Shown here: piece by piece, positions 1 through 64,000 of the stretch | Numbering within the stretch: the stretch's first letter is position 1 | Layout: each line of letters starts with the position of its first letter | Assembly (NCBI GenBank): GCA_030536575.1 | Contig: JAUNPS010000001.1 | Location: 153,595-217,594, forward strand | Length of the DNA stretch: 64,000 nucleotides | Origin: Eubacteriales bacterium | GTDB lineage: Bacteria > Bacillota > Clostridia > Lachnospirales > Lachnospiraceae | Reading direction: 5' to 3' | Notes under the pieces: generated by a model | Seen by the model: only the letters and a program-made list of their open reading frames with translations | What the model was told of the DNA's origin: nothing | Database searches by the model: none | Program-made: the position numbers and the translations under genes

Positions 1-95
1 CCAGCCGGGCAAAGCGCCGCTAACATACCCGAACCCAACCCAGCCGGGCAAAACACCGCTAACACGCCCGAACCACCGACAGCGGCCCCGCATAT
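1..95. repeat. 39-bp tandem repeat at window edge
   Basis: Two imperfect copies of a C-rich unit begin at positions 1-2 and 40-41; both open with CAGCCGGGCAAA and carry CCGCTAACA. The array is cut by the window start, so its copy number is unknown. It lies downstream of the last gene of the long minus-strand operon. Confidence 0.6.
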
Positions 96-143
96 GACGC
101 TCCGCCCCGGCAGGCGGCTTTTGGCTGCCGAAACACGCCCGCC

Positions 144-1829
144 TCACCCCTCCCTCATCCTCTCCACCAGTCCCGCCCGGTCCAGCTTCCCGCTGGCCGT
201 GCGCGGCATCTCCCCCAACCTTACAAACCTCTCCGGCACCATATACCCCGCCAGCCGCCCCTTCAGCGCCTTCCTCATCTCCTTTTCTTCCAACTCCCCG
301 ACGAAAAAGCACCACAGCTTCCCCGTCTCCTTCTGGAAAAGCACACATCCGTCCTTCCACCCCGGTATAGCACGCAGCGCGGCCTCCACCTCTCCCAGCT
401 CCATCCGATAACCCAAATGCTTCACCTGCGCATCGCGCCTCCCCAGCACCACAAGCTGTCCGTCCTCCCGCAGATATCCCACATCCCCGGTATGGTAAAA
501 GCGCTCCTGCCATCCCTTCTTAAGCGGATCGTTCACCCAGGCCGCGGCCGTGCGCGTCCCATCCTGGTAATACCCCGCCGAAATCCACGGGCTGGAAACC
601 AGCATCTCGCCCGGCGTCCCCGCCGGAACCTCCCTGCCCGCTTCATCCACAAACAGGAGATGCGCCAGGGGAAATGGCCTTCCCACCGGAAGCGGTTCTC
701 TTTCCTTTGGCGGCCCTTCCACCTTCCCCACCGCCACGGAAAAGGCCTCGGTGGAGCCGTAGAAATTCCACCACCGTGCGTTCGGCGCAGCCTCCATCCA
801 GGCGACGAGAGGCCTCCAGGGCATCGCCTCCCCCGACATAATTCCATAGCGAAGCTTTGGCAGGCACCCCGCCTCCAGCGCATCCGTCACCCCGACAAAG
901 CTCGATGGCGTCATCGTCAGCTCCGTCACATGGTTTCTGTTCAAGCACTCAATAAATTTCTTCGGGAAAGAAAGCACGCCCACCGGAAGCAGATAAACCG
1001 CCGCTCCCAGCGCCACAGGCGGAAACACGTCGATGATCGAATTTGCGTAGAAAAACGGCGACTGATTCCCGAAAATCACATTTTCATCAAATCCATACGC
1101 GGCAATCGTCGCCTCCGTCCAGTGCAAATAGCTGAAATGCGTCTGAACCGAACCTTTAGGAATGCCCGTAGACCCGCTCGTATATAAAATCGACACCGGG
1201 TCATAAACACTCGACCGCCGCCGGATTTCCTCCAAAACCGCCGCATCCGGCTCCACCCTCACCGCATCCTCATACGAAAGCACCGCCCCAAACAGAGCCT
1301 GCCCGCCAGGCGCGCCCGCGCAAACTTCCACCAGCCCCGGCGCTCCAACCTCCGACCCGGCCGCACATAACCCCAGGCCCGCCGCGCGAATCTCAGCCCC
1401 AGCCACGCCAGACTCCAGCCACGCCGCGCAAATCTCCGACCCGACCGCGCCAGATTCCAGCCCCGCCGCGACCGCGCCAAGCCCCTCAACCACCTCCCTC
1501 CCCTTCTCATCCACCAAAACAACTCCCGCCCCCAATCCTCTCAAAATCCCCGCCAGCCTCTCCCCCGGCATCGTCACATCCACCACCGCATACGCACACC
1601 CCGCATACACCGCCCCAAACATCACCGGCACATTCCAAATACTCCTCCCCTCCATCAAAACTGCCACCGGCCTCCTCCCAACCCCCATCCGCGCAATCGC
1701 CGTCCCAATCCTTCTCGCCCTCTCCCTCAGCGTCCCAAAATCCATCTCCTCCCTCTCATCAAAAAACGCCACGCGCTCCGGAACCCTCTCCGCCGTCCTC
1801 TCCAAAAACTCCAAAACATTCGTAAACAT
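144..1829 (-). CDS. AMP-binding (adenylation) enzyme, DltA-like, with internal repeat
   Basis: 561 residues from the ATG at 1829, chosen because an AAAGGA motif lies just upstream; two in-frame ATGs lie 9 and 18 bases earlier with poorer spacing. It is an ANL-superfamily adenylating enzyme: A3 TSGSTGIPKG (about 218-226), A5 FYGSTE (356-361), A7 YHTGD (445-449), A8 GYRMELGE (473-480) and A10 ASGK with Lys548. It should activate a carboxylic acid as acyl-AMP and load it on the carrier at 6124-6363. Core A4 reads YANS, so the Asp that binds the alpha-amino group in amino-acid-activating domains is Ala262. About 60 extra residues (115-178) form Ala/Gly-rich 14-residue repeats. It is the last gene of the operon; the true substrate is unknown. 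Confidence 0.85.
   Translation of the reverse strand: MFTNVLEFLERTAERVPERVAFFDEREEMDFGTLRERARRIGTAIARMGVGRRPVAVLMEGRSIWNVPVMFGAVYAGCAYAVVDVTMPGERLAGILRGLGAGVVLVDEKGREVVEGLGAVAAGLESGAVGSEICAAWLESGVAGAEIRAAGLGLCAAGSEVGAPGLVEVCAGAPGGQALFGAVLSYEDAVRVEPDAAVLEEIRRRSSVYDPVSILYTSGSTGIPKGSVQTHFSYLHWTEATIAAYGFDENVIFGNQSPFFYANSIIDVFPPVALGAAVYLLPVGVLSFPKKFIECLNRNHVTELTMTPSSFVGVTDALEAGCLPKLRYGIMSGEAMPWRPLVAWMEAAPNARWWNFYGSTEAFSVAVGKVEGPPKEREPLPVGRPFPLAHLLFVDEAGREVPAGTPGEMLVSSPWISAGYYQDGTRTAAAWVNDPLKKGWQERFYHTGDVGYLREDGQLVVLGRRDAQVKHLGYRMELGEVEAALRAIPGWKDGCVLFQKETGKLWCFFVGELEEKEMRKALKGRLAGYMVPERFVRLGEMPRTASGKLDRAGLVERMREG
1302..1469 (-). repeat. 42-bp coding tandem repeat (four 14-residue units)
   Basis: Inside the adenylation gene, residues 121-176 read as four degenerate 14-residue units of the pattern AAGLESGAVGSEIC, each 42 bp. 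The array lies between the N-terminal part and A3, where the paralogous enzyme at 4640-6127 has no such block. Confidence 0.65.
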
Positions 1830-1854
1830 CTCATCCATCCTTTCCATGCCGCCA

Positions 1855-1998
1855 GCTCTCCGCCGCAGCCATCCATAACCGCCCCTGCGCACCCGGCCAC
1901 GAAACGCCGCGCGCCCATCTGGAACCGCCCCTACACGCCCGGACACGAAACGCCGCCACGCCCATCCGGAACCGCCCCCGCGCATCCTGCCACGCCCG
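1855..1998. repeat. 46-bp intergenic tandem repeat
   Basis: Between the SGNH-like gene and the second adenylation gene lie about three degenerate copies of a 46-bp unit. The motif GAAACGCCGC recurs at 1901 and 1947, and GGAACCGCCC at 1921 and 1968. The array makes up most of the 210-bp gap between the two genes. Confidence 0.6.
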
Positions 1999-2039
1999 GC
2001 CCCGTCCGCGAATCCCAGCCCGTCAGCCGCGCCCTTCTC

Positions 2040-3092
2040 TCACGCCGACTCAAAAAATTCATACCCCTCATACCACTTCTTTGCACACCTCTCATAAGAC
2101 GCATACGCCTCATCCCCCCGCCTGTCCAAAATCCCATACCTCTCCCTCAAATCCTCCCCCAACTTCCTTGAAAACGTCACACTCCCCTTCACATTCAAAT
2201 GCTGCCAATCCGCAAAATCCGACGAATACCGCAGCCCAAACCGCAAATCCGGGTCATTGTAATCAATCCCACCAAACCCATACTCCTCCGCAACATTCCA
2301 CAGCGCATTATAATACATCTGATCCGCCGCATAATCCGGATTCGGAATCCCCACCAGCATCACCTCAATCCCCTCTTCCCTGCACAACTCAAAAATCTTC
2401 CTCGCATACGCCTCCTCCCTCTCATTCAGCTTCCTCCCCATCGTCGTCGCCACCACCGACGGCCTCTGATGGCTCTCCACCTCATCCACCTCAATAAACC
2501 CCTTCCAATCCTTTCCGCGCCCGCCATTATCCGGCGGCAGCACAAAATCCTCCGCCGTCAGCGACCCGTAATTATTATGTACCTGCGGCAATCCCAACAG
2601 ATAATCCAACGCCTCCAGCGGCTCCTCCACACAAGCCAGAATCGCCCCGGCCCGATTTTCCAGGCCCCTGATTCCATAAGTCGAAAGAATCGTCCTCCCC
2701 CGCTTCGAATAATCCCGCGTATACGCCGAAGCCTTCGCATCCAGCAAAATCACCTGCGGACTCTGCGTCTTTAATGCCTCCCGAATCGCATAATAACTGA
2801 CCCAGAACGGCTGCTCCGCGCTGCACAGATCATAAGCGGCAATGCCATACTCCGACCACAGCACATTCGTATTCACCCCCGCATAAACCAGGCTGGTTCC
2901 CACCGCCAGCACATCCACGCTGTCCTCCTCCTGCTCATACAGATTCATCATACTGCAGATCCCATAATCATGCTTCGGCGTCAGGACATACGTCGCATAA
3001 GACAGCAAAACGCCGGCGATCAAAAAAAATCCGATCACCCGCATCCAAAACCGCCCCAACACCCTTCTCCTGCTTTCCTTCTTCTCTTCCAT
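2040..3092 (-). CDS. DltD-like SGNH-fold exported protein
   Basis: 350 residues from the ATG at 3092 behind GAGGTGATTGCC; the longer open frame upstream is not needed. One N-terminal membrane segment (about 18-38) puts the rest outside the cell. GTS at 65-67 gives the nucleophile-type Ser67, and DWQH near the C-terminus gives Asp295/His298, the usual SGNH arrangement and the same general plan as DltD. DltD-like proteins work with an MBOAT to move an activated acyl group onto an extracellular polymer. It starts 10 bases after the MBOAT stop and is presumably co-translated with it. Sequence similarity to true DltD looks low, so the acceptor (teichoic acid or another glycan) is not fixed. Confidence 0.75.
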   Translation of the reverse strand: MEEKKESRRRVLGRFWMRVIGFFLIAGVLLSYATYVLTPKHDYGICSMMNLYEQEEDSVDVLAVGTSLVYAGVNTNVLWSEYGIAAYDLCSAEQPFWVSYYAIREALKTQSPQVILLDAKASAYTRDYSKRGRTILSTYGIRGLENRAGAILACVEEPLEALDYLLGLPQVHNNYGSLTAEDFVLPPDNGGRGKDWKGFIEVDEVESHQRPSVVATTMGRKLNEREEAYARKIFELCREEGIEVMLVGIPNPDYAADQMYYNALWNVAEEYGFGGIDYNDPDLRFGLRYSSDFADWQHLNVKGSVTFSRKLGEDLRERYGILDRRGDEAYASYERCAKKWYEGYEFFESA

Positions 3093-3102
3093 GGCAATCA
3101 CC

Positions 3103-4659
3103 TCAAAACTGCGTATACAAAAACGCCGCCCCGTCAAACTCCGGCCCATAAACGCCCAGCACCAGGATTCCAAGCAGCAATGCCAGCAAAACCTGCCACC
3201 GCACCCAAACCCGCGCCTTCGCAATCCTCCCGCACACATCCACTCCGCGCTCGCCCAGAACATCCACCGCCAGCAGCACCAGCAATGCAATTCCCGCGAT
3301 CACCCACTCCCGCACCGTCATAATTCCCGTCATCCGCTTTGCAAACCCGGAAAAATCCCACCCGGAAAAACTCTGCAAAAGCAGCGAAAACCCCTGCCGC
3401 GGCCCGGAAGTAAACGCAAAATACTGCGGAATCAATACCAAAATCCATGTCCGTGCCACACGGACGCCCCGCATCCAACCTCCCTTTGGCGTTCGAAACG
3501 TCCGGTTCATCTTTTTCCACAACGGCGTAAGCAGAATCGCCCCCGCCATCACAAATCCGAAATACGCCCCATAAATGACCGCATTCCAATTCGCCGTATG
3601 CCACACCCCGATCAGCAGAAACACCAAAAACGTTCCCACCACCGTCGGCACCAACCGCCCAACCATCTTTCCAAACACCTTCGAAGCCGCCCGCCCAAGC
3701 GCCAGCCCCGCCTTCGACGTCGTAAACGGATACAGCAAATACGACCGGAACCACGCCCCCAGCGTCCGATGCCACCGCCTCCAATACTCCGCCACACTCT
3801 CCGAAAAGAACGGCCTCCGGAAATTCTCCGGCAGCACAATGCCAAACATCTGCGAGATCCCCCTCACCACATCCACCCCGCCGGAAAAATCCGCGTACAG
3901 CCGCACCATATAAAGCGCCGCGCCGCCCACTGCCATCCACCCCGGAAGCCCTTCCTCTCCCAGCAGAACCGCCGTCGTCAGCGCCAGCCTGTCCGCGATC
4001 ACCAGCTTTTTAAAATAACCCCAAAGCATCCGCAGGAATCCCCCGCTCACCACTTCCGGTTCTAAAACATGTTCCTCGAAAAGCTGTCCGCCCAGCTCCT
4101 TCCAGGCAGAAATCGGCCCCTGCGTCATCTGCGGGAAATACCCCAGAAACAGCCACATTTTCAACGGATTTTTCTGCGCCTGCGCCTTCCCCCGGTAAAC
4201 GTCCACCAGCCATCCCGCCGACTGAAACGTAAAATAACTCAGCCCAAGCGGCGCCGCCAGTTCCCACACCGGAAACGACCACCGCCCCTGCCCCAGATCA
4301 TTCAGCCAGGCTGCGGCCGCAGGCTCATATTTCAGAAAAGCCATTGCCCCAAGGTCGAACGTCAGCAGCATTGCCAGGACTATTTTCTGCAATGTTTCAT
4401 ACCGCTTTACGCTCCGGCCTGCCCCTTCCGTACTCCGAAGATCCGCTTCTTTTCGCTTCAGAATCTCCAGCACAAGGCCTCCCAGCCACACATTCCACGC
4501 CACAACCGTCAGATGTACCACGCTTCTCCATCCGGCGCAGGACACAAAAAGAAAGCTGCCTAAAAGCAGCGCCAGCCAGCGCCGTCTCCTCGGCAGCAAA
4601 TAATAGACCATCCACACCGCCGCCGTAAAAAACAGAAACTCAAACGACAGAATGCTCAT
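3103..4659 (-). CDS. MBOAT family O-acyltransferase (DltB/AlgI-like)
   Basis: 518 residues with many hydrophobic helices. The MBOAT signatures are present: YWRRWH with His297 and LIGVWHTANW with catalytic-type His354. It should take an acyl group from the cytoplasmic carrier and pass it across the membrane. The last residues read FLYTQF, a C-terminal F-x-Y-x-x-F pattern shared with the second MBOAT at 43721; published work on DltX points to such a C-terminal Tyr motif as the acyl relay, so a separate DltX may not be needed. The start overlaps the end of the upstream adenylation gene by 20 bases, which implies translational coupling. Confidence 0.88.
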   Translation of the reverse strand: MSILSFEFLFFTAAVWMVYYLLPRRRRWLALLLGSFLFVSCAGWRSVVHLTVVAWNVWLGGLVLEILKRKEADLRSTEGAGRSVKRYETLQKIVLAMLLTFDLGAMAFLKYEPAAAAWLNDLGQGRWSFPVWELAAPLGLSYFTFQSAGWLVDVYRGKAQAQKNPLKMWLFLGYFPQMTQGPISAWKELGGQLFEEHVLEPEVVSGGFLRMLWGYFKKLVIADRLALTTAVLLGEEGLPGWMAVGGAALYMVRLYADFSGGVDVVRGISQMFGIVLPENFRRPFFSESVAEYWRRWHRTLGAWFRSYLLYPFTTSKAGLALGRAASKVFGKMVGRLVPTVVGTFLVFLLIGVWHTANWNAVIYGAYFGFVMAGAILLTPLWKKMNRTFRTPKGGWMRGVRVARTWILVLIPQYFAFTSGPRQGFSLLLQSFSGWDFSGFAKRMTGIMTVREWVIAGIALLVLLAVDVLGERGVDVCGRIAKARVWVRWQVLLALLLGILVLGVYGPEFDGAAFLYTQF

Positions 4660-6127
4660 CTTCTACCTCCCGTCTGACCTGCAGGCGGTCAATTTTCCCG
4701 CTCCCCGTCCGCGGAAGCTCCTCCCGCCTGTGCCACTCATCCGGCAGCATATAGCGCGGAAGCACCTTTCGAAGCGCCGCCTGAACCGTCCGCTCAGAGG
4801 CCTCCCCGGTATAAACCCCGACAATCCGCTCGCGGGCCGCATCATAATAACAGCAGCCAAGCAAAACGCCCTCCACCGCATTTAACGCGCCCTCGATCTC
4901 GCCCAGCTCAATCCGGTAGCCGTTCCGCTTAATCTGCGCATCCCGCCGTCCCAGAAACAGCAGCTCGCCCCTCTCATTCCACGCGCCCAGATCCCCGGTG
5001 CGGTAAATCCTTTCCGAAATCTGCGGCCGCAGCGGATTCGGGACAAAAACCTCCTCCGTCTTTTCCGGCGCATTGTAATAGCCTGGGGAAAGGCAGGTTC
5101 CGCCCACGCAAATCTCGCCGTCGATCAGCAAAATCCGCGTATTCGCGCAGGGCTTCCCGATGGGAAGGCTGTCCGTATCGGCAAACGCACGGTCTACCCG
5201 ATACCAGGTACACACATCCGTGATCTCCGTAGGTCCGTACATATTCACATAATCCGCCTCCGGCAGCGCCGCCCGCCAGCGATTCAGCACCCGGCAGGCC
5301 ATGGTTTCCCCGCAGAAAAACACCCGCCGCATCTCCGGCAGCATTCCAGGCTCCAAAACCTCCGCGTTCGCCACCGCCGCCAGCGCCGACGGCACCCAGA
5401 ACAGGGTATCGATCCGTTCCCGCCGAAGCGTTTCGACGAGCCTCTTCGGAAACAGGAAATCCGACCGCGGAACCAGACAGAGCGTCCCCGCCATCCGCAT
5501 TGTCCCATAAATGTCCAGCACCGAATTGTCGAAATAGAACGGAGCCTGGCTGGCAAACCGGCATCCCCCAGGCAGGCGCAGCGCCCCGCAGGCCCACTCC
5601 ACAAAATCGATCACATTCCGATGCGTAATCGAAACGCCCTTCGGAATCCCCGTCGAACCGCTGGTAAACAGCACATACAGCAGGTCACAGTCAATCTGCG
5701 CCTCCCGCCGTTCCCGCAGCGCTGTCTCATCGATCTCTTCCGGAACGTCCTCCGCCGCACAGACAAGCGCGCCTTCGGCAATCCGCCCCGCAGTCTCCGC
5801 AAGCCGCCGTTCGCATAAAACAACCCTCGGTTCTAAAGTCGAAACCACCAGCCGCATCCGCGCCTCCGGCATCGACGAATCCAACGGCGTATAAAAGCAA
5901 TTCGCATACACCGCCCCAAGCATCGCCGCCACGCACTCCGGGCTTTTCTCCATCAGGATCAGAACCGGGGACTGCGCAGGAATCCGCCTGGCCAAAAATG
6001 ACCCGATTTCCCGCGCTTTCCGCCAAAGTTCCAACCATGTCCGATACGCTCCGGACTGGCCGCAGGCGTCCGTGTGGGGCGCACACGAAGCGGCGTTCTC
6101 CAGCCAGTCCAGCACATTGCGCATCAT
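4640..6127 (-). CDS. Amino-acid adenylation enzyme, DltA-like
   Basis: 495 residues, close to the usual DltA length. ANL motifs are all present: FTSGSTGIPKG (154-164), MYGPTE (296-301), YRTGD (375-379), NGYRIELGE (402-410) and GSGK with Lys478. Core A4 is FDNSVLD with Asp200, the residue that contacts the alpha-amino group in amino-acid-activating domains, so an amino acid (D-Ala or another) is the likely substrate. It starts within the carrier stop codon (ATGA overlap at 6124-6127) and runs into the MBOAT, which supports a carrier-adenylase-MBOAT unit. Whether it is specific for D-alanine cannot be read here. Confidence 0.88.
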   Translation of the reverse strand: MMRNVLDWLENAASCAPHTDACGQSGAYRTWLELWRKAREIGSFLARRIPAQSPVLILMEKSPECVAAMLGAVYANCFYTPLDSSMPEARMRLVVSTLEPRVVLCERRLAETAGRIAEGALVCAAEDVPEEIDETALRERREAQIDCDLLYVLFTSGSTGIPKGVSITHRNVIDFVEWACGALRLPGGCRFASQAPFYFDNSVLDIYGTMRMAGTLCLVPRSDFLFPKRLVETLRRERIDTLFWVPSALAAVANAEVLEPGMLPEMRRVFFCGETMACRVLNRWRAALPEADYVNMYGPTEITDVCTWYRVDRAFADTDSLPIGKPCANTRILLIDGEICVGGTCLSPGYYNAPEKTEEVFVPNPLRPQISERIYRTGDLGAWNERGELLFLGRRDAQIKRNGYRIELGEIEGALNAVEGVLLGCCYYDAARERIVGVYTGEASERTVQAALRKVLPRYMLPDEWHRREELPRTGSGKIDRLQVRREVEDEHSVV

Positions 6128-6363
6128 GGCCGCGCCTGGCAGATGCGGATAAACTCCAGCATTGCCTGCACATTGTTAAAATTCTCCGGCTCGATATCCC
6201 CAGTCTTAATCTGAATCCCAAAGGCCTCATCCAGCCCGGCAATGATCTGCGTCAATGCAATGGAATCGATCAGCCCGTCGTCCACCAGCGCCGTCTCCTT
6301 CGCAAAATCAATCTCGTCATCCACTTCCGTCAAAACGCCCAGCAGCTTTTCCATTTCTCCCAT
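6124..6363 (-). CDS. Acyl/aminoacyl carrier protein (DltC-like)
   Basis: 79 residues from the ATG at 6363, placed 8 bases after GGGAGG; a GTG two codons earlier sits too close to that site. The motif DGLIDSIALT carries the phosphopantetheine Ser34. The size, acidic character and helical pattern fit a carrier of the DltC/ACP group. It should receive an acyl or aminoacyl group from one or both adenylation enzymes and donate it to the MBOAT. It follows the transporter ATPase gene by only 23 bases and overlaps the adenylation gene by four. No phosphopantetheinyl transferase is in the window. Confidence 0.88.
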   Translation of the reverse strand: MGEMEKLLGVLTEVDDEIDFAKETALVDDGLIDSIALTQIIAGLDEAFGIQIKTGDIEPENFNNVQAMLEFIRICQARP

Positions 6364-6386
6364 CGTCACAGCCTCCCTCTTTGCAG

Positions 6387-7496
6387 TCAGGCATTGATCC
6401 GCTTTTCCGTCAGCGGGTCAAACAGATGCAGCTTCGCCCGGTTCGGCTTCAAAAACAGCTTCTTCTCCTTCGGAGCCATCTCACCGGTGTACTTAAACAC
6501 CACCACCTTGTCGCCCACATGGACGTAGATCAGATACGCGTCGCCCAGCGGCTCGATGGAATCCACACTGGCCTCGATGGCATCCGCGCCCTCCTTCGCC
6601 AGCTCGAAATCCGACGGCCGGATTCCCAAATCCACCTGTTTCCCGGAATAGCCGCTCAGGCAGTCCTTGAGGTTTTCCGGAATTTTCAACTGGAATGCGC
6701 CGCCGTCCAGCACATCCCCCTTCACCTTGCAGCGGAACAGGTTGATCTGCGGCGTGCCGAGGAATCCCGCCACGAACTCGTTCGCCGGATGGTCGTACAG
6801 GTCGTTCGGCGTCCCCTGCTGCATGATCTTGCCCTCTTTCAGGAGAACAATGTGATCGGCCATTGTCATCGCCTCGGTCTGGTCATGGGTAACGTAAATC
6901 GTCGTAATGCCAAGCTGTTCCTGAATCTTTTTCAGCTCATAGCGCACCTGGTCGCGCAGCTTCGCATCCAGGTTCCCCAGCGGTTCATCCAGGAGGAACA
7001 CCTGCGGGTCGCGCACCAGGGCTCTCCCCAGCGCCACACGCTGTCTTTGTCCGCCGGACAGTTCCGCCGGGCGGCGATCCAAAAGCTGTTCGATAGACAG
7101 CATATTCGCCATATAATTCACGCGCTTCTCGATTTCCTCCTTCGGCGCTTTCTTCGTTTTCAGGGCAAAGGACATATTTTCGCGCACGGTCATGTTTGGG
7201 TAAAGGGCGTACTCCTGGAACACCATTGCAATGTTCCGCTCCTGGGGCGGCACGAAGGTCTTTTCCTTCTTCGAGCCGTCCGCCAGGGTCATCACCTCGT
7301 CCCCAAAACGGATTTCGCCTTTTACCGGGTGCAAAAGCCCCGCGATACAGTGCATTGCCGTGGATTTCCCGCAGCCGGAGGGGCCTAAGAATACACAGAA
7401 TTCACCGTCTTTGATCTCCAGGCTGAACTTGTCCAGCACATAGGATTTTCCTTTATTATAGGATACGCTCATATCCTGAATCGTAATGGAAGCCAT
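6387..7496 (-). CDS. ugpC: ABC transporter ATP-binding protein, MsmX/UgpC type
   Basis: 369 residues. Walker A GPSGCGKST (38-46), signature LSGGQ (146-150), Walker B VFLLDEP (166-172) and a C-terminal regulatory/TOBE part of about 130 residues mark the CUT1 sugar-transporter ATPase group. In Firmicutes such ATPases energise several transporters that lack their own. It lies in the operon with one complete set of permeases (9430-11359), and may also serve the permeases at 54604-56372, which have no ATPase nearby. The ribosome site GAGGAAAGG is well placed. The carrier-protein gene begins 23 bases downstream. Confidence 0.93.
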   Translation of the reverse strand: MASITIQDMSVSYNKGKSYVLDKFSLEIKDGEFCVFLGPSGCGKSTAMHCIAGLLHPVKGEIRFGDEVMTLADGSKKEKTFVPPQERNIAMVFQEYALYPNMTVRENMSFALKTKKAPKEEIEKRVNYMANMLSIEQLLDRRPAELSGGQRQRVALGRALVRDPQVFLLDEPLGNLDAKLRDQVRYELKKIQEQLGITTIYVTHDQTEAMTMADHIVLLKEGKIMQQGTPNDLYDHPANEFVAGFLGTPQINLFRCKVKGDVLDGGAFQLKIPENLKDCLSGYSGKQVDLGIRPSDFELAKEGADAIEASVDSIEPLGDAYLIYVHVGDKVVVFKYTGEMAPKEKKLFLKPNRAKLHLFDPLTEKRINA

Positions 7497-7530
7497 AAGA
7501 CCACCTTTCCTCTCTCCGATTTTCCTGCGG

Positions 7531-9417
7531 TTATGCGCCGAAGGATTCCACTTCTATGCCAAATCCGTACTCATACAGCGGGTCTTCGATGTCTTTGGGA
7601 AGGTCTTCCCGCTGGGCCAGCACCTGTTCCATGCTCGCCGGAATCTGGAACGGCAGCTTTCCGGTAATGGCCGTCTCCCCATAAAGGGCCTCCGCCACCG
7701 CCTCCGCGCCGCAGGTCACGCCCGGACGGTACACCAGCAGCACACTGTCCGCCGTCTCCGCGATCGGGGTCAGCACGTAAGCGCGGTTCATGACAACCAC
7801 CGCTACGACATTCGCTCCGGCAGCTTTCAGCGCATTGACTAACGCCGTCTGCTCCTCCGGGAATTCCAGCGTATCCGCACCCCATTCCGGGTCGTGGGTT
7901 CCGCTCTTCTCGCCTACGACTACGACCGCCGTTGTCCCGGACAGGTCTGCGGGAACTTCCTTTGCCGTCTCGATGTAAGTCACATTTTCCGCTCCGGCCT
8001 TCTCCTGCATTGCTTCCAGCATCGTCGTGCCCGTGATCTCCATCGGCTCTTTCGCCGTCCAGCCGCTGTTCAGCGCGCGCACATCCGTCGCCAGGCTGCC
8101 CGCCACAACGATCTGCTCCCCGACAAGGGACGCCGCATTTTCATATTTCACCAGCGTGAAGGACTTCGCCGCCGCTTCTTTCGCAACCGCCTTATGTTCC
8201 TCGCTTCCCACGATTTCCTCTGCTTTCGTCTCGTCCACATACGGATTTTCAAAAATGCCAAGCTTAAATTTCGCGGTCAGAATCCGGCGGCAGGCATCCG
8301 TCAGCCGTTCTTCATCTACTTCCTCCGCGAGCTGTTTCGTGGAGCGTGCGCCCGCGCCGCCTAAAATATCGGCTCCGGCATTGGTCGCGCCCACAAAGTT
8401 CAGGCCCCAGTCGGTCTGGATCAGGCCCTCATAACCAAGTTCGCCCCGCAGCAGATCGGTCATAACCGCCGCCGACTGATCCGCGGAATTTTCCACCGCG
8501 TCGCCGCCCAGGTACGGAACCGTCGAATAGCCATAGGGCATCACAGCCGCCGCTCCCGCCTCGATCGCCGCCTCGAACCCGGCCAGATGCAGGTCAATGG
8601 AATCCTCCTGAATCGTCAGCGCCGTTCCATCCACGCCGTCCGTCTGCGCGCCTGCGCCCGGAAAATGCTTCACCGTGGCAATCACCGACTCTTCCGTCAG
8701 TTCGCTTCCGCCCTGCAGGGCCTGCACAGCCGCCGTAATCAGGCTCTGCACCGTCTCGCTGTCCTCGGAATAACATTCCTGGTTCCGTCCCCACCGGGGA
8801 TCGGTGATCAGATCCGCATCCGGGGAAAGGGCCATCCGCACGCCCACCGCCATCAGTTCTTCCTTCAGCACCGTATTCAATTCCGCCACAAGCTCCGGGT
8901 CATTGGCCGCGCCCTGATTGATCTCGTCGGGCAGGAACGTGGCGTCGCTGACAAAGGCCGCCCCGGCTTCCGTATCCATGGAAAAGATGATCGGAATCCC
9001 AAGGGTGCTGGCCTCAGACAGTTCCTGAATCTCATTCGTCCGTGCCGCAGCTTCGGCCGCGCTGTCAAAAATGTACTCATACACCAGCGCGAAGCCCACA
9101 TTGTTCTCCGTAAACCAGCTCTCCTTACTGCTGACCAGCGTCAGATGCACCATCTGAGCGGCCTTCTGAGTCGCGTCCATCCGGCCAAGCAGGTCTTCCG
9201 CCCGCTCCTCCGCCGTCAGCCGCCAGTCCTCATAGGGGTCTAACTGGCCATTGTCATTCAAATCTTTAAACTGATAACCATCCGCTTCGATGATATTTTT
9301 TATTCGTGCCACAAGCTCAGGCTGTACTACGGTTTCTTCCGCATAGGCGGCCGGCATCGCGGCCAGGCCAAGCGCCGCTGCCATCCCAAGAGCCATTGCT
9401 TTTCTTCTTTTTTTCAT
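7531..9417 (-). CDS. Secreted glycoside hydrolase family 3 protein
   Basis: 628 residues with a signal peptide ending near AYA-EE (about 26) and no lipobox. GH3 features are KHFPGAG (250-256) and the nucleophile loop LIQTDWG with Asp336; the C-terminal GH3 sandwich domain follows. Near the N-terminus an EF-hand-like loop, DLNDNGQLDPYEDW (52-65), may bind calcium. The likely activity is beta-glucosidase or a related exo-glycosidase outside the membrane, feeding the neighbouring transporter. A paralogue lies at 11377. The start follows AAAGGAGG. Its exact glycan substrate cannot be read. Confidence 0.9.
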   Translation of the reverse strand: MKKRRKAMALGMAAALGLAAMPAAYAEETVVQPELVARIKNIIEADGYQFKDLNDNGQLDPYEDWRLTAEERAEDLLGRMDATQKAAQMVHLTLVSSKESWFTENNVGFALVYEYIFDSAAEAAARTNEIQELSEASTLGIPIIFSMDTEAGAAFVSDATFLPDEINQGAANDPELVAELNTVLKEELMAVGVRMALSPDADLITDPRWGRNQECYSEDSETVQSLITAAVQALQGGSELTEESVIATVKHFPGAGAQTDGVDGTALTIQEDSIDLHLAGFEAAIEAGAAAVMPYGYSTVPYLGGDAVENSADQSAAVMTDLLRGELGYEGLIQTDWGLNFVGATNAGADILGGAGARSTKQLAEEVDEERLTDACRRILTAKFKLGIFENPYVDETKAEEIVGSEEHKAVAKEAAAKSFTLVKYENAASLVGEQIVVAGSLATDVRALNSGWTAKEPMEITGTTMLEAMQEKAGAENVTYIETAKEVPADLSGTTAVVVVGEKSGTHDPEWGADTLEFPEEQTALVNALKAAGANVVAVVVMNRAYVLTPIAETADSVLLVYRPGVTCGAEAVAEALYGETAITGKLPFQIPASMEQVLAQREDLPKDIEDPLYEYGFGIEVESFGA

Positions 9418-9429
9418 AGATTTCCTCCT

Positions 9430-10326
9430 TTAAGATGCCGTTACCGCGCCGCTCATCTGGCCCGCAATCAGATATTTTCCCATAAAAATGTACAGAACCA
9501 GCACCGGGAACGCCAGGATCAGCGAACCGGCCATCTGTACGTTAAATTCCGCGGCCATTGTCCCCGCCAGCTCATTTAACGCAATGGTTGCGGGCTTCGA
9601 ATCGTAACCGCCCAGTACCAGCGCAAACAGCATTTCATTCCAGATCGACGTGCACTGGAAAACAAAAACGGTAATCGTTGCAATGCGGGTGTTCGGCACC
9701 ACGATCTTCCGGTAAATCTGCCACATTCCATTCCCGTCGATCATGCCCTGGCGGATCAGCGCGTCCGGCACATCCGCGTAATAGCCCCGCATCATGACGG
9801 TGCACATCGGCATTCCGAACACGGAATGCACCAGCACCAATCCCCAGATATTGTCATAGAGATCCAGCGCATTGATGGTCTGGAGAAGCGGGATCAGAAT
9901 CGCCTGAAACGGCAGATAGGTCGCCGCTACCAACGCGATAAAAAACACATTGTTCAGCCGGAACTTCCATTTGCTGAGCGCGTAGGCACAGACGGAACCC
10001 AGAAAGACGGAGCCCGCGGCTCCAAGCAATGTCACCACCAGGGAGGTCATCAGGGGCTGCGCCAGCACTTCCATAGCGCTCGCATAGCCTTCCAGCGTCC
10101 AGACCGTTGGCGGAGTGATCGGCGTCGTGGTCATAACTTCGCTGTTTGTTTTAAAAGAAGTCATCACCGTTCCCCAGAAGGGCAGCATATAAAAAACCAG
10201 AAAAGCCACCATAATTGCGTAATAAACCACATGCAGGACGGTCATATGCCATTTCGGCTTTACACGGATCGTCTGCGCCTGCTGGTCTGCCTTTGAGCGC
10301 TCGATGCTTAAATTCGTATTCTGCAT
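9430..10326 (-). CDS. Carbohydrate ABC transporter permease, MalG type
   Basis: 298 residues with six predicted membrane helices. The inner-membrane component loop around residues 190-215 (the EAA region, here DALIRQGMIDGNGMWQIYRK) is where the ATPase docks. It should pair with the MalF-type permease directly upstream; the two genes are one base apart. The start follows AGGAGGAATTAAA. It belongs to the CUT1 transporter with the binding protein at 13349 and the ATPase at 6387. Confidence 0.92.
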   Translation of the reverse strand: MQNTNLSIERSKADQQAQTIRVKPKWHMTVLHVVYYAIMVAFLVFYMLPFWGTVMTSFKTNSEVMTTTPITPPTVWTLEGYASAMEVLAQPLMTSLVVTLLGAAGSVFLGSVCAYALSKWKFRLNNVFFIALVAATYLPFQAILIPLLQTINALDLYDNIWGLVLVHSVFGMPMCTVMMRGYYADVPDALIRQGMIDGNGMWQIYRKIVVPNTRIATITVFVFQCTSIWNEMLFALVLGGYDSKPATIALNELAGTMAAEFNVQMAGSLILAFPVLVLYIFMGKYLIAGQMSGAVTAS

Positions 10327-10327
10327 T

Positions 10328-11359
10328 TTAATTCCTCCTGTTCGTCCAATAGGTCAGCGGCAGGATTAAGACCAGCACCAGCGCCAGCAGAAAGCAGCTA
10401 ATTGCCGCCGAATAGGCAAAGTTATTGTTCTGGAACGCCTCGTTGTACATCCAGACCGGAAGCGTCCAGGCCGACGAGGTGGTGTAGCCCACCAGCGAAA
10501 CGATAAAGTCAAAGGAGCGCAGGGCGTACATGGCAAGGATCGTGATGCAGCTTCCCATCGCGCCTTTGAGCTGGGGAATGATCAGTTTCAGGTAAATGCG
10601 CGGCATGTAAGCGCCGTCCAGTTTCGCGGCGTTGATGATGTTTGTCGGCACGTTTTTGATCGCGGCCAGGAAAATGACGGCCACATACCCCGAAAACTGC
10701 CACACCATTGCAATGATGATCGAAAGCATGATCGTCGAATTCGACGACGCCCACATCAGATGGCCGTTTTTCATCGCGCCTGCCACGTCCACCCCCAAAA
10801 GGCTGAGAAAGGAGTTCAGGACGCCGCCCGTGGGCCGATACATGTACGCCCATACTGTTCCAGTTACAACAAAGGACAGTGCAAACGGCAGCAAAATCAG
10901 CGTCCGAAACAGCGCCGTCCCCCGCAGGCCCTGATCCATCAGAAGGGCAAGGCCCAGGCCCAACGCCAGGCAGAGGGGAATCAGGCAGAACAGCAGAAGC
11001 GTATTGCGAAGGGCAGGCCAGAACTCCGAACTCGTAAACATTTTTACATAATTTCCGAAGCCTCCAAATCCATAGCTGGCCTCCAGCGCGCCGTTTTCCC
11101 AGTCGGATACGGACACCCACAGGTTCCATCCCAGGGAAACGTACACGAAATAAATCAGAAGTGCGGCCGGTATCCAGATCCAGATCAGCGGATGGCGGTT
11201 AAAAAACCGCTGGGCGGGCGCCACCGCCGCCGGAGCAAACTGTTTCAGGAGCTGATAGCCCAGGAGGAGGGCTATCAGCACAACAAAGAGTATCCAAAAC
11301 CGACCGTTTGAAAAGGTCATAGAGCGAAAATTGTCAAGAAATTCCGTAAGCTGTTCCAT
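10328..11359 (-). CDS. Carbohydrate ABC transporter permease, MalF type
   Basis: 343 residues from the ATG at 11359, seven bases after AGGAG; the ATG two codons earlier abuts that site. About seven hydrophobic helices include an extra N-terminal one (residues about 20-35). The EAA region NIINAAKLDGAYMPRIYLK is present. It forms the channel with the MalG-type partner at 9430. It lies 18 bases after the second GH3 gene in the operon. Confidence 0.92.
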   Translation of the reverse strand: MEQLTEFLDNFRSMTFSNGRFWILFVVLIALLLGYQLLKQFAPAAVAPAQRFFNRHPLIWIWIPAALLIYFVYVSLGWNLWVSVSDWENGALEASYGFGGFGNYVKMFTSSEFWPALRNTLLLFCLIPLCLALGLGLALLMDQGLRGTALFRTLILLPFALSFVVTGTVWAYMYRPTGGVLNSFLSLLGVDVAGAMKNGHLMWASSNSTIMLSIIIAMVWQFSGYVAVIFLAAIKNVPTNIINAAKLDGAYMPRIYLKLIIPQLKGAMGSCITILAMYALRSFDFIVSLVGYTTSSAWTLPVWMYNEAFQNNNFAYSAAISCFLLALVLVLILPLTYWTNRRN

Positions 11360-11376
11360 AGGCATTCTCCTGTCGT

Positions 11377-13359
11377 CTATTCGTCATAGCTCAGGCCCCA
11401 GCCGTAGTCGTAGAGCGGGTTTTCCAGATCGAAGGAAACGTCGCCCTCCTGGCTGTTGACGGATTCCATGTCGCGCGGGAACTGGATCGGCGTCTTGCCG
11501 GTGGGGTTGTTCTCGCCGTAGATGGTTTCCGCAATGGCGATTCCGCCCTGAGAGCCCGGATAATAAGCTTCCAGAATGGCATTCGTATTTTCGTCGCACC
11601 AGGTCAGGATGTAAGGGCGTCCGCCCGTCACGACGGTGATTACCGGTTTCCCGCTCGCAACCGCGGCTTCCAGAATCTCCTGCTGGCTGTCAACGATTTC
11701 CAGCGTGTCATAGCCCCATGGCGGATCGTGCTGGTAGCTGGGTTCTCCGACGGACACCACGATCACGTCCGCTTCGCCGGCAAGCTCCTTGATGCGTTCC
11801 ACATCCTCCGGCTCATAAATGACCGTCGTGTTCTCGCCCGCATAAGCTTCCAGCGCCCCTGCAATGGTCAGCCCGTCCTGCTCGGAAGACCAGCCGCCCA
11901 CCAGCGAATCCATATCGCCCGCACGGGGGCCGCAGACGAGGATGGTCTGCTCCGCATTGGCATCCAGCGGCAGGATGCCGTCGTTTTTCAGAAGGGTCAT
12001 AGCCTTTTCGGCCGCTTCCAGGTTCACCTGCTGGTGCTCTTCATTGCCCACGAAGGACACCGCATATTCTACGTCACAGTACGGGTTTTCAAATACGCCC
12101 AGCTCAAATTTTGCTTTCACAATGCGCTTCGCCGCGGCGTTTAAAATTTCCTCGTCAATTTTTCCGTCATTCGTATATTCTTCCATCTGGTCGATCAGGC
12201 GGATGGACTCCCCGCCGATTCCGTCCACGCGGCTCTCGGTCACGCCGATCAGGATCGCTTCCTCATCGGAAACTTCCTCGCCCGTCATGGTTCCCAGCGC
12301 TTCCTGGATGGCCCAGATCATGCCCCAGTCGGTCTGAATAATGCCTTCAAAGCCCATTTCGTCCCGGAGTAAATCCTGCAAGGTCGCCTTGGAACCAATG
12401 GCCGAATTTTCCATATCCAGTGCCAGCGGCACGGAATAATACGGCATAATCGAAGCAACGCCTACTTCCAGCGCCGCATAATAGGGCTGCAAGTGAATTT
12501 CCAGCGTCTCCTCGCTGGAGATGATCGGAGAGGTATCCTTCCCGTCCATCTGCGGGCCGGCCCCCGGAAAATGCTTCATGCAGGCCACAATGGAGCCTTC
12601 ATTCAGGCCGTCCGAGCCGTTCTGGAAAGCGACCACCTGCGCCGTCACCATCTGCGTCACCAGATCGGGATCTTCGCCAAAGGTTTCCATGACACGGCCC
12701 CAGCGCGGTTCGGACGCAATGTCTGCTTCCGGCGAAAGGGTCATGCGCACCCCGATGGCAATGTGCTCATCCCGTGCAATTTCCGCCAGTTTTGTCACCA
12801 GTTCCTCATCACGGGTGGCGGCCAGCGCCAGATTATGCCCGGTCACGGTCGCGCCGGATACGTAGGACAGGCCGTGGACGGAATCCATGGACACCAGAAC
12901 CGGTACACCCAGACGGGAACCCTCCGCGTATTCCTGGATGGTGTTCATATTCGTTGCGGCGGCTTCTACGCTGCTCAGTTCCCGGATCAGCAGCATGCCG
13001 ATGTTTTCCTGATTACACCACTCTTCCAGATAAGACGGGATTTTTCCGTCCGAACGGGGCAGGTAGGTGGGGTGCTGCATCTGTGCGATTTTTTCCCGGA
13101 CGGTCATCTGGCTCACCAGGTCGTCCGCGCGGGTCTCGGCGTCTTCCCGCCAGTCTTCGTAGACGTCCAGCTCACCGTTGCTGTTCAGGTCAATGAATTG
13201 ATAGCCGTCCACTTCTAAAATTGATTTTACATGCGGGTTCAGTACCGGCTGTTCATAAGCCGTCCCTTCGGCAAACGCCGTACCGGTGAACAGCGTCCCG
13301 GCCAGGGCGGCCGTCTCCACCAGGGAGAGGCCGCGTTTTAACATCTTTTTATTCAACAA
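11377..13359 (-). CDS. Secreted glycoside hydrolase family 3 protein
   Basis: 660 residues. The frame begins at TTG 13359, behind AAGGAG and overlapping the end of the binding-protein gene by 11 bases; the first ATG (13344) has no good ribosome site. A signal peptide ends near AFA-EG (30). GH3 motifs are KHFPGAG (262-268) and IIQTDWG with nucleophile-type Asp344. Like its paralogue at 7531 it has an EF-hand-like loop, DLNSNGELDVYEDW, near residue 57. Retaining beta-glucosidase-type activity on extracellular oligosaccharides is likely. Two related GH3 enzymes in one operon suggest different linkages or aglycones. Confidence 0.9.
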   Translation of the reverse strand: MLNKKMLKRGLSLVETAALAGTLFTGTAFAEGTAYEQPVLNPHVKSILEVDGYQFIDLNSNGELDVYEDWREDAETRADDLVSQMTVREKIAQMQHPTYLPRSDGKIPSYLEEWCNQENIGMLLIRELSSVEAAATNMNTIQEYAEGSRLGVPVLVSMDSVHGLSYVSGATVTGHNLALAATRDEELVTKLAEIARDEHIAIGVRMTLSPEADIASEPRWGRVMETFGEDPDLVTQMVTAQVVAFQNGSDGLNEGSIVACMKHFPGAGPQMDGKDTSPIISSEETLEIHLQPYYAALEVGVASIMPYYSVPLALDMENSAIGSKATLQDLLRDEMGFEGIIQTDWGMIWAIQEALGTMTGEEVSDEEAILIGVTESRVDGIGGESIRLIDQMEEYTNDGKIDEEILNAAAKRIVKAKFELGVFENPYCDVEYAVSFVGNEEHQQVNLEAAEKAMTLLKNDGILPLDANAEQTILVCGPRAGDMDSLVGGWSSEQDGLTIAGALEAYAGENTTVIYEPEDVERIKELAGEADVIVVSVGEPSYQHDPPWGYDTLEIVDSQQEILEAAVASGKPVITVVTGGRPYILTWCDENTNAILEAYYPGSQGGIAIAETIYGENNPTGKTPIQFPRDMESVNSQEGDVSFDLENPLYDYGWGLSYDE

Positions 13360-14716
13360 GGTTCCACGCTCCTTCCACGCCTGCTTCTTTCAGGATGTTC
13401 ACAATTTTGTTGGCGAAATATTCCGCGTCGTGATCCGAAGAAGTGGCAAATTCCTGAATCTGGGTCTGTAAGCTGGTCGATGCGCTCCAGGGAAGCGCCG
13501 TGCCGTGCGTAAAGCTCGGAAATACCTTCGTATCCTCTGCCGTCAGCTCATTTTTAAAGTTCAAAGTCAGTTCACAGTAGGTTTCGTCCGGGGTGTCGCT
13601 GTAGGGTGAAATGGATTCTTTCAGAGAGGAGAAGGCTGTCTGTACTTCCTCTGTGGACACATTGTAGGCCCAGCGCAGTCCGCTCTCCACATCCGCCGAA
13701 TCATTGCTCACAACAAACCCGTCGATGCACATCCCAAACCAGCCGTCCGTGCCGGGGAATGTGAACACGCCGTAATCTTCGCCGTAAACCTGTCCCATGG
13801 AAGTCATCAGCGGCTGCATCCACGCGCCCATGATCTGCATCGCATAGGTTCCGGCTACCACCTGCCCGGAAGTCTCGTACCAGTCGCGGCTGGAATGGTC
13901 CGGCGCAACGTAGTCCATCAGTTTCGCGTAGGTGGACAGTACCTCGGTCACGTCCTCCACGTTATAGGTTCCATTGATAAAATCCTGATAAATCTGCGGG
14001 TCGGTGCCAAGCATGATATCCTCGAACACCTGGCAGGCGGGCCAGCCTTTCCGGTCGCCCAGATCCAGGGGGTATTCGCCGTCCGGCATTGCCGCGGCGA
14101 GCTGGTCGCAGATGTCCCAGAATTCTTCCCAGGTGATGTCTTCGTGATCCGGAATTTCCACGCCGTATTTCTCGAATACGTGAATATTGTAGAAAATCAC
14201 ATTGGACTTATGGATGCCGATCGGCACGATGTATTTGTTTCCGTCCGACGCCGTACAGAGCTCTTCCAGCCCCGGAAGGGCGCGTTCGGAGAGATTTCCG
14301 TAGTCCCATACCTGGTTCAGGTTCAGCAGGAGGTCGGAGGTCAGATAGGGTTCGATTTCCTGGCCCGGATGCGCCTGGAAGGTTTCCGGGCTTTTTCCTG
14401 CCTGCTGCAATACTTTGACTTTCATAACCATTGCGCCGCCTGCACCGCCGGGGATCGCATTGGACTTCGCTTTCGTTTCCGTGTAGGTGTCCGAAAAGCT
14501 GGAAACCACGCTCTCGATGGCGTCTTTCTCGCCGCCGGCTGTCCACCAGTGGTAGACATTTGCCGTGCCTTTCGCTTCGGTGTCTTCCAGAATCGCCGGA
14601 ATGTCCATTTCATCGGCGTTTTTCTTTTCTGCTTTGGCGGCAAAGGCGCTCATCGGGAGGGTGCTAAGAGCCAGCGCGCCCGTCAGCGCCAGTGCGCAGA
14701 GCTTTTTGAATTTCAT
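13349..14716 (-). CDS. Extracellular sugar-binding protein of CUT1 transporter
   Basis: 455 residues. The signal peptide ends at about AFA-AK (27) with no Cys for lipidation, so it may be released or held by other means. The body fits family 1 solute-binding proteins, with aromatic-rich stretches such as VYHWWTAGG near the mature N-terminus. It captures the oligosaccharide for the permeases at 9430-11359. It begins 13 bases after the CBM9-type gene and its stop overlaps the start of GH3 (11377). Confidence 0.9.
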   Translation of the reverse strand: MKFKKLCALALTGALALSTLPMSAFAAKAEKKNADEMDIPAILEDTEAKGTANVYHWWTAGGEKDAIESVVSSFSDTYTETKAKSNAIPGGAGGAMVMKVKVLQQAGKSPETFQAHPGQEIEPYLTSDLLLNLNQVWDYGNLSERALPGLEELCTASDGNKYIVPIGIHKSNVIFYNIHVFEKYGVEIPDHEDITWEEFWDICDQLAAAMPDGEYPLDLGDRKGWPACQVFEDIMLGTDPQIYQDFINGTYNVEDVTEVLSTYAKLMDYVAPDHSSRDWYETSGQVVAGTYAMQIMGAWMQPLMTSMGQVYGEDYGVFTFPGTDGWFGMCIDGFVVSNDSADVESGLRWAYNVSTEEVQTAFSSLKESISPYSDTPDETYCELTLNFKNELTAEDTKVFPSFTHGTALPWSASTSLQTQIQEFATSSDHDAEYFANKIVNILKEAGVEGAWNLVE

Positions 14717-14729
14717 GCCATCTCCTCCT

Positions 14730-15536
14730 CTATTCTACGAATGTCAGGGTGCCCCACAGGCTGGGGTTGTTGTCTACATCGTACATTTCCGGCTTCCGGT
14801 CTTTGCCGTCCAGGTTTGCGGAGGACTGCATCCGCAGGCTGTGAATGCCGGGGCAGGGCAGGTCGACGTCCAGGATCGAGAAATCGAAGCCTACGGTCAT
14901 CCCGGCTTCCGGCACGAGCTGGGCAATGTTTTCATTGGACAGGTTATGCAGCGGGATCTTGCTCTCTAAAATCCAGCCGCCCATTTCCTTATCTTCTACC
15001 GCCGCGGCCTCGTAGTCGTCGAAAACCAGCTCGTCGCCGTATTCGCCCTGGGTTTCATAGCCCTGGTTGTCCGCGATCATGTCCCGGTCTACGAAATTGA
15101 AGAAATCGTATTCGTCGGTACTCTGGACAATGCGCCAGTCCGTTGCGCTGTACTCCGTGCGCTCCCCATCCGCTTCCGGGTCGGTGCTCAGGAATAAAAT
15201 GATGGCGTCCAGCTCGTCCAGCGGGAAGCCTTCCCGGTAGACGAAGGGGTCTTTGTCATAGATTTTTGCGGCAATGTACAGATTTTCTTCATCCCACATG
15301 GCGTAAATGTCCATCGCGCAGTCTTCCGCGCCGTCCCAGTGCTCGATCTGGTCGATAATCTGGCTTTCCGCGTCGATGCGCAGGGTTTTCGACAGATCCC
15401 ATTCGCTCAAATCCCCGTCGATCACGACCTCTCCGGCCTTCGGGGCTTCCAGGTTCCGGTCGGAATAAGCGAATGCGGATGTGCTGCTTCCCAGGGCCAG
15501 GCCCAGCGCCAGCAGCATGGAAATACGTTTTTTCAT
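14730..15536 (-). CDS. Secreted CBM9-type sugar-binding protein
   Basis: 268 residues from the ATG at 15536, nine bases after GGAGG; the ATG at 15542 is too close to that site. A signal peptide ends at AFA-YS (23). The region VIDGDLSEWD (38-47) followed by beta-rich sequence to the C-terminus resembles the carbohydrate-binding family 9 / DOMON-like fold found in xylanases and free sugar-binding proteins. No catalytic module is attached. As first gene of the transporter operon it probably binds sugar or glycan at the cell surface. A TATAAT box at 15579-15584 (minus strand) is the likely promoter. Confidence 0.78.
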   Translation of the reverse strand: MKKRISMLLALGLALGSSTSAFAYSDRNLEAPKAGEVVIDGDLSEWDLSKTLRIDAESQIIDQIEHWDGAEDCAMDIYAMWDEENLYIAAKIYDKDPFVYREGFPLDELDAIILFLSTDPEADGERTEYSATDWRIVQSTDEYDFFNFVDRDMIADNQGYETQGEYGDELVFDDYEAAAVEDKEMGGWILESKIPLHNLSNENIAQLVPEAGMTVGFDFSILDVDLPCPGIHSLRMQSSANLDGKDRKPEMYDVDNNPSLWGTLTFVE

Positions 15537-15578
15537 AGTCATCTTCCTCCTTTTTCTTGGTTCCGTTTTGTTGGTTTC

Positions 15579-15584
15579 ATTATA
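15579..15584 (-). promoter_or_regulatory. Probable -10 box of the transporter/acylation operon
   Basis: TATAAT on the minus strand, 43 bases before the ATG at 15536. No good -35 hexamer lies at 16-18 bases, which fits a promoter that needs an activator. The 277-bp gap to the divergent kinase shows no other clear signal. Confidence 0.45.
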
Positions 15585-15812
15585 GCGCGGCCGCCGGAGC
15601 CGAACCCGATAAGATTTTACACATTTGGTTGCATAAATCCGGCATGCCGCCCCAAAACCGGAATATCCGGCACAGCCGGTGGGAATATCCGACACAGGCC
15701 CGGATTTCCCGGCTTTTTTCGTTCCGGTCTTCGGCGCTCCATGCTATAATGCAGGTAGGATTTCCGGCCCGTCAACCGGCCCAAGTTCATCTGTCAGGAG
15801 GGGATTCTTCTT

Positions 15813-17609
15813 ATGAAATTAAGTGTGAAAATGACGATTTTATTTTCCGTGGTTATGGTCATCGCGATTCTTCGGTTTTCTTCCTATACCATCGATACGA
15901 CCATCAATGGCTCGAATATCCATACAGAGGCCCGTTTTGAGAATATGAGCGCCAGCATTGCCCGCGACCTGGAATCGGAGATTCTCATGATGACGCTGAC
16001 GCTCAATGAGCTGACGGACAATACCTCTTTTATGGCGGCCCTGAACCAGTTCGTCCGGGATGACAGCCCCGACCATAAGATGGGAAATGCGGCGCGTCTG
16101 GCGGCTCTTCAGCAGCTTCACCAGTCTCCTCTGGTAGAAAGTTTTTACCGCGTCAGTTTTGTTTCTTCCGATGGCCTGTATCTGACCAGCCTGGTGGATA
16201 AGGACTCGGAGCCGTTTGCCGCTTCGGAGGAGTTGAAGAGCCTGTGTGAGTCCCTGTCTCAGACGGAACCGATGGATGCGGCGTTTCAGTATTATATGCT
16301 GGCTCCAAGGCAGGATGACTTTGCTCCCCGTGAGGATATTCTGGTCTACGGTATTATTCAGCGCATTCATTATCAGGGAAACGTATTGGGTTATCTTTGC
16401 GTATTAAATGAATATCGTTCTCTCGACCATATCATGAATTTCGTGGACAACAGCAATGAGGTGGAAGTGCAGGCGGTTTTTGATGATGGCTCGGTTCTGT
16501 TTTCCAGTACCGGCCTTGTCCGGTCGTTTCCGGCGGATCTGTCGGTCGGCGACATGCAGGTCTGGGAAGACGCGGAGCATGGTACGACGATGGAGGTGCT
16601 GCATACCCGTCTGGATTCGCTAGGGCTGAGTCTTTATATTTCCCGCGATTCCCAGGTTACTTCGACGGCGATTGGGTTTATTCGTTTTGAGAGTTTACGC
16701 CAGGCTTTGTTTTTGATGCTGCCGGCGATTGTGCTGATTGCCCTGATTTCTTTTGGGCTGACGCGCTCTACCCGGAGGCTGACGAAAAAAGTCCGGCAGA
16801 TGCCGGAGGAAAATGTGCTTCTGGGGGATGCGTCGGCCGCCCAGGCGCTTATGGAAATGGTGACTTCGCCCCGTGACCACGAAATTTATACCCTGGAGGA
16901 GACTTATAACAGTGTAATGCTGCGCCTGCGGGACAGTACCCTGAAGGAGCTTGCGCTTCGCGAAGGAACATTGCAGGCCCAGTTAAGCGCCCTCCAGGCC
17001 CAGATTAACCCGCATTTTATCTACAATACGCTGAATATTATCTCCGCGAAATCCATGGAAAGTGAAAATTTTGATGTCATTGAGATCTGCGACCAGTTTG
17101 CCTCCATGCTGCGCTATTCGACGGATACCCGTTCCCGCACCGCCGCGATGCGCGATGAGATCGAGCATGTGCGGAATTATTTGATGCTTGCGAAAGCGCG
17201 TTATGAGGAGAATCTGGAGTTTACGATTGATGTGCCGGAGGATTTGCTGAATATTGAAGTGCCGAAGCTGACTCTGCAGCCACTTGTGGAGAATGCGCTG
17301 AATCATGGGTATGATGGGAAGCATATGCTGCGGGTGCTTTCGGTTACGGGGAAGGCGGAGGATGGGAAGCTTTTTCTGGAGGTAAGGGATAATGGGACGG
17401 GGTTTGAGGAGGAGGTTTTAAAAAAGCTGCGGGAGAGGATTCGGGAGATTGAGGCGAACCGGGTTTCGATTCAGGAGGCGGGGGAGCATATTGGGTTGGT
17501 GAATACGTGTTTGAGGCTGCACTATTATAGTAAGGGGGCGATTCATGTGGAGGTGAGAAATGATGGAGGGGCGGTGATTACGATGGTGATTCCGGCGGAG
17601 GGGAGGTAG
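15813..17609 (+). CDS. YesM/LytS-type sensor histidine kinase
   Basis: 598 residues with membrane segments at about 8-26 and 297-316 and a large extracellular part between them. The cytoplasmic part has the His_kinase motif QINPHFIYNTLN with phospho-acceptor His401, the N box LVENALNHG with Asn494, and glycine-rich GTGF and GLVNTCLRL motifs. YesM-type kinases sense extracellular sugars and phosphorylate a YesN-type AraC response regulator, usually the next gene; here none follows. The position, divergent from the CBM9/GH3/transporter operon, suggests it controls that operon. The start follows CAGGAGGGGA. Confidence 0.92.
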   Translation: MKLSVKMTILFSVVMVIAILRFSSYTIDTTINGSNIHTEARFENMSASIARDLESEILMMTLTLNELTDNTSFMAALNQFVRDDSPDHKMGNAARLAALQQLHQSPLVESFYRVSFVSSDGLYLTSLVDKDSEPFAASEELKSLCESLSQTEPMDAAFQYYMLAPRQDDFAPREDILVYGIIQRIHYQGNVLGYLCVLNEYRSLDHIMNFVDNSNEVEVQAVFDDGSVLFSSTGLVRSFPADLSVGDMQVWEDAEHGTTMEVLHTRLDSLGLSLYISRDSQVTSTAIGFIRFESLRQALFLMLPAIVLIALISFGLTRSTRRLTKKVRQMPEENVLLGDASAAQALMEMVTSPRDHEIYTLEETYNSVMLRLRDSTLKELALREGTLQAQLSALQAQINPHFIYNTLNIISAKSMESENFDVIEICDQFASMLRYSTDTRSRTAAMRDEIEHVRNYLMLAKARYEENLEFTIDVPEDLLNIEVPKLTLQPLVENALNHGYDGKHMLRVLSVTGKAEDGKLFLEVRDNGTGFEEEVLKKLRERIREIEANRVSIQEAGEHIGLVNTCLRLHYYSKGAIHVEVRNDGGAVITMVIPAEGR

Positions 17610-17732
17610 GTACTGTTCACACAAATCCGGCAGTCCCCGCATATGCGAAGCAATGCAAAGCTTGACTGGATGATTGTTTTGTAGTAAGCTGATTGCAGGA
17701 TTATCTTCTATTTGAAAAGAGGTGCAGCGCAT

Positions 17733-19304
17733 ATGGGAAAATACTTGAACATTGGCAATGCCGGGTTTACTGCCGTCCGTAAAAGTATCTATGTTGATAA
17801 AACGAGTATGATTTCTTTTATTAACCAAACTCTGGGAACGCCCGATAAATTATCATGCGTCAGCAGGCCCCGGCGTTTTGGAAAATCTTTTGCCGCCAAA
17901 ATGCTGTGCGCCTATTATGATAAAAGCTGTAACTCCCGAAAATTATTCGAAGATCTGGACATTTCAAAAGATCCTTCCTTTGAGGAACATTTGAATCGAT
18001 ACAATGTCATTTACCTTGACATTACCCTTTTTATTTCATTAGCCTCTGAAATGCGGGATGTTGTAAAAAATATCGAAAATGCCGTCGTAGAAGAACTCCA
18101 GCATACCTTTCCTGACGTAAAAAAAGACGACACATTAGCTGGAATGCTGTTTCATATTGTAAATGCAACTTCCGAAAAGTTCATTATGATTATTGATGAA
18201 TGGGATGCTTTGTTTCGCGAGGCGAAAGAGGACTCCCTCCTTCAAAAAGAGTATATCAATCTTTTAAGAAGCCTTTTTAAAAGCAGTTGGACTGATATCA
18301 TCTTTGAAGCCGCTTACATGACTGGCATTCTGCCAATCAAGCGTTATGGAAATCAATCTGCCGTGTCCGATTTCCGGGAGTATACGATGCTTTCTCCGGG
18401 CAGGCTGGCAAAATACATCGGCTTTACCGAGCCGGAGGTTCAAGACCTCTGCCAAAAATATGACATGGATTTTGCCGAAATGAAATATTGGTATGACGGA
18501 TATTCTTTCAGCCGTCTGAAGTCCGTTTACAGCCCCAATTCCGTTATGGAGGCGATAAAACGTGAAGAGTTCGGCAGTTACTGGACACGGACAGAGACTT
18601 ACGAGTCCCTGCGGATTTACATTGATCTGGATGAAGATGGCCTGAAAGAATCGATTATCCGGATGCTTGCAGGCGAATCCGTCAAAATCGATGCGGGTAC
18701 GTTTCAAAACGATATGATGAACATTCGAAAAAAGGATGACGTCCTTACGCTACTGATTCATCTTGGATATTTGGCTTATAGCTCTGCCAAAGAAGCCGCT
18801 TATATCCCCAATGAGGAAGTGAGAAAAGAATTTATGCGCGCGGTATCCGCGAGCAGACATAAAGAAATGGTAAACCTCATTCAGGATTCGGAGCAGTTAT
18901 TAGCACAGACGCTGTGTATGGATGAGAAAGCTGTCGCGGCCTCCATTGAAGAGATTCACAAAAAGATTGGTGCGCCCCTCAACTATAACAGCGAAGCATC
19001 CCTTCGCAGTACGATTCGCCGTGCTTATCTTGCCTGTGATGATGAGTTTATTCGGGAAGAAGAATTTCCGTCTGGACATGGATATGCGGATATCCTCTTT
19101 CGCCCTAAGAGAGAGTCTTCTATGCCGGCCATTCTGATTGAACTGAAATGGAATAAAACTGCCGACGCGGCAATTCAGCAGATAAAAGAGCGGGATTATC
19201 CTCATTCCCTGAAGGACTATGTCGGAAATCTGCTTTTGGTCGGAATCAATTACGATGCAAAGACCAAAAAGCACACCTGTCGGATTGAAAAATATCAAAA
19301 ATAA
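17733..19304 (+). CDS. AAA-ATPase-like protein with C-terminal PD-(D/E)XK nuclease domain
   Basis: 523 residues from the ATG at 17733, behind AGAGGTG; the open frame reaches back to a TTG at 17712 without a site. The N-terminal part has a Walker-A-like RPRRFGKS loop and Walker B KFIMIIDEWDALF. The C-terminal part has a nuclease-like core, ADILF then IELKWNK (Asp, Glu-x-Lys). This is the widespread family often named AAA-ATPase-like/DUF1703, frequent in gut Clostridia and Bacteroidetes in many copies; its function is not established. It stands alone between the kinase and the MFS gene. Lateral spread is common in the family but nothing at its borders proves it here. Confidence 0.85.
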   Translation: MGKYLNIGNAGFTAVRKSIYVDKTSMISFINQTLGTPDKLSCVSRPRRFGKSFAAKMLCAYYDKSCNSRKLFEDLDISKDPSFEEHLNRYNVIYLDITLFISLASEMRDVVKNIENAVVEELQHTFPDVKKDDTLAGMLFHIVNATSEKFIMIIDEWDALFREAKEDSLLQKEYINLLRSLFKSSWTDIIFEAAYMTGILPIKRYGNQSAVSDFREYTMLSPGRLAKYIGFTEPEVQDLCQKYDMDFAEMKYWYDGYSFSRLKSVYSPNSVMEAIKREEFGSYWTRTETYESLRIYIDLDEDGLKESIIRMLAGESVKIDAGTFQNDMMNIRKKDDVLTLLIHLGYLAYSSAKEAAYIPNEEVRKEFMRAVSASRHKEMVNLIQDSEQLLAQTLCMDEKAVAASIEEIHKKIGAPLNYNSEASLRSTIRRAYLACDDEFIREEEFPSGHGYADILFRPKRESSMPAILIELKWNKTADAAIQQIKERDYPHSLKDYVGNLLLVGINYDAKTKKHTCRIEKYQK

Positions 19305-19410
19305 CAAATCCAGGGCGGCTGTGCCTTCCGGCGCGCCGCCCCCTCACATTACTCCACAACATTGACCGTCTTCGTCAAATTTTCCACCGTAATCCCACAC
19401 TATTTTCGCG

Positions 19411-20589
19411 TTATTTCCTGCTCATTTTCCTGCAAAGCACAATCCCCGTCAGCAAGAGCACCGGGAAAATCACAGCCACCAGCACGCCCATCTTCAAATT
19501 ATCCCCCAACGCACTGGACACCGCTCCAACCACCGTCGGCCCGCCGGAACATCCCAAATCGCCTCCCAGCGCCAACAGCGCAAACATCGCCGTCCCGCCC
19601 TTCGGCAAAGCCGCCGACGCCTTACTAAACGTCCCCGGCCACATAATCCCCACCGAAAGCCCGCACAGCGCACAGCAAACCAGACTCAACTGCGGAACCG
19701 GCAGCAGCGAAATTCCCAGATACGACACAATGCACAGCACACTACTGTAAATCATAAACCGATCCAGGTCAATCTTGTCTCCGTACTTTCCATAGAACGC
19801 CCTGGACGTCCCCATCAGAATCGCAAACGCCATCGGCCCGGCCAGGTCGCCCGCCGTCTTCGAAATCCCCAGGCCCTTTTCCGCAAACGTAGAAGCCCAC
19901 TGGCTCACCGCCTGCTCGCTGGCCCCGGCGCAGACCATCATAATCAGCAGCACCCAGAACAGCTTCATGCCAAACAAATCCCGCATCCGCAGGCCCTTCT
20001 CGCCCTCTTCCATCAGGGTCGCCATCGGCACCTTCGTAAACGCAAACGCATTGCAGATCGGAATCACCGCCCACACAATCGCCAAAATCTTCCAATTGTT
20101 AATCCCAAACACCCGGAAAAAGACTGTGGAAATCAGCACAACGCCCACATGTCCCCAACAATAAAAAGAATGCAGCATACTCATTGCCTTCTCCTTATTA
20201 TCCGAAGGACAGGCCTCCACTACCGGGCTTACCAGAACTTCCAAAAGCCCGCCGCCAATCGCATACACCATTACCGCAATCAAAATTCCTGCAAAAGGTG
20301 ACGGCAGCACCTCCGGCAGAATCGTCAGCAAAATCAGCCCTGCCGCCGACAGCACATGTGCGAGAACCATCGACGCCCGATAGCCAATCCTGTCTACAAA
20401 GCCCACTGACAGCAGATCCACCAGGAGCTGTACGCCGAAATTAAACGTCACCAGCAGCGTAATCTGGGACAATGGGATATTGTAATTGCGCTGGAATGTC
20501 AAAAACAGCAGCGGTACAAAATTATTGACGATTGCCTGCACAATGTATCCCACAAAACAGGCCGTAATTGTCTTATTATATTGCTTCAC
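19411..20589 (-). CDS. MFS transporter
   Basis: 392 residues with about twelve membrane helices. The start is GTG at 20589, nine bases after GGAGG. A loop reading DLLSVGFVDRIGYR follows helix 2 in the place of the MFS motif A, in a modified form. The architecture fits a sugar or organic-solute symporter of the FucP-like or general MFS group; the substrate is unknown. It is divergent from the AraC gene at 20867, the likely regulator. Confidence 0.88.
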   Translation of the reverse strand: MKQYNKTITACFVGYIVQAIVNNFVPLLFLTFQRNYNIPLSQITLLVTFNFGVQLLVDLLSVGFVDRIGYRASMVLAHVLSAAGLILLTILPEVLPSPFAGILIAVMVYAIGGGLLEVLVSPVVEACPSDNKEKAMSMLHSFYCWGHVGVVLISTVFFRVFGINNWKILAIVWAVIPICNAFAFTKVPMATLMEEGEKGLRMRDLFGMKLFWVLLIMMVCAGASEQAVSQWASTFAEKGLGISKTAGDLAGPMAFAILMGTSRAFYGKYGDKIDLDRFMIYSSVLCIVSYLGISLLPVPQLSLVCCALCGLSVGIMWPGTFSKASAALPKGGTAMFALLALGGDLGCSGGPTVVGAVSSALGDNLKMGVLVAVIFPVLLLTGIVLCRKMSRK

Positions 20590-20616
20590 AAATCATTACC
20601 TCCTCTTTCCGTATGC

Positions 20617-20761
20617 TACGGTTCGCACGCCGGGAACATGCTTCGATGGGCGGTTTCCAACGGGGGCTCGACATTGCCCCGTCCCTGGAAGACCTTCATC
20701 GGATTTGGCGGCGTTTGTTTCGTGCCGCGCGGGAAGGCATGCAGCGCGTGTAGGAACCGTA
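20617..20761. repeat. Long imperfect inverted repeat between divergent genes
   Basis: TACGGTTC at 20617-20624 faces GAACCGTA at 20754-20761, and the similarity continues imperfectly inward for about 35 bases on each side. The 145-bp span could be a MITE-like or REP-like element lying between the MFS and AraC genes. No coding function is apparent. Confidence 0.4.
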
Positions 20762-20802
20762 ACTTTCTCACGAGATTATATCGCAAACGCTGTCCAAAAT
20801 CA

Positions 20803-20832
20803 TTGCACAGAATCCCATAATTATGATACAAT
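20803..20832 (+). promoter_or_regulatory. Promoter of AraC-family gene
   Basis: TTGCAC at 20803-20808 and TACAAT at 20827-20832 with an 18-base spacer, 34 bases before the ATG at 20867. Confidence 0.6.
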
Positions 20833-20866
20833 ATCCCAAAATCAGACAGATAGGACCCCATTGCCC

Positions 20867-21772
20867 ATGATTCCTTTTCACGATTATTCCTCCATCACTA
20901 CTGACGACACTCTGCGCGAGACCCTTCAGCACGGGAACTGCGCCTACCCTTTCGCCTATTATCTGGAAGATATCATGCAGTTCGATTTTCATTGCGCCGA
21001 CTGGCACTGGCACCACGAACTGGAATTCCTCTCCGTCGCCAAAGGGACTGCCCTTTGTCTCGTAGGCGAAGACAAATTCGAACTGCCCGAAGGCTGCGGG
21101 CTCTTCGTAAACAGCAGCGTTCTGCACCGCTATGAGGCTACCGATACCGCCATTGTTCCGAACATCCTCTTTGCGCCCTCCCTGCTGGCTCCCGAAAAAA
21201 GCCTTCTCTATGAAAAATATGTACATCCCGTCATCACATCCTCGTCGCCCTACCAGATTTTCGACCCGAAAATCGAATGGCAGCACCAGATTCTTCAAAT
21301 TCTGGACACTATTTACGCCCTCCAGGAGGATGACGACCGAAAAGAACTGCATACCGTGCAGTACCTGTTACAGCTTTGGGATATTTTATCCGCACATTTC
21401 GAACGCTCCTCCGAGTCAGGCGGGTTCCGCCGGGTAAACCACAGGCAGGCAAGGCTCCAGCTCATGATGCAGTATATCCACGACCATTACAGCGAACCGA
21501 TCACCCTGGAAGAAATCGCCGCGGCCGCCGCTATCAGCAAAAGCGGCGCACTGGACATTTTCCAGACGGGCATCCATCTGCCGCCTGTGTCCTACCTGAT
21601 TCAGTACCGCCTGACACGCGCCGCCGAGCTCCTCCACACGACGGAAAAGACCGTCTCCGCCATCGCAAAAGAAACCGGCTTCTCCAGCGCCGGGTACTTC
21701 TGCCGGAAATTTAAAGAACGCTATCGGATTAGTCCTCAGGAATACCGAAAAGAAAAACTTGGAATCGAATAA
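20867..21772 (+). CDS. AraC family transcriptional regulator
   Basis: 301 residues from the ATG at 20867; the longer frame upstream crosses the promoter and is not expected to be coding. The N-terminal half is a cupin-like effector domain (WHWHHELEF near residue 45). The C-terminal half has two helix-turn-helix motifs: ITLEEIAAAAAISKSGALDIF and TEKTVSAIAKETGFSSAGYFCRKFKERY. It probably responds to a sugar or related ligand and controls the divergent MFS gene. A terminator follows directly. Confidence 0.9.
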   Translation: MIPFHDYSSITTDDTLRETLQHGNCAYPFAYYLEDIMQFDFHCADWHWHHELEFLSVAKGTALCLVGEDKFELPEGCGLFVNSSVLHRYEATDTAIVPNILFAPSLLAPEKSLLYEKYVHPVITSSSPYQIFDPKIEWQHQILQILDTIYALQEDDDRKELHTVQYLLQLWDILSAHFERSSESGGFRRVNHRQARLQLMMQYIHDHYSEPITLEEIAAAAAISKSGALDIFQTGIHLPPVSYLIQYRLTRAAELLHTTEKTVSAIAKETGFSSAGYFCRKFKERYRISPQEYRKEKLGIE

Positions 21773-21781
21773 AAGACATCA

Positions 21782-21816
21782 AAAAAGAGCAGTGTAGGGA
21801 AGCGACTGCTCTTTTT
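21782..21816 (+). terminator. Rho-independent terminator
   Basis: A perfect 12-bp stem (AAAAAGAGCAGT with ACTGCTCTTTTT) and an 11-base loop lie just after the AraC stop. The T-run on both strands means it could work in both directions. The remaining bases to 22139 hold only the leader of the next gene, with TATAAT at 22080-22085 as its possible -10. Confidence 0.85.
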
Positions 21817-22139
21817 CTAAGAGGGAAATTTGTATGAAAAAGTATAAAGTGTATTGGGTTTGTTTCGCTTTACATGAGTTAGTATAGCTCGAAAATGTGA
21901 AGAAATTTTGTACGAATTGTGAAACTTTTCGTAACTCTTCCTTCATTTTGTTCTTTTCCGGCATCGCCGCGACGGTCTTTCAGCATTTACCAGTTTGCTG
22001 CAAAACAGCCGCCGGGAAGGCGGCATCCGTTTCTGCGTCTTCTCCCGCTTTCCCCTTTACTTTCCCACCCTTTTTCTAGTATAATATGCCATGAACATGC
22101 GCCACGCGCAAATTTATCATAGAAAGAAGGAATCAACTC

Positions 22140-23879
22140 ATGAAAACATCCCAAGAACTCCGTTCCGCCCTCCTGGCCATCGACCACAGGGGCTATCCCG
22201 CATACAAAGACTTAAAAGGCGACTACACCTTCCCTGGCTATCTTTTCGCCATCGACCACGTCCAGGGCGACCCCTTCGCCTCCCCCTCCCGGGTCAGCAT
22301 CCACGTCCCCCTGCGCCAGGCAGGCTTCCCGGACACCTGCTGGGCCACCCCGGAACGCGAAACCGCCTTCCTGGACCACCTGCTGCGCCTTTTCGAAAAA
22401 GCCGTAGACCGCTACTCCTTCCAGGCCAAAGGCTCCGGCAAAAGCGGCGCCATCTTCACCAGCCGCCCCGGCCAGGAAATCCTGCGCCGCACCGCCTGCG
22501 TCCGCACCGACAAAGAACTCATCATGCGCTTCGAAGTCGGCTTCCCGGCCAACGGCCGGACAATTAACGCCAGGGAACTGGAAAAAATCCTCTTCGATTA
22601 CCTTCCGCCCTGCGCTTCCAGCTCTTTGTATTATAAGAATATCAAGGCACAGCCCCTTCTGGACGTCCTGGCCCTCTCAGACGAACAGGCCGCCATCCGC
22701 GCTTACCTGAAAGCGAACGGCTATGCCGCCTTTGTCGCCGACGGCGCAATCCTTCCCCGCGCCACCGGCATTTCCAACGCCCCGATGAAAAACGGCGTGC
22801 CCTTCTCCTCCCCGGAGAATCTGCGGGTAACGATCCCCCTTCCGGGTGGAAAAACTATTTCCGGCATGGGCATTCCCCAGGGCATCACCCTGATCACCGG
22901 CGGCGGCTACCACGGAAAATCCACGCTTCTGAAAGCGCTGGAAGCAGGCGTCTATAACCACATTCCGGGCGACGGCCGGGAGTACGTCATCACGGACTCT
23001 ACCGCCTTAAAGCTGCGCGCCGAAGACCACCGTTCCATTAAAAATGTGGATATTTCCGGCTTTATCGACCGTCTTCCGGGGGGCCGTGACACCACCGCTT
23101 TCACCACCGAAGACGCCAGCGGAAGTACCTCCCAGGCGGCCGGTGTTATCGAAGGCCTGGAAACCGGCTCCACCCTTTTCCTGATGGACGAGGACACCTG
23201 CGCCACAAACTTTATGGTGCGCGACGAACTGATGCAGCGCGTCATCCATCCGGACAAGGAGCCGATCACCCCGTTTATTAACCGGATCCGCGACCTCTGG
23301 GAAACCCGGAAGGTTTCCACGATCCTGGTTTCCGGAAGCTCCGGAAGCTACTTCCATGTGGCGGACCTCATTCTTCAGGCTGACCACTACCAGATTCGGG
23401 ATATCACGGAAACTGCCCGGCAGGCCGCCAAGAGTTATCCCTTCGAAATTCCGGAGATTCCTTCCCTGACCTACCGCGAAGGACGGCGGAAACTCGCTGC
23501 GGCTCCCGCCGCAAAATCCGGCTCTTCCTATGGGCGCTTCGACCGGGGCCGTTCTCACGGCGACCATGACGACCGTCCCGCGAAGATTAAAGTGCAGGGC
23601 CGCGACCAGCTTTTCTATGGAAAAGAGCTGATCGACCTGCGCTATGTGGAGCAGCTCGTTGACACTGAGCAGACCAAGGCATTAGGCTACTTCCTTGCAT
23701 GGCTGCTCCAGAACGCCGACGGCCGCTCCCTGCCCGAACAGATTCGCCGCGTCTACAGCCGTGTCGAAAAAGAAGGATTCGCCTGCATCTGCCCCGGCAA
23801 TTGCCCGCCCTTCGTGGCGCTGCCGCGTATTCAGGAGGTCTTCGCCTGCTGTAACCGCTGCCGGAGCCTGAAACTGTAA
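22140..23879 (+). CDS. ABC-class predicted ATPase (PF09818-type)
   Basis: 579 residues, the usual length for this soluble family. A P-loop GGGYHGKSTLL lies near residues 258-268, a serine-rich ABC-signature-like segment EDASGSTSQAAG follows, and Walker B is STLFLMDEDTCA (about 343-354). The family is annotated as ABC-ATPase of unknown role; no membrane partner accompanies it. It is a single-gene unit with a good AAGAAGG ribosome site and a terminator at 23934-23963. Nucleic-acid or stress-related roles have been suggested only by analogy. Confidence 0.85.
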   Translation: MKTSQELRSALLAIDHRGYPAYKDLKGDYTFPGYLFAIDHVQGDPFASPSRVSIHVPLRQAGFPDTCWATPERETAFLDHLLRLFEKAVDRYSFQAKGSGKSGAIFTSRPGQEILRRTACVRTDKELIMRFEVGFPANGRTINARELEKILFDYLPPCASSSLYYKNIKAQPLLDVLALSDEQAAIRAYLKANGYAAFVADGAILPRATGISNAPMKNGVPFSSPENLRVTIPLPGGKTISGMGIPQGITLITGGGYHGKSTLLKALEAGVYNHIPGDGREYVITDSTALKLRAEDHRSIKNVDISGFIDRLPGGRDTTAFTTEDASGSTSQAAGVIEGLETGSTLFLMDEDTCATNFMVRDELMQRVIHPDKEPITPFINRIRDLWETRKVSTILVSGSSGSYFHVADLILQADHYQIRDITETARQAAKSYPFEIPEIPSLTYREGRRKLAAAPAAKSGSSYGRFDRGRSHGDHDDRPAKIKVQGRDQLFYGKELIDLRYVEQLVDTEQTKALGYFLAWLLQNADGRSLPEQIRRVYSRVEKEGFACICPGNCPPFVALPRIQEVFACCNRCRSLKL

Positions 23880-23933
23880 CCCGTCCGCCCACCGGGCGCA
23901 AAATCTCAGCCCGCCCCACCGGGCACCTCTCAA

Positions 23934-23961
23934 AAACGGGCCGCCACCCCTGGCTGCCCGT

Positions 23962-23970
<9 letters not shown>
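23934..23970 (+). terminator. Terminator after ABC-class ATPase gene
   Basis: AAACGGGC at 23934-23941 pairs with GCCCGTTT at 23956-23963, followed by TACTTTT. It overlaps the end of the convergent ROK gene by a few bases. Confidence 0.65.
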
Positions 23971-27783
<3,813 letters not shown>

Positions 27784-27801
27784 CTCGTCACCCTTTCCCG
27801 T

Positions 27802-28782
27802 CTAGTCTTCGTATAACAGGCATGCCACCCGGTGTCCCGGACGCAGCTCCTGCATTTTCGGCGTCTTCTTCGAACATTTCTCACAGGCCTTCGGGCACCG
27901 CGTGTGGAACACGCATCCGCTGGGCGGATTCAGCGGTGAGGGCAGATCCCCTTCCAGAATGATCCGCTCTTTCTTCACATGGGGATTCGTGTCCGGAACC
28001 GCCGACAAAAGCGCCTGCGTATAGGGGTGCAGCGTGTGATCGAACAGCTCGTCCGTCTCTGCCTCTTCCACCAGATGGCCCAGATACATGACCCCGATCC
28101 GGTCGGAAATGTATTTGACAACGCTCATATCATGCGCAATGAACAGATAACTTAAATTTCCCTCTTTCTGAAGCTCCTGCAGCAGGTTAATGATCTGGGA
28201 TTGGATCGAAACGTCCAGCGCCGACACCGGCTCGTCGCAGATAATGATCTGCGGATTCAGGATCAGCGCCCTTGCCAGGCCCACCCGCTGTCTCTGGCCG
28301 CCGGAGAATTCATGGGGATACCGGTAAAAATGCTCCGGCCGCAGGCCTACTTTTCCTAAAATCTGCATGGCAGAGGCCATCCGCTCCTGCTTCGTACCAA
28401 TCTGGTGGATTTCCAGGGCTTCCATCAGGATATCGCCTACGCGCTTCCGGGGATTCAGCGAGGTATAGGGGTCCTGGAATACCATCTGCACCTTCTGCCG
28501 CATGGCGCGCATATCCTTTTTCGAAATGCTGGCAATGTCCGTCCCGTCCAGCAAAATCCTGCCGCTGGTAGGGTCCAGAAGCCGGATCAGCGTTCTGCCA
28601 AGGGTACTCTTTCCGCAGCCGGATTCCCCAACCATTCCATACGTTTCTCCCGCATACAGTTCCAGTGATACGCCGTCCACCGCCTTCACCTGGCCGGAGG
28701 CCTTTCCGATCCCGCCTTTTACCGGGAAATACTTGCAGACATTTTCTGCCTTGATAACTGCTTTTCGTTCTTTTTGTTCCAT
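27802..28782 (-). CDS. Dipeptide/oligopeptide-type ABC ATP-binding protein (DppF/OppF-like)
   Basis: 326 residues from the ATG at 28782 after GGAGGTGATTTCC; a GTG inside the ribosome site gives a spurious longer frame. Walker [10 protein letters not shown], signature FSGGQRQR and Walker B IIICDEP are present. The C-terminal extension with GCVFHTRCP and two further Cys residues is the oligopeptide-ABC C-terminal module. It works as the second ATPase with the DppD-like protein directly upstream. Confidence 0.93.
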
Positions 28783-28794
28783 GGAAATCACCTC

Positions 28795-29775
28795 CTACTG
28801 TACGTACCGGAAGCAGCGCACGTTCTGGGTTTCGCCGACTTTTACGAGGGGCGGCATCTCTTTGCGGCATTTGTCCGTGGCATACGGACACCGGGGTGCA
28901 AACCGACACCCGTTTGGAATCTGGCTCAGAAGCGGCACGGTTCCTTTAATGGTGTAGAGAGCCTTTTTCCGATCGCCGTCCAGCCTTGGAATGGACTTCA
29001 TCAGCCCCCAGGTATACGGGTGCTGCGGATTATCGAAAATCTCCTCCGCCGAAGCTTCCTCCACGATTTGCCCCAGATACATGACCACCACTCTGGTGCA
29101 TGTTTCCGCTACAACGCCCAAGTCATGAGTGATCAGCATAACGCCCATATCAAGCTGATGATTCAATTTCACGATCAGATCCATGATCTGTGCCTGGATC
29201 GTCACATCAAGAGCCGTCGTCGGCTCATCCGCGATCAGAAGCTGAGGCTTACAGGCCAGCGCGATGGCGATCATCACACGCTGGCGCATACCGCCTGACA
29301 ATTCGTGCGGATACTGGTTAATGCGCTTTTCCGGCGCAGGAATTCCCACCAGCCGAAGCATTTCCACCGCTTCCTTCTCGGCCTCTTTTTTGCTAAGCTT
29401 CTGGTGAATCCGAAGGGGTTCGCAAATCTGGTTTCCCACCGTAAACACCGGATTCAGGGAACTTAAGGCGTCCTGGAATACCATGGAAATCTTCTTTCCC
29501 CGGATATCCTGCATTTTCTTATAGGGCAGTTTCATCAGATCCTGTCCCTCCAGGAAAACTTCCCCTTCGTAGCTTGCCGTATATTTTTCGTCGTAAAGGC
29601 GCATCACAGACTGGGAGGTTACGCTCTTTCCACAGCCGGATTCCCCGACAATCCCCAGAATCTCGCCTTTATATACCTGATAAGAAATCCCGTCAATGGC
29701 CTTTAAGGGCCCCCGTTCCGTGCGGAACGTCGTACTTAAATTCTTAACGTCTAAGATCAGTTCTTTTTTCTCCAT
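28795..29775 (-). CDS. Dipeptide/oligopeptide-type ABC ATP-binding protein (DppD/OppD-like)
   Basis: 326 residues. Walker [10 protein letters not shown], signature LSGGMRQR, Walker B LLIADEP and the C-terminal Cys-containing module GCRFAPRCPYATDKC are those of DppD/OppD. It lies 10 bases after the DppC-like gene and forms the ATPase heterodimer with the product of 27802. Confidence 0.93.
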   Translation of the reverse strand: MEKKELILDVKNLSTTFRTERGPLKAIDGISYQVYKGEILGIVGESGCGKSVTSQSVMRLYDEKYTASYEGEVFLEGQDLMKLPYKKMQDIRGKKISMVFQDALSSLNPVFTVGNQICEPLRIHQKLSKKEAEKEAVEMLRLVGIPAPEKRINQYPHELSGGMRQRVMIAIALACKPQLLIADEPTTALDVTIQAQIMDLIVKLNHQLDMGVMLITHDLGVVAETCTRVVVMYLGQIVEEASAEEIFDNPQHPYTWGLMKSIPRLDGDRKKALYTIKGTVPLLSQIPNGCRFAPRCPYATDKCRKEMPPLVKVGETQNVRCFRYVQ

Positions 29776-29785
29776 GGCGGCCTCC

Positions 29786-30691
29786 TTAGTTCGTCAGCGG
29801 GTCCAGGAAATCCCGCAGCCCGTCGCCTAACAGGTTCAGGCCCAGAACGGTCAGCGCGGTGAAAATTCCCGGGAAAATAATCATCCACCATGCGGTGTAG
29901 ATATTCGCCATTCCTTCATTCAGAATACTTCCCCAGCTCGGCACTGAAGGCGGAACGCCCGCGCCCAGGAAGCTTAGGGACGCTTCTGCCAGAATCGCCG
30001 TCGCGAAGTTAAACGTAAGCTGTACAATCACCGGAGATAAAATGTTCGGGGCCACATGCCGCCATAAAATCCGGTTCGGCTTCGCGCCCAGCGCATCCAT
30101 GGCTTCGATGTAGGTCTGCTCGCGGACTACCAGGGCCGCCGAACGTGCCACGCGCGCGATTCCTGGCGTACAGACTACGGTAAGGGAAATCAACACATTT
30201 CGCAGGCTCGCGCCCAGGGAGGCCATCAGGCAGATTGCCAGAAGGATGTTCGGGATGGCTTTCATTGCGTCGCAGATACGCATCAGGATATTGTCCAGCG
30301 CTTTATTATAGCTGGCGTAAAGGCCGATCACCATTCCAACGATGGCCGACACGACGGATACCACGCAGCCTACCAGCAGCGAAACTCTGGCTCCGTAAAC
30401 AACGCTGGTAAACACGTCTCTCCCCATGGAATCAGTCCCGAAAGGATGTTCCTTGCAGGGGGCCATCAGACGGTCTTTTACGATCATTTCATTCGGTTCA
30501 TAACCTGCCAGCACCGGAGCCAGCAGCGCGATCAGCACCATGAGGACCACCAGAACCAGACCGGTCACGGACAGTTTATTTTTCAGGAATTTACGAATTT
30601 TCGTTTCTCTTTGTTCTTTGATCAGTTTTTTCCGGATTTCTTCCAGTTCTTTGCCGTCCAGGGATACCTGGCCATTTTCCATTTTTTCCAT
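29786..30691 (-). CDS. Dipeptide/oligopeptide-type ABC permease (DppC/OppC-like)
   Basis: 301 residues from the ATG at 30691 (site AGGAGGTG; the longer GTG frame starts inside that site). A cytoplasmic N-terminal tail of about 35 residues precedes the first helix, as in DppC. The EAA loop YIEAMDALGAKPNRILWRH is present. It pairs with the DppB-like permease upstream. Confidence 0.92.
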   Translation of the reverse strand: MEKMENGQVSLDGKELEEIRKKLIKEQRETKIRKFLKNKLSVTGLVLVVLMVLIALLAPVLAGYEPNEMIVKDRLMAPCKEHPFGTDSMGRDVFTSVVYGARVSLLVGCVVSVVSAIVGMVIGLYASYNKALDNILMRICDAMKAIPNILLAICLMASLGASLRNVLISLTVVCTPGIARVARSAALVVREQTYIEAMDALGAKPNRILWRHVAPNILSPVIVQLTFNFATAILAEASLSFLGAGVPPSVPSWGSILNEGMANIYTAWWMIIFPGIFTALTVLGLNLLGDGLRDFLDPLTN

Positions 30692-30703
30692 GCCTTTCAC
30701 CTC

Positions 30704-31648
30704 CTAGCTCAAGCGGATACGCGGGTCGATCAGGCCGTAGATCAGGTCGATCACCAGGCTGATTCCTACGTTAATGATAGCAATCAGCAGCACGATTCCC
30801 TGAATAACCTCATAATCCCGGCGTCCGATGGAGTTTACCATCAAAAAGCCCATTCCCGGTATTCCGAACATGGTCTCGATCACAGCCGCGCCGGACAGGA
30901 TTCCGATCACGCTCTGGCCAATGACCGTGATGACCGCTACCAGTGTATTTTTAAAGGCATGCTTTGCTACCAGGAAAAATTCTTTTACGCCCTTGGATTT
31001 CGCCATGCGGATGTAGTCGCTGTTCAGAACTTCCAGCATGGATGCCTTTGTCATGCGCATCATCAGCGCCGAATGCATAAAGCCCAGGGAAATCGCCGGA
31101 AGCAGCAGACATCGGATGTGTTTCCAAAATCCCATTTTCAGCGGCTTATAACCGGATACCGGAAGCAGTTTCAGCTTCACGCACACGAGGAGCATCAGCA
31201 GGAGTCCTACCAGAAAGCCCGGAACGGAAATTCCCGCCAGTGAGATTCCGCTGACTGCCGCATCCACCGCTGTCCCTCGCTTCCTCGCTGCCAGCATTCC
31301 CAGAGGCAGCGCAATCAGGACTGCGAAAAACACAGACAAAATCGTCAGGGAAATCGTTGGTGTAAAATATCCCGCGATCATTTCCGTCACAGGCTTGCTT
31401 CCCACGACAGAGGTTCCCAGATCCCCATGGAGCACACCGATAATCCAGTTCACATATTGCACCGGCAACGGCTTATTCAGCCCCATCTCTTCTTCCAGCG
31501 CCTCGATCTCCGCCTGGGTCGCATCCTCGCCCAGGATGACGGATGCCGGACTGCCAGGGGTTAAATGCGTCAGGGAAAAGACGATAATGGAGACCACAAA
31601 AAGCACTGGAATCACAGAAAGGATTCGTTTTATTACATATTTTTTCAT
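30704..31648 (-). CDS. Dipeptide/oligopeptide-type ABC permease (DppB/OppB-like)
   Basis: 314 residues from the ATG at 31648, behind AAGGTGG. A typical first helix (YVIKRILSVIPVLFVVSIIVF), an external loop, five more helices and the EAA-like loop YIRMAKSKGVKEFF are present. It is the first permease gene after the terminator-like hairpin at 31665-31717 that separates it from the binding-protein gene. Confidence 0.92.
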   Translation of the reverse strand: MKKYVIKRILSVIPVLFVVSIIVFSLTHLTPGSPASVILGEDATQAEIEALEEEMGLNKPLPVQYVNWIIGVLHGDLGTSVVGSKPVTEMIAGYFTPTISLTILSVFFAVLIALPLGMLAARKRGTAVDAAVSGISLAGISVPGFLVGLLLMLLVCVKLKLLPVSGYKPLKMGFWKHIRCLLLPAISLGFMHSALMMRMTKASMLEVLNSDYIRMAKSKGVKEFFLVAKHAFKNTLVAVITVIGQSVIGILSGAAVIETMFGIPGMGFLMVNSIGRRDYEVIQGIVLLIAIINVGISLVIDLIYGLIDPRIRLS

Positions 31649-31664
31649 AGACGCCACCTTATCC

Positions 31665-31717
31665 AAAAAGCTGCCGGCAAGGCGGATTTTGATCGGTTCC
31701 TTTTTCGGCAGCTTTTT
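31665..31717 (-). terminator. Terminator/attenuator between binding protein and permeases
   Basis: AAAAAGCTGCCG at 31665-31676 and CGGCAGCTTTTT at 31706-31717 form a 12-bp stem. On the minus strand it follows the solute-binding protein gene and precedes dppB, with a T-run. Such hairpins let the binding protein be made in excess over the membrane subunits. Confidence 0.75.
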
Positions 31718-31808
31718 CTTCCGTTACATCCCCCGCAGCAGCTTACGGGCCGTACAGACGCGTCAGTCTGGCCTGCTGGCTGCGGGAGTCCTTTGGTTTC
31801 CTGTTTGT

Positions 31809-33374
31809 TTACTGCGGAATGTAGGCATTCCAGAAGTAATTGCAGTTGTTATAAATTACGCCTTCCATCTGGCTGTTCATCACGTCGTAGGAAACGTAAT
31901 GGCCCAGATTGATGATCGGGAGGTAATCCCAGCAGTATTCCTGGATGCTTTCCCATGCAGTGGCAGCTTCCTCGATGGTGGTCGCATTGTTATAGACTTC
32001 CCAGAGTTCATCCAGATGCTCGTCGCTGGTCCATCCGGCGTAATCTGCACCGAAGTAGTTCCGCAGGGAGGGCACCGGAACGGTAGCAAAGCTTGAGATG
32101 AAGAGGTCGTAAATCTCCGGATCATTCCGGTATTCGGTGAAGGTTCCCCAGTCTACGGTGGTGAGTTCACAGTCGATGCCGTTCGCTTCCAGCTGCTGTT
32201 CCAGAACCTGCGCTCTCTTTTCGAAGTTGTTCGCGCTGGATACAAGGATTTTCAGGGTTTCGCCGTTATAGCCTGCGGCTTCCAGGTAACTCTGTCCGGC
32301 TTCGATATCCTGCGTATTATAGTTTTCGCTTCCTGCTTCTGTGTACCACAGGGTCTGGAAAGATTCCATGTAGCAGGAACCCAGGTTAAAGCTGGCTTCG
32401 CCGGATACTAACTGAAGGTCATTGGCATCGATGAAGCAGTTGATCGCTTTCCGCATATTCTGGTCTACGCACAGGCCTTCTTTTTTATTAAATACGATAA
32501 CGTTCTGGCCGCCTTCTTCGGAATAGACCGTCAGCGCGTCGTCTCCTTCTGCCTGGGGCAGCGTCGCGGTGCTGATGTTGGCCGCATCATACTGACCGGT
32601 CTGCAGGCCTGCCATACGGGTCGTTTCTTCCGGTACGACCCAGAGATAGATGTTCTGGGTGTAGGCATGCTTGTAACCTGCCCAGCCGTCGCTTTCTTCA
32701 GCCGGATCGCCATAGGGAACATAGTCGTCGAATTTTTCCAGCCATACATACTGATCCAGTACCCATTCTTTAAAGGTGTAGGGGCCGGTTCCGATGATCT
32801 CGGTCATGTAGCCGTCTTCGCCTTCGCTGGCAATGGCTTCTTCGGTCGTGATCACGGCTCTCTGAGCGCCTCCGGCCAGCAGGTACAGAAGTGTTACGCA
32901 GGGGTTTTCCGTTTTAATGGAAACCGTCGTGTCGTCCACCTTCTCAAACCGGGCATCTCCAACCAGCTGCGCGACTGCGCTGTAGCTGTCAATCCAGCGG
33001 TTCAGGGAAGCGACTACGTCTTCGGCTGTCATCTCGGAACCGTCATGGAATTTTACGCCTTGGCGGAGAACAAAGGTAAATTCCGTCGCATCATCGTTTA
33101 CTTCATAGCTTTCGCACAGTTCCGGAACCGGTTCGCTCTGGCCATTCAAAGTCATGAGCTGCTCGTAGACGGTTCCGCAAAGGGCTACACGGGAGCCGTT
33201 TGACGTGGTTTTATGAAGGTCGTAAACGGCATTTTCAGCGGTAAGCGCAATATTAATCTCATCTTTTATGGCAATGCCGTCCGGGCCTTCGGCTGCAAAT
33301 GCCGGGATGCTCATGGATGAAAGGGTAGCTGCCGCACACAACAGGGCTAAAAGTTTTTTCGTGCGATTTCTCAT
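31809..33374 (-). CDS. Family 5 extracellular solute-binding protein (Dpp/Opp type)
   Basis: 521 residues from the ATG at 33374, eight bases after GGAGG; the ATG six bases earlier is too close. A signal peptide ends at AFA-AE (about 28) with no lipobox. Family 5 features are TFVLRQGVKFHDGSE-like sequence around residue 120 and the TGPYTFKEW stretch. It binds the peptide-like or glycoside-like substrate for the system at 27802-31648. Given the GH1, ROK and M20 enzymes downstream, a glycoconjugate ligand is as likely as a peptide. Confidence 0.9.
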   Translation of the reverse strand: MRNRTKKLLALLCAAATLSSMSIPAFAAEGPDGIAIKDEINIALTAENAVYDLHKTTSNGSRVALCGTVYEQLMTLNGQSEPVPELCESYEVNDDATEFTFVLRQGVKFHDGSEMTAEDVVASLNRWIDSYSAVAQLVGDARFEKVDDTTVSIKTENPCVTLLYLLAGGAQRAVITTEEAIASEGEDGYMTEIIGTGPYTFKEWVLDQYVWLEKFDDYVPYGDPAEESDGWAGYKHAYTQNIYLWVVPEETTRMAGLQTGQYDAANISTATLPQAEGDDALTVYSEEGGQNVIVFNKKEGLCVDQNMRKAINCFIDANDLQLVSGEASFNLGSCYMESFQTLWYTEAGSENYNTQDIEAGQSYLEAAGYNGETLKILVSSANNFEKRAQVLEQQLEANGIDCELTTVDWGTFTEYRNDPEIYDLFISSFATVPVPSLRNYFGADYAGWTSDEHLDELWEVYNNATTIEEAATAWESIQEYCWDYLPIINLGHYVSYDVMNSQMEGVIYNNCNYFWNAYIPQ

Positions 33375-33426
33375 TTTCATTTCCTCCTCTTTTATCGGGT
33401 GTGTTCGTTTCTCAACTGTTAGATGC

Positions 33427-33475
33427 ATTATAATAAAAAAATATTCCGCATTCTACCTTGATTGCGGAATATTTT
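33427..33475 (-). promoter_or_regulatory. Promoter -10 and palindromic operator of the Dpp-type operon
   Basis: On the minus strand TATAAT lies at 33432-33427, 53 bases before the ATG. A palindrome with 13-base arms, AAAATATTCCGCA (33438-33450) and TGCGGAATATTTT (33463-33475), covers the -35 position, which is itself poor (TAGAAT). This fits control by a dimeric regulator, most simply the AraC protein at 33564. Confidence 0.6.
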
Positions 33476-33563
33476 GATATATTTTCGTCTATATTCATTT
33501 TCTTTTTATACATTCTGCACAAATCAAACCAGGATAACGGTCGAAAATTGTTCTTTTTCGGAT

Positions 33564-35162
33564 TTATTGTTCCTTTTCGTTCCTTTTTTCCAGTTTTTCC
33601 CCGAAATTTTCCGCCGCCGCCAGCACCCGGTATTCCTTTGGAGTACATCCTGTTACTTTTTTGAATATTTTGGAAAAATGGGAAAAATTTTCATACCCCA
33701 ATTCTGCACTGATTTCCCCCACCGAACGCGTGGTAGAAGTCAAAAGCCGACAGGCCTCCTTCATTTTTTCTTCCATTATAAGGTTTCCCAGCGACTGCCC
33801 TGTTTCCCGCTTGTAAAGCCGCCCCAGATAATCCGCATTCATATACAGGGCCTCGGCGATCGTTTCCCGTGTAATATTCTCCCGAACGTGTTCCCGGACA
33901 AAGTTCTGAACCGCTTCGGACAGCGAAACCGCCGGCTTCTGCTCCGGCATGCAGAGCATCACTTCTTCCAGCCACTCCAGAAAACTGTCAATGGAAATGT
34001 GAGCATTGATTTCCAGCTCCTTAATCCGCGGCGTCATCAAAAGCTTATGGGCCGGAACCCCTTTTTCCGCCAGGACATGAAAAATCGTCTGAGACATATC
34101 TATGCGCAGCGCCCGCAGATAGCTTCCGGACACCCGCCCCTTCTGGTTCTGCTCCTGCAAAAATTCCCGGATGTTCTTCAGAACCTGGTTATAATGGCCG
34201 GTCCGTAAAAATTCCTCCGTATAGCCCGGAAGCAGAACGTCGATTTCCTCCCTTTTACGCCCCAAAAACTGGGAGGCCGGATAAATTCCCGTCGTGTCCT
34301 CCATATCCTCTTTTTCCGCCGCCATAATGGAAAGCACGCTGGAAAAAATCTTTTCGCAGTAAATATCCGCATCATAATAAATGCACAGCGGCATTTCCGC
34401 TTCCCGGTAAATTTCCCGGATCAGCCCCTTGCATTGATACAGGAATTCCTCTTTCGGCATATTCCGGACAATCAGAAGCGGCCGGAGCTGTTCCAGAATA
34501 AAATACTCCGCCCCGGATTTTTTGAACCATTTATTCGCGAAATCCAGCAGTACCGTTCTGGTTTTCTTCTCGATCTCCGTGTTCCGGTCCCGGATTAACT
34601 TCCGGCTGAGGACTCCGATCTGGTAGATATCCCCAAGTTCTATGGCAACTCCCGCATTTTCCGCTTCCTTTATAAAAGAGGACGGGTCCAGCGAAATCTG
34701 TCCGCTGCAAAAGCGCATCCAAAATTGATTCTGGATCATCCGCTTATGGCTCTCACGGTAGTGATTGTACCGTTCCATTTTTCGGACATACTGTTTTTTA
34801 ACCACCTGTTTTTTCGCCAGTTCCAGGATTCTTTCGGCCTTTTCCCGCTCCACCGGGCTTTTCAGGAAGAAAATTCCCGGAAGCTCTTCGAGCTGGCTCA
34901 GAAGTTCCCCGTCGTTGTCCTTGAAAAGAGCGATCAGCTCCGGGTGGTCTTCCTGGCAGCAGAATTTTTTGAGCAAGTCGAACTGACCATTCAGGGAAGC
35001 TTCGCAGATGACGATATCCATTTCCTGCCTTTTCAGGATCTGTTCGGCTTCCTTTGGGTTCCATTCCAGGTAAATTTCGGCTTCTTCTTCCGGATGGATC
35101 TCCAGAAGTTTTTGGAGCAGGCGCAGATCCTGCAAATTTTGCGTGAGAATCAGGATTTTCAT
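33564..35162 (-). CDS. AraC family response-regulator-like protein with degenerate receiver
   Basis: 532 residues, the size of YesN-type regulators. The N-terminal about 120 residues follow the receiver pattern, but the acidic pair is missing (ILTQNLQD). The phospho-acceptor position is Glu54 (IVICEASLNG) rather than Asp; the conserved Lys101 (FFLKSP) remains. A middle helical region follows, then an AraC DNA-binding domain with two helix-turn-helix motifs (TRETIAEALYMNADYLGRLY and SVGEISAELGYENFSHFSKIF). It is probably independent of phosphorylation. It lies upstream of the transporter operon, on the same strand, and is the likely controller. The start follows AAAGGAATGCC. Confidence 0.88.
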   Translation of the reverse strand: MKILILTQNLQDLRLLQKLLEIHPEEEAEIYLEWNPKEAEQILKRQEMDIVICEASLNGQFDLLKKFCCQEDHPELIALFKDNDGELLSQLEELPGIFFLKSPVEREKAERILELAKKQVVKKQYVRKMERYNHYRESHKRMIQNQFWMRFCSGQISLDPSSFIKEAENAGVAIELGDIYQIGVLSRKLIRDRNTEIEKKTRTVLLDFANKWFKKSGAEYFILEQLRPLLIVRNMPKEEFLYQCKGLIREIYREAEMPLCIYYDADIYCEKIFSSVLSIMAAEKEDMEDTTGIYPASQFLGRKREEIDVLLPGYTEEFLRTGHYNQVLKNIREFLQEQNQKGRVSGSYLRALRIDMSQTIFHVLAEKGVPAHKLLMTPRIKELEINAHISIDSFLEWLEEVMLCMPEQKPAVSLSEAVQNFVREHVRENITRETIAEALYMNADYLGRLYKRETGQSLGNLIMEEKMKEACRLLTSTTRSVGEISAELGYENFSHFSKIFKKVTGCTPKEYRVLAAAENFGEKLEKRNEKEQ

Positions 35163-35308
35163 GGCATTCCTTTCCGGGTGCGGGCGGCGGCCCTAGGTTT
35201 CTGATTTTTAGCATACCGGAAAGAGTGGCAGGCGTCAAGAGGTGTGACGACGCGGTTTCCACAAAAATAACGGCCCAAATTTTAATTTGATTTTTTTCGA
35301 AAAAATGC

Positions 35309-35337
35309 TTGCTTTTTCTTTCGAATGATGCTATATT
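35309..35337 (+). promoter_or_regulatory. Promoter of first tRNA-Pro gene
   Basis: TTGCTT at 35309-35314 and TATATT at 35332-35337 with a 17-base spacer, 33 bases before the tRNA. Confidence 0.6.
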
Positions 35338-35370
35338 ATTAAGGCTGGCGGAAGTCAGTGAATGGAAAAG

Positions 35371-35444
35371 CGATGCGTGGCTCAGCTTGGTAGAGCGCTG
35401 CGTTCGGGACGCAGAGGTCGCAGGTTCAAATCCTGTCGCATCGA
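35371..35444 (+). tRNA. tRNA-Pro (anticodon CGG)
   Basis: A complete 74-base cloverleaf: acceptor CGATGCG/CGCATCG, D arm GCTC/GAGC, anticodon arm CTGCG-TTCGGGA-CGCAG with anticodon CGG, T arm GCAGG-TTCAAAT-CCTGT and discriminator A. CCA is not encoded. A terminator follows. Its 3' half is the left copy of the direct repeat that brackets the AbiE cassette. An identical gene lies at 39392. Confidence 0.95.
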
Positions 35445-35538
35445 TTCCTTGGCAGGGGCGCCGGAAATGCTGGATTTTCAGGATTTCCGGTTCTTTTTTT
35501 ATCTTCAAAGAGTATTCCGACGAGCGTTCGTAAAATGA
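35404..35538 (+). repeat. Left direct repeat (attL-like) at tRNA-Pro 3' end
   Basis: 135 bases, from the anticodon loop of tRNA-Pro through its terminator to GCGTTCGTAAAATGA, recur nearly identically at 38291-38425. The two copies differ at a few scattered positions. The intact tRNA is on the left, as expected when an element integrates at a tRNA 3' end. Confidence 0.85.
35461..35500 (+). terminator. Terminator of first tRNA-Pro
   Basis: CCGGAAAT at 35461-35468 pairs with ATTTCCGG at 35483-35490, followed by TTCTTTTTTT. Confidence 0.8.
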
Positions 35539-35549
35539 TTTTACGGACG
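35525..35549. repeat. Palindrome at left element boundary
   Basis: CGTTCGTAAAA (35525-35535) faces TTTTACGGACG (35539-35549). Only its left arm is present at the right repeat copy (38412 on), so the similarity ends inside the palindrome. The following stretch to 35743 has two copies of TGCTCTAAGA (35561, 35583) and no gene that I can support. Confidence 0.5.
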
Positions 35550-35743
35550 TTCGTTTATTTTGCTCTAAGAAATGAATCGGAATGCTCTAAGATTTGCTCA
35601 AAAATACGAGGGTTTTTCCACTATTTCTGCTGAAAAAATTTGACCTTCTATATCAAATACGAACAGATAATCTGCATCTTCGTATACGAGTAACGGATGA
35701 TATTTGATCTTCGCCGCCTTTTCTTGATAAAAATGACGGTTTC

Positions 35744-35905
35744 ATGTACCTAGGGCTAGCCACCGCGCCAGCGGTTTGGTACAATAACAACAAACGGAAA
35801 AAGCCTTTATTTTCAAGGGGTTTGAGTGTTTGCCGTCATTTATTCAATTCCTTTTCCAACTTGAAACTTGACGAGAAATTTGACGAAAAAAAGGAGGCTG
35901 TTTAA
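35744..35905 (+). pseudogene. Short open frame, possible mobile-element gene remnant
   Basis: A 53-codon frame from ATG 35744 ends in KLDEKFDEKKEAV. It has no ribosome binding site and is not recognised. The charged tail and the place next to an attachment-like repeat would fit the 3' end of a decayed recombinase or replication gene, but that is a guess. Confidence 0.25.
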
Positions 35906-35929
35906 TTAAGGACAAAATTTAATAGTGCC

Positions 35930-35960
35930 AGCGGCCCGGCCTCATGCCTGGCCGCTGTTT
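35930..35960 (+). other. GC-rich hairpin
   Basis: CAGCGGCC and GGCCGCTG can form an 8-bp stem around a short GC-rich loop, between the short remnant and the AbiE promoter. No T-run follows, so it is not a clear terminator. From here to 36200 I see only AT-rich sequence with several ATCGTATCA-like words. Confidence 0.4.
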
Positions 35961-36207
35961 GCCGTGGGCGTTTCACTTTTCGAGTGGACACCCTTTTTAT
36001 ATACGTTTTGTGCAGGTGAAGGTTCACATAGGAGAAAAGAACCGGATATAGGAAGTGTACCTACCGTTAGGATATCGAAAAAAGCAGATGCAGCGTGTGC
36101 CTGATGCACGACTAGACTTATCTGCCGAGTGCGTAAATTAATTCAAGTATCGTATCAGAATCAGTTCAATCGTGTCAGGAATCGTATCAAATCCATGACT
36201 CGATTCG

Positions 36208-36243
36208 TTTTGTCCCGAATAATATGCAATATTCGGGACAAAA
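36208..36243. promoter_or_regulatory. Upstream AbiE operator palindrome
   Basis: TTTTGTCCCGAAT (36208-36220) and ATTCGGGACAAAA (36231-36243) are perfect arms around a 10-base AT-rich centre. The same arms recur at 36349-36382, 141 bases downstream. AbiEi antitoxins repress their own promoter by binding inverted repeats. Confidence 0.75.
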
Positions 36244-36341
36244 TAGAAATGCGATTGCTCCCCTCTCCCGAAATAAAAGCTGAAACTGCTGTATAATTTC
36301 TGTTCTGTGTGGAATACTATGAACAAAACTCTTGAACCCTA

Positions 36342-36382
36342 TTGAAAATTTGTCCCGAATAATATATAATATTCGGGACAAA
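36342..36382 (+). promoter_or_regulatory. AbiE promoter with embedded operator
   Basis: TTGAAA at 36342-36347, a 17-base spacer and TATAAT at 36365-36370 make a near-consensus promoter. The palindrome TTTGTCCCGAAT (36349-36360) and ATTCGGGACAAA (36371-36382) encloses the -10 box, so a bound repressor would block polymerase. AGGAGGTG follows at once. Confidence 0.8.
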
Positions 36383-36396
36383 AGGAGGTGAGCAAG

Positions 36397-37014
36397 GTGG
36401 CAAATGGATATTCAAAACAGATTCAGGAGCGGATCAACATTGCAGCGGGAGGAACTGTTTTTGTCAGTTCTGACTTTGCGGATATTGCGGATACGGAAAC
36501 CATAAGGCGGAACTTAAACCGGCTTACACAAGCGGGTACGCTGCGGAGGATTTTGAAAGGCGTTTATGAGAAACCGGAATACAGCGAGATGCTGAAAGAA
36601 TATGTGGCGGCAGACCCGGACGCCGTGGCAAAAGCGCTGGCACGGAGTTACCACTGGACGATTGCCCCTTGTGGGAACACGGCACTGAATTTGTTAGGGC
36701 TTTCCACGCAGGTAACGGCGGTATGGTCCTATATCAGCGACGGTCCATATAAGACCTATGAGTGGAATTCCACAAAACTGGAATTTAAGCACCGGACCAA
36801 TAAGGAGATTACAGGGCTTTCCTATATGACGGCTCTTGTAATCCAGGCATTGAAAACACTGGGGAAAACAAATGTCACTTCCAAAACCATTAAGACGCTT
36901 CGTTCCCGGTTGAGTGAGGAAGATAAAGCCGCTATGCTGAAAGAGGCGGCAGAATCTACGGATTGGGTTTACGATATAATACGGCAGATTGCAGGGGAGG
37001 TACAAGAGAAATGA
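36397..37014 (+). CDS. AbiEi-family antitoxin/transcriptional repressor
   Basis: 205 residues from GTG 36397, six bases after AGGAGGTG; an earlier in-frame GTG lies inside that site. The N-terminus reads as a winged helix, with FVSSDFADIADTETIRRNLNRLTQAGTLRRILKGVYEKP (about 24-62, quoted in parts by its key SSDF...RRNLNRL core). The rest fits DUF6088/AbiEi proteins. These repress their own operon and counter the AbiEii nucleotidyltransferase (a type IV toxin-antitoxin system that can abort phage infection). The stop overlaps the toxin start by ATGA. Confidence 0.87.
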   Translation: MANGYSKQIQERINIAAGGTVFVSSDFADIADTETIRRNLNRLTQAGTLRRILKGVYEKPEYSEMLKEYVAADPDAVAKALARSYHWTIAPCGNTALNLLGLSTQVTAVWSYISDGPYKTYEWNSTKLEFKHRTNKEITGLSYMTALVIQALKTLGKTNVTSKTIKTLRSRLSEEDKAAMLKEAAESTDWVYDIIRQIAGEVQEK

Positions 37015-38021
37015 AAAATGTTGCAAGATTTTCTGACAATGACAAGAGGATGCTATTCCGTAACACAGCGGATAAGATGGGGTTGAATGACGCCATCGTG
37101 GAAAAAGATTTTTGGGTGTGCTTTACGCTGGACTATCTGTTCCACCGTTCCCCCTGGAAAGATTCGATTACCTTTAAGGGCGGCACCAGCCTATCAAAAG
37201 CATTTAACCTGATCAGCCGGTTTTCTGAGGACATTGACCTAATCCTGGACTGGCGTGTGCTGGGATATGGCAAAGACGAACCCTGGGAGAAACGTTCCAA
37301 CACAAAGCAGGATGCTTTCAACAAAGAGGCCAATGCGCGGGCGGAGGTTTTTCTGGCGGAAACGTTCTGCCCTGCCTTCAAAGATGGGCTGTCCCAGGAG
37401 CTTGGATGTGAAGATGATATTCACATGGACGAGGAAGAAAGGCAGACAGTGATTTTTGCCTATCCCAAGCTGTTTACCAATGCGGGAACCTTGCAGGTGA
37501 TCCGTTTGGAGATTGGCGCACTGGCGGCATGGACGCCGGCGAAGTCTTCGGAGATTACGCCCTATGTTGCGGAGTATTACCCAGATGTATTCGGGCAGAA
37601 AGGCACGGATATTCTGACAGTTGCCCCGGAGCGGACTTTCTGGGAAAAGGCCACAATCCTGCACCATGAGGCCAACAGGCCGGAACATCTGGAAATGCCG
37701 CAGCGGTATTCCAGGCATTATTACGACCTGTACCGTATGGCTATGACCCCGGTGAAAGAAGCGGCGTTCTCTAGGCTTGATCTGTTGAAAAAAGTCGTGG
37801 ATTTCAAGATGAAGTTCTATCCCAGAGGATGGGCAAAGTACCAGAAGGCTGTGCCAAGAACATTGAAGTTGATTCCTCCGGAATACCGGTTAGCGGCGTT
37901 GGAGGCGGACTATGATTCCATGAAGGATATGCTGTACGGCAATGTTCCTACATTCGACACTGTTATAGCGGAGGTACAAGAACTTGAAAAAGAGATCAAT
38001 ATACTTTCGTTTCATACATAA
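37011..38021 (+). CDS. AbiEii-family nucleotidyltransferase toxin
   Basis: 336 residues from the ATG at 37011 after GGGGAGG, overlapping the antitoxin stop. The nucleotidyltransferase core is clear: FKGGTSLSK (about 44-52) and SEDIDLIL (60-67), giving the G-S and D-x-D metal/nucleotide site, with EKDFW upstream as usual for AbiEii. Related MenT toxins add nucleotides to tRNA acceptor ends and stop translation; AbiEii itself uses GTP in studied cases. Placement beside tRNA-Pro is notable. The gene is full length and looks functional. Confidence 0.9.
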   Translation: MKNVARFSDNDKRMLFRNTADKMGLNDAIVEKDFWVCFTLDYLFHRSPWKDSITFKGGTSLSKAFNLISRFSEDIDLILDWRVLGYGKDEPWEKRSNTKQDAFNKEANARAEVFLAETFCPAFKDGLSQELGCEDDIHMDEEERQTVIFAYPKLFTNAGTLQVIRLEIGALAAWTPAKSSEITPYVAEYYPDVFGQKGTDILTVAPERTFWEKATILHHEANRPEHLEMPQRYSRHYYDLYRMAMTPVKEAAFSRLDLLKKVVDFKMKFYPRGWAKYQKAVPRTLKLIPPEYRLAALEADYDSMKDMLYGNVPTFDTVIAEVQELEKEINILSFHT

Positions 38022-38110
38022 ATGCGAAGCATAGCTATTCGATTTTGAGCAGCCGGTTTTTCTTTTCAAACTACGGATGCCTGTTGATTAAAAAGAATGC
38101 ATGACTTTAG

Positions 38111-38200
38111 TTAGAAGCCACCCGCTTACGTGAGGCTGATGACAAAACCATATTTGACAGCTATTTAGACACGATATGGCCTGCAAATATCAAAAAATAA
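38111..38200 (+). pseudogene. Coding remnant of unknown origin
   Basis: A stop-bounded 29-codon frame ends in FDSYLDTIWPANIKK and a TAA. It has no start or ribosome site and looks like the tail of a protein gene cut off by deletion. It lies between the AbiE toxin gene and the right repeat. Confidence 0.25.
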
Positions 38201-38290
38201 CTCAAATATTGTAAAAATATCTATAAATATAGCGTTAAAAGCTGAACAGCAACAGAAAAATAGTAGCGTAGGTGTGGCGCAGATTAAGAA

Positions 38291-38425
38291 TCGGGACGCA
38301 GAGGTCGCAGGTTCAAATCCTGTCGCATCGATTCCTTGGCAGGGGCGCCGGAAATGCTGGATTTTTCAGGGTTTCCGGTTCTTTTTTATTTTCAAAGAGT
38401 ATTCTGATGAGCGTTCGTAAAATGA
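38291..38425 (+). repeat. Right direct repeat (attR-like) with tRNA-Pro 3' fragment
   Basis: The first 41 bases are the tRNA-Pro 3' part from the anticodon loop to the discriminator A (38331). The rest repeats the terminator and flank seen at 35445-35538. The 5' half of the tRNA is missing, so this is not a working tRNA gene. The bases from 38426 to 38583 hold no gene. Confidence 0.85.
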
Positions 38426-38583
38426 CTTAGCGCAGACCGCCTATTCTCAATATGAGCTTGGAAAACGTGCGATACCTATTCAATGCATAATAAAACTGTG
38501 CGTATTTTATCATGTTTCTGCTGACTATATACTGGGGCTCTCAAATAAAAAGAATCGATACACATAAAGCCGGAAATCATCAT

Positions 38584-39099
38584 TCAAAGCACTTTTTGCA
38601 GGATATCCCGGAGATAGCCCCCGTATTTTTCGGTCGTTTTTATCACCTGATAGCCCTGGCGAAGTGCATTGTCCTTGCTGTAACGATTATCCGGGTGAAT
38701 CGTACAGAGCAGGTAACGGTATCCTGCTTTTCGCAGATCCGCTTCGGCGGCCTGCATAAGGCGGTATTGAAGGTGGTGGCCGCGGTATTTCGGGAGCACC
38801 GCCGCTGATTCCATATGTGCGGTCAAAAGCATCTGCTCATTGGAGAAACCGATATCATTTCCGAGGTTTTCCGGCGACATGCCAGGAAATGTCACGAGAA
38901 AAATTCCGGCCAGTTCCCCGCTCCTCGCTTCCACCGCCAGGTAGCCAGTGCCGTTTCCCGCAGTCAATACATTAGAGGTATATTCCGCATTGTCCGCCAC
39001 GTACCATTCTTTGTGATCCATCGCCTCATAAACTGTTTGGATCAATGCACTGATGGCCGCAGCGTCAGACAGTTTCGCTTTCACGATTTCAAAATCCAT
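38584..39099 (-). CDS. GNAT family N-acetyltransferase
   Basis: 171 residues. The acetyl-CoA loop region is visible around LPKYRGHHLQYRLMQAAE (about 111-128), where R-G-x-x-x-x-L takes the place of the usual Q/R-x-x-G-x-G/A motif. The central beta strands AVEARSGELAGIFLVTF fit the fold. The acceptor is unknown; small amines, peptides or antibiotics are all possible. It lies between the right repeat of the AbiE cassette and the second tRNA-Pro gene, so it may be accessory cargo of an earlier insertion. Confidence 0.82.
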   Translation of the reverse strand: MDFEIVKAKLSDAAAISALIQTVYEAMDHKEWYVADNAEYTSNVLTAGNGTGYLAVEARSGELAGIFLVTFPGMSPENLGNDIGFSNEQMLLTAHMESAAVLPKYRGHHLQYRLMQAAEADLRKAGYRYLLCTIHPDNRYSKDNALRQGYQVIKTTEKYGGYLRDILQKVL

Positions 39100-39164
39100 T
39101 TTTCTTAATCCTTTCTTTCCCTATCATACAAGAAACAAGGGTGTTGGTCGTTATTATTCCGGCA

Positions 39165-39216
39165 GTACCTGAGCACTTAGCTGCGACGCGAAGCTAGTCC
39201 TTTAGGGCTCAGGTAC
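39165..39216. repeat. Nested inverted repeat
   Basis: Outer arms GTACCTGAGC (39165-39174) and GCTCAGGTAC (39207-39216) enclose a smaller pair TAGCT (39178-39182) and AGCTA (39192-39196). This could fold as a forked hairpin in RNA or DNA. No gene is attached; the surrounding 39100-39342 is otherwise empty. Confidence 0.55.
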
Positions 39217-39342
39217 GTAAGAACGTGATTCAGGTGTGAACAGGCTCTTTTCTTAAATGAGCCTGTGAATCGTTACTGGAACGAGGTACAAGTAAACAGT
39301 AACAGTTGTTCAAGAATTGTCGAGAATTTTTAGAAAAATAGC

Positions 39343-39371
39343 TTGAATTTTGGATGATTTCATGGTATACT
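39343..39371 (+). promoter_or_regulatory. Promoter of second tRNA-Pro gene
   Basis: TTGAAT at 39343-39348 and TATACT at 39366-39371 with a 17-base spacer, 20 bases before the tRNA. Confidence 0.65.
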
Positions 39372-39391
39372 GAGGAAGTTCAAAGAGATTG

Positions 39392-39465
39392 CGATGCGTG
39401 GCTCAGCTTGGTAGAGCGCTGCGTTCGGGACGCAGAGGTCGCAGGTTCAAATCCTGTCGCATCGA
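39392..39465 (+). tRNA. tRNA-Pro (anticodon CGG), second copy
   Basis: 74 bases identical to the tRNA at 35371, with anticodon CGG and no encoded CCA. The next 23 bases also match the first copy, then the sequences diverge into a different terminator stem. Confidence 0.95.
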
Positions 39466-39481
39466 TTCCTTGGCAGGGGCG

Positions 39482-39519
39482 CCGGAAACCTAGGGAAGAT
39501 AGGTTTCCGGTTCTTTTTT
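39482..39519 (+). terminator. Terminator of second tRNA-Pro
   Basis: CCGGAAACCTA (39482-39492) pairs with TAGGTTTCCGG (39500-39510), followed by TTCTTTTTTA. Confidence 0.85.
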
Positions 39520-39530
39520 ATATTTCATGC

Positions 39531-39559
39531 TTGAAATCATAAAAATGATATGCTATAGT
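39531..39559 (+). promoter_or_regulatory. Promoter of antitoxin RNA copy 1
   Basis: TTGAAA at 39531-39536 and TATAGT at 39554-39559 with a 17-base spacer. Confidence 0.7.
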
Positions 39560-39565
39560 ATAAAT

Positions 39566-39662
39566 GCAAAGAGGAAACAACCGTCCACAAAGTGGTTGAC
39601 CTCCCGGTGGTTTAAATAAGCCTACCTGCACGGTCAAGTAACAAGGTAGGCTTATTTATTTT
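39566..39662 (+). ncRNA. Type I antitoxin antisense RNA, copy 1
   Basis: Start inferred from the promoter; the end is a terminator with AAGCCTACCT (39618-39627) and AGGTAGGCTT (39644-39653) then TTATTTATTTT. An AACCGTCCACAAAGTGGTT hairpin lies near the 5' end, and ACCTCCC (39599-39605) is complementary to the Shine-Dalgarno GGGAGGT of the toxin on the other strand. Its 3' end overlaps the toxin stop. The layout resembles RatA/TxpA-type systems. Confidence 0.7.
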
Positions 39663-39751
39663 CGCTTATTCCTACGATCTATGTAGGTAAGCAGCGCAAT
39701 CAGAAAATTACCGCTCAAAAACAGCAGGCTTAAAGTCTGATATACATCCAT
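39656..39751 (-). CDS. Type I toxin, small holin-like membrane peptide
   Basis: 31 residues from the ATG at 39751 behind GGGAGGTGGCGCAT. It opens MDVYQTLSLLF, continues as one hydrophobic membrane segment (SGNFLIALL) and ends with a basic tail YIDRRNKRK. This is the typical make-up of the putative holin-like toxin group (TxpA/BsrG-like) in Firmicutes. A likely TATAAT -10 at 39877-39872 gives a 5' leader of about 115 bases containing CCTCCC, which could hide the ribosome site, as is common for type I toxins. The convergent antisense RNA overlaps its 3' end. Confidence 0.75.
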   Translation of the reverse strand: MDVYQTLSLLFLSGNFLIALLTYIDRRNKRK

Positions 39752-39978
39752 ATGCGCCACCTCCCTCTTTCTTTATTTCCCATGACAGGATTACGCCGAT
39801 CGGCATAGCAGCGATTGCTGCTTCAGAAAGGCGGGAGGCTACCACCTTGCAACACGATTGTTTCCTTACGCATTATATTACAATACTTTTTCTATTTTTT
39901 CAATTTCTTTTTTGCAAAATTTTATTTTAATATAGAGTATTTTAAAGTTGCAATTTCATTAAAAAATTTATTTTTCTC

Positions 39979-40007
39979 TTGAAATTCAGAATACAATATG
40001 CTATAGT
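39979..40007 (+). promoter_or_regulatory. Promoter of antitoxin RNA copy 2
   Basis: TTGAAA at 39979-39984 and TATAGT at 40002-40007 with a 17-base spacer, matching copy 1. Confidence 0.7.
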
Positions 40008-40013
40008 AGTACA

Positions 40014-40112
40014 TAAGGAAAACAACCGTCCACAAAGTGGTTGACCTCCCGGTAAGATTTATAAGCCTACCTGGACTTGCCAAGTGACAAGGTAGGCTTA
40101 TTTATTTTCGCT
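40014..40112 (+). ncRNA. Type I antitoxin antisense RNA, copy 2 (toxin partner lost)
   Basis: It repeats copy 1: AACAACCGTCCACAAAGTGG, ACCTCCC, and a terminator with AAGCCTACCT (40063-40072) and AGGTAGGCTT (40090-40099). The following bases keep only the last five toxin codons (complement of RNKRK-stop, about 40104-40121) before unrelated sequence. So this antitoxin has no intact toxin of its own and could act as a decoy or backup for copy 1. Confidence 0.65.
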
Positions 40113-40147
40113 TATTCCTACAATTTTTCTTCTTTCCCCGAAACTTC

Positions 40148-41215
40148 TCATCCATTCAGGAAATCCGTAATACTCTGCACCACATGCTGCACCGGGTATC
40201 CCCCAGCCCCATAAATCCCCGGCAGCCACGTATCATACTGCCCCTCCGGATCATAATAACACCCTCCGATCATCACCCACGCATGCCTCGTCAGTCCATC
40301 CGCCGCCCCATCCGTCGATCCGCTGACCCTCCCGCAGACCACATAAGGCCGATATCCCACCTCCGCCGCCAAAGCCGCAAACGCACACGCAAATCCATAA
40401 CAATTCCCACTCCCCGTCGTCAGCATATTCAGCGCCGTCGCCTTCTGCCATCCCGCCTGAGACAAATTCGGGTATTTCGGCGCGTAATAATGCCTTCCAA
40501 CGATATAATTCCAGCAGGCATACAGCTTCTGGCTCTGCGTCATCTGATCATTCGTGATGGAAGAAACGATCTCCATTGTCTTTCTCTTGAGCTGGGAAGC
40601 CGTGTTATCCACAGCCGCCCCGGAATCCGAGAACGTTATCCCCTCATAAGTCACATTTCGCTTCACAAGGCCGGTTTTCTCCACATAGTACAGCTTATTT
40701 TTTACAATGTGCCATCCTTCGATCACGGCTCCTCCCGCGCTGACGCAATAAATTCTGCCTTTGATTTTCACGATCCGGTCTTTCGTCGGAACCACAAGGC
40801 ATCCTTTTCCGCTGAAAATGTAGCGCACACCGTCGATTTTCACACTGTTTGTAACCGCATTTCCCTTATAATTAAAATAGTATTTCCTGCCTCCGATCGT
40901 CTTCCACTGCTTCTTCAGCTTTTTGCCATTTTTGTCATAATAGCAATACGTTCCATTCACTTTCTGGAGTCCGCGCAGCTTCTTTGTACTTTTCGCCGAT
41001 GAAGCCGCCACGGACGACGCAGCCGTCCCGTCCAGGGCCGTCGTTTCCCCTGCCGAATCGAAGTCCGACGTTTCGTCCCAAACCGCCGTTCCTCCAGCCG
41101 AAGCCGACACCTCCGTCAAGACAGCCGTCTCCCCGGCAAACGCCAGCTCCCCCGGCTGCCCCGCCAAACACACCGCCAACATCGCCGCTCCAAACCGCAT
41201 TTTCATCTTCTTCAT
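40148..41215 (-). CDS. Secreted transglutaminase-fold protein with cell-wall-binding repeats
   Basis: 355 residues. A signal peptide ends near AFA-GE (27); a Ser/Ala/Thr/Gly-rich linker runs to about 77. Cell-wall/choline-binding-type repeats rich in Tyr, Trp and Lys (GLQKVNGTYCYYDKNGKKL and following) cover about 80-190. The C-terminal transglutaminase-like domain has Cys272 (GSGNCYGFAC), His311 (TRHAWV) and Asp322 (YYDPEGQ), a full triad. It probably cleaves or links peptides at the cell wall. It is a close paralogue of 46449 but lies beyond the terminator of that operon. Confidence 0.88.
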   Translation of the reverse strand: MKKMKMRFGAAMLAVCLAGQPGELAFAGETAVLTEVSASAGGTAVWDETSDFDSAGETTALDGTAASSVAASSAKSTKKLRGLQKVNGTYCYYDKNGKKLKKQWKTIGGRKYYFNYKGNAVTNSVKIDGVRYIFSGKGCLVVPTKDRIVKIKGRIYCVSAGGAVIEGWHIVKNKLYYVEKTGLVKRNVTYEGITFSDSGAAVDNTASQLKRKTMEIVSSITNDQMTQSQKLYACWNYIVGRHYYAPKYPNLSQAGWQKATALNMLTTGSGNCYGFACAFAALAAEVGYRPYVVCGRVSGSTDGAADGLTRHAWVMIGGCYYDPEGQYDTWLPGIYGAGGYPVQHVVQSITDFLNG

Positions 41216-41254
41216 TCCACAACTCCTCCTTCCGGACGCGCGAACCCGCCGCCC

Positions 41255-41398
41255 TAAAACTCACAACTCCGCACGCGAAACGCACACGAAAACTCCGTCC
41301 AGCGCAAACCTCTCGACTCCACACGCCAGACCCGCACAAGACGCGCCCAACGCAAACCTCTCAACTCCACACGCCAAACCCGCGCAAAGCTCACAGAC
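41255..41398. repeat. 48-bp tandem repeat upstream of transglutaminase gene
   Basis: CGCAAACCTCTC recurs at 41303 and 41351 with the rest of a 48-bp unit (ACTCCACACGCCA-AACCCGC-like), and a third decayed unit lies before them. The array fills most of the gap between the terminator at 41406 and the gene start at 41215, so it would be in the leader or promoter of that gene. Confidence 0.6.
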
Positions 41399-41405
41399 CT
41401 TTCAC

Positions 41406-41433
41406 AAAAAGGCCCCCGGCAATCCAGGGGCCC
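41406..41433 (-). terminator. Terminator of the MBOAT/transglutaminase operon
   Basis: GGGGCC and GGCCCC form the stem, and on the minus strand a TTTTT run follows. It lies 8 bases after the SH3-protein stop. Confidence 0.75.
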
Positions 41434-41441
41434 ATTCTCAC

Positions 41442-42320
41442 TTAGTATTCCTCAGTCTCTACCGTCCCATCCGAATACGTAATCTCATAATATCCATGCC
41501 CACTTCCATCACAGTCATCATACTTCTGCCTGCTCACCTCATATCTCCCCTGCTGCGCCGGCGCCTGATTCTGCCCCGCTGCCGCCTGTGCCGCCGCAGC
41601 AGCCTGCGCTTCCGCCGCTGCCTGCGCCGCAATCTGCGCCCTCGCCTGCGCCTCAGCCTCCACAGCCTGCGCCGCCACATCCTCCATCTCCGTCACATAA
41701 CTCTTGGAAATAAATCCTTCCCCATCTCCAAGCTCCATCCGATACCACTTCGGCAGCTCCCCAAGCACCTGGATCTCACTCCCGCGCCCGGCCACAGACA
41801 CCGCCTCGGCCTCCGCACTCGCCTCAGCCCTCACATACACATCATCCACCACATACATGGTCTTCGCCTCATCAAAAACGACTTCCTCGCCCTCCTCAAC
41901 AAGACGGGCCGTCTCCCCGGACTCCTTCGACAAATACTCCAAAGCCACAAAACTGCCAAACATCTTCAGAACCGGCGCATCCACATCCTCCGGATCTACA
42001 TCCAGAATCTGATGCTCCGTCCCCTCCTCATCCGTCAAAACCAACGCCGCATCCTGCATCTCCGCTTTGGAAAACTCGATCCCGGTCAGATTCTCCGCCG
42101 TCCAAAGCGCTTCTCCTTCTTCCGAAACCTCCACGTCAGCCGCCTTTTCCGTCTCCGCGGTCTCCGTCTCAGCCTCCGAATCCTCGGTCTCCGTTTCCGC
42201 TTCCACTTCGGAAGCAGTCTCTGTCTCAGCAGCCTTCTCCTCGGCAAACACCGCCGAACCGCCAAGCACCGTACTCATCGCCGCCACACCACACAAAAAC
42301 TGCACAAACTTTCTTTTCAT
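41442..42320 (-). CDS. Secreted acidic SH3-domain protein
   Basis: 292 residues. A signal peptide ends near VFA-EE (26). An acidic Glu/Thr/Ala low-complexity region (about 27-80) follows. A bacterial SH3 domain is seen around MYVVDDVYVRAEASAEAEAVS to GFISKSYV (about 155-210), then an Ala/Gln-rich linker and a short tail ending in TVETEEY. SH3 domains of this kind bind peptidoglycan or cell-wall peptides. It is the last gene of the operon with MBOAT and DHHW proteins, 44 bases after the latter. The repeats may vary in length between strains. Confidence 0.8.
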   Translation of the reverse strand: MKRKFVQFLCGVAAMSTVLGGSAVFAEEKAAETETASEVEAETETEDSEAETETAETEKAADVEVSEEGEALWTAENLTGIEFSKAEMQDAALVLTDEEGTEHQILDVDPEDVDAPVLKMFGSFVALEYLSKESGETARLVEEGEEVVFDEAKTMYVVDDVYVRAEASAEAEAVSVAGRGSEIQVLGELPKWYRMELGDGEGFISKSYVTEMEDVAAQAVEAEAQARAQIAAQAAAEAQAAAAAQAAAGQNQAPAQQGRYEVSRQKYDDCDGSGHGYYEITYSDGTVETEEY

Positions 42321-42364
42321 CCTAAAAGATCCTCCTTAAAAAATTTTTCATTCCCATCTACTGG

Positions 42365-43708
42365 TCACATCACAAATACCTCAATCTGATTCGCCGCCCC
42401 GGAAAACTTCCCGCTCTCCAGATAAAGCACAAATCCTTCCTCACCGCTCTCCCAGGTTACCGGGAACGCCTCATAAGCCATCCCGCCGTCCACCTGCACG
42501 GCAATCCTGGCCCGCGTATCCAGCTCCGCCAGATTCAGCGTCCCGCTGATCTTCGTGTAAAGCCCCTGATTCACGACCTCCACCTCCGTCAGCCCATCCG
42601 CATCCAGCTTCGCCGCCTCGCCTGGCACAATCACCAGCGGCCCCGGCATCACCGGCGGATTCTCCGCCATTTCCGGCAAAAACCTCTCCGCCCGCTCCAC
42701 AATCACCGTATCCGCCAGACAAGTGTCCAAATCCGTCATCTGATACGGAACCCCTCTGGAAAAGTACGCATTTCCAAAAGCCTCCGCCAGAAACGGCAGC
42801 AGCGCATTCCCAAACGAATCCCGGTACATCACCAGGCTTCCCGACGCCACCGCATTGACCGTAGAAATCCGCGGTTCAAAATTACTCTCCACCTCTTCCA
42901 CATACGAATACGAAAAAGGCTTCGCATAATAAATCTCCTCCTCCGGCGTTGGCGCCTTGGGATAAAGCATCTCATCCAAATCGCCGATAAAGTCCGTCCG
43001 AACCTCATAATCGCCGTTCGTATAGGAAATATGCAGCTTCGACAGCGCATCTAAAATCTGATCCGCCGCCAGGGACGCCCCCTTGTTATTCCAGTGGGAA
43101 TCCCGTTTATGGTAAAGCACCTCCTCCTGTTCGGAAAATGCCTGCCACAAATCCACGTAATTTACCTGTTCTTCCGTCAGGTACTTCTGCAGACCCTCCA
43201 GATTCTTCTGGTTGTCCGTAGTCACCTGATAATAATACGGCATATTTTTGCCGTAAAGCGTATTCTTATTCGGCGCAACCGTAAACACAAAACTGCATCC
43301 CCGCTTCTCCGCATAATCCTGCATCAAAGCAAGGGAATGCGCCACATTAAACAGCGACCGTTCGCTCATCGGATTCGTCCTCTGAAAATCCTCCAGAGAA
43401 TCCTTATAATAAAGCCAGCCGTCCGTGCCCTCGATGACTCCGCTGGCCGCGGACACGCCAAACCCCTTTCCCATAAGCAATGCGTTCGCCGTCACCAATT
43501 CATTCCGAAATGCAAAATGCTCCTGAAAATACTCCCCGGCCTGGGTCAGGAACGCCTGGTTCCACCCATCCTCCGTAACCAATTGCGGCAGATCCGCCAG
43601 ATCCCTGTTTTCCGCCGATTCCCCGCTTCCTCCAAAAAGCAGCCCCACAGACGGCACCAGGCAGACCGCAAAAAACAGGATTCCATAAACAATCTTCCAT
43701 CTTTTCAT
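42365..43708 (-). CDS. DHHW/AlgX-like exported SGNH protein
   Basis: 447 residues with an N-terminal membrane anchor or signal (about 5-25). The AlgJ/AlgX-like catalytic motif is KRDSHWNNKG with Asp203 and His205, and MYRDSFGNALLPFL supplies the nucleophile Ser. Such proteins receive the acyl group from an MBOAT and place it on an extracellular polysaccharide. It starts 12 bases after the MBOAT stop. The polymer could be teichoic acid, peptidoglycan or capsule; nothing here decides. Confidence 0.85.
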   Translation of the reverse strand: MKRWKIVYGILFFAVCLVPSVGLLFGGSGESAENRDLADLPQLVTEDGWNQAFLTQAGEYFQEHFAFRNELVTANALLMGKGFGVSAASGVIEGTDGWLYYKDSLEDFQRTNPMSERSLFNVAHSLALMQDYAEKRGCSFVFTVAPNKNTLYGKNMPYYYQVTTDNQKNLEGLQKYLTEEQVNYVDLWQAFSEQEEVLYHKRDSHWNNKGASLAADQILDALSKLHISYTNGDYEVRTDFIGDLDEMLYPKAPTPEEEIYYAKPFSYSYVEEVESNFEPRISTVNAVASGSLVMYRDSFGNALLPFLAEAFGNAYFSRGVPYQMTDLDTCLADTVIVERAERFLPEMAENPPVMPGPLVIVPGEAAKLDADGLTEVEVVNQGLYTKISGTLNLAELDTRARIAVQVDGGMAYEAFPVTWESGEEGFVLYLESGKFSGAANQIEVFVM

Positions 43709-43720
43709 GCGCCGTGCCTC

Positions 43721-45115
43721 CTAAAACCGGAAATAAATAAAGGGATTGTATGTACCGCCCGCCAACTGCAAAATACAGACAACCAGGGCCAAAAGACTCA
43801 GCAGATACGCCGCCGTCTGATATCCCCTTCTCTTTTCCAGAAGATTCTTCACCGGCATGGACGCAATCACGCCCACCGCAAAAGCCGTCAGATTCCACGG
43901 CGTCAGCAGGCTCCAGGCCAATGTCATCGTCTCCCCCTCAAAATGGAAGCCGCCAAACATCTGCCCCAGCCAGAACATACCCTGGCTCATCGTATCCGCC
44001 CGGAAAAAGACGAAACCAATCAGCACCACCAGCAGCACGTACACATGGCTGACCGCCCGTTTCAGCTTTCCGCCCGCATTCCGGAAAAACGGAAGAAATT
44101 CCTCCAAGATCAGAAAACATCCGTGGAACACGCCCCAGAACAGAAACGTGACGTTCGCCCCATGCCAGATTCCGGTGCATAAAAATACAATAAACTTATT
44201 CACACAGGTGCGAAGCCTTCCCTTCCGATTCCCGCCCAGCGGAATGTACAGATATTCCCGGAACCACCCGGACAGGGAAATGTGCCAGCGCCGCCAAAAT
44301 TCCCGGATACTCCCGGAAATGTACGGGTAATTGAAATTTTCCCGGAAATGGAATCCAAACATCCAGCCAAGGCCAATGGCCATATCGCTGTACCCGCTGA
44401 AATCGAAATAAATCTGAAGCATATAGGCCGCAGCCCCCATCCAGGCCGTCAGCACATTGATCTGGGAAGGATCCGCGCCGTACAACGTATCGGCCACAAG
44501 CCCCATCGTATTCGCAATCAGCACCTTCTTGGAAAGCCCGGCCACAAACCGTCGGATCCCCTTCGCCACTTCTTCCGGATTCTGCTTCCGCTCCGTGATC
44601 TCCTGTTCCACATCGTGATACTTCACAATCGGCCCTGCGATCAATTGCGGGAAAAAGGAAATGTACAGCAGCACCTTCCCGAAATTCTTCTGCACCTTCA
44701 CCTCGCCCCGGTATACATCGATGACGTAGGACATTGCCTGAAAGGTAAAAAATGAAATCCCAATCGGAAGGGAAATTTCCGGAACCGGCAGCCCCATGCC
44801 CGTAAGCGCGTTCCAGGAACTGACCAGGAATCCGGTATACTTAAAAAGAATCAGAATGCCGATATTCCACACCGCAGCAACGGCCATCAGCGCCTTTTTC
44901 CCGCGCTCCCGCCGTCCGATCAGAACGGCAAACGCATAATTCGCGAAAGCCGACCCGATCATCAGCAGCACATACACGGGCTCGCCATAGGCATAAAACA
45001 GGAGGCTTGCGATCAAAAGAACCGCATTCTGAATCCGGATATTTTTAAAAAGCATGCTTGCCAGGAAAACCACCGGCAAAAAGATACTCAAAAACACCAG
45101 GGAACTAAAAACCAT
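43721..45115 (-). CDS. MBOAT family O-acyltransferase (AlgI/PatA-like)
   Basis: 464 residues from the ATG at 45115 (site GGAGGAGGAGTC), which removes 17 residues of the longer frame. Multiple membrane helices; motifs FWRRWHISLSGWFREYLYIPLGG with His278 and TGIWHGANVTF with His318 are those of AlgI-type MBOATs. The C-terminus ends in FIYFRF, the same F-x-Y-x-x-F pattern as the MBOAT at 3103. It probably moves acetyl or another acyl group outward for the DHHW protein. No carrier or adenylase is next to it, so acyl-CoA or the carrier in region 1 may be the donor. Confidence 0.92.
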   Translation of the reverse strand: MVFSSLVFLSIFLPVVFLASMLFKNIRIQNAVLLIASLLFYAYGEPVYVLLMIGSAFANYAFAVLIGRRERGKKALMAVAAVWNIGILILFKYTGFLVSSWNALTGMGLPVPEISLPIGISFFTFQAMSYVIDVYRGEVKVQKNFGKVLLYISFFPQLIAGPIVKYHDVEQEITERKQNPEEVAKGIRRFVAGLSKKVLIANTMGLVADTLYGADPSQINVLTAWMGAAAYMLQIYFDFSGYSDMAIGLGWMFGFHFRENFNYPYISGSIREFWRRWHISLSGWFREYLYIPLGGNRKGRLRTCVNKFIVFLCTGIWHGANVTFLFWGVFHGCFLILEEFLPFFRNAGGKLKRAVSHVYVLLVVLIGFVFFRADTMSQGMFWLGQMFGGFHFEGETMTLAWSLLTPWNLTAFAVGVIASMPVKNLLEKRRGYQTAAYLLSLLALVVCILQLAGGTYNPFIYFRF

Positions 45116-45137
45116 GACTCCTCCTCCAAAAGCTCCC

Positions 45138-45701
45138 TTAGAAGGCAACCGTAATCCGTTTCTCAACCTTATAAGTCGTCTTATACAGGGAATCCCGGTT
45201 CTTCTTGTAATATTTCAGTTTCGATTTCGCTGCAAATTTATCCAGATTTACATCATAAATATACCATTTGCCGCTGATTTTGATTTCCACCCATGCGTGG
45301 GGCTGCCAAACGTCTTTGTTAAATCCATTGGTCTTTCCGATGCAGACGCGTACCGGGAAATTCGTAGCCTTTTTTGCAAGGAATGCGTAAGCCGCCGCAT
45401 AGTGGTAGCAGCTCCCCTGTTTTTTCCGCATCATTTCCAGGGCGTAGGTTTTTTCCCAGCCTTTGGTGTTTTTAAAGCCCACGACGCGGCCATAGTTATA
45501 GGACTTTTCCATGTACTGGAACAATGTTTTCAGGGCAGCCTGTTTGCTGGAATTTTTCTTTACTTTTAATTTCACGATGCGCTCTGCCTTGGTTTCCAGG
45601 GCCGATTTCTTCGTCGCGGCCTGGGTAGTCATCCCGCTTCCCAAAACGAGGCAAAATGCCACCAGCATGATCGCTGCAATTTTTTTCATTCCTTTTTTCA
45701 T
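45138..45701 (-). CDS. Small secreted transglutaminase-fold protein
   Basis: 187 residues from the ATG at 45701; a GTG two codons earlier is an alternative start with a closer ribosome site. A signal peptide ends near TQA-AT (28). The transglutaminase-like core has Cys98 (QGSCYHYAAAYA), His135 (QPHAWVE) and Asp150 (YIYDVNLD). It has no cell-wall-binding repeats, unlike its operon neighbours, and is the minimal form. Likely acts on cell-wall or surface peptides. Confidence 0.85.
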   Translation of the reverse strand: MKKGMKKIAAIMLVAFCLVLGSGMTTQAATKKSALETKAERIVKLKVKKNSSKQAALKTLFQYMEKSYNYGRVVGFKNTKGWEKTYALEMMRKKQGSCYHYAAAYAFLAKKATNFPVRVCIGKTNGFNKDVWQPHAWVEIKISGKWYIYDVNLDKFAAKSKLKYYKKNRDSLYKTTYKVEKRITVAF

Positions 45702-45718
45702 ACTCACAGTTCCTCCTT

Positions 45719-46435
45719 TTATTCTGCGTAAAGAAATACTTCCTGATCTCCTTTTTTCGATGTCCAGACTTTGAAGCCGTTATAGGTATATTCGTAATCC
45801 GTCCAGAAACCTTCTCCGCTGTTATCCCAGCTTGGGATGAAGCAGCCTGCGCCAAGGGATTTTGTTTTCTTCGCTGTGCCGAGAAGTTTTTTCAAGGTGC
45901 TGAAATCGCTCTCGTAAACGGCGGCGGCGCGCAGTTTTCTGGATTTCGCAACGTTCATTTTCCCGTTTGAGGCAAACTGGCAGAATTTTCCGTTTACCAG
46001 GCGGATGCCGGTCAGGGCCGCGCCGTTGGATGACAGATAATAGCGGCTTCCCTTATAAGAAACCCAGGCGGATTTTTTTATTTTTCCGTTGTCGCCGAAA
46101 TAATAATATTTCCCGTTCACTTTCTTGATGCATAATCTCTGCATCCGTCCCTTGGTGTCAAAGCAATAATAGGAACTGCCGACTTTTTTCCAGCCAATGT
46201 AGGCGCTGCCGTCCTTTCCGAAATAACATTTGCCATAATATTCGATCGTTTTCCAGGTGCTCTTTACTTTTTTGCCCTTTACATAATAGTAATACTTTCC
46301 GTTCTCTTTTTTCAGGCCGTTTTTCACAGTGGCGGCCTGTACCTGACTGCCTTCAAAAACAGCCGCTTCTCCTATAAATGCGACTGCGCCGAGAACCACC
46401 ATTGCGCAGATCCGTTTTTTCATGTTTTTCTTCAT
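45719..46435 (-). CDS. Secreted cell-wall-binding repeat protein
   Basis: 238 residues from the ATG at 46435 behind AGAGGAAAG. A signal peptide ends near VQA-AT (34). At least five Tyr/Trp/Lys-rich cell-wall-binding repeats (GLKKENGKYYYYVKGKKVKSTWK, split over several units) fill about 36-160. The C-terminal 75 residues have no recognised domain and no transglutaminase triad. It lies 13 bases after the transglutaminase gene at 46449 and is probably a wall-anchored accessory protein. Confidence 0.82.
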   Translation of the reverse strand: MKKNMKKRICAMVVLGAVAFIGEAAVFEGSQVQAATVKNGLKKENGKYYYYVKGKKVKSTWKTIEYYGKCYFGKDGSAYIGWKKVGSSYYCFDTKGRMQRLCIKKVNGKYYYFGDNGKIKKSAWVSYKGSRYYLSSNGAALTGIRLVNGKFCQFASNGKMNVAKSRKLRAAAVYESDFSTLKKLLGTAKKTKSLGAGCFIPSWDNSGEGFWTDYEYTYNGFKVWTSKKGDQEVFLYAE

Positions 46436-46448
46436 CTTTCCTCTCCTC

Positions 46449-47408
46449 TCAATCATTGATAAAATCGACTGTCTGCTGGACAATGGCTCCCGCTACCGGA
46501 TACGAGCTGTCGCCGTAAATTCCCGGCGCCCAATCCGCGAACTGCGCTTCCGGGTCATAGTAACGTCCGTCGATCTTTACCCAGCAATGGGGTGTCCGCC
46601 CATCGCCGACATTGTCCCGGCTTCCGCCAACGGAACTCACCCGCCCGCAGAGTACCTGGGGCTGGTAGCCGATTTCCGCTGCAAGGGCGGCGAAGGCGCA
46701 GGCAAAACTGTAGCAATTTCCGGCTTTCGTGTTCAGCATCGTGAGGGCCGCGGACTTCTGCCAGCCGGATTCGTTCAGGTTCGGCCAGCGGGATACGTAG
46801 GAAAACTGCTTGCTGGTGACGTAATTCCAGCAGGCCTGCAATTTCTGAGCCTTCGTCATGTCTTGGCTGGTGATCGAATCCAGGATTTCCATGGTTTTGA
46901 TCTTCAGGGCCGTGGCCGTGTTATTCGCGGCCGCTCCGGTGCTCGTGAAGGTAATTCCCTGCCAGGTCATGTTCTTGCGGACAGCGCCTGTGGAACAGAC
47001 ATAATACAGTTTGCCCTTCAGCACTTTCCAGCCTTTTGTGACTTTTCCTTTCGCGTCAACGTAGTAAGTGGCGCTGCCGACTTTCACCAAAGTATCTTTG
47101 CTCGGCTTCTGGAGCTGGCCTTTGGAATTAAAGATGTAGCGGACGCCTTTGATTTTTACGCTGCCGGTGCAGGCGTTTCCTTTGTAGTTAAAATAGTATT
47201 TTTTGCCGTTTATGGTCTTCCATTTGTTTTTGATTTTTTTGCCTTTTTGGTAGTAGCAGTATTTGCCGTTGACCTTTTTCAGGCCGGTGAAGGTTTTGGA
47301 TACTTTTGTGGAAGCGGCGGCAATGGTTTGATGTGCGGATATTCCCGGCTGAACAGCCAGACAGACGCTAAGAGCCAGAACGCCAAAGATGGCCTTCCCT
47401 TTTCTCAT
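46449..47408 (-). CDS. Secreted transglutaminase-fold protein with cell-wall-binding repeats
   Basis: 319 residues from the ATG at 47408 behind AAGGAGGAG; the longer frame crosses the promoter. A signal peptide ends near residue 32. Cell-wall-binding repeats (GLKKVNGKYCYYQKGKKIK and following units) span about 42-145. The catalytic domain has Cys232 (KAGNCYSFAC), His274 (RTPHCWV) and Asp285 (YYDPEAQ). First gene of the six-gene surface operon. It is closely similar to 40148, which lacks operon partners. Confidence 0.88.
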   Translation of the reverse strand: MRKGKAIFGVLALSVCLAVQPGISAHQTIAAASTKVSKTFTGLKKVNGKYCYYQKGKKIKNKWKTINGKKYYFNYKGNACTGSVKIKGVRYIFNSKGQLQKPSKDTLVKVGSATYYVDAKGKVTKGWKVLKGKLYYVCSTGAVRKNMTWQGITFTSTGAAANNTATALKIKTMEILDSITSQDMTKAQKLQACWNYVTSKQFSYVSRWPNLNESGWQKSAALTMLNTKAGNCYSFACAFAALAAEIGYQPQVLCGRVSSVGGSRDNVGDGRTPHCWVKIDGRYYDPEAQFADWAPGIYGDSSYPVAGAIVQQTVDFIND

Positions 47409-47439
47409 TTCACAACTCCTCCTTCGTACTTTTGGTTTG

Positions 47440-47468
47440 ATTATAACACTCGGAAAGTGCGATTGCAA
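47440..47468 (-). promoter_or_regulatory. Promoter of surface operon
   Basis: On the minus strand TTGCAA (47468-47463), a 17-base spacer and TATAAT (47445-47440), 32 bases before the ATG at 47408. Confidence 0.7.
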
Positions 47469-47679
47469 GCCAGCGCTTCGGAAACTGTTGAAAAAACGCA
47501 TAAGTGTAAGAATATATTCCGAATGCCAGAGCGTCCGTTTTTTCTGTTCCGTAAAAAGTATGGAAATGATAGAAAAATGAACGTCTGAGTGCTATAATGT
47601 TTCTGTTTAAGCGATTGGGAAATATCGAAAAATCAGCTTCTATAGAGATAAAAAAATGAATCGAAAGGAAGAATCTTTT

Positions 47680-48141
47680 ATGCACGAAATGCGAAGAAAA
47701 GACCGTCTCATGCCTCCCAAACAGGCACAAACCCTCCTGGAAAACGCCCTCTACGGCGTCCTCGCCACCTCCGGCGAAGACCACGCCCCTTATGGCGTCC
47801 CGATCAACTATGCCTGCGTTGGAGACACCCTCTACTTCCACTGTGCCTCCAAGGGCCACAAGCTGGAAAATCTGGCCGCAAATCCAAAAGCTTCTCTGAC
47901 GGTTGTAGAAAATGCCACGCTCATTCCGCAGTCCTTCACCTGCAGTTTTGAGAGCGTTATCGCTTTTGGTACGGTTTCCGTGGTGGAAGGCGGCGAAAAA
48001 AGAATCGGCCTCGAAGCCCTGATCCTGAAATACAGCCCGGATTTCTGGGAAGATGGCGTGCGCTGTATCGAGCGCACCGGCACGCACACGACCGTTTTAA
48101 AAATGAAGATCGAGCATCTTTCCGGCAAAGTCCACGAATAA
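47680..48141 (+). CDS. Pyridoxamine 5'-phosphate oxidase-fold flavoprotein, NimA-like
   Basis: 153 residues from the ATG at 47680, eight bases after AGGAAG; an upstream in-frame ATG (47656) has no site. The split-barrel fold is indicated by YGVLATSGEDHAPYGVPINYACVGDTLYFH and by HASKGHK-like CASKGHKLENL, which contact flavin phosphate in this family. Members include nitroimidazole-resistance NimA proteins and other FMN-binding reductases. A TATAAT at 47591-47596 is the likely -10. A terminator follows at 48161-48214. Actual substrate unknown. Confidence 0.85.
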   Translation: MHEMRRKDRLMPPKQAQTLLENALYGVLATSGEDHAPYGVPINYACVGDTLYFHCASKGHKLENLAANPKASLTVVENATLIPQSFTCSFESVIAFGTVSVVEGGEKRIGLEALILKYSPDFWEDGVRCIERTGTHTTVLKMKIEHLSGKVHE

Positions 48142-48160
48142 CATTCGGGAAGATGCAGGC

Positions 48161-48220
48161 AAGCCCCTTTACGAAGAGGAGCCGTCAACCATTCTCCTTC
48201 TCCGCAAGGGGCTTTTCACT
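48161..48220 (+). terminator. Terminator after NimA-like gene
   Basis: AAGCCCCTT (48161-48169) pairs with AAGGGGCTT (48206-48214), with further inner pairing of AGGAG and CTCCT, then TTTT. It lies within the 3' end of the convergent small gene. Confidence 0.65.
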
Positions 48221-48516
48221 CTTACCTTGCTAAATTCGTCTTTCCAGTCAGCCACTCCTGCCTTTTCGCCTTCCCGATAAATCTCATCCATCTCACGGCA
48301 CATCCTGTCAACCCCTTCCTGTGTTTCCTTCAATTCATACACACGTTTTGCCAAAGCTTCGCTATAAATTTCTTCTGCATCCCTGCAATGAAAATCGTGC
48401 ATCAGGCGCCCCAGTTCCGTATCGTCCTGTTTTCTGGACAGGGTCATGTTCTTTAAAATGCCTTTGTATCTTTCGTAGCCGGCTTTCAATCCATTGTTTT
48501 TATTTATACAATTCAT
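48169..48516 (-). CDS. Free-standing Rpn C-terminal-like small protein
   Basis: 115 residues. The middle, LMHDFHCRDAEEIYSEALAK then RVYELKETQEGVDRMCREM, matches the C-terminal part that I know from Rpn (PD-(D/E)XK transposase-like recombination-promoting nuclease) proteins; the nuclease domain is absent. It has its own AAGGAG site 12 bases before the ATG. The last residues (SPLRRRRMVDGSSS) run through the terminator of the convergent gene, so the natural end may be lost. It is either a truncated Rpn gene or a stand-alone homologue of the short intragenic Rpn inhibitors. Confidence 0.55.
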   Translation of the reverse strand: MNCINKNNGLKAGYERYKGILKNMTLSRKQDDTELGRLMHDFHCRDAEEIYSEALAKRVYELKETQEGVDRMCREMDEIYREGEKAGVADWKDEFSKVRVKSPLRRRRMVDGSSS

Positions 48517-48636
48517 ATTTGCACTCGTCTCCTTGTATTAATCAAAAACATAATCGAAAACCCACCTTCTTTTTCATCATACCATTGAAATCCGACATAT
48601 GCAAGAATGAGTTCCTAAAGTCTATCCATGCCATCA

Positions 48637-48671
48637 CAAAAAGAACGCCTTCAGGTTTCCTACCTGAAAGC
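48637..48671 (-). terminator. Terminator of the rhamnoside operon
   Basis: On the minus strand GCTTTCAGGT and ACCTGAAGGC (48671-48647) form a stem with one mismatch and a five-base loop, followed by GTTCTTTTTG. It lies 55 bases after the GH1 stop. Confidence 0.75.
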
Positions 48672-48725
48672 GCTCATTGCACTTAGCTTTCCGTTCTTCT
48701 TACCGAGGCTTCAACCTCTCATCCC

Positions 48726-50078
48726 TTAAAGCATCTCTCCATTTCCAGCAATCACCTCTCTATACCAGTATCCGGAATCCTTGATGGTCCGTTTCTGGGT
48801 TCGGTAATCCACATACACCAGCCCGAACCGTTTATCATATCCGTTGATCCATTCAAAATTATCCAAAATCGACCAGTACTGGTATCCAAGCACAGGAATA
48901 CCCTCCTTAACCGCTCTTTTCAGTTCTCTCAGATAACGGTGCATAAAATCAATTCTTTGCGGATCATGCACCTGTCCGTCCAGGGATACCCAGTCATAAT
49001 TTGCCATCCCGTTTTCCGTGATCATGATGGGCTTTTCATATCTTTCATACAGGAACTTGCTGCACCAGTACAGAACCTCCGGCGTTACGTTCCACTCCAT
49101 GGCCGTCCTGGGGCTTCCCTGGAAGGAATAGCGGTCATATCTGCCCGGCATCTTCGGCCCGCCGCCCTGATAAATGTTAAATCCATAGAAATCCAGCGGC
49201 TGCGTGATCATACGCCACTCTTCCTCCGTAAATTCCGGAAGAATATCCGGAAAATACGCTTCTGCCTCCCTGGGAAACCTCCCCTTAAAAACAGGATCGG
49301 ACCACCAGACAATACTGGATGGAAAGGTTTCCCGGTCCATGAAAAAGGTTTGCGCTTTCGCCTCTTCTACACAGCCCGGCTCCTCATTTTCGGGAATCAC
49401 CACTTCGCCGGTGGGCGCCATGCCGATTCTTGCGTTTTCACAATATTCCCGTATCTTCCTTACAGCTCTTCCGTGAGCCAGAAGGAAATTTGCGGAAATC
49501 TTCATCAGCGACTCCCTGCTCTTTTTCTCAAAGGGCGCAAAAGTCCCTGCGTTCAGCCCTGCACCGATAAAAAGCTGCGGCTCGTTAAAGGTCATCCAAT
49601 ACTTCACCTTTTTTCCAAGCGCTTTTAAAACCACCTGGGTATATGCCTCAAACCACTCTGCGATCCGTGGATTTTCCCATCCTCCCATCTCGTAGAGCGC
49701 TGTTGGAAGATTCCAATGAAACAGCGTCACCATAGGGACAATCCCGGCGTTCCGCAATTCATCTGTCAGATTCACATAAAACTGAAGCCCCTTTTCGTTT
49801 ACCTCCCCGCAACCTTTCGGCATCACTCTGGGCCAGCTAATGGAAAAACGATAGCTCTTAAGACCAAGAGTCTTCATAATCGCAACATCCTCTTTATAGC
49901 GGTGATAGTGATCGCAGGCCACATTTCCATTTTCTCCATGTGCAATGTATCCGGGCTTTTTCGCAAAGGTGTCCCAGATCCCCATTCCCTTGCCGTCCTC
50001 CTGATAAGCTCCTTCAATCTGATAGGCAGCCGAAGCGGCGCCCCACAAAAAATCCCGGTCAAAGCCATTCTTTTCCAT
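48726..50078 (-). CDS. GH1 family beta-glucosidase
   Basis: 450 residues from the ATG at 50078 behind TGGAGGAACCA; the longer frame upstream is non-coding. No signal peptide. GH1 catalytic residues are Glu166 (TFNEPQ) and Glu355 (MITENG); HWNLPTAL and NYYQGG-like NIYQGG are typical. The C-terminus (FGLVYVDYRTQKRTIKDSGYWY) lacks the Ser-Lys-Tyr phosphate-binding motif of the GH1 at 24876, so it should act on unphosphorylated beta-glucosides. Last gene of the rhamnoside operon, 106 bases after GH78; it could remove the glucose left after rhamnose is cut. Confidence 0.92.
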   Translation of the reverse strand: MEKNGFDRDFLWGAASAAYQIEGAYQEDGKGMGIWDTFAKKPGYIAHGENGNVACDHYHRYKEDVAIMKTLGLKSYRFSISWPRVMPKGCGEVNEKGLQFYVNLTDELRNAGIVPMVTLFHWNLPTALYEMGGWENPRIAEWFEAYTQVVLKALGKKVKYWMTFNEPQLFIGAGLNAGTFAPFEKKSRESLMKISANFLLAHGRAVRKIREYCENARIGMAPTGEVVIPENEEPGCVEEAKAQTFFMDRETFPSSIVWWSDPVFKGRFPREAEAYFPDILPEFTEEEWRMITQPLDFYGFNIYQGGGPKMPGRYDRYSFQGSPRTAMEWNVTPEVLYWCSKFLYERYEKPIMITENGMANYDWVSLDGQVHDPQRIDFMHRYLRELKRAVKEGIPVLGYQYWSILDNFEWINGYDKRFGLVYVDYRTQKRTIKDSGYWYREVIAGNGEML

Positions 50079-50184
50079 TGGTTCCTCCATTAAAAAAATT
50101 ATCTTAGCCTTGCTGCTCAGGCTCCACAAGGTGTATCCGGCCGCGGCAAGCCAGGCCAGCATCGCCACAGCCTTTCCCGCCGTC

Positions 50185-52329
50185 CTAGCCCCACAGTGTG
50201 TATCTGCCCGAACCAACCAGCTCCTTTTTCCCATCAATCACAAGCTCAGCCGGAACTGCCGTCTCGATCTCATAACGCACCCCGTCTCCGGTATATGTCC
50301 ACTTCGAACGGATTTTCCCATGCCTCGTCTCCATAGAAGCTTCCAAATACGAAAGCCTAGAGTCCGGAATCGGCGCAATCCGTACTTTTGCAAAGCCAGG
50401 AGCCTCCTCCAATGCCTGAATCCCGGCAGCCTTTTCATACACCCAGTCCGCCACCGCCCCATAGGCATAATGATTGTAGGAATTCATCATCTTGTCCCAA
50501 AAACTTCCGTCTTCCCGGATTCCATCCCAGTGCTCCCAGATAGTGGTGGCTCCTTTCCTGACCGCATACAGCCAGGAGGGATACTCCTCCCGCAAAAGGA
50601 GCTCCCATGCCATATCGCTGTGCCCGAAATCACTCAGCACATGAAGAATATAGGGTGTTCCCACAAAACCTGTTTTTAACTGCCCGCCTTCCCTTTGGAT
50701 CAGGTCCGCCAGCGCATCCGCAGTCTCCTGCGGATTGGGCGAAAGCCCGAACTGAACAGCCAGCACATGTTCCGTCTGGGTTTCATATACGGGATAGGTT
50801 TCCCGGAAAGCCGTCACAATCTGCTCATGCAGTTTCTCATATTCCCGGACGTCTTCGCCAATGACCCGACCGGCCCTACATACCAGCAAAACCGAATTAG
50901 CATAAAAAGCAGACGCGATAAAATCCTTGCGGCTGGCACCCTCGCATTCTCCCGGAGGTGCATCCAGGGCCAGCCAGTCTCCGAAATGCACGCCGCCAGT
51001 CCACAGATACGGAGTCGTGGTAACCGAACCAATATAATCCACCCATCCCTTCATGCTGGGAAACTGTTCTCTCAAAACATCATCATTTCCGTAGGTCAGA
51101 TAAATCTGCCAGGGACAGATAACCGCAGCGTCTCCCCAGGCAGCACTTGGCGGAATGGTTTTCAGGTAGTCCGGCACGACAACCGGCACCGCACCGTCCT
51201 CCCCTTGGTCCGCAGCCAGATCCCGAAGCCATTTTCGAAAAAAACGCTCCACATCATAATTATAGGATGCCGTTTTCACAAATACCTGGGCGTCTCCCGT
51301 CCATCCCAGCCTCTCATCCCGCTGGGGACAGTCTGTGGGAACGTCCAGAAAATTCCCCTTCTGTCCCCAGAAGATGTTCGAAAACAACTGATTCAGCTTC
51401 GGAGAAGAGCTTGAAAGGAAGCCAGTCCGCCGAATATCCGAGTAAACGGCAATCGCCTGAAACTGCTCCGGCCTTACAGGCTCCGGAAACCCCTCCACCT
51501 TAATATAGCGGAATCCGAAAAAGGTCAGGAACGGATGCCAGGTCTGCCGGCCTTTTTTGCAAATATAACGAATCTCAGCCTTTGCGTCCCGGTAATTTTC
51601 GTTATAAAAATTCCCATCTTTATCCAGCACCTCCCCGTGGCATATCCGAATCGTTTCCTGTCCTTTGGCCTCCACGGTAAACTCCACATATCCGGTCACT
51701 TCCTGGCCGAAATCTACCACCGTCTCTCCCTTGGGCGTCACCTGCACCGACCTGGCCGCGATCCGTTCCTGCTCCCGGATCTCTTCCCCCTCCTGGGGAA
51801 TGAGGATTTCATTGTTCCAGGAAAATATCCGCACACGGTTCCATTCGTTTCCCTCAAAGGCGGCGTCATAGCTTTCCCCGTCATAAATCTCGCTGAAACG
51901 CACCCGGCTCTCGCCAAAAAGCCAGGAAGCGTCCGTCGGAACGATCTCTTTGGTTCCATCCTCGTAAAAAATCCGTACCTCGCCCCAGATTCCGCATGGA
52001 AGAGCTGTCCGCCCCTCCTTGCCGCCCCATCCCATCGGGGAGCGCATCCAGCCTCTTCCCACCGTGACCGTCAGCTCATTTTCCTTCTGAAGAAGAGATG
52101 TTATCTCATACTCCTGGTACTGAAGCCGCTTTTCATAGGCAGTCCAGCCCGGCGCCAGCACGTAATCGCTGACCCTCGTTCCATTCATCCTCGCCTCATA
52201 CACCCCCAGAGCCGTAAGATACAGCTTTGCGCTGCTGACCGGCTTTCTGAGGGCAAAATCCCGCCGAAATACGGGACAGACATCCCCCAGTTCCCTCTCC
52301 GCCTGAATCCACTGTGCCTGAAATTCCAT
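50185..52329 (-). CDS. GH78 family alpha-L-rhamnosidase
   Basis: 714 residues, no signal peptide, so cytoplasmic. N-terminal beta-sandwich domains begin MEFQAQWIQ; LYLTALGVYEARMNG is typical. The (alpha/alpha)6 catalytic region has DCPQRDERLGWTGDAQVF (about 333-350), the hallmark acidic segment of GH78, and SLMKGW-like SMKGWVDYI. It releases terminal L-rhamnose from glycosides. Its neighbour 52396 is a second, more divergent member. Together with the transporter at 54604-57701 and the GH1 it suggests use of rhamnosyl-glucosides such as rutinosides. Confidence 0.92.
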   Translation of the reverse strand: MEFQAQWIQAERELGDVCPVFRRDFALRKPVSSAKLYLTALGVYEARMNGTRVSDYVLAPGWTAYEKRLQYQEYEITSLLQKENELTVTVGRGWMRSPMGWGGKEGRTALPCGIWGEVRIFYEDGTKEIVPTDASWLFGESRVRFSEIYDGESYDAAFEGNEWNRVRIFSWNNEILIPQEGEEIREQERIAARSVQVTPKGETVVDFGQEVTGYVEFTVEAKGQETIRICHGEVLDKDGNFYNENYRDAKAEIRYICKKGRQTWHPFLTFFGFRYIKVEGFPEPVRPEQFQAIAVYSDIRRTGFLSSSSPKLNQLFSNIFWGQKGNFLDVPTDCPQRDERLGWTGDAQVFVKTASYNYDVERFFRKWLRDLAADQGEDGAVPVVVPDYLKTIPPSAAWGDAAVICPWQIYLTYGNDDVLREQFPSMKGWVDYIGSVTTTPYLWTGGVHFGDWLALDAPPGECEGASRKDFIASAFYANSVLLVCRAGRVIGEDVREYEKLHEQIVTAFRETYPVYETQTEHVLAVQFGLSPNPQETADALADLIQREGGQLKTGFVGTPYILHVLSDFGHSDMAWELLLREEYPSWLYAVRKGATTIWEHWDGIREDGSFWDKMMNSYNHYAYGAVADWVYEKAAGIQALEEAPGFAKVRIAPIPDSRLSYLEASMETRHGKIRSKWTYTGDGVRYEIETAVPAELVIDGKKELVGSGRYTLWG

Positions 52330-52395
52330 GTTCCGCTTCGCCTCCTGATCCTATGATACTACGGTTTTCCTTTCCAAAACATTTCGAAAGAACTT

Positions 52396-54573
52396 TCAAT
52401 TTTGGGAAATCTCAATAACCCCCTCCGGGGAGCAGAGTTTCCCGGAAACACCGCGAATTCCTCCTGAAACAGTCTCTGTTTTTTTCCACACGCCAGGCTT
52501 CACAGGACGAACGCCAAGGATATAAGCGCCATACAGATAAACCGGCACACAACTCCAGGCATGACACAGGCTTCCCGCGCCCTCAAAATCCTCCGCCCCG
52601 TTGTCCGTCTCCCAGAAAGCGGTAGCGCCCTGGTAAAGCATCCTGCCCCACCGTGCGGCAACCTCCTCAAATACGGCTTCCCCATAGGTTTCCGGATCCT
52701 GTAAAAGCGCCTCGTACACAAAAATGCTTGTGGCCATGCTGGCGCGGACCAGCTCCCCCTTGTGAAGCTTTTCCCGCAAGGGCTTCTGCCGCTCTTTTGG
52801 TACGATTTCCGTACAGAGAGCCAGCGCCTGTACCAGCTCCGCTCCCTGCATCATTTTTCCCTCCCGGATAAAGGAGACATATACACCCGCATCCGGATTC
52901 CAGAACTGCTCCATTCCCCGCTTCAGAATCCGGATCTCTTCCTCTTTTGAGGCACTCCTGCCCAGGTACTCGTAAATTTTCGAGATTCTCTGTAACGCTA
53001 GAATATAGAGAAGCTGAAGCGGCGCTTCCGCCGATGGCGCCAAAGCCTCCTTACGCTCTATGGGCGTGGCATCCAGCATCGGCCGCCACTCATAAAAATT
53101 CCAGTAACCGGGTTCTGTAAAGTTCCAGACCAGGCCGTCTTTTACATGGCGGTGAAAAACTTCCAGGATCCGTTCCGCCGTCGGAAGCATTTCCTCTCCA
53201 AAAAGAAGATCTCCGCTGTACCTGCAATATTCCTCCAACGCCACAATAAACATCAGGGAAAAGGACGGAATATTCACCGAAGCCCTGGCCGGAGCGCATA
53301 GTTCCAGAAGCCCATCCTCCCTCTGGGACAGCGCCATGAGCCGCAGACTGGCTTTGGGCTGTTTCATCTCCCCGAAAGCATAGTATCCAAAAAGCATCTG
53401 ATTTCTCGAATCAAACGCATACAATGCCTGTTCCCTCCAGGGGCAGTCCTCATAATGCTGATGCACGCAGCACCGCAATGTATGCTTTGCCGTCCTGAAA
53501 ATCTGATCGTGCAGGTGATCGGCACTGGAAAACTCCGCTTCTCCAAAAAAGGGGTAGCTCACAGGCACGATTCCCGCATAATAAACCACGACCTCTTTTC
53601 CATAAATAAACAATTGAAGATAGCGGGCGCCCACCCTGTGAAAATAATGAACAAACCGGCTACGCTGCTCTTTCACCTCCCACTGAAATGTGAAATGCCG
53701 TCCGCCCACATCGGTCCGGATGCGCAGATCTTCCAGGTGCTCTCCATAGCTGATATCTGCACGGACAGGCTCCGGACAGACCAGCTCCATATCCAGATAA
53801 CCCGCCGTCTCTTCCTCCAAATCCAGGATCAGGTAGATTCCATCACCTTCCTCCACCCGGAACCGGATGCCTTTCTCCGAAGGAAAACGGATTTTATTTC
53901 CGTATTCCAGCTTTTCATAATCTTCAATCATGGAAGATATTTCCCGAAAAGCCAGCCCCGCATACTGATGAAGACCGCTTTCGTGTATCGTAAAAACCCC
54001 CTGGGTAAGCAGCCGGACGCCCGGTCTTCCGCCCAATGTCAGCTCCTGGACAGGCTTTTTGACCATCCGGCACGCTTTTCTTACTGCCGATGCTTTTCCC
54101 CATGGATGCGCCTGCGGATTGCGGTAAACGACCCCCGCCCCAAGCTGAGGCGTGATCTTCTTCACCTTCCCGCTCTGATAGCCGCCCATGAGCCTGGCGG
54201 CCGTATTCTCTCCGCTTGCACACAGCAGCCGTTCTCCCTGCCATACCTCAAAGCGAAGCCCTGGAGTTTCTTTCCGGGCCACAAAGGAATCGTCTCCGCA
54301 GTAGAGCACCTGGATGACCAGTTTATTTTCCGCAGCCTTCGGCTCCAGATTTACGCTTTGCACCGCCTTATAAAAAGGGTAGTCCGGATACTGCGTGGAC
54401 GGGATATACTCCCCGTTAAAAAATACGGCATACTGCCCTTCCGCACTGAGAAGAAGCCGGAGCTTTTCCCCATCAGCCGCAGAAAAGTTCTCACAAAACT
54501 CTCCATAACAATTTATTTCCGGCACATCCTTCAACCATACCCAACAGGAAAACTCTGAAAATAAGTTCTGCAT
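52396..54573 (-). CDS. GH78-like alpha-L-rhamnosidase, divergent
   Basis: 725 residues, no signal peptide. The N-terminal beta-rich half binds sugar (LLLSAEGQYAVFFNGEYIP). The catalytic half has EDCPWREQALYAFDSRNQML, a variant of the GH78 acidic segment in which the usual Q-R-D/E-E-R-x-G-W is replaced by W-R-E-Q-A-L-Y-A. The fold is likely kept while linkage or aglycone preference differs. It lies 30 bases after the permease gene and 66 bases before the other GH78 gene. Weak activity or a different sugar is possible. Confidence 0.8.
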   Translation of the reverse strand: MQNLFSEFSCWVWLKDVPEINCYGEFCENFSAADGEKLRLLLSAEGQYAVFFNGEYIPSTQYPDYPFYKAVQSVNLEPKAAENKLVIQVLYCGDDSFVARKETPGLRFEVWQGERLLCASGENTAARLMGGYQSGKVKKITPQLGAGVVYRNPQAHPWGKASAVRKACRMVKKPVQELTLGGRPGVRLLTQGVFTIHESGLHQYAGLAFREISSMIEDYEKLEYGNKIRFPSEKGIRFRVEEGDGIYLILDLEEETAGYLDMELVCPEPVRADISYGEHLEDLRIRTDVGGRHFTFQWEVKEQRSRFVHYFHRVGARYLQLFIYGKEVVVYYAGIVPVSYPFFGEAEFSSADHLHDQIFRTAKHTLRCCVHQHYEDCPWREQALYAFDSRNQMLFGYYAFGEMKQPKASLRLMALSQREDGLLELCAPARASVNIPSFSLMFIVALEEYCRYSGDLLFGEEMLPTAERILEVFHRHVKDGLVWNFTEPGYWNFYEWRPMLDATPIERKEALAPSAEAPLQLLYILALQRISKIYEYLGRSASKEEEIRILKRGMEQFWNPDAGVYVSFIREGKMMQGAELVQALALCTEIVPKERQKPLREKLHKGELVRASMATSIFVYEALLQDPETYGEAVFEEVAARWGRMLYQGATAFWETDNGAEDFEGAGSLCHAWSCVPVYLYGAYILGVRPVKPGVWKKTETVSGGIRGVSGKLCSPEGVIEISQN

Positions 54574-54603
54574 CTCTTCCCTCCCGATCCGTATTCTCTG
54601 ACA

Positions 54604-55458
54604 TCAGCCCTTGACGCCGCCTCCTGTGATCCCGGCCACGATCCGATCCGACAAAAACAAATACAAGACAAAAGTAGGCAAAAAGACGATCATAACCGAT
54701 GCAAACAGCCCCGCCCAGTTTCCTGTATAAGTCATGGACGTGATCATATTCTGAAGTCCCATGGAAAGCGTCCGGATCTTGTCATTCCCGTTAGCAAAGA
54801 TCAGCGCGATAAAATATTCATTCCAGATCGACATAAAATTAAAGATCGTCACCGTGATCAGCCCTGGCATCGCCATTGGCATGATGATCCTCCACATTGC
54901 CTGCCTTTCCGTACACCCGTCGATCATGGCCGCTTCCGTCAGGGCGCTTGGTATGGTGGAAAAAAAGGAGGTCATAAAAAACACCGTATACGGAACATTC
55001 AGCGTCGTATACAGAATGATCAGCGTAACCAGATGCCCCACCAGATTTGCTTTGATAAACCAAATATAAATGGGAATGATCAGTACAACCTGGGGAATGC
55101 TCATCGTACACACCGTAAAATTCATCACAAGCCGTTCGCCCAAAAACGTTTTTTTCGCAAGAACATAGGACGCCGGACTTGCAATCAGCACGATCAATAA
55201 GCAGGAAATTCCCGTTACCATGACGCTGTTCAGAAAATAATGAGGAACATTGTTATATTTCCATGCTTCCGTATAGTTTTCGAAATGAATGCCGCTTCCC
55301 AGCAGATTGTTGGTAAAAATTTCTTTGGTAGTGCTCAGGGAAGCGCATACGATCCAGCCCAGCGCAGCGCCCCAAAAAGCCACCCACAAGATCAGCGGCA
55401 CATAGCGAAGCAGCCGCAGCGCTTTTTTCGGTGTAATGGGAGAATGCTTCTTTTTCAA
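54604..55458 (-). CDS. Carbohydrate ABC transporter permease, MalG type
   Basis: 284 residues from TTG 55458, eight bases after GAGGGAGGTG; the TTG overlaps the MalF stop as TTGA, so translation is coupled. Six membrane helices and the EAA region ALTEAAMIDGCTERQAMWRI are present. It forms the channel with the product of 55455. No ATPase is encoded in this operon; the UgpC-type ATPase at 6387 is a candidate partner. Confidence 0.9.
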   Translation of the reverse strand: MKKKHSPITPKKALRLLRYVPLILWVAFWGAALGWIVCASLSTTKEIFTNNLLGSGIHFENYTEAWKYNNVPHYFLNSVMVTGISCLLIVLIASPASYVLAKKTFLGERLVMNFTVCTMSIPQVVLIIPIYIWFIKANLVGHLVTLIILYTTLNVPYTVFFMTSFFSTIPSALTEAAMIDGCTERQAMWRIIMPMAMPGLITVTIFNFMSIWNEYFIALIFANGNDKIRTLSMGLQNMITSMTYTGNWAGLFASVMIVFLPTFVLYLFLSDRIVAGITGGGVKG

Positions 55459-56372
55459 TATTCATACACCTCCCTCTTCAGCAGCCTGTTCATAATGAAA
55501 TACACAACCAGTACGAGCAAAGCGACAAACACGCCGATGGCCGCTCCGCCGCCGACATCCGTCGTCCCGGTTCCCATGCCTGCTCCGCCCGCCGTGCCGA
55601 AAATCTTATTATACAGATAATAAACCGGCGTCACCGTTGTGGCGGAAATCTGAGCGGAAAACATTTTCGCCCAGGTAAAAAAATTCACCGCGCCGATTGT
55701 CCACAGGGTCATTGCCGTGCGCATCACATCCCGGATCAGCGGAAGCGTCAGTTTCCAGAACATCGTCCACCCATTTGCCCCGTCAATCGTAGCGCTTTCG
55801 TAAATATCTCCCGGAATCCGCTCGATTCCTGCCAGGAATATCAGCATAAAATATCCTGTGGAGCCAAGCACATAAGAAAAAAGCATGCCCCAAAACAGAT
55901 AAGAGGGGCTTGTCCAGTTGATCTTTGCCAGGCTCTCTATGCCAAGCGCAGTAAACAAGGATTTCAGCAGACCGAATTTCGTCTGAAAGATGTACTGCGT
56001 CCACATTGTAGACAAAGCCACCGCATTTACCGTATTTGGCAGGTAGATCGCAGAACGCCAAAATTTCTTTCCCTTTACGCCGGAGCTTAAGATTACCGCG
56101 TAAAACAACGCAAGCCCAAGCGTCAGGACGCCGCCTACCAGCCAGATCCTGAAGATATTTTTCAGAGACGAGAGAAACAGGCTATTATGAAACATTGCAT
56201 AATAATTGTCAAGACCGACAAACTTCCATTTCGACATCGGGCTGCTCATTGCGGGAATCTCATAAAAACTCATTAAGATCGTCCGCAGCAGCGGATATGC
56301 GAAGATCAGCAGAAAACAGAGCAATGTTGGGCCGAGGTTCAAGGCGATAAAAATTTTGTTGCGTTTTTTCAT
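55455..56372 (-). CDS. Carbohydrate ABC transporter permease, MalF type
   Basis: 305 residues from the ATG at 56372 behind TTTAGGAGGAGAGAAC. About six helices; EAA region IYESATIDGANGWTMFWKL. It lies 60 bases after the binding-protein gene and is coupled to the MalG-type gene downstream. Confidence 0.9.
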   Translation of the reverse strand: MKKRNKIFIALNLGPTLLCFLLIFAYPLLRTILMSFYEIPAMSSPMSKWKFVGLDNYYAMFHNSLFLSSLKNIFRIWLVGGVLTLGLALFYAVILSSGVKGKKFWRSAIYLPNTVNAVALSTMWTQYIFQTKFGLLKSLFTALGIESLAKINWTSPSYLFWGMLFSYVLGSTGYFMLIFLAGIERIPGDIYESATIDGANGWTMFWKLTLPLIRDVMRTAMTLWTIGAVNFFTWAKMFSAQISATTVTPVYYLYNKIFGTAGGAGMGTGTTDVGGGAAIGVFVALLVLVVYFIMNRLLKREVYEY

Positions 56373-56432
56373 GTTCTCTCCTCCTAAACAAGGAAAAGAG
56401 GCTTTAAGCCCCTTTTCCAACATCTCGCATGT

Positions 56433-57701
56433 TTAATTGAGCTGTCCCCGTACTTCTTCCACAAACTCCTCTCCGGTAATATCACCTGCAATCAATTTTG
56501 CAAAAGAGGCGTTTACGATTCCCTGTATCTCCGAATTGGTGGTCAAGCAGTAGTTCCAGGGGACTGCATTGGTTGCTTCTTCCATCAGCGTTCCGCAGTC
56601 GGCCAGATTGTCCGGAAGATCAAGTCCGCCGATTACCGGAATGCACTGGCATTTTTCCAGCAAATCCTGCTGAGTCTGCTCGGAAGTGAACTCCTCGATC
56701 AGCTTTACCGCGCCCTCAGGGTTTTCCGAGGTGGTCGGAACCGCATAGAACTGACAGCCCGTCATATAAGTCGTATAGGGTTCCTGCGCGCCATCGGGAG
56801 ACGGGAAGAACATCGCGCCCCACTGGAAGTCGTCGCCGGTGATTTCCGCGACCTCATTGGGAAGCCAGGAGCCATTGATATACATTGCCGTTGTTCCCAG
56901 CGCAAATTCCGTATTCTGTGCCGTCGGGAATACAAAGGAACCGGTTCCTTCTGCGAAATATCCCTTAGACGCCATTTCCTCATAAGCCTTTGCCATCTGT
57001 TCCACAGCCGGATCATCCCACAGCTCGGTGCTTGTTTCATTCATAAGCTCTGTTACCGCATCCACGCCAAGCATCGATCCCATGTATACGTTGTAAAGCA
57101 GAGGAAGATAGGCGTCATCTGCCGTCAGCGGCGCATAACCGGCATCTACGATTTTCTGGCAGCAATCCATAAATTCCGTCCAGGTCTCCGGAAGCTCCTC
57201 GATCCCTGCCTCCGCAAAAATGGCCTTGTTGTAGAAGATCGTTCCCACGAAGGGCTGTGCAGGTACAAAATACCAGGATTCCTTATCTGTGGTAAACAGC
57301 CTTGCAAATGCGATCATGCCCTCTGTGATATCGGTTTCCAGCTTTGTTCCCTTTACGTATTCCGTGATATTCATGCAGAATTCTTCGCCAAGCTGCGCCG
57401 GAATATCAGAGGATTCGATGACATCGATCACAGAGCCTGCCTCAATACTGGTACGCATGATATCCCGGACGGTTCTTCCCGCCCAGTTTACCTCTACCGT
57501 GTATTCCGGATTTGCTTCTTCAAATCTGGCAATGGCATCTTTGAGAACCTCTGCTTGTGTCTCATTTTCCGACCACTGCGCCCAATAAACAATGGTCTGC
57601 TTCTCCGCTTCCTCGGCCAAAACTGCCTGCGCAGATGCTCCTGTCAGCATCGCAGCCGCCATCGTAATCGACAACACCTTTTTCCAAATGCTCTTTTTCA
57701 T
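56433..57701 (-). CDS. Extracellular sugar-binding protein
   Basis: 422 residues with a signal peptide ending near VLA-EE (29) and no lipobox. The mature start TIVYWAQWSENETQ and central TAMYINGSWLPNEV are typical of family 1 solute-binding proteins. It supplies the permeases at 54604-56372, probably with rhamnosylated glycosides given the GH78 pair downstream. The start follows AAAGGGAGG. Confidence 0.92.
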   Translation of the reverse strand: MKKSIWKKVLSITMAAAMLTGASAQAVLAEEAEKQTIVYWAQWSENETQAEVLKDAIARFEEANPEYTVEVNWAGRTVRDIMRTSIEAGSVIDVIESSDIPAQLGEEFCMNITEYVKGTKLETDITEGMIAFARLFTTDKESWYFVPAQPFVGTIFYNKAIFAEAGIEELPETWTEFMDCCQKIVDAGYAPLTADDAYLPLLYNVYMGSMLGVDAVTELMNETSTELWDDPAVEQMAKAYEEMASKGYFAEGTGSFVFPTAQNTEFALGTTAMYINGSWLPNEVAEITGDDFQWGAMFFPSPDGAQEPYTTYMTGCQFYAVPTTSENPEGAVKLIEEFTSEQTQQDLLEKCQCIPVIGGLDLPDNLADCGTLMEEATNAVPWNYCLTTNSEIQGIVNASFAKLIAGDITGEEFVEEVRGQLN

Positions 57702-57772
57702 TCAAATACCTCCCTTTTGTTTTTATTTACGGACAGTTTACTCTTTTTGGTGAAAATTTTCTATATGTACAT

Positions 57773-57811
57773 TGTCAAGAACTTGCTCTATATTGACTTT
57801 TATTATATAAT
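57773..57811. promoter_or_regulatory. Divergent promoter region, sugar-binding protein and AraC gene
   Basis: On the plus strand TTGCTC (57783-57788), 17 bases and TATAAT (57806-57811) serve the AraC gene. On the minus strand TTGACA (57778-57773) is a consensus -35 for the binding-protein gene, but no good -10 follows at the right distance, which fits activation by AraC. Confidence 0.55.
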
Positions 57812-57858
57812 GATGTGAGAAGAAACTGCCGACCTTTTTCACACAAGAGGGAAACCTT

Positions 57859-58710
57859 ATGAAGCCGATTGTTTTAAATGACTGGGTGACCACGCCGAAA
57901 AATCCCCTGCATTCCATCCTTACAAAGGATGACGATGTCCTTCCCCATTATCATCTGTTTTATGAGATTTTTTATATTATGGACGGCTCCATCCGCCATA
58001 CGATAAACGGAAACGAACAAATTCTCCAGCCAGGCGATATTGTTTTTCTGAATCTTGAAGATTTTCACTGTTTTTATCGGACATCAGAAACTTCCTGCCG
58101 CCATCGTGACATTATCATCCGCACCGATTTTTTTGAATCTGTGTGCGATTTTATCGGGGAAGATTTTAAGCAGGCTTATATGAAGAACCAGCTTTCCAAG
58201 GTGATCACCCTGCCCTTTGAACAGATCAAACGATATGATGGAATGTTGACGAATATTGCCCTGTCTCTTGACACCAATTCCGCATTCCGCCAGGCAAACA
58301 TGCGGACCTTCTGCGTCTCTCTTTTAAACTGTCTGATCACGGAAGAGATTCAGAATGATTTTGAATATTATCCCGTCTGGTTCAAGGAGCTGCTGAACCG
58401 TTTTCACATGAACGATTACCTTCAGGCCAGTCTTGATCAGATTCTGCAGCCTTTTCATTTCAGCCGCTCCTATATGTGCCGTACCTTCCAGCGCTACATG
58501 GGCTGCACCATGACCGACTACCTCAACGATATCCGTCTGCAGCAGGCCGCCTACCGCCTGCAGTACACCGACGACACCATCCTGTCCATCTGCTGTGCGG
58601 TGGGGATTTCCTCCATCTCCTACTTTAACCGGATTTTCAAAGAAAAGTACGGCGTATCGCCCCGCGTCTTCCGCCAACGCCGGGAAATACCGGGCGGCAG
58701 TCCGAATTAA
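57859..58710 (+). CDS. AraC family transcriptional regulator
   Basis: 283 residues. The N-terminal cupin-type ligand domain (LPHYHLFYEIFYIMDGSI, about 29-46) is followed by two helix-turn-helix motifs: SLDQILQPFHFSRSYMCRTF and TILSICCAVGISSISYFNRIF. It is divergent from the rhamnoside operon and is its likely activator, answering to L-rhamnose or a rhamnoside. The start follows GAGGGAAACC. Confidence 0.9.
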   Translation: MKPIVLNDWVTTPKNPLHSILTKDDDVLPHYHLFYEIFYIMDGSIRHTINGNEQILQPGDIVFLNLEDFHCFYRTSETSCRHRDIIIRTDFFESVCDFIGEDFKQAYMKNQLSKVITLPFEQIKRYDGMLTNIALSLDTNSAFRQANMRTFCVSLLNCLITEEIQNDFEYYPVWFKELLNRFHMNDYLQASLDQILQPFHFSRSYMCRTFQRYMGCTMTDYLNDIRLQQAAYRLQYTDDTILSICCAVGISSISYFNRIFKEKYGVSPRVFRQRREIPGGSPN

Positions 58711-58744
58711 GAAATAAACGTGACATGCGCCGTATCAGGTGCAC

Positions 58745-58780
58745 CAAAAAAGGGCTGCCCTCACCAGACAGCCCCTCTCT
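58745..58780. terminator. Terminator between convergent genes
   Basis: GGGCTG (58752-58757) pairs with CAGCCC (58769-58774). A-rich sequence precedes it (T-run on the minus strand), so it fits the minus-strand transglutaminase-fold operon best, and possibly also AraC. Confidence 0.6.
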
Positions 58781-58835
58781 TACGTAACGCGGACATTCCT
58801 ATTCCGCTTCGCTGCATATTCATGAACGCGAACCG

Positions 58836-61346
58836 CTACGCGTTCAAAATCCTTAAAACCATATCTCCGGTTCCCACATTATACCCGCTGGTTCCATACA
58901 GCGCCGTCACTCCGCTCTCCCGCCTCTCCGCAACCAAAATCAGCGGCAGCCTCCCCGGCTCCGTATAAACCCTCCGCGCCAGCACCTCCATCTCCCCACC
59001 AAAATCATGGAAAAACACAGGCACTCCCGGCAGCGCCTTCCGGCACTTCACAAGCGTCGGGTCCTCCAACGCCTTCCGGTTTTGCACAATCAGGGCAATG
59101 CGGTTCTCAAAGATTCCGAATTCTTCTTTTCGCTCGATCAGCTCATTTAAAATATGCTCCGTCGGCTCCTTGCTCTCTTCCAGCCAGATAAAGAGCGTCT
59201 TCCCGCCTTCCGCCAGCTCGGAAGCCTTCCGCACCTGCCCGCTGGCATCCGTAAGCCCGAAGTCCGGAAGGGCAATGTGGCTCAGAATATCCGACAGCTT
59301 CGCATCCCGGAACGCCATCCGAATCTCCTTTGTCTCCCCTGCGCGGACACAGAAATCCAGCCGTTTTCCAAACTGATTTCCATTCGGCAGACGGTTCGCC
59401 GTCAGGAGCCGATACGTTCCCGGCACCAGCCGAAGCGTCAGCTTTCCGTCTTCCCAGATCTTGCCGTCCAGCTTCAACGTCTCATACGCGCCTCCTCGCA
59501 GCCGCGCCAGCGTCCAGTTCTGGAAATATTTCCAGACCGTTTTCGCCCCATCTTCCAGCAGGATCAGCCCGGCATCCGCCCGCTCTTCCGGCAGAACCGG
59601 AACGAACGCCCCGTCCCGCCAGTATTCCATCGCGCCGCTTTCCGGATGCAGTCTGGACGGAATCCCAAGTGTCCGCGCAATGGCTACGAACAGCACTTTT
59701 TTAGACGCCTCGCTGGCCACACCCAGCCGCAGGGCTGCCGCCGGAGTGGTAAACAGGCTGCTCCGTTCTCTGTCCGGATGCTCCCTGACACGCTTCTGCA
59801 CCACGTCCCAAATCTTCTCCGGTTCCGCCCGGAACGCCTCTTTCTCTTCCTCGGAAAAGGCCTCCGAGATCGCCTTTCTCCAGGGCGTCAGCACTTCGTT
59901 CGAAATCCTGGGGTTCAGGATGTAATTCAGGTACAGGTCTTCCGGAAACTGTCCGGCATAGGCGGACGCTTCGTGAAAATGTTCTTCCAGAACTGCCGCT
60001 TTCAGGTCGATCTGGTCTTTCTCGGACAGGCATTTCAGGAGCTTCGCACGCAGTCCCACGGTCGCGATATCCCCATAGAAGAAATCTTCCCGCTCCTTAT
60101 TCCAGAAATGCCGCGCCTTCTGGAGCCGCTTTCCGGTCACTTTCGCGAGCTTCCGGTCGAACTGCTTCTGCTCCTCTGCGGTCAGCTTCCGTCCTGGGCG
60201 AATATGGTCTTCCGGTGCGAACATATCAAAATCTGTCCACGCCTCTGCCAGGGAAACCGCCTCCCGCAGCACAACCCCGCACACCCGCTCCTTCCGCGTA
60301 TCCATCAGCCCTTCCGCCCTCATCCCATCCTTCCTCACATCCACATGAAGGCTTCCCAGGCCCGTCTCCATCCTCACCTTTCCTTCCTCATCCGTCCGCA
60401 TGACAGCCACCGGCGCAAACTCCGCATAATTCAGCACCTGAAACTCCACGACCGCGCCCTTCACCGCCGCCCCGCTCTCATTCGTCACCCGCACTTCCGC
60501 TTCCACCGTCTCCGCATAGCGCCCAAGCTGATTCAGCATCGTCACCATGCCCTCTTTTCCCACGGCCTTCTCTGCGGATGCCGGAATCGCGTCAAACCAT
60601 CGGGAATGCACCATCATTGCCCGCGACGACGCCCCGTTAAACCACCCGTGGTTCAGCTCCGGACTGGGCTCGCACGCCCCCAGGAACTTCCATTCCCCCT
60701 CGATCCAGACCTCCACCCACGCATGATTATCATCGCAATGCGACCACTTCGGCGCATAAACCTGCCTCGCCGGAATCCCCACACTCCGCATCGCATTGAC
60801 CGTAAAAACCGACTCCTCCCCGCAGCGCCCATGGCCGCTGGCAAACACCGTCCTCGCCGAAGCCGTCCGGTCATCCGACGCCTGATAAGTCGCCTCCCTG
60901 GCGCACCAGAAATTCACCTCCCAGGCGATCGCCTCCTCCGGCCGCTCCGTCAGCCAGTCTTCCGACCGAATCTCACCCGTGACCCAGCCATCCCGGCCAT
61001 ACGCCTGCAAACTTTCGTAAAAAAGCGTCCTGCATGTATCGATTTCTTCCTCATTCACCCGGTGATACAGAACATAATTCAAAAAAACTTCCTCCGGAAG
61101 CTTCCGGACATGCTCATACTTCTCCCACAGCATCACGCTGTGAGCCGCGTAATCCAGAAAGACGGAAAACGGATAATTTCCCAGATCGCTGCACGGCATC
61201 GTCGTATAAAGATACTTCATGGCCAGCGCCGTATCCTCCGGGCAATGCGAAATCTCCTCCGCAATCGGCTCCAGAATCCCCGGCTGATGCCTAAGAAGCA
61301 TGGCAAACGCTTCCTCAATGCGCGCTCTGCTGTTCTCTAAAAACAT
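58836..61346 (-). CDS. Large cytoplasmic transglutaminase-fold protein
   Basis: 836 residues without signal peptide. The transglutaminase-like domain lies at about 160-230 with Cys175 (GHGRCGEES) and His208 (DDNHAWVEVW); the third position reads GACEP with Glu226 in place of the usual Asp. A beta-sandwich-like stretch (about 280-350) follows, then about 400 residues with no recognised domain and a C-terminal part (TLFIWLEESKEPTEHILNEL onward) that resembles a thioredoxin-like fold. The start follows GGAGGAG and overlaps the CutC stop by 10 bases. A peptidase or protein-modifying role is inferred only from the fold. Confidence 0.75.
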   Translation of the reverse strand: MFLENSRARIEEAFAMLLRHQPGILEPIAEEISHCPEDTALAMKYLYTTMPCSDLGNYPFSVFLDYAAHSVMLWEKYEHVRKLPEEVFLNYVLYHRVNEEEIDTCRTLFYESLQAYGRDGWVTGEIRSEDWLTERPEEAIAWEVNFWCAREATYQASDDRTASARTVFASGHGRCGEESVFTVNAMRSVGIPARQVYAPKWSHCDDNHAWVEVWIEGEWKFLGACEPSPELNHGWFNGASSRAMMVHSRWFDAIPASAEKAVGKEGMVTMLNQLGRYAETVEAEVRVTNESGAAVKGAVVEFQVLNYAEFAPVAVMRTDEEGKVRMETGLGSLHVDVRKDGMRAEGLMDTRKERVCGVVLREAVSLAEAWTDFDMFAPEDHIRPGRKLTAEEQKQFDRKLAKVTGKRLQKARHFWNKEREDFFYGDIATVGLRAKLLKCLSEKDQIDLKAAVLEEHFHEASAYAGQFPEDLYLNYILNPRISNEVLTPWRKAISEAFSEEEKEAFRAEPEKIWDVVQKRVREHPDRERSSLFTTPAAALRLGVASEASKKVLFVAIARTLGIPSRLHPESGAMEYWRDGAFVPVLPEERADAGLILLEDGAKTVWKYFQNWTLARLRGGAYETLKLDGKIWEDGKLTLRLVPGTYRLLTANRLPNGNQFGKRLDFCVRAGETKEIRMAFRDAKLSDILSHIALPDFGLTDASGQVRKASELAEGGKTLFIWLEESKEPTEHILNELIERKEEFGIFENRIALIVQNRKALEDPTLVKCRKALPGVPVFFHDFGGEMEVLARRVYTEPGRLPLILVAERRESGVTALYGTSGYNVGTGDMVLRILNA

Positions 61347-62104
61347 GCCTTCTCCTCCGCCAGCCGGTTCAATACTTCCCGCGCTTCCCGCACTTTCTCC
61401 TCCGCCGTCCGCCAGATCTCAAACTCGCTGATAAACGGCAGACCCATATTCACGCCGTCCTTCCGGTACTCCATCACGCTGTCCAGCGTCTCCTTCCCGG
61501 ACATGTGGAACACATGGGCGCCGGTATACGGCCCGATTTCCCGGATCGCCTCCGCATCCACGCCGCTGCCGACCATGATCTCCAGATCATTGCCCGCCTT
61601 CTCCACCAGTTCCTTTAACAGCTCCCGGCCCGCCAGACAACTGTTCTTCTGCCCCGACGTCAGGATCGTGCGGATTCCCAGCTCCTTCGCCTGCTCCAGA
61701 GCCTCAAAGGGGTCACGGCAGACGTCAAAGGCCCGGTGAAGCGTCACGGACATCCCGTCCGCTTCCTCCATCAGAATCCGCATCTGTTCCAGATTCAGGC
61801 TTCCGTCCGGCTTCAGGATGCCGATCACGACCCCCTCCGCCCCCAGCTCCCGGAACATTTTCACATCCCTGCGGATAATCTGGAACTCATGTTCCGTATA
61901 GCAGAAATCTCCGAATCTGGGACGGATCAATGCATGAATCCGAATATCCGAATACCGGCGGATCTCCTGAAACAGCCCCGGGCTGGGCGTCGTCCCGCCG
62001 ATAATCAGGTTCCCGCAGAGCTCCAGCCTGGAAGCTCCTCCTTTCGCCGCCGCAAGCGCAGATTCCACCGAATCCACGCAGGACTCCAAAATATATTCTC
62101 TCAA
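61337..62104 (-). CDS. cutC: CutC family protein
   Basis: 255 residues from TTG 62104, which overlaps the stop of the M17 gene as TTGA and follows AAAGGGA; a longer frame from ATG 62128 is possible. The TIM-barrel motifs LESCVDSVESALAAAKGGASRLELCGNL, THRAFDV-like LHRAFDV and ILTSGQ are those of CutC. The family was first linked to copper tolerance but its true biochemical role is unclear. It sits in an operon with a transglutaminase-fold protein and an aminopeptidase. Confidence 0.9.
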   Translation of the reverse strand: MREYILESCVDSVESALAAAKGGASRLELCGNLIIGGTTPSPGLFQEIRRYSDIRIHALIRPRFGDFCYTEHEFQIIRRDVKMFRELGAEGVVIGILKPDGSLNLEQMRILMEEADGMSVTLHRAFDVCRDPFEALEQAKELGIRTILTSGQKNSCLAGRELLKELVEKAGNDLEIMVGSGVDAEAIREIGPYTGAHVFHMSGKETLDSVMEYRKDGVNMGLPFISEFEIWRTAEEKVREAREVLNRLAEEKACF

Positions 62105-63399
62105 AGCGATCTTCCCTTTCTTCTGCATAAATAATACATACTTGTCACGCCCGCTCCGGTCGCGCCCTTTGCCTGGAATTCATAGATCGGCTTCTCCACC
62201 CATGACGTCCCTGCAATATCCAGATGAATCCAGGGCCTCCCTGCGGCAAACTTCCGAATAAACAGCCCCGCTGTGATCGTTCCGGCAAATTTCCCGCCGG
62301 AATTTTTCATGTCTGCGACCTCGCTCTCAATCATTTTCTCATACTCCGGATAGATCGGCAGCCGCAGATAACGTTCCCCGGAGAGCCCAATTCCCTCCAG
62401 GAATTCCTCATAAAAAGCTTCTCCCTCGGCCAGGCACGGCGCTGCTCCAAAGGCTGTGATACCCACCGCCGCCCCGGTCAGGGTTGCAATGTCCACTACC
62501 TGGGACACACTTTCGGTTCGGACGGCATAGGCAACCGCATCGCCCAGCATCAGCCGTCCCTCCGCATCCGTATTTACAATCTGAATCGTCTGCCCGTCGT
62601 AAGCCGTAATCACATCCCCCGGCAGATACGAACCTGGGGAAATCCGGTTCTCGCACATAGGAATCAGCCCGGTCACATTGACCTTCACACCATTCGCCGC
62701 CAGTGCGTAGATCGCTCCGGCCACAGCGGCCCCTCCGGCCATATCGCCGCGGATTCCCATCATAGAACCGGCATTTTTCAGGCAGTAGCCGCCCGTATCG
62801 CAGGTCACGCCTTTCCCTACAAGGCCCGTAATTTCCTTAGTATCCGGGTTTCCCCGATAGCGCAGAATCGCCAGGCAGGGAGGATAGGCGCTGCTGTCCC
62901 CCACGGCCAGCATGGCGTTCATCCCAAGCTCCGCCAGCCGCTCCCGGCTCAAAATTTCCACTTCTACCGGAACCTGCTCCACAAGCTCGGCCACCTTTCC
63001 GGCAAAGTCCAGCGGACGGAGCATATTTCCCGGCATATTCGTCATATTTCTGGCAAATACAATTCCTTTCACAACGTGTTCGGTTTCCCGAATCACTTCT
63101 TTTGCTTCTTCATTGCCACGCAATCCAATCAGCTCCACCACCGTTTCCGGCTCCTCGCTTTGCTTTTTCGAATATTTCGCGGGCTTATACAGGGCCAAAA
63201 GGATACCCTCCGCCGCATCTCTAAGACAATCCGTTCCCTTTAACGCAATCCAGTTCGAAAGGTCCAGTGCAAAGCTGCCGCCCTTCCATTCCTTTACTGC
63301 CTTGGCAAATACCTCCTTCACCGCAATTCTGTCCATTTTTTCCGTCGGTTCCGGGCAGGTAAGTACCGGAAGCATACTCGTCTCCACGATTCTCAGCAT
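62101..63399 (-). CDS. M17 family leucyl aminopeptidase
   Basis: 432 residues. The M17 signature NTDAEGRLMLGDAVAYA is complete, and GLVGKGVTCDTGGYCLK supplies the Lys and Asp metal ligands; MRGDMAGGAAV follows. It should remove N-terminal residues from peptides in the cytoplasm with two zinc or manganese ions. The N-terminal domain is short for the family but present. It is coupled to CutC downstream and lies 31 bases after the DeoR-type gene. Confidence 0.92.
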   Translation of the reverse strand: MLRIVETSMLPVLTCPEPTEKMDRIAVKEVFAKAVKEWKGGSFALDLSNWIALKGTDCLRDAAEGILLALYKPAKYSKKQSEEPETVVELIGLRGNEEAKEVIRETEHVVKGIVFARNMTNMPGNMLRPLDFAGKVAELVEQVPVEVEILSRERLAELGMNAMLAVGDSSAYPPCLAILRYRGNPDTKEITGLVGKGVTCDTGGYCLKNAGSMMGIRGDMAGGAAVAGAIYALAANGVKVNVTGLIPMCENRISPGSYLPGDVITAYDGQTIQIVNTDAEGRLMLGDAVAYAVRTESVSQVVDIATLTGAAVGITAFGAAPCLAEGEAFYEEFLEGIGLSGERYLRLPIYPEYEKMIESEVADMKNSGGKFAGTITAGLFIRKFAAGRPWIHLDIAGTSWVEKPIYEFQAKGATGAGVTSMYYLCRRKGRSL

Positions 63400-63430
63400 G
63401 ATGACAAATCCTTTCTAATGTTTTCGCAGA

Positions 63431-64000
63431 TTATATCAGCCGGACTCCCGCGCTCTCCAGCGCCTGCATCGTCGCCGGGTCCGGCTCCTTATCCGTAATA
63501 ATTCCATTTATATCATCAAAATGCGCAAATTTGTAGGAATCATTAAAATAAAACTTATCCCTTTCCATGACAATGTATTTGTGGCGGCTGCTTCCCAGCG
63601 CAGCCTTTTTCGTCAGCCCGTCCTCCACCCCCAGGGTCGTGATGGCGCTGTCCATCATATCAATGCCCGTCGTCCCCAGGAATGCGCGGTCAAAGCTGTA
63701 TTGCTTAATCACTTCGATGGTGGCGGCCCCCATAAAACCATTTACGGTGCGGTACATGATTCCTCCCGTACCGATGGCGGTAATCATGGAGCTTTTTGCC
63801 AGCGCCTGTAAGATGTCGATCATGTTGCTGACAACGACCACTTTCCGTTTCTCCTTAACCAGAAGCTCGGCAATCCGGATGTTTGTGGTGGAAATATCCA
63901 GGAAAATCGTCTCGTTATCCTTGATAATGTCGGCGGCTTTCCGGGCAATGATCTCTTTCTTATCCACATTCACCTTCCGGCGGTCGATCACATCCCGCTC
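63431..64000 (-). CDS. DeoR/GlpR family regulator, 5' end beyond window
   Basis: The frame is open to the window edge (last complete codons read E-R-D-V-I-D-R-R), so the N-terminal helix-turn-helix is outside. What is seen is the end of the linker and the whole effector domain (DeoRC), with FLDISTTNIRIAELL, VVVVSNMIDI, AIGTGG and TTGID motifs for binding a phosphorylated sugar. GlpR-type proteins are repressors. It is the upstream gene of the M17-CutC-transglutaminase operon and may control it. Confidence 0.87.
   Translation of the reverse strand, partial: ERDVIDRRKVNVDKKEIIARKAADIIKDNETIFLDISTTNIRIAELLVKEKRKVVVVSNMIDILQALAKSSMITAIGTGGIMYRTVNGFMGAATIEVIKQYSFDRAFLGTTGIDMMDSAITTLGVEDGLTKKAALGSSRHKYIVMERDKFYFNDSYKFAHFDDINGIITDKEPDPATMQALESAGVRLI

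Follow-up and report, generated by a model that had tools for sequence, protein, structure and literature searches.

A Dlt-like operon with two adenylation enzymes, one of which has alanine in place of the pocket aspartate

The window analysed here, a stretch of DNA of 64,000 nucleotides, contains an operon that encodes two adenylation enzymes, A1 and A2, beside a single small carrier protein (ACP), an MBOAT acyltransferase and a DltD-like protein. The genes are transcribed from the minus strand in the order ACP, A1, MBOAT, DltD-like, A2 and would together form one Dlt-like operon for envelope acylation. A2 has alanine at the site of Asp235 of GrsA, the residue that contacts the alpha-amino group of the substrate. 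Judged from the sequence, there is roughly an even chance (probability about 0.5) that the substrate of A2 is an acid whose activated carboxyl has no alpha-amino group beside it, and that A2 charges the shared carrier with this acid. The features concerned, all on the minus strand, are as follows.

144..1829, minus strand: A2, the second of the two adenylation enzymes (561 aa; Pfam AMP-binding at E 5.5e-54, plus AMP-binding_C)
186..188, minus strand: codon AAG for Lys548 in TASGKLDR of A2, kept (sequence motif)
753..755, minus strand: codon TCC for Ser359 in YGSTE of A2, at the place of the A5 Pro, which most of the family keeps (95/99 Asp-bearing members)
1044..1046, minus strand: codon GCA for Ala262 of A2, at the site of Asp235 of GrsA (alignment)
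1331..1470, minus strand: 42-bp tandem repeat, 3.3 copies, in frame in the A2 gene (repeat finding and alignment)
2040..3092, minus strand: DltD-like protein, probably of SGNH/GDSL type, with Ser67 in GTS and D295xxH298 (motifs)
3103..4659, minus strand: DltB-like MBOAT acyltransferase containing both His motifs, WRRWH and GVWH (27.4 bits with Pfam MBOAT, cut-off 27)
3106..3123, minus strand: FLYTQF, fused acyl-shuttle hexapeptide FxYxxF at the extreme C-terminus of the MBOAT protein (motif)
4640..6127, minus strand: A1, first adenylation enzyme, code DNLFFCMDV, Asp235 and YGPTE kept (TIGR01733, 338 bits)
6124..6369, minus strand: ACP, 81 aa, DSIAL with Ser36 (codon 6262-6264; Pfam PP-binding 24.8 bits, cut-off 20.8)
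6387-7496, minus strand: ABC-transporter ATPase, 17 bases upstream of ACP (name read from sequence)

The ACP and A1 genes overlap by 4 bases and the A1 and MBOAT genes by 20 bases. A2 starts at the ATG at 1829; its frame is open to 1985, and Pfam was run on the frame from 1847. In the ORF translations, A2 reads NQSPFFYANSIIDVFPP at the site, giving Ala262, and A1 reads SQAPFYFDNSVLDIY at its Asp site, so that FFYANSIID in A2 stands against FYFDNSVLD in A1. When the A1 and A2 proteins of the window and of a second genus are aligned together, Ala262 and the Asp of A1 share a column, and a phmmer alignment places Ala262 opposite the Asp of 'yifdisv' in linear gramicidin synthetase, a solved domain. 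The Asp of IID, five residues past the Ala, is position 240; it is no substitute for Asp235, because A1 also has Asp there. The pocket codes were read at positions 235, 236, 239, 278, 299, 301, 322, 330 and 331. A2 has ANITISFSV in both genomes, in which a search by sequence alignment for another acidic pocket residue found none among the nine, and A1 has DNLFFCMDV in both. Asn at 236 is common to the two enzymes. The Cys of A1 at 301 is presumably Cys269 of DltA. The A5 motif of A2 is FYGSTE, with Ser instead of Pro in the A2 of either genome; Lys548 is the catalytic lysine of motif A10. The difference at the Asp site described by the sequence-only reading was thus confirmed by the alignments and by the same Ala in the orthologue of the second genus. 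In DltA of Bacillus cereus the corresponding residue is Asp197 (PMC4176424), and A1 resembles DltA in having kept it.

The 42-bp repeat of the A2 gene is part of an Ala/Gly-rich insert that is absent from the orthologue. Tandem repeats of 46 bp lie between the DltD-like gene and A2, at 1869-1994, and a run of ten N is found just past the left edge of the window, 3' of the A2 stop codon (L007:13991-14000).

The second genome, G295, belongs to a different genus from the source genome, G000. Its locus L068 has the identical five-gene order ACP-A1-MBOAT-DltD-A2, and the flanking genes match as well over the 19.9 kb of L068 that were compared. The A2 frame of G295 abuts the DltD gene and contains FFYANSIID; the recurrence of the Ala in an orthologue from another genus makes a sequencing error or chance unlikely. 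Identities between the two genomes amount to 58.0% for ACP, 73.3% for A1, 66.9% for MBOAT, 73.1% for the DltD-like protein and 65.9% for A2, and in the best-match alignment of the family search the A2 of G295 was 72% identical over residues 189-564. In a point against the favoured substrate reading, it departs from the usual motifs in two places, with FRAGD for YRTGD and SLKLDR for SGKLDR. Comparison of the A2 genes gave dN 0.26 and dS 2.2, a dN/dS ratio of about 0.11 that is rough because dS is saturated; the values for MBOAT are dN 0.25 and dS 1.9. As far as sequence comparison can tell, A2 is a maintained protein under purifying selection, since the five-gene operon and the Ala are kept in G295 and its dN/dS is like that of MBOAT. 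Together with the kept motifs, the selection suggests that A2 is a working adenylation enzyme.

The ancestry of A2 bears on whether it is inactive, or a redundant or degenerating copy that shares the substrate of A1. A2 is 36% identical to A1 and lies on a long branch in free trees (stem 2.08 in one), where, as a caution, its partner L123 also has a long branch. Both trees unite A1 with L070 (support 97 and 86/76), which disfavours a sister relationship of A1 and A2. However, constraining the tree to unite A1 and A2 improved its score over the free tree by 7.8 log units (AU p 0.71), and neither placement of A2 with the Val-type clade (AU p 0.40) nor with four Ile types (p 0.46) was rejected. 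The Asn236 shared by A1 and A2 would fit an old duplication. A spare copy would agree with the long branch, with the repeat insert of the G000 copy, with the Asn236 in both enzymes and with a sisterhood that is not rejected. Arguing against it are the purifying selection, the retention of Lys548 and a code that is the same in both genera and quite unlike that of A1, and we regard it as very improbable. Derivation of the operon from a Val-type cluster (ACP-MBOAT-DltD-A) by insertion of A1 was also considered and is unsupported: in the tree, weak support (83) unites the window MBOAT with three clusters of the Ile type and not with the Val type.

The substrate of A2 was approached through adenylation domains in which the residue at 235 and the substrate are both described. 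PMC11253843 describes the solved alpha-keto-acid domain StsA, in which position 235 is Ile and Met replaces the A5 Pro; its M415P mutant has lost adenylation activity. For hydroxy-acid domains the same paper gives Ala at 235 in an engineered example and Gly in a natural one. A2 resembles the alpha-keto- and alpha-hydroxy-acid domains StsA and EnSynA1 described there in the small or aliphatic residue at 235, and StsA also in the replacement of the A5 Pro. It is unlike StsA and EnSynA1 in that it is a stand-alone enzyme, composed by Pfam of AMP-binding domains only, within an MBOAT operon. Keto-acid depsipeptide modules have an embedded ketoreductase; none was found in A2, for which Pfam gives AMP-binding and AMP-binding_C only. 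The rule that links residue 235 to the substrate has exceptions: McyG has Val at 235 yet activates Phe (PMC11253843), and HcaB has kept the Asp although its substrate is predicted to be a keto acid (PMC10949194). Residue 235 is therefore a lead and not proof. Ala235, the exchange of the A5 Pro for Ser and a code with no acidic residue would make a small alpha-hydroxy or alpha-keto acid the most likely substrate of A2. A1, with Asp235 and YGPTE, probably activates an amino acid.

To place A2 among its relatives, 119 distinct Dlt-like adenylases were compared, A1 and A2 of the window included. They are frames of 420 to 700 aa that match A1, A2 or the adenylase on contig C65 of the source genome at E 1e-40, with duplicates removed by their last 300 residues; the set is biased, because most loci were chosen by similarity to A2. 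At 235, Asp is by far the commonest residue (99 enzymes), followed by Ser (10), Ile (5), Val (3) and Ala (2), which leaves 20/119 without Asp, and on the FastTree tree 5 changes between Asp and non-Asp are needed. The codes are discrete and mostly follow the tree. Not counting A2, 18 enzymes lack the Asp; surroundings of at least 7 kb were available for 17 of them, the exception being L064, the tenth Ser type. Each of these 17 is the sole adenylase in its stretch; an MBOAT and a DltD-like gene are near 15 and a carrier near 16. These enzymes thus resemble A2 in having MBOAT, DltD-like and carrier genes mostly near, with Ser, Ile or Val at 235, and differ from it in being sole adenylases with other pocket codes. 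Two adenylases in one operon were seen in the window and in one of 70 loci of at least 7 kb (L068). L070 has two adenylases in separate clusters, and L007, counted among the 70, contains just the cut end of A2. According to these counts, what is rare is not the loss of the Asp, which has recurred, but an operon with two adenylases.

The A5 Pro is absent from both Ala types, all three Val types, one of the five Ile types, none of the ten Ser types and 4/99 Asp types, that is, from 6/20 Asp-less against 4/99 Asp-bearing enzymes. The counts suggest that Asp235 and the A5 Pro are lost as one joint change, but an independent-pairs test with n=3 pairs was not significant, and retention of the Pro in 10/10 Ser235 types argues against a reliable covariation with Asp loss.

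The genes around the Asp-less enzymes complicate the assignment. Within 6.5 kb of the adenylase, a gene for a PLP-dependent decarboxylase is present at 4/5 Ile-type loci, at 20/25 loci of the Asp-bearing DVK type and at 1/18 of the DAKC type; within the same distance none was found at 9 Ser, 3 Val, 2 DN and 7 other Asp-type loci, nor in the window or L068. Such decarboxylases act on amino acids, which makes it probable that the Ile types handle an amino acid despite the missing Asp. Four decarboxylases that were scored (L042:10684-11868, L040:10558-11730, L126:4347-5480 and L071:7008-8255) are LysA-like and TIGR03099-like (exosortase-associated) and fall below both cut-offs. Possibly they decarboxylate the carrier-bound amino acid before transfer. 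Perhaps the Ile-type enzymes activate their substrate through a side-chain carboxyl, for which the carrier-bound glutamate of butirosin biosynthesis is a precedent, and the same could hold for A2. A2 would then take an amino acid with a distant amino group (an acidic one by its side-chain carboxyl, or an omega-amino acid), or would hold the alpha-amino group in another way. The decarboxylases at 4/5 Ile loci favour this, as does McyG, which works without Asp235 (PMC11253843). We nevertheless consider it rather unlikely, since a decarboxylase is absent near the window operon and in L068, the A2 code has no acidic residue, and the A5 Pro, lost in A2, is kept in the four decarboxylase-linked Ile types (by elimination).

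The sequence-only reading had held that loss of the Asp goes with substrates lacking an alpha-amino group and had taken A2 for a non-amino-acid adenylase. The first statement agrees with StsA (Ile) and the hydroxy-acid domains (Ala, Gly) of PMC11253843 and is not supported as a strict rule, given McyG, HcaB and the decarboxylases at 4/5 Ile loci: Asp loss need not mean a non-amino substrate. For the second, the loss of the Asp in two genera, a code free of acidic residues and the replaced A5 Pro speak in favour, but Asp loss does not prove it.

A further question is whether A2 acts on the carrier of the operon. A2 might form an acyl-CoA or load a carrier encoded elsewhere and be placed in the operon for co-regulation only. 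Consistent with this are its divergence (36% identity to A1, stem 2.08) and its scores: 266.2 bits against a cut-off of 317.4 of the amino-acid adenylation model TIGR01733, and 169.9 against 139.9 bits for A1 on the acyl-CoA ligase model PRK06187. However, A1 of G295 likewise stays below the TIGR01733 cut-off (308.9, with 279.8 for its A2 and 338 for the window A1), the best families of A2 are still amino-acid adenylation and DltA, and A2 has the same position in two genera and abuts DltD in G295. This explanation is accordingly quite unlikely. In the favoured model, judging by gene order in two conserved one-carrier operons, the single carrier would be loaded by both A1 and A2.

All the proteins compared with Dlt equivalogs missed their cut-offs: A1 and A2 reached 280.7 and 210.4 bits with the DltA model TIGR01734 (cut-off 559.85), MBOAT 132.7 with the DltB model TIGR04091 (375) and the carrier 26.7 with the DltC model NF003464 (68). 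The DltD-like protein had no Pfam or NCBIfam match at E 0.001. A profile of eight DltD-like relatives gave a weak match to the GDSL hydrolase 7ddy (E 0.049); Asp and His (DxxH or DxxxH) are invariant in the eight, and the Ser is present in 7/8. Three DltD-like proteins (L090:8195-9322, L135:2399-3541 and L124:3746-4840) have Cys for the Ser of GxS, in GNCEAY or GDCEAY.

The window MBOAT matches the DltB structure 8jem (E 1.8e-18), and its G295 counterpart ends in FMYTQF. Among the MBOATs of the collected clusters (n=57), FxYxxF is present in 45 in its strict and in 53 in a loose form, GxWH in 57 and a WRRWH-type motif in 42. The Dlt pathway hands the acyl group on from its carrier to the Tyr of FxYxxF in DltX, and thence to DltD, and PatA has a similar motif fused to its MBOAT (PMC12148441). 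The same paper states that other MBOAT/SGNH pathways are carrier-less, evidently because they use acyl-CoA. Contrary to this statement, a carrier and a fused FxYxxF occur together in the window, L008, L038-L042, L068 and other loci.

The operon resembles Dlt (DltABCD plus DltX, teichoic acid D-alanylation) in combining an adenylase, a small carrier, an MBOAT and a DltD-like partner. It is unlike Dlt in having two adenylases, one of them without the Asp, and a shuttle motif fused to the MBOAT; its adenylases, carrier and MBOAT also score well short of the Dlt cut-offs, and its DltD-like protein matches no model. Like the peptidoglycan O-acetylation system PatA/PatB, it pairs an MBOAT with a C-terminal FxYxxF with a separate, probably SGNH-type protein (PMC12148441); whereas PatA takes acetyl-CoA and has neither carrier nor adenylase, the window operon has a carrier and two adenylases. 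We infer by analogy that the operon, though not to be filed as Dlt, functions in the manner of Dlt, using a fused shuttle of the PatA type. By likeness to both systems, the MBOAT would move the acyl group onto the Tyr of its own C-terminal FxYxxF, from which the Ser of the DltD-like protein would pass it to an extracellular acceptor.

A full-text literature search, with most subscription journals outside its reach, found no description of a two-adenylase Dlt-like operon. This and the presence in both genomes of two adenylases with a single carrier, MBOAT and DltD-like protein give partial support to the earlier proposal of an undescribed two-substrate system; Asp loss does not prove its non-amino substrate.

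Orthologues of A2 were sought in overlapping samples of larger groups, with the best candidates per genome scored (3 in family and order, 5 in class, 11 in relatives). With the window A2 as query, its genus (3 genomes), relatives (116) and family (397) were searched, and with the A2 of G295 its genus (1 genome), family (397), order (392) and class (291). These sampled searches yielded one orthologue, that of G295. At E 1e-85, 22/291 genomes of the class matched, G000 included; of the other 21, 8 were examined, and all 8 stretches hold a single adenylase with Asp235. No close orthologue appeared in a search of genome contigs (one match, 26%, in a Deltaproteobacteria MAG) or among plasmids (309 records matched, all below 60% identity).

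D-alanylation sets the charge of the envelope. If the favoured model is correct, a non-amino-acid adenylase on the same carrier would let the cell tune that charge by mixing esters. We tentatively envisage, with somewhat less confidence than the substrate class of A2, a Dlt-like machine with a fused shuttle and one carrier for two types of acyl group, an amino acid and an alpha-hydroxy or alpha-keto acid; an envelope glycan would then bear charged and uncharged esters mixed in a ratio set by the two competing adenylases. The Dlt-like family would also be a natural panel for studying a change of pocket substrate outside peptide synthetases, because it combines a common MBOAT framework and fused shuttle with discrete codes, some of them without Asp.

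No gene for keto- or hydroxy-acid synthesis was recognised within the operon, which weighs against such a substrate for A2. Farther upstream on the minus strand follow a beta-glucosidase-like protein, two permeases, a second beta-glucosidase-like protein and a solute-binding protein (names read from sequence), and the acceptor of acylation could be linked to this glycan use. The sugar-type ABC transporter and the beta-glucosidase-like proteins, which have signal-like N-termini, are encoded on the same strand and kept in G295 (window 6387-14716, L068:13412-19893). A response-regulator-like gene lies beyond A2 in the opposite orientation.

The source genome has a second cluster, with a single adenylase, on contig C65 (L008). 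At L008:2508-8799 it comprises a PP-loop protein, an adenylase with the code DVKIFSLCN, a formyltransferase-like protein, an ACP, an MBOAT ending in FAYAQY and a DltD-like protein (names read from sequence). Adenylase-carrier pairs in stretches in which no MBOAT was found occur in L089, L095, L114 and L115, inside apparent nonulosonic-acid (NeuB-like) or other surface-glycan clusters, again named from sequence; such pairs may therefore also feed other acyltransferases.
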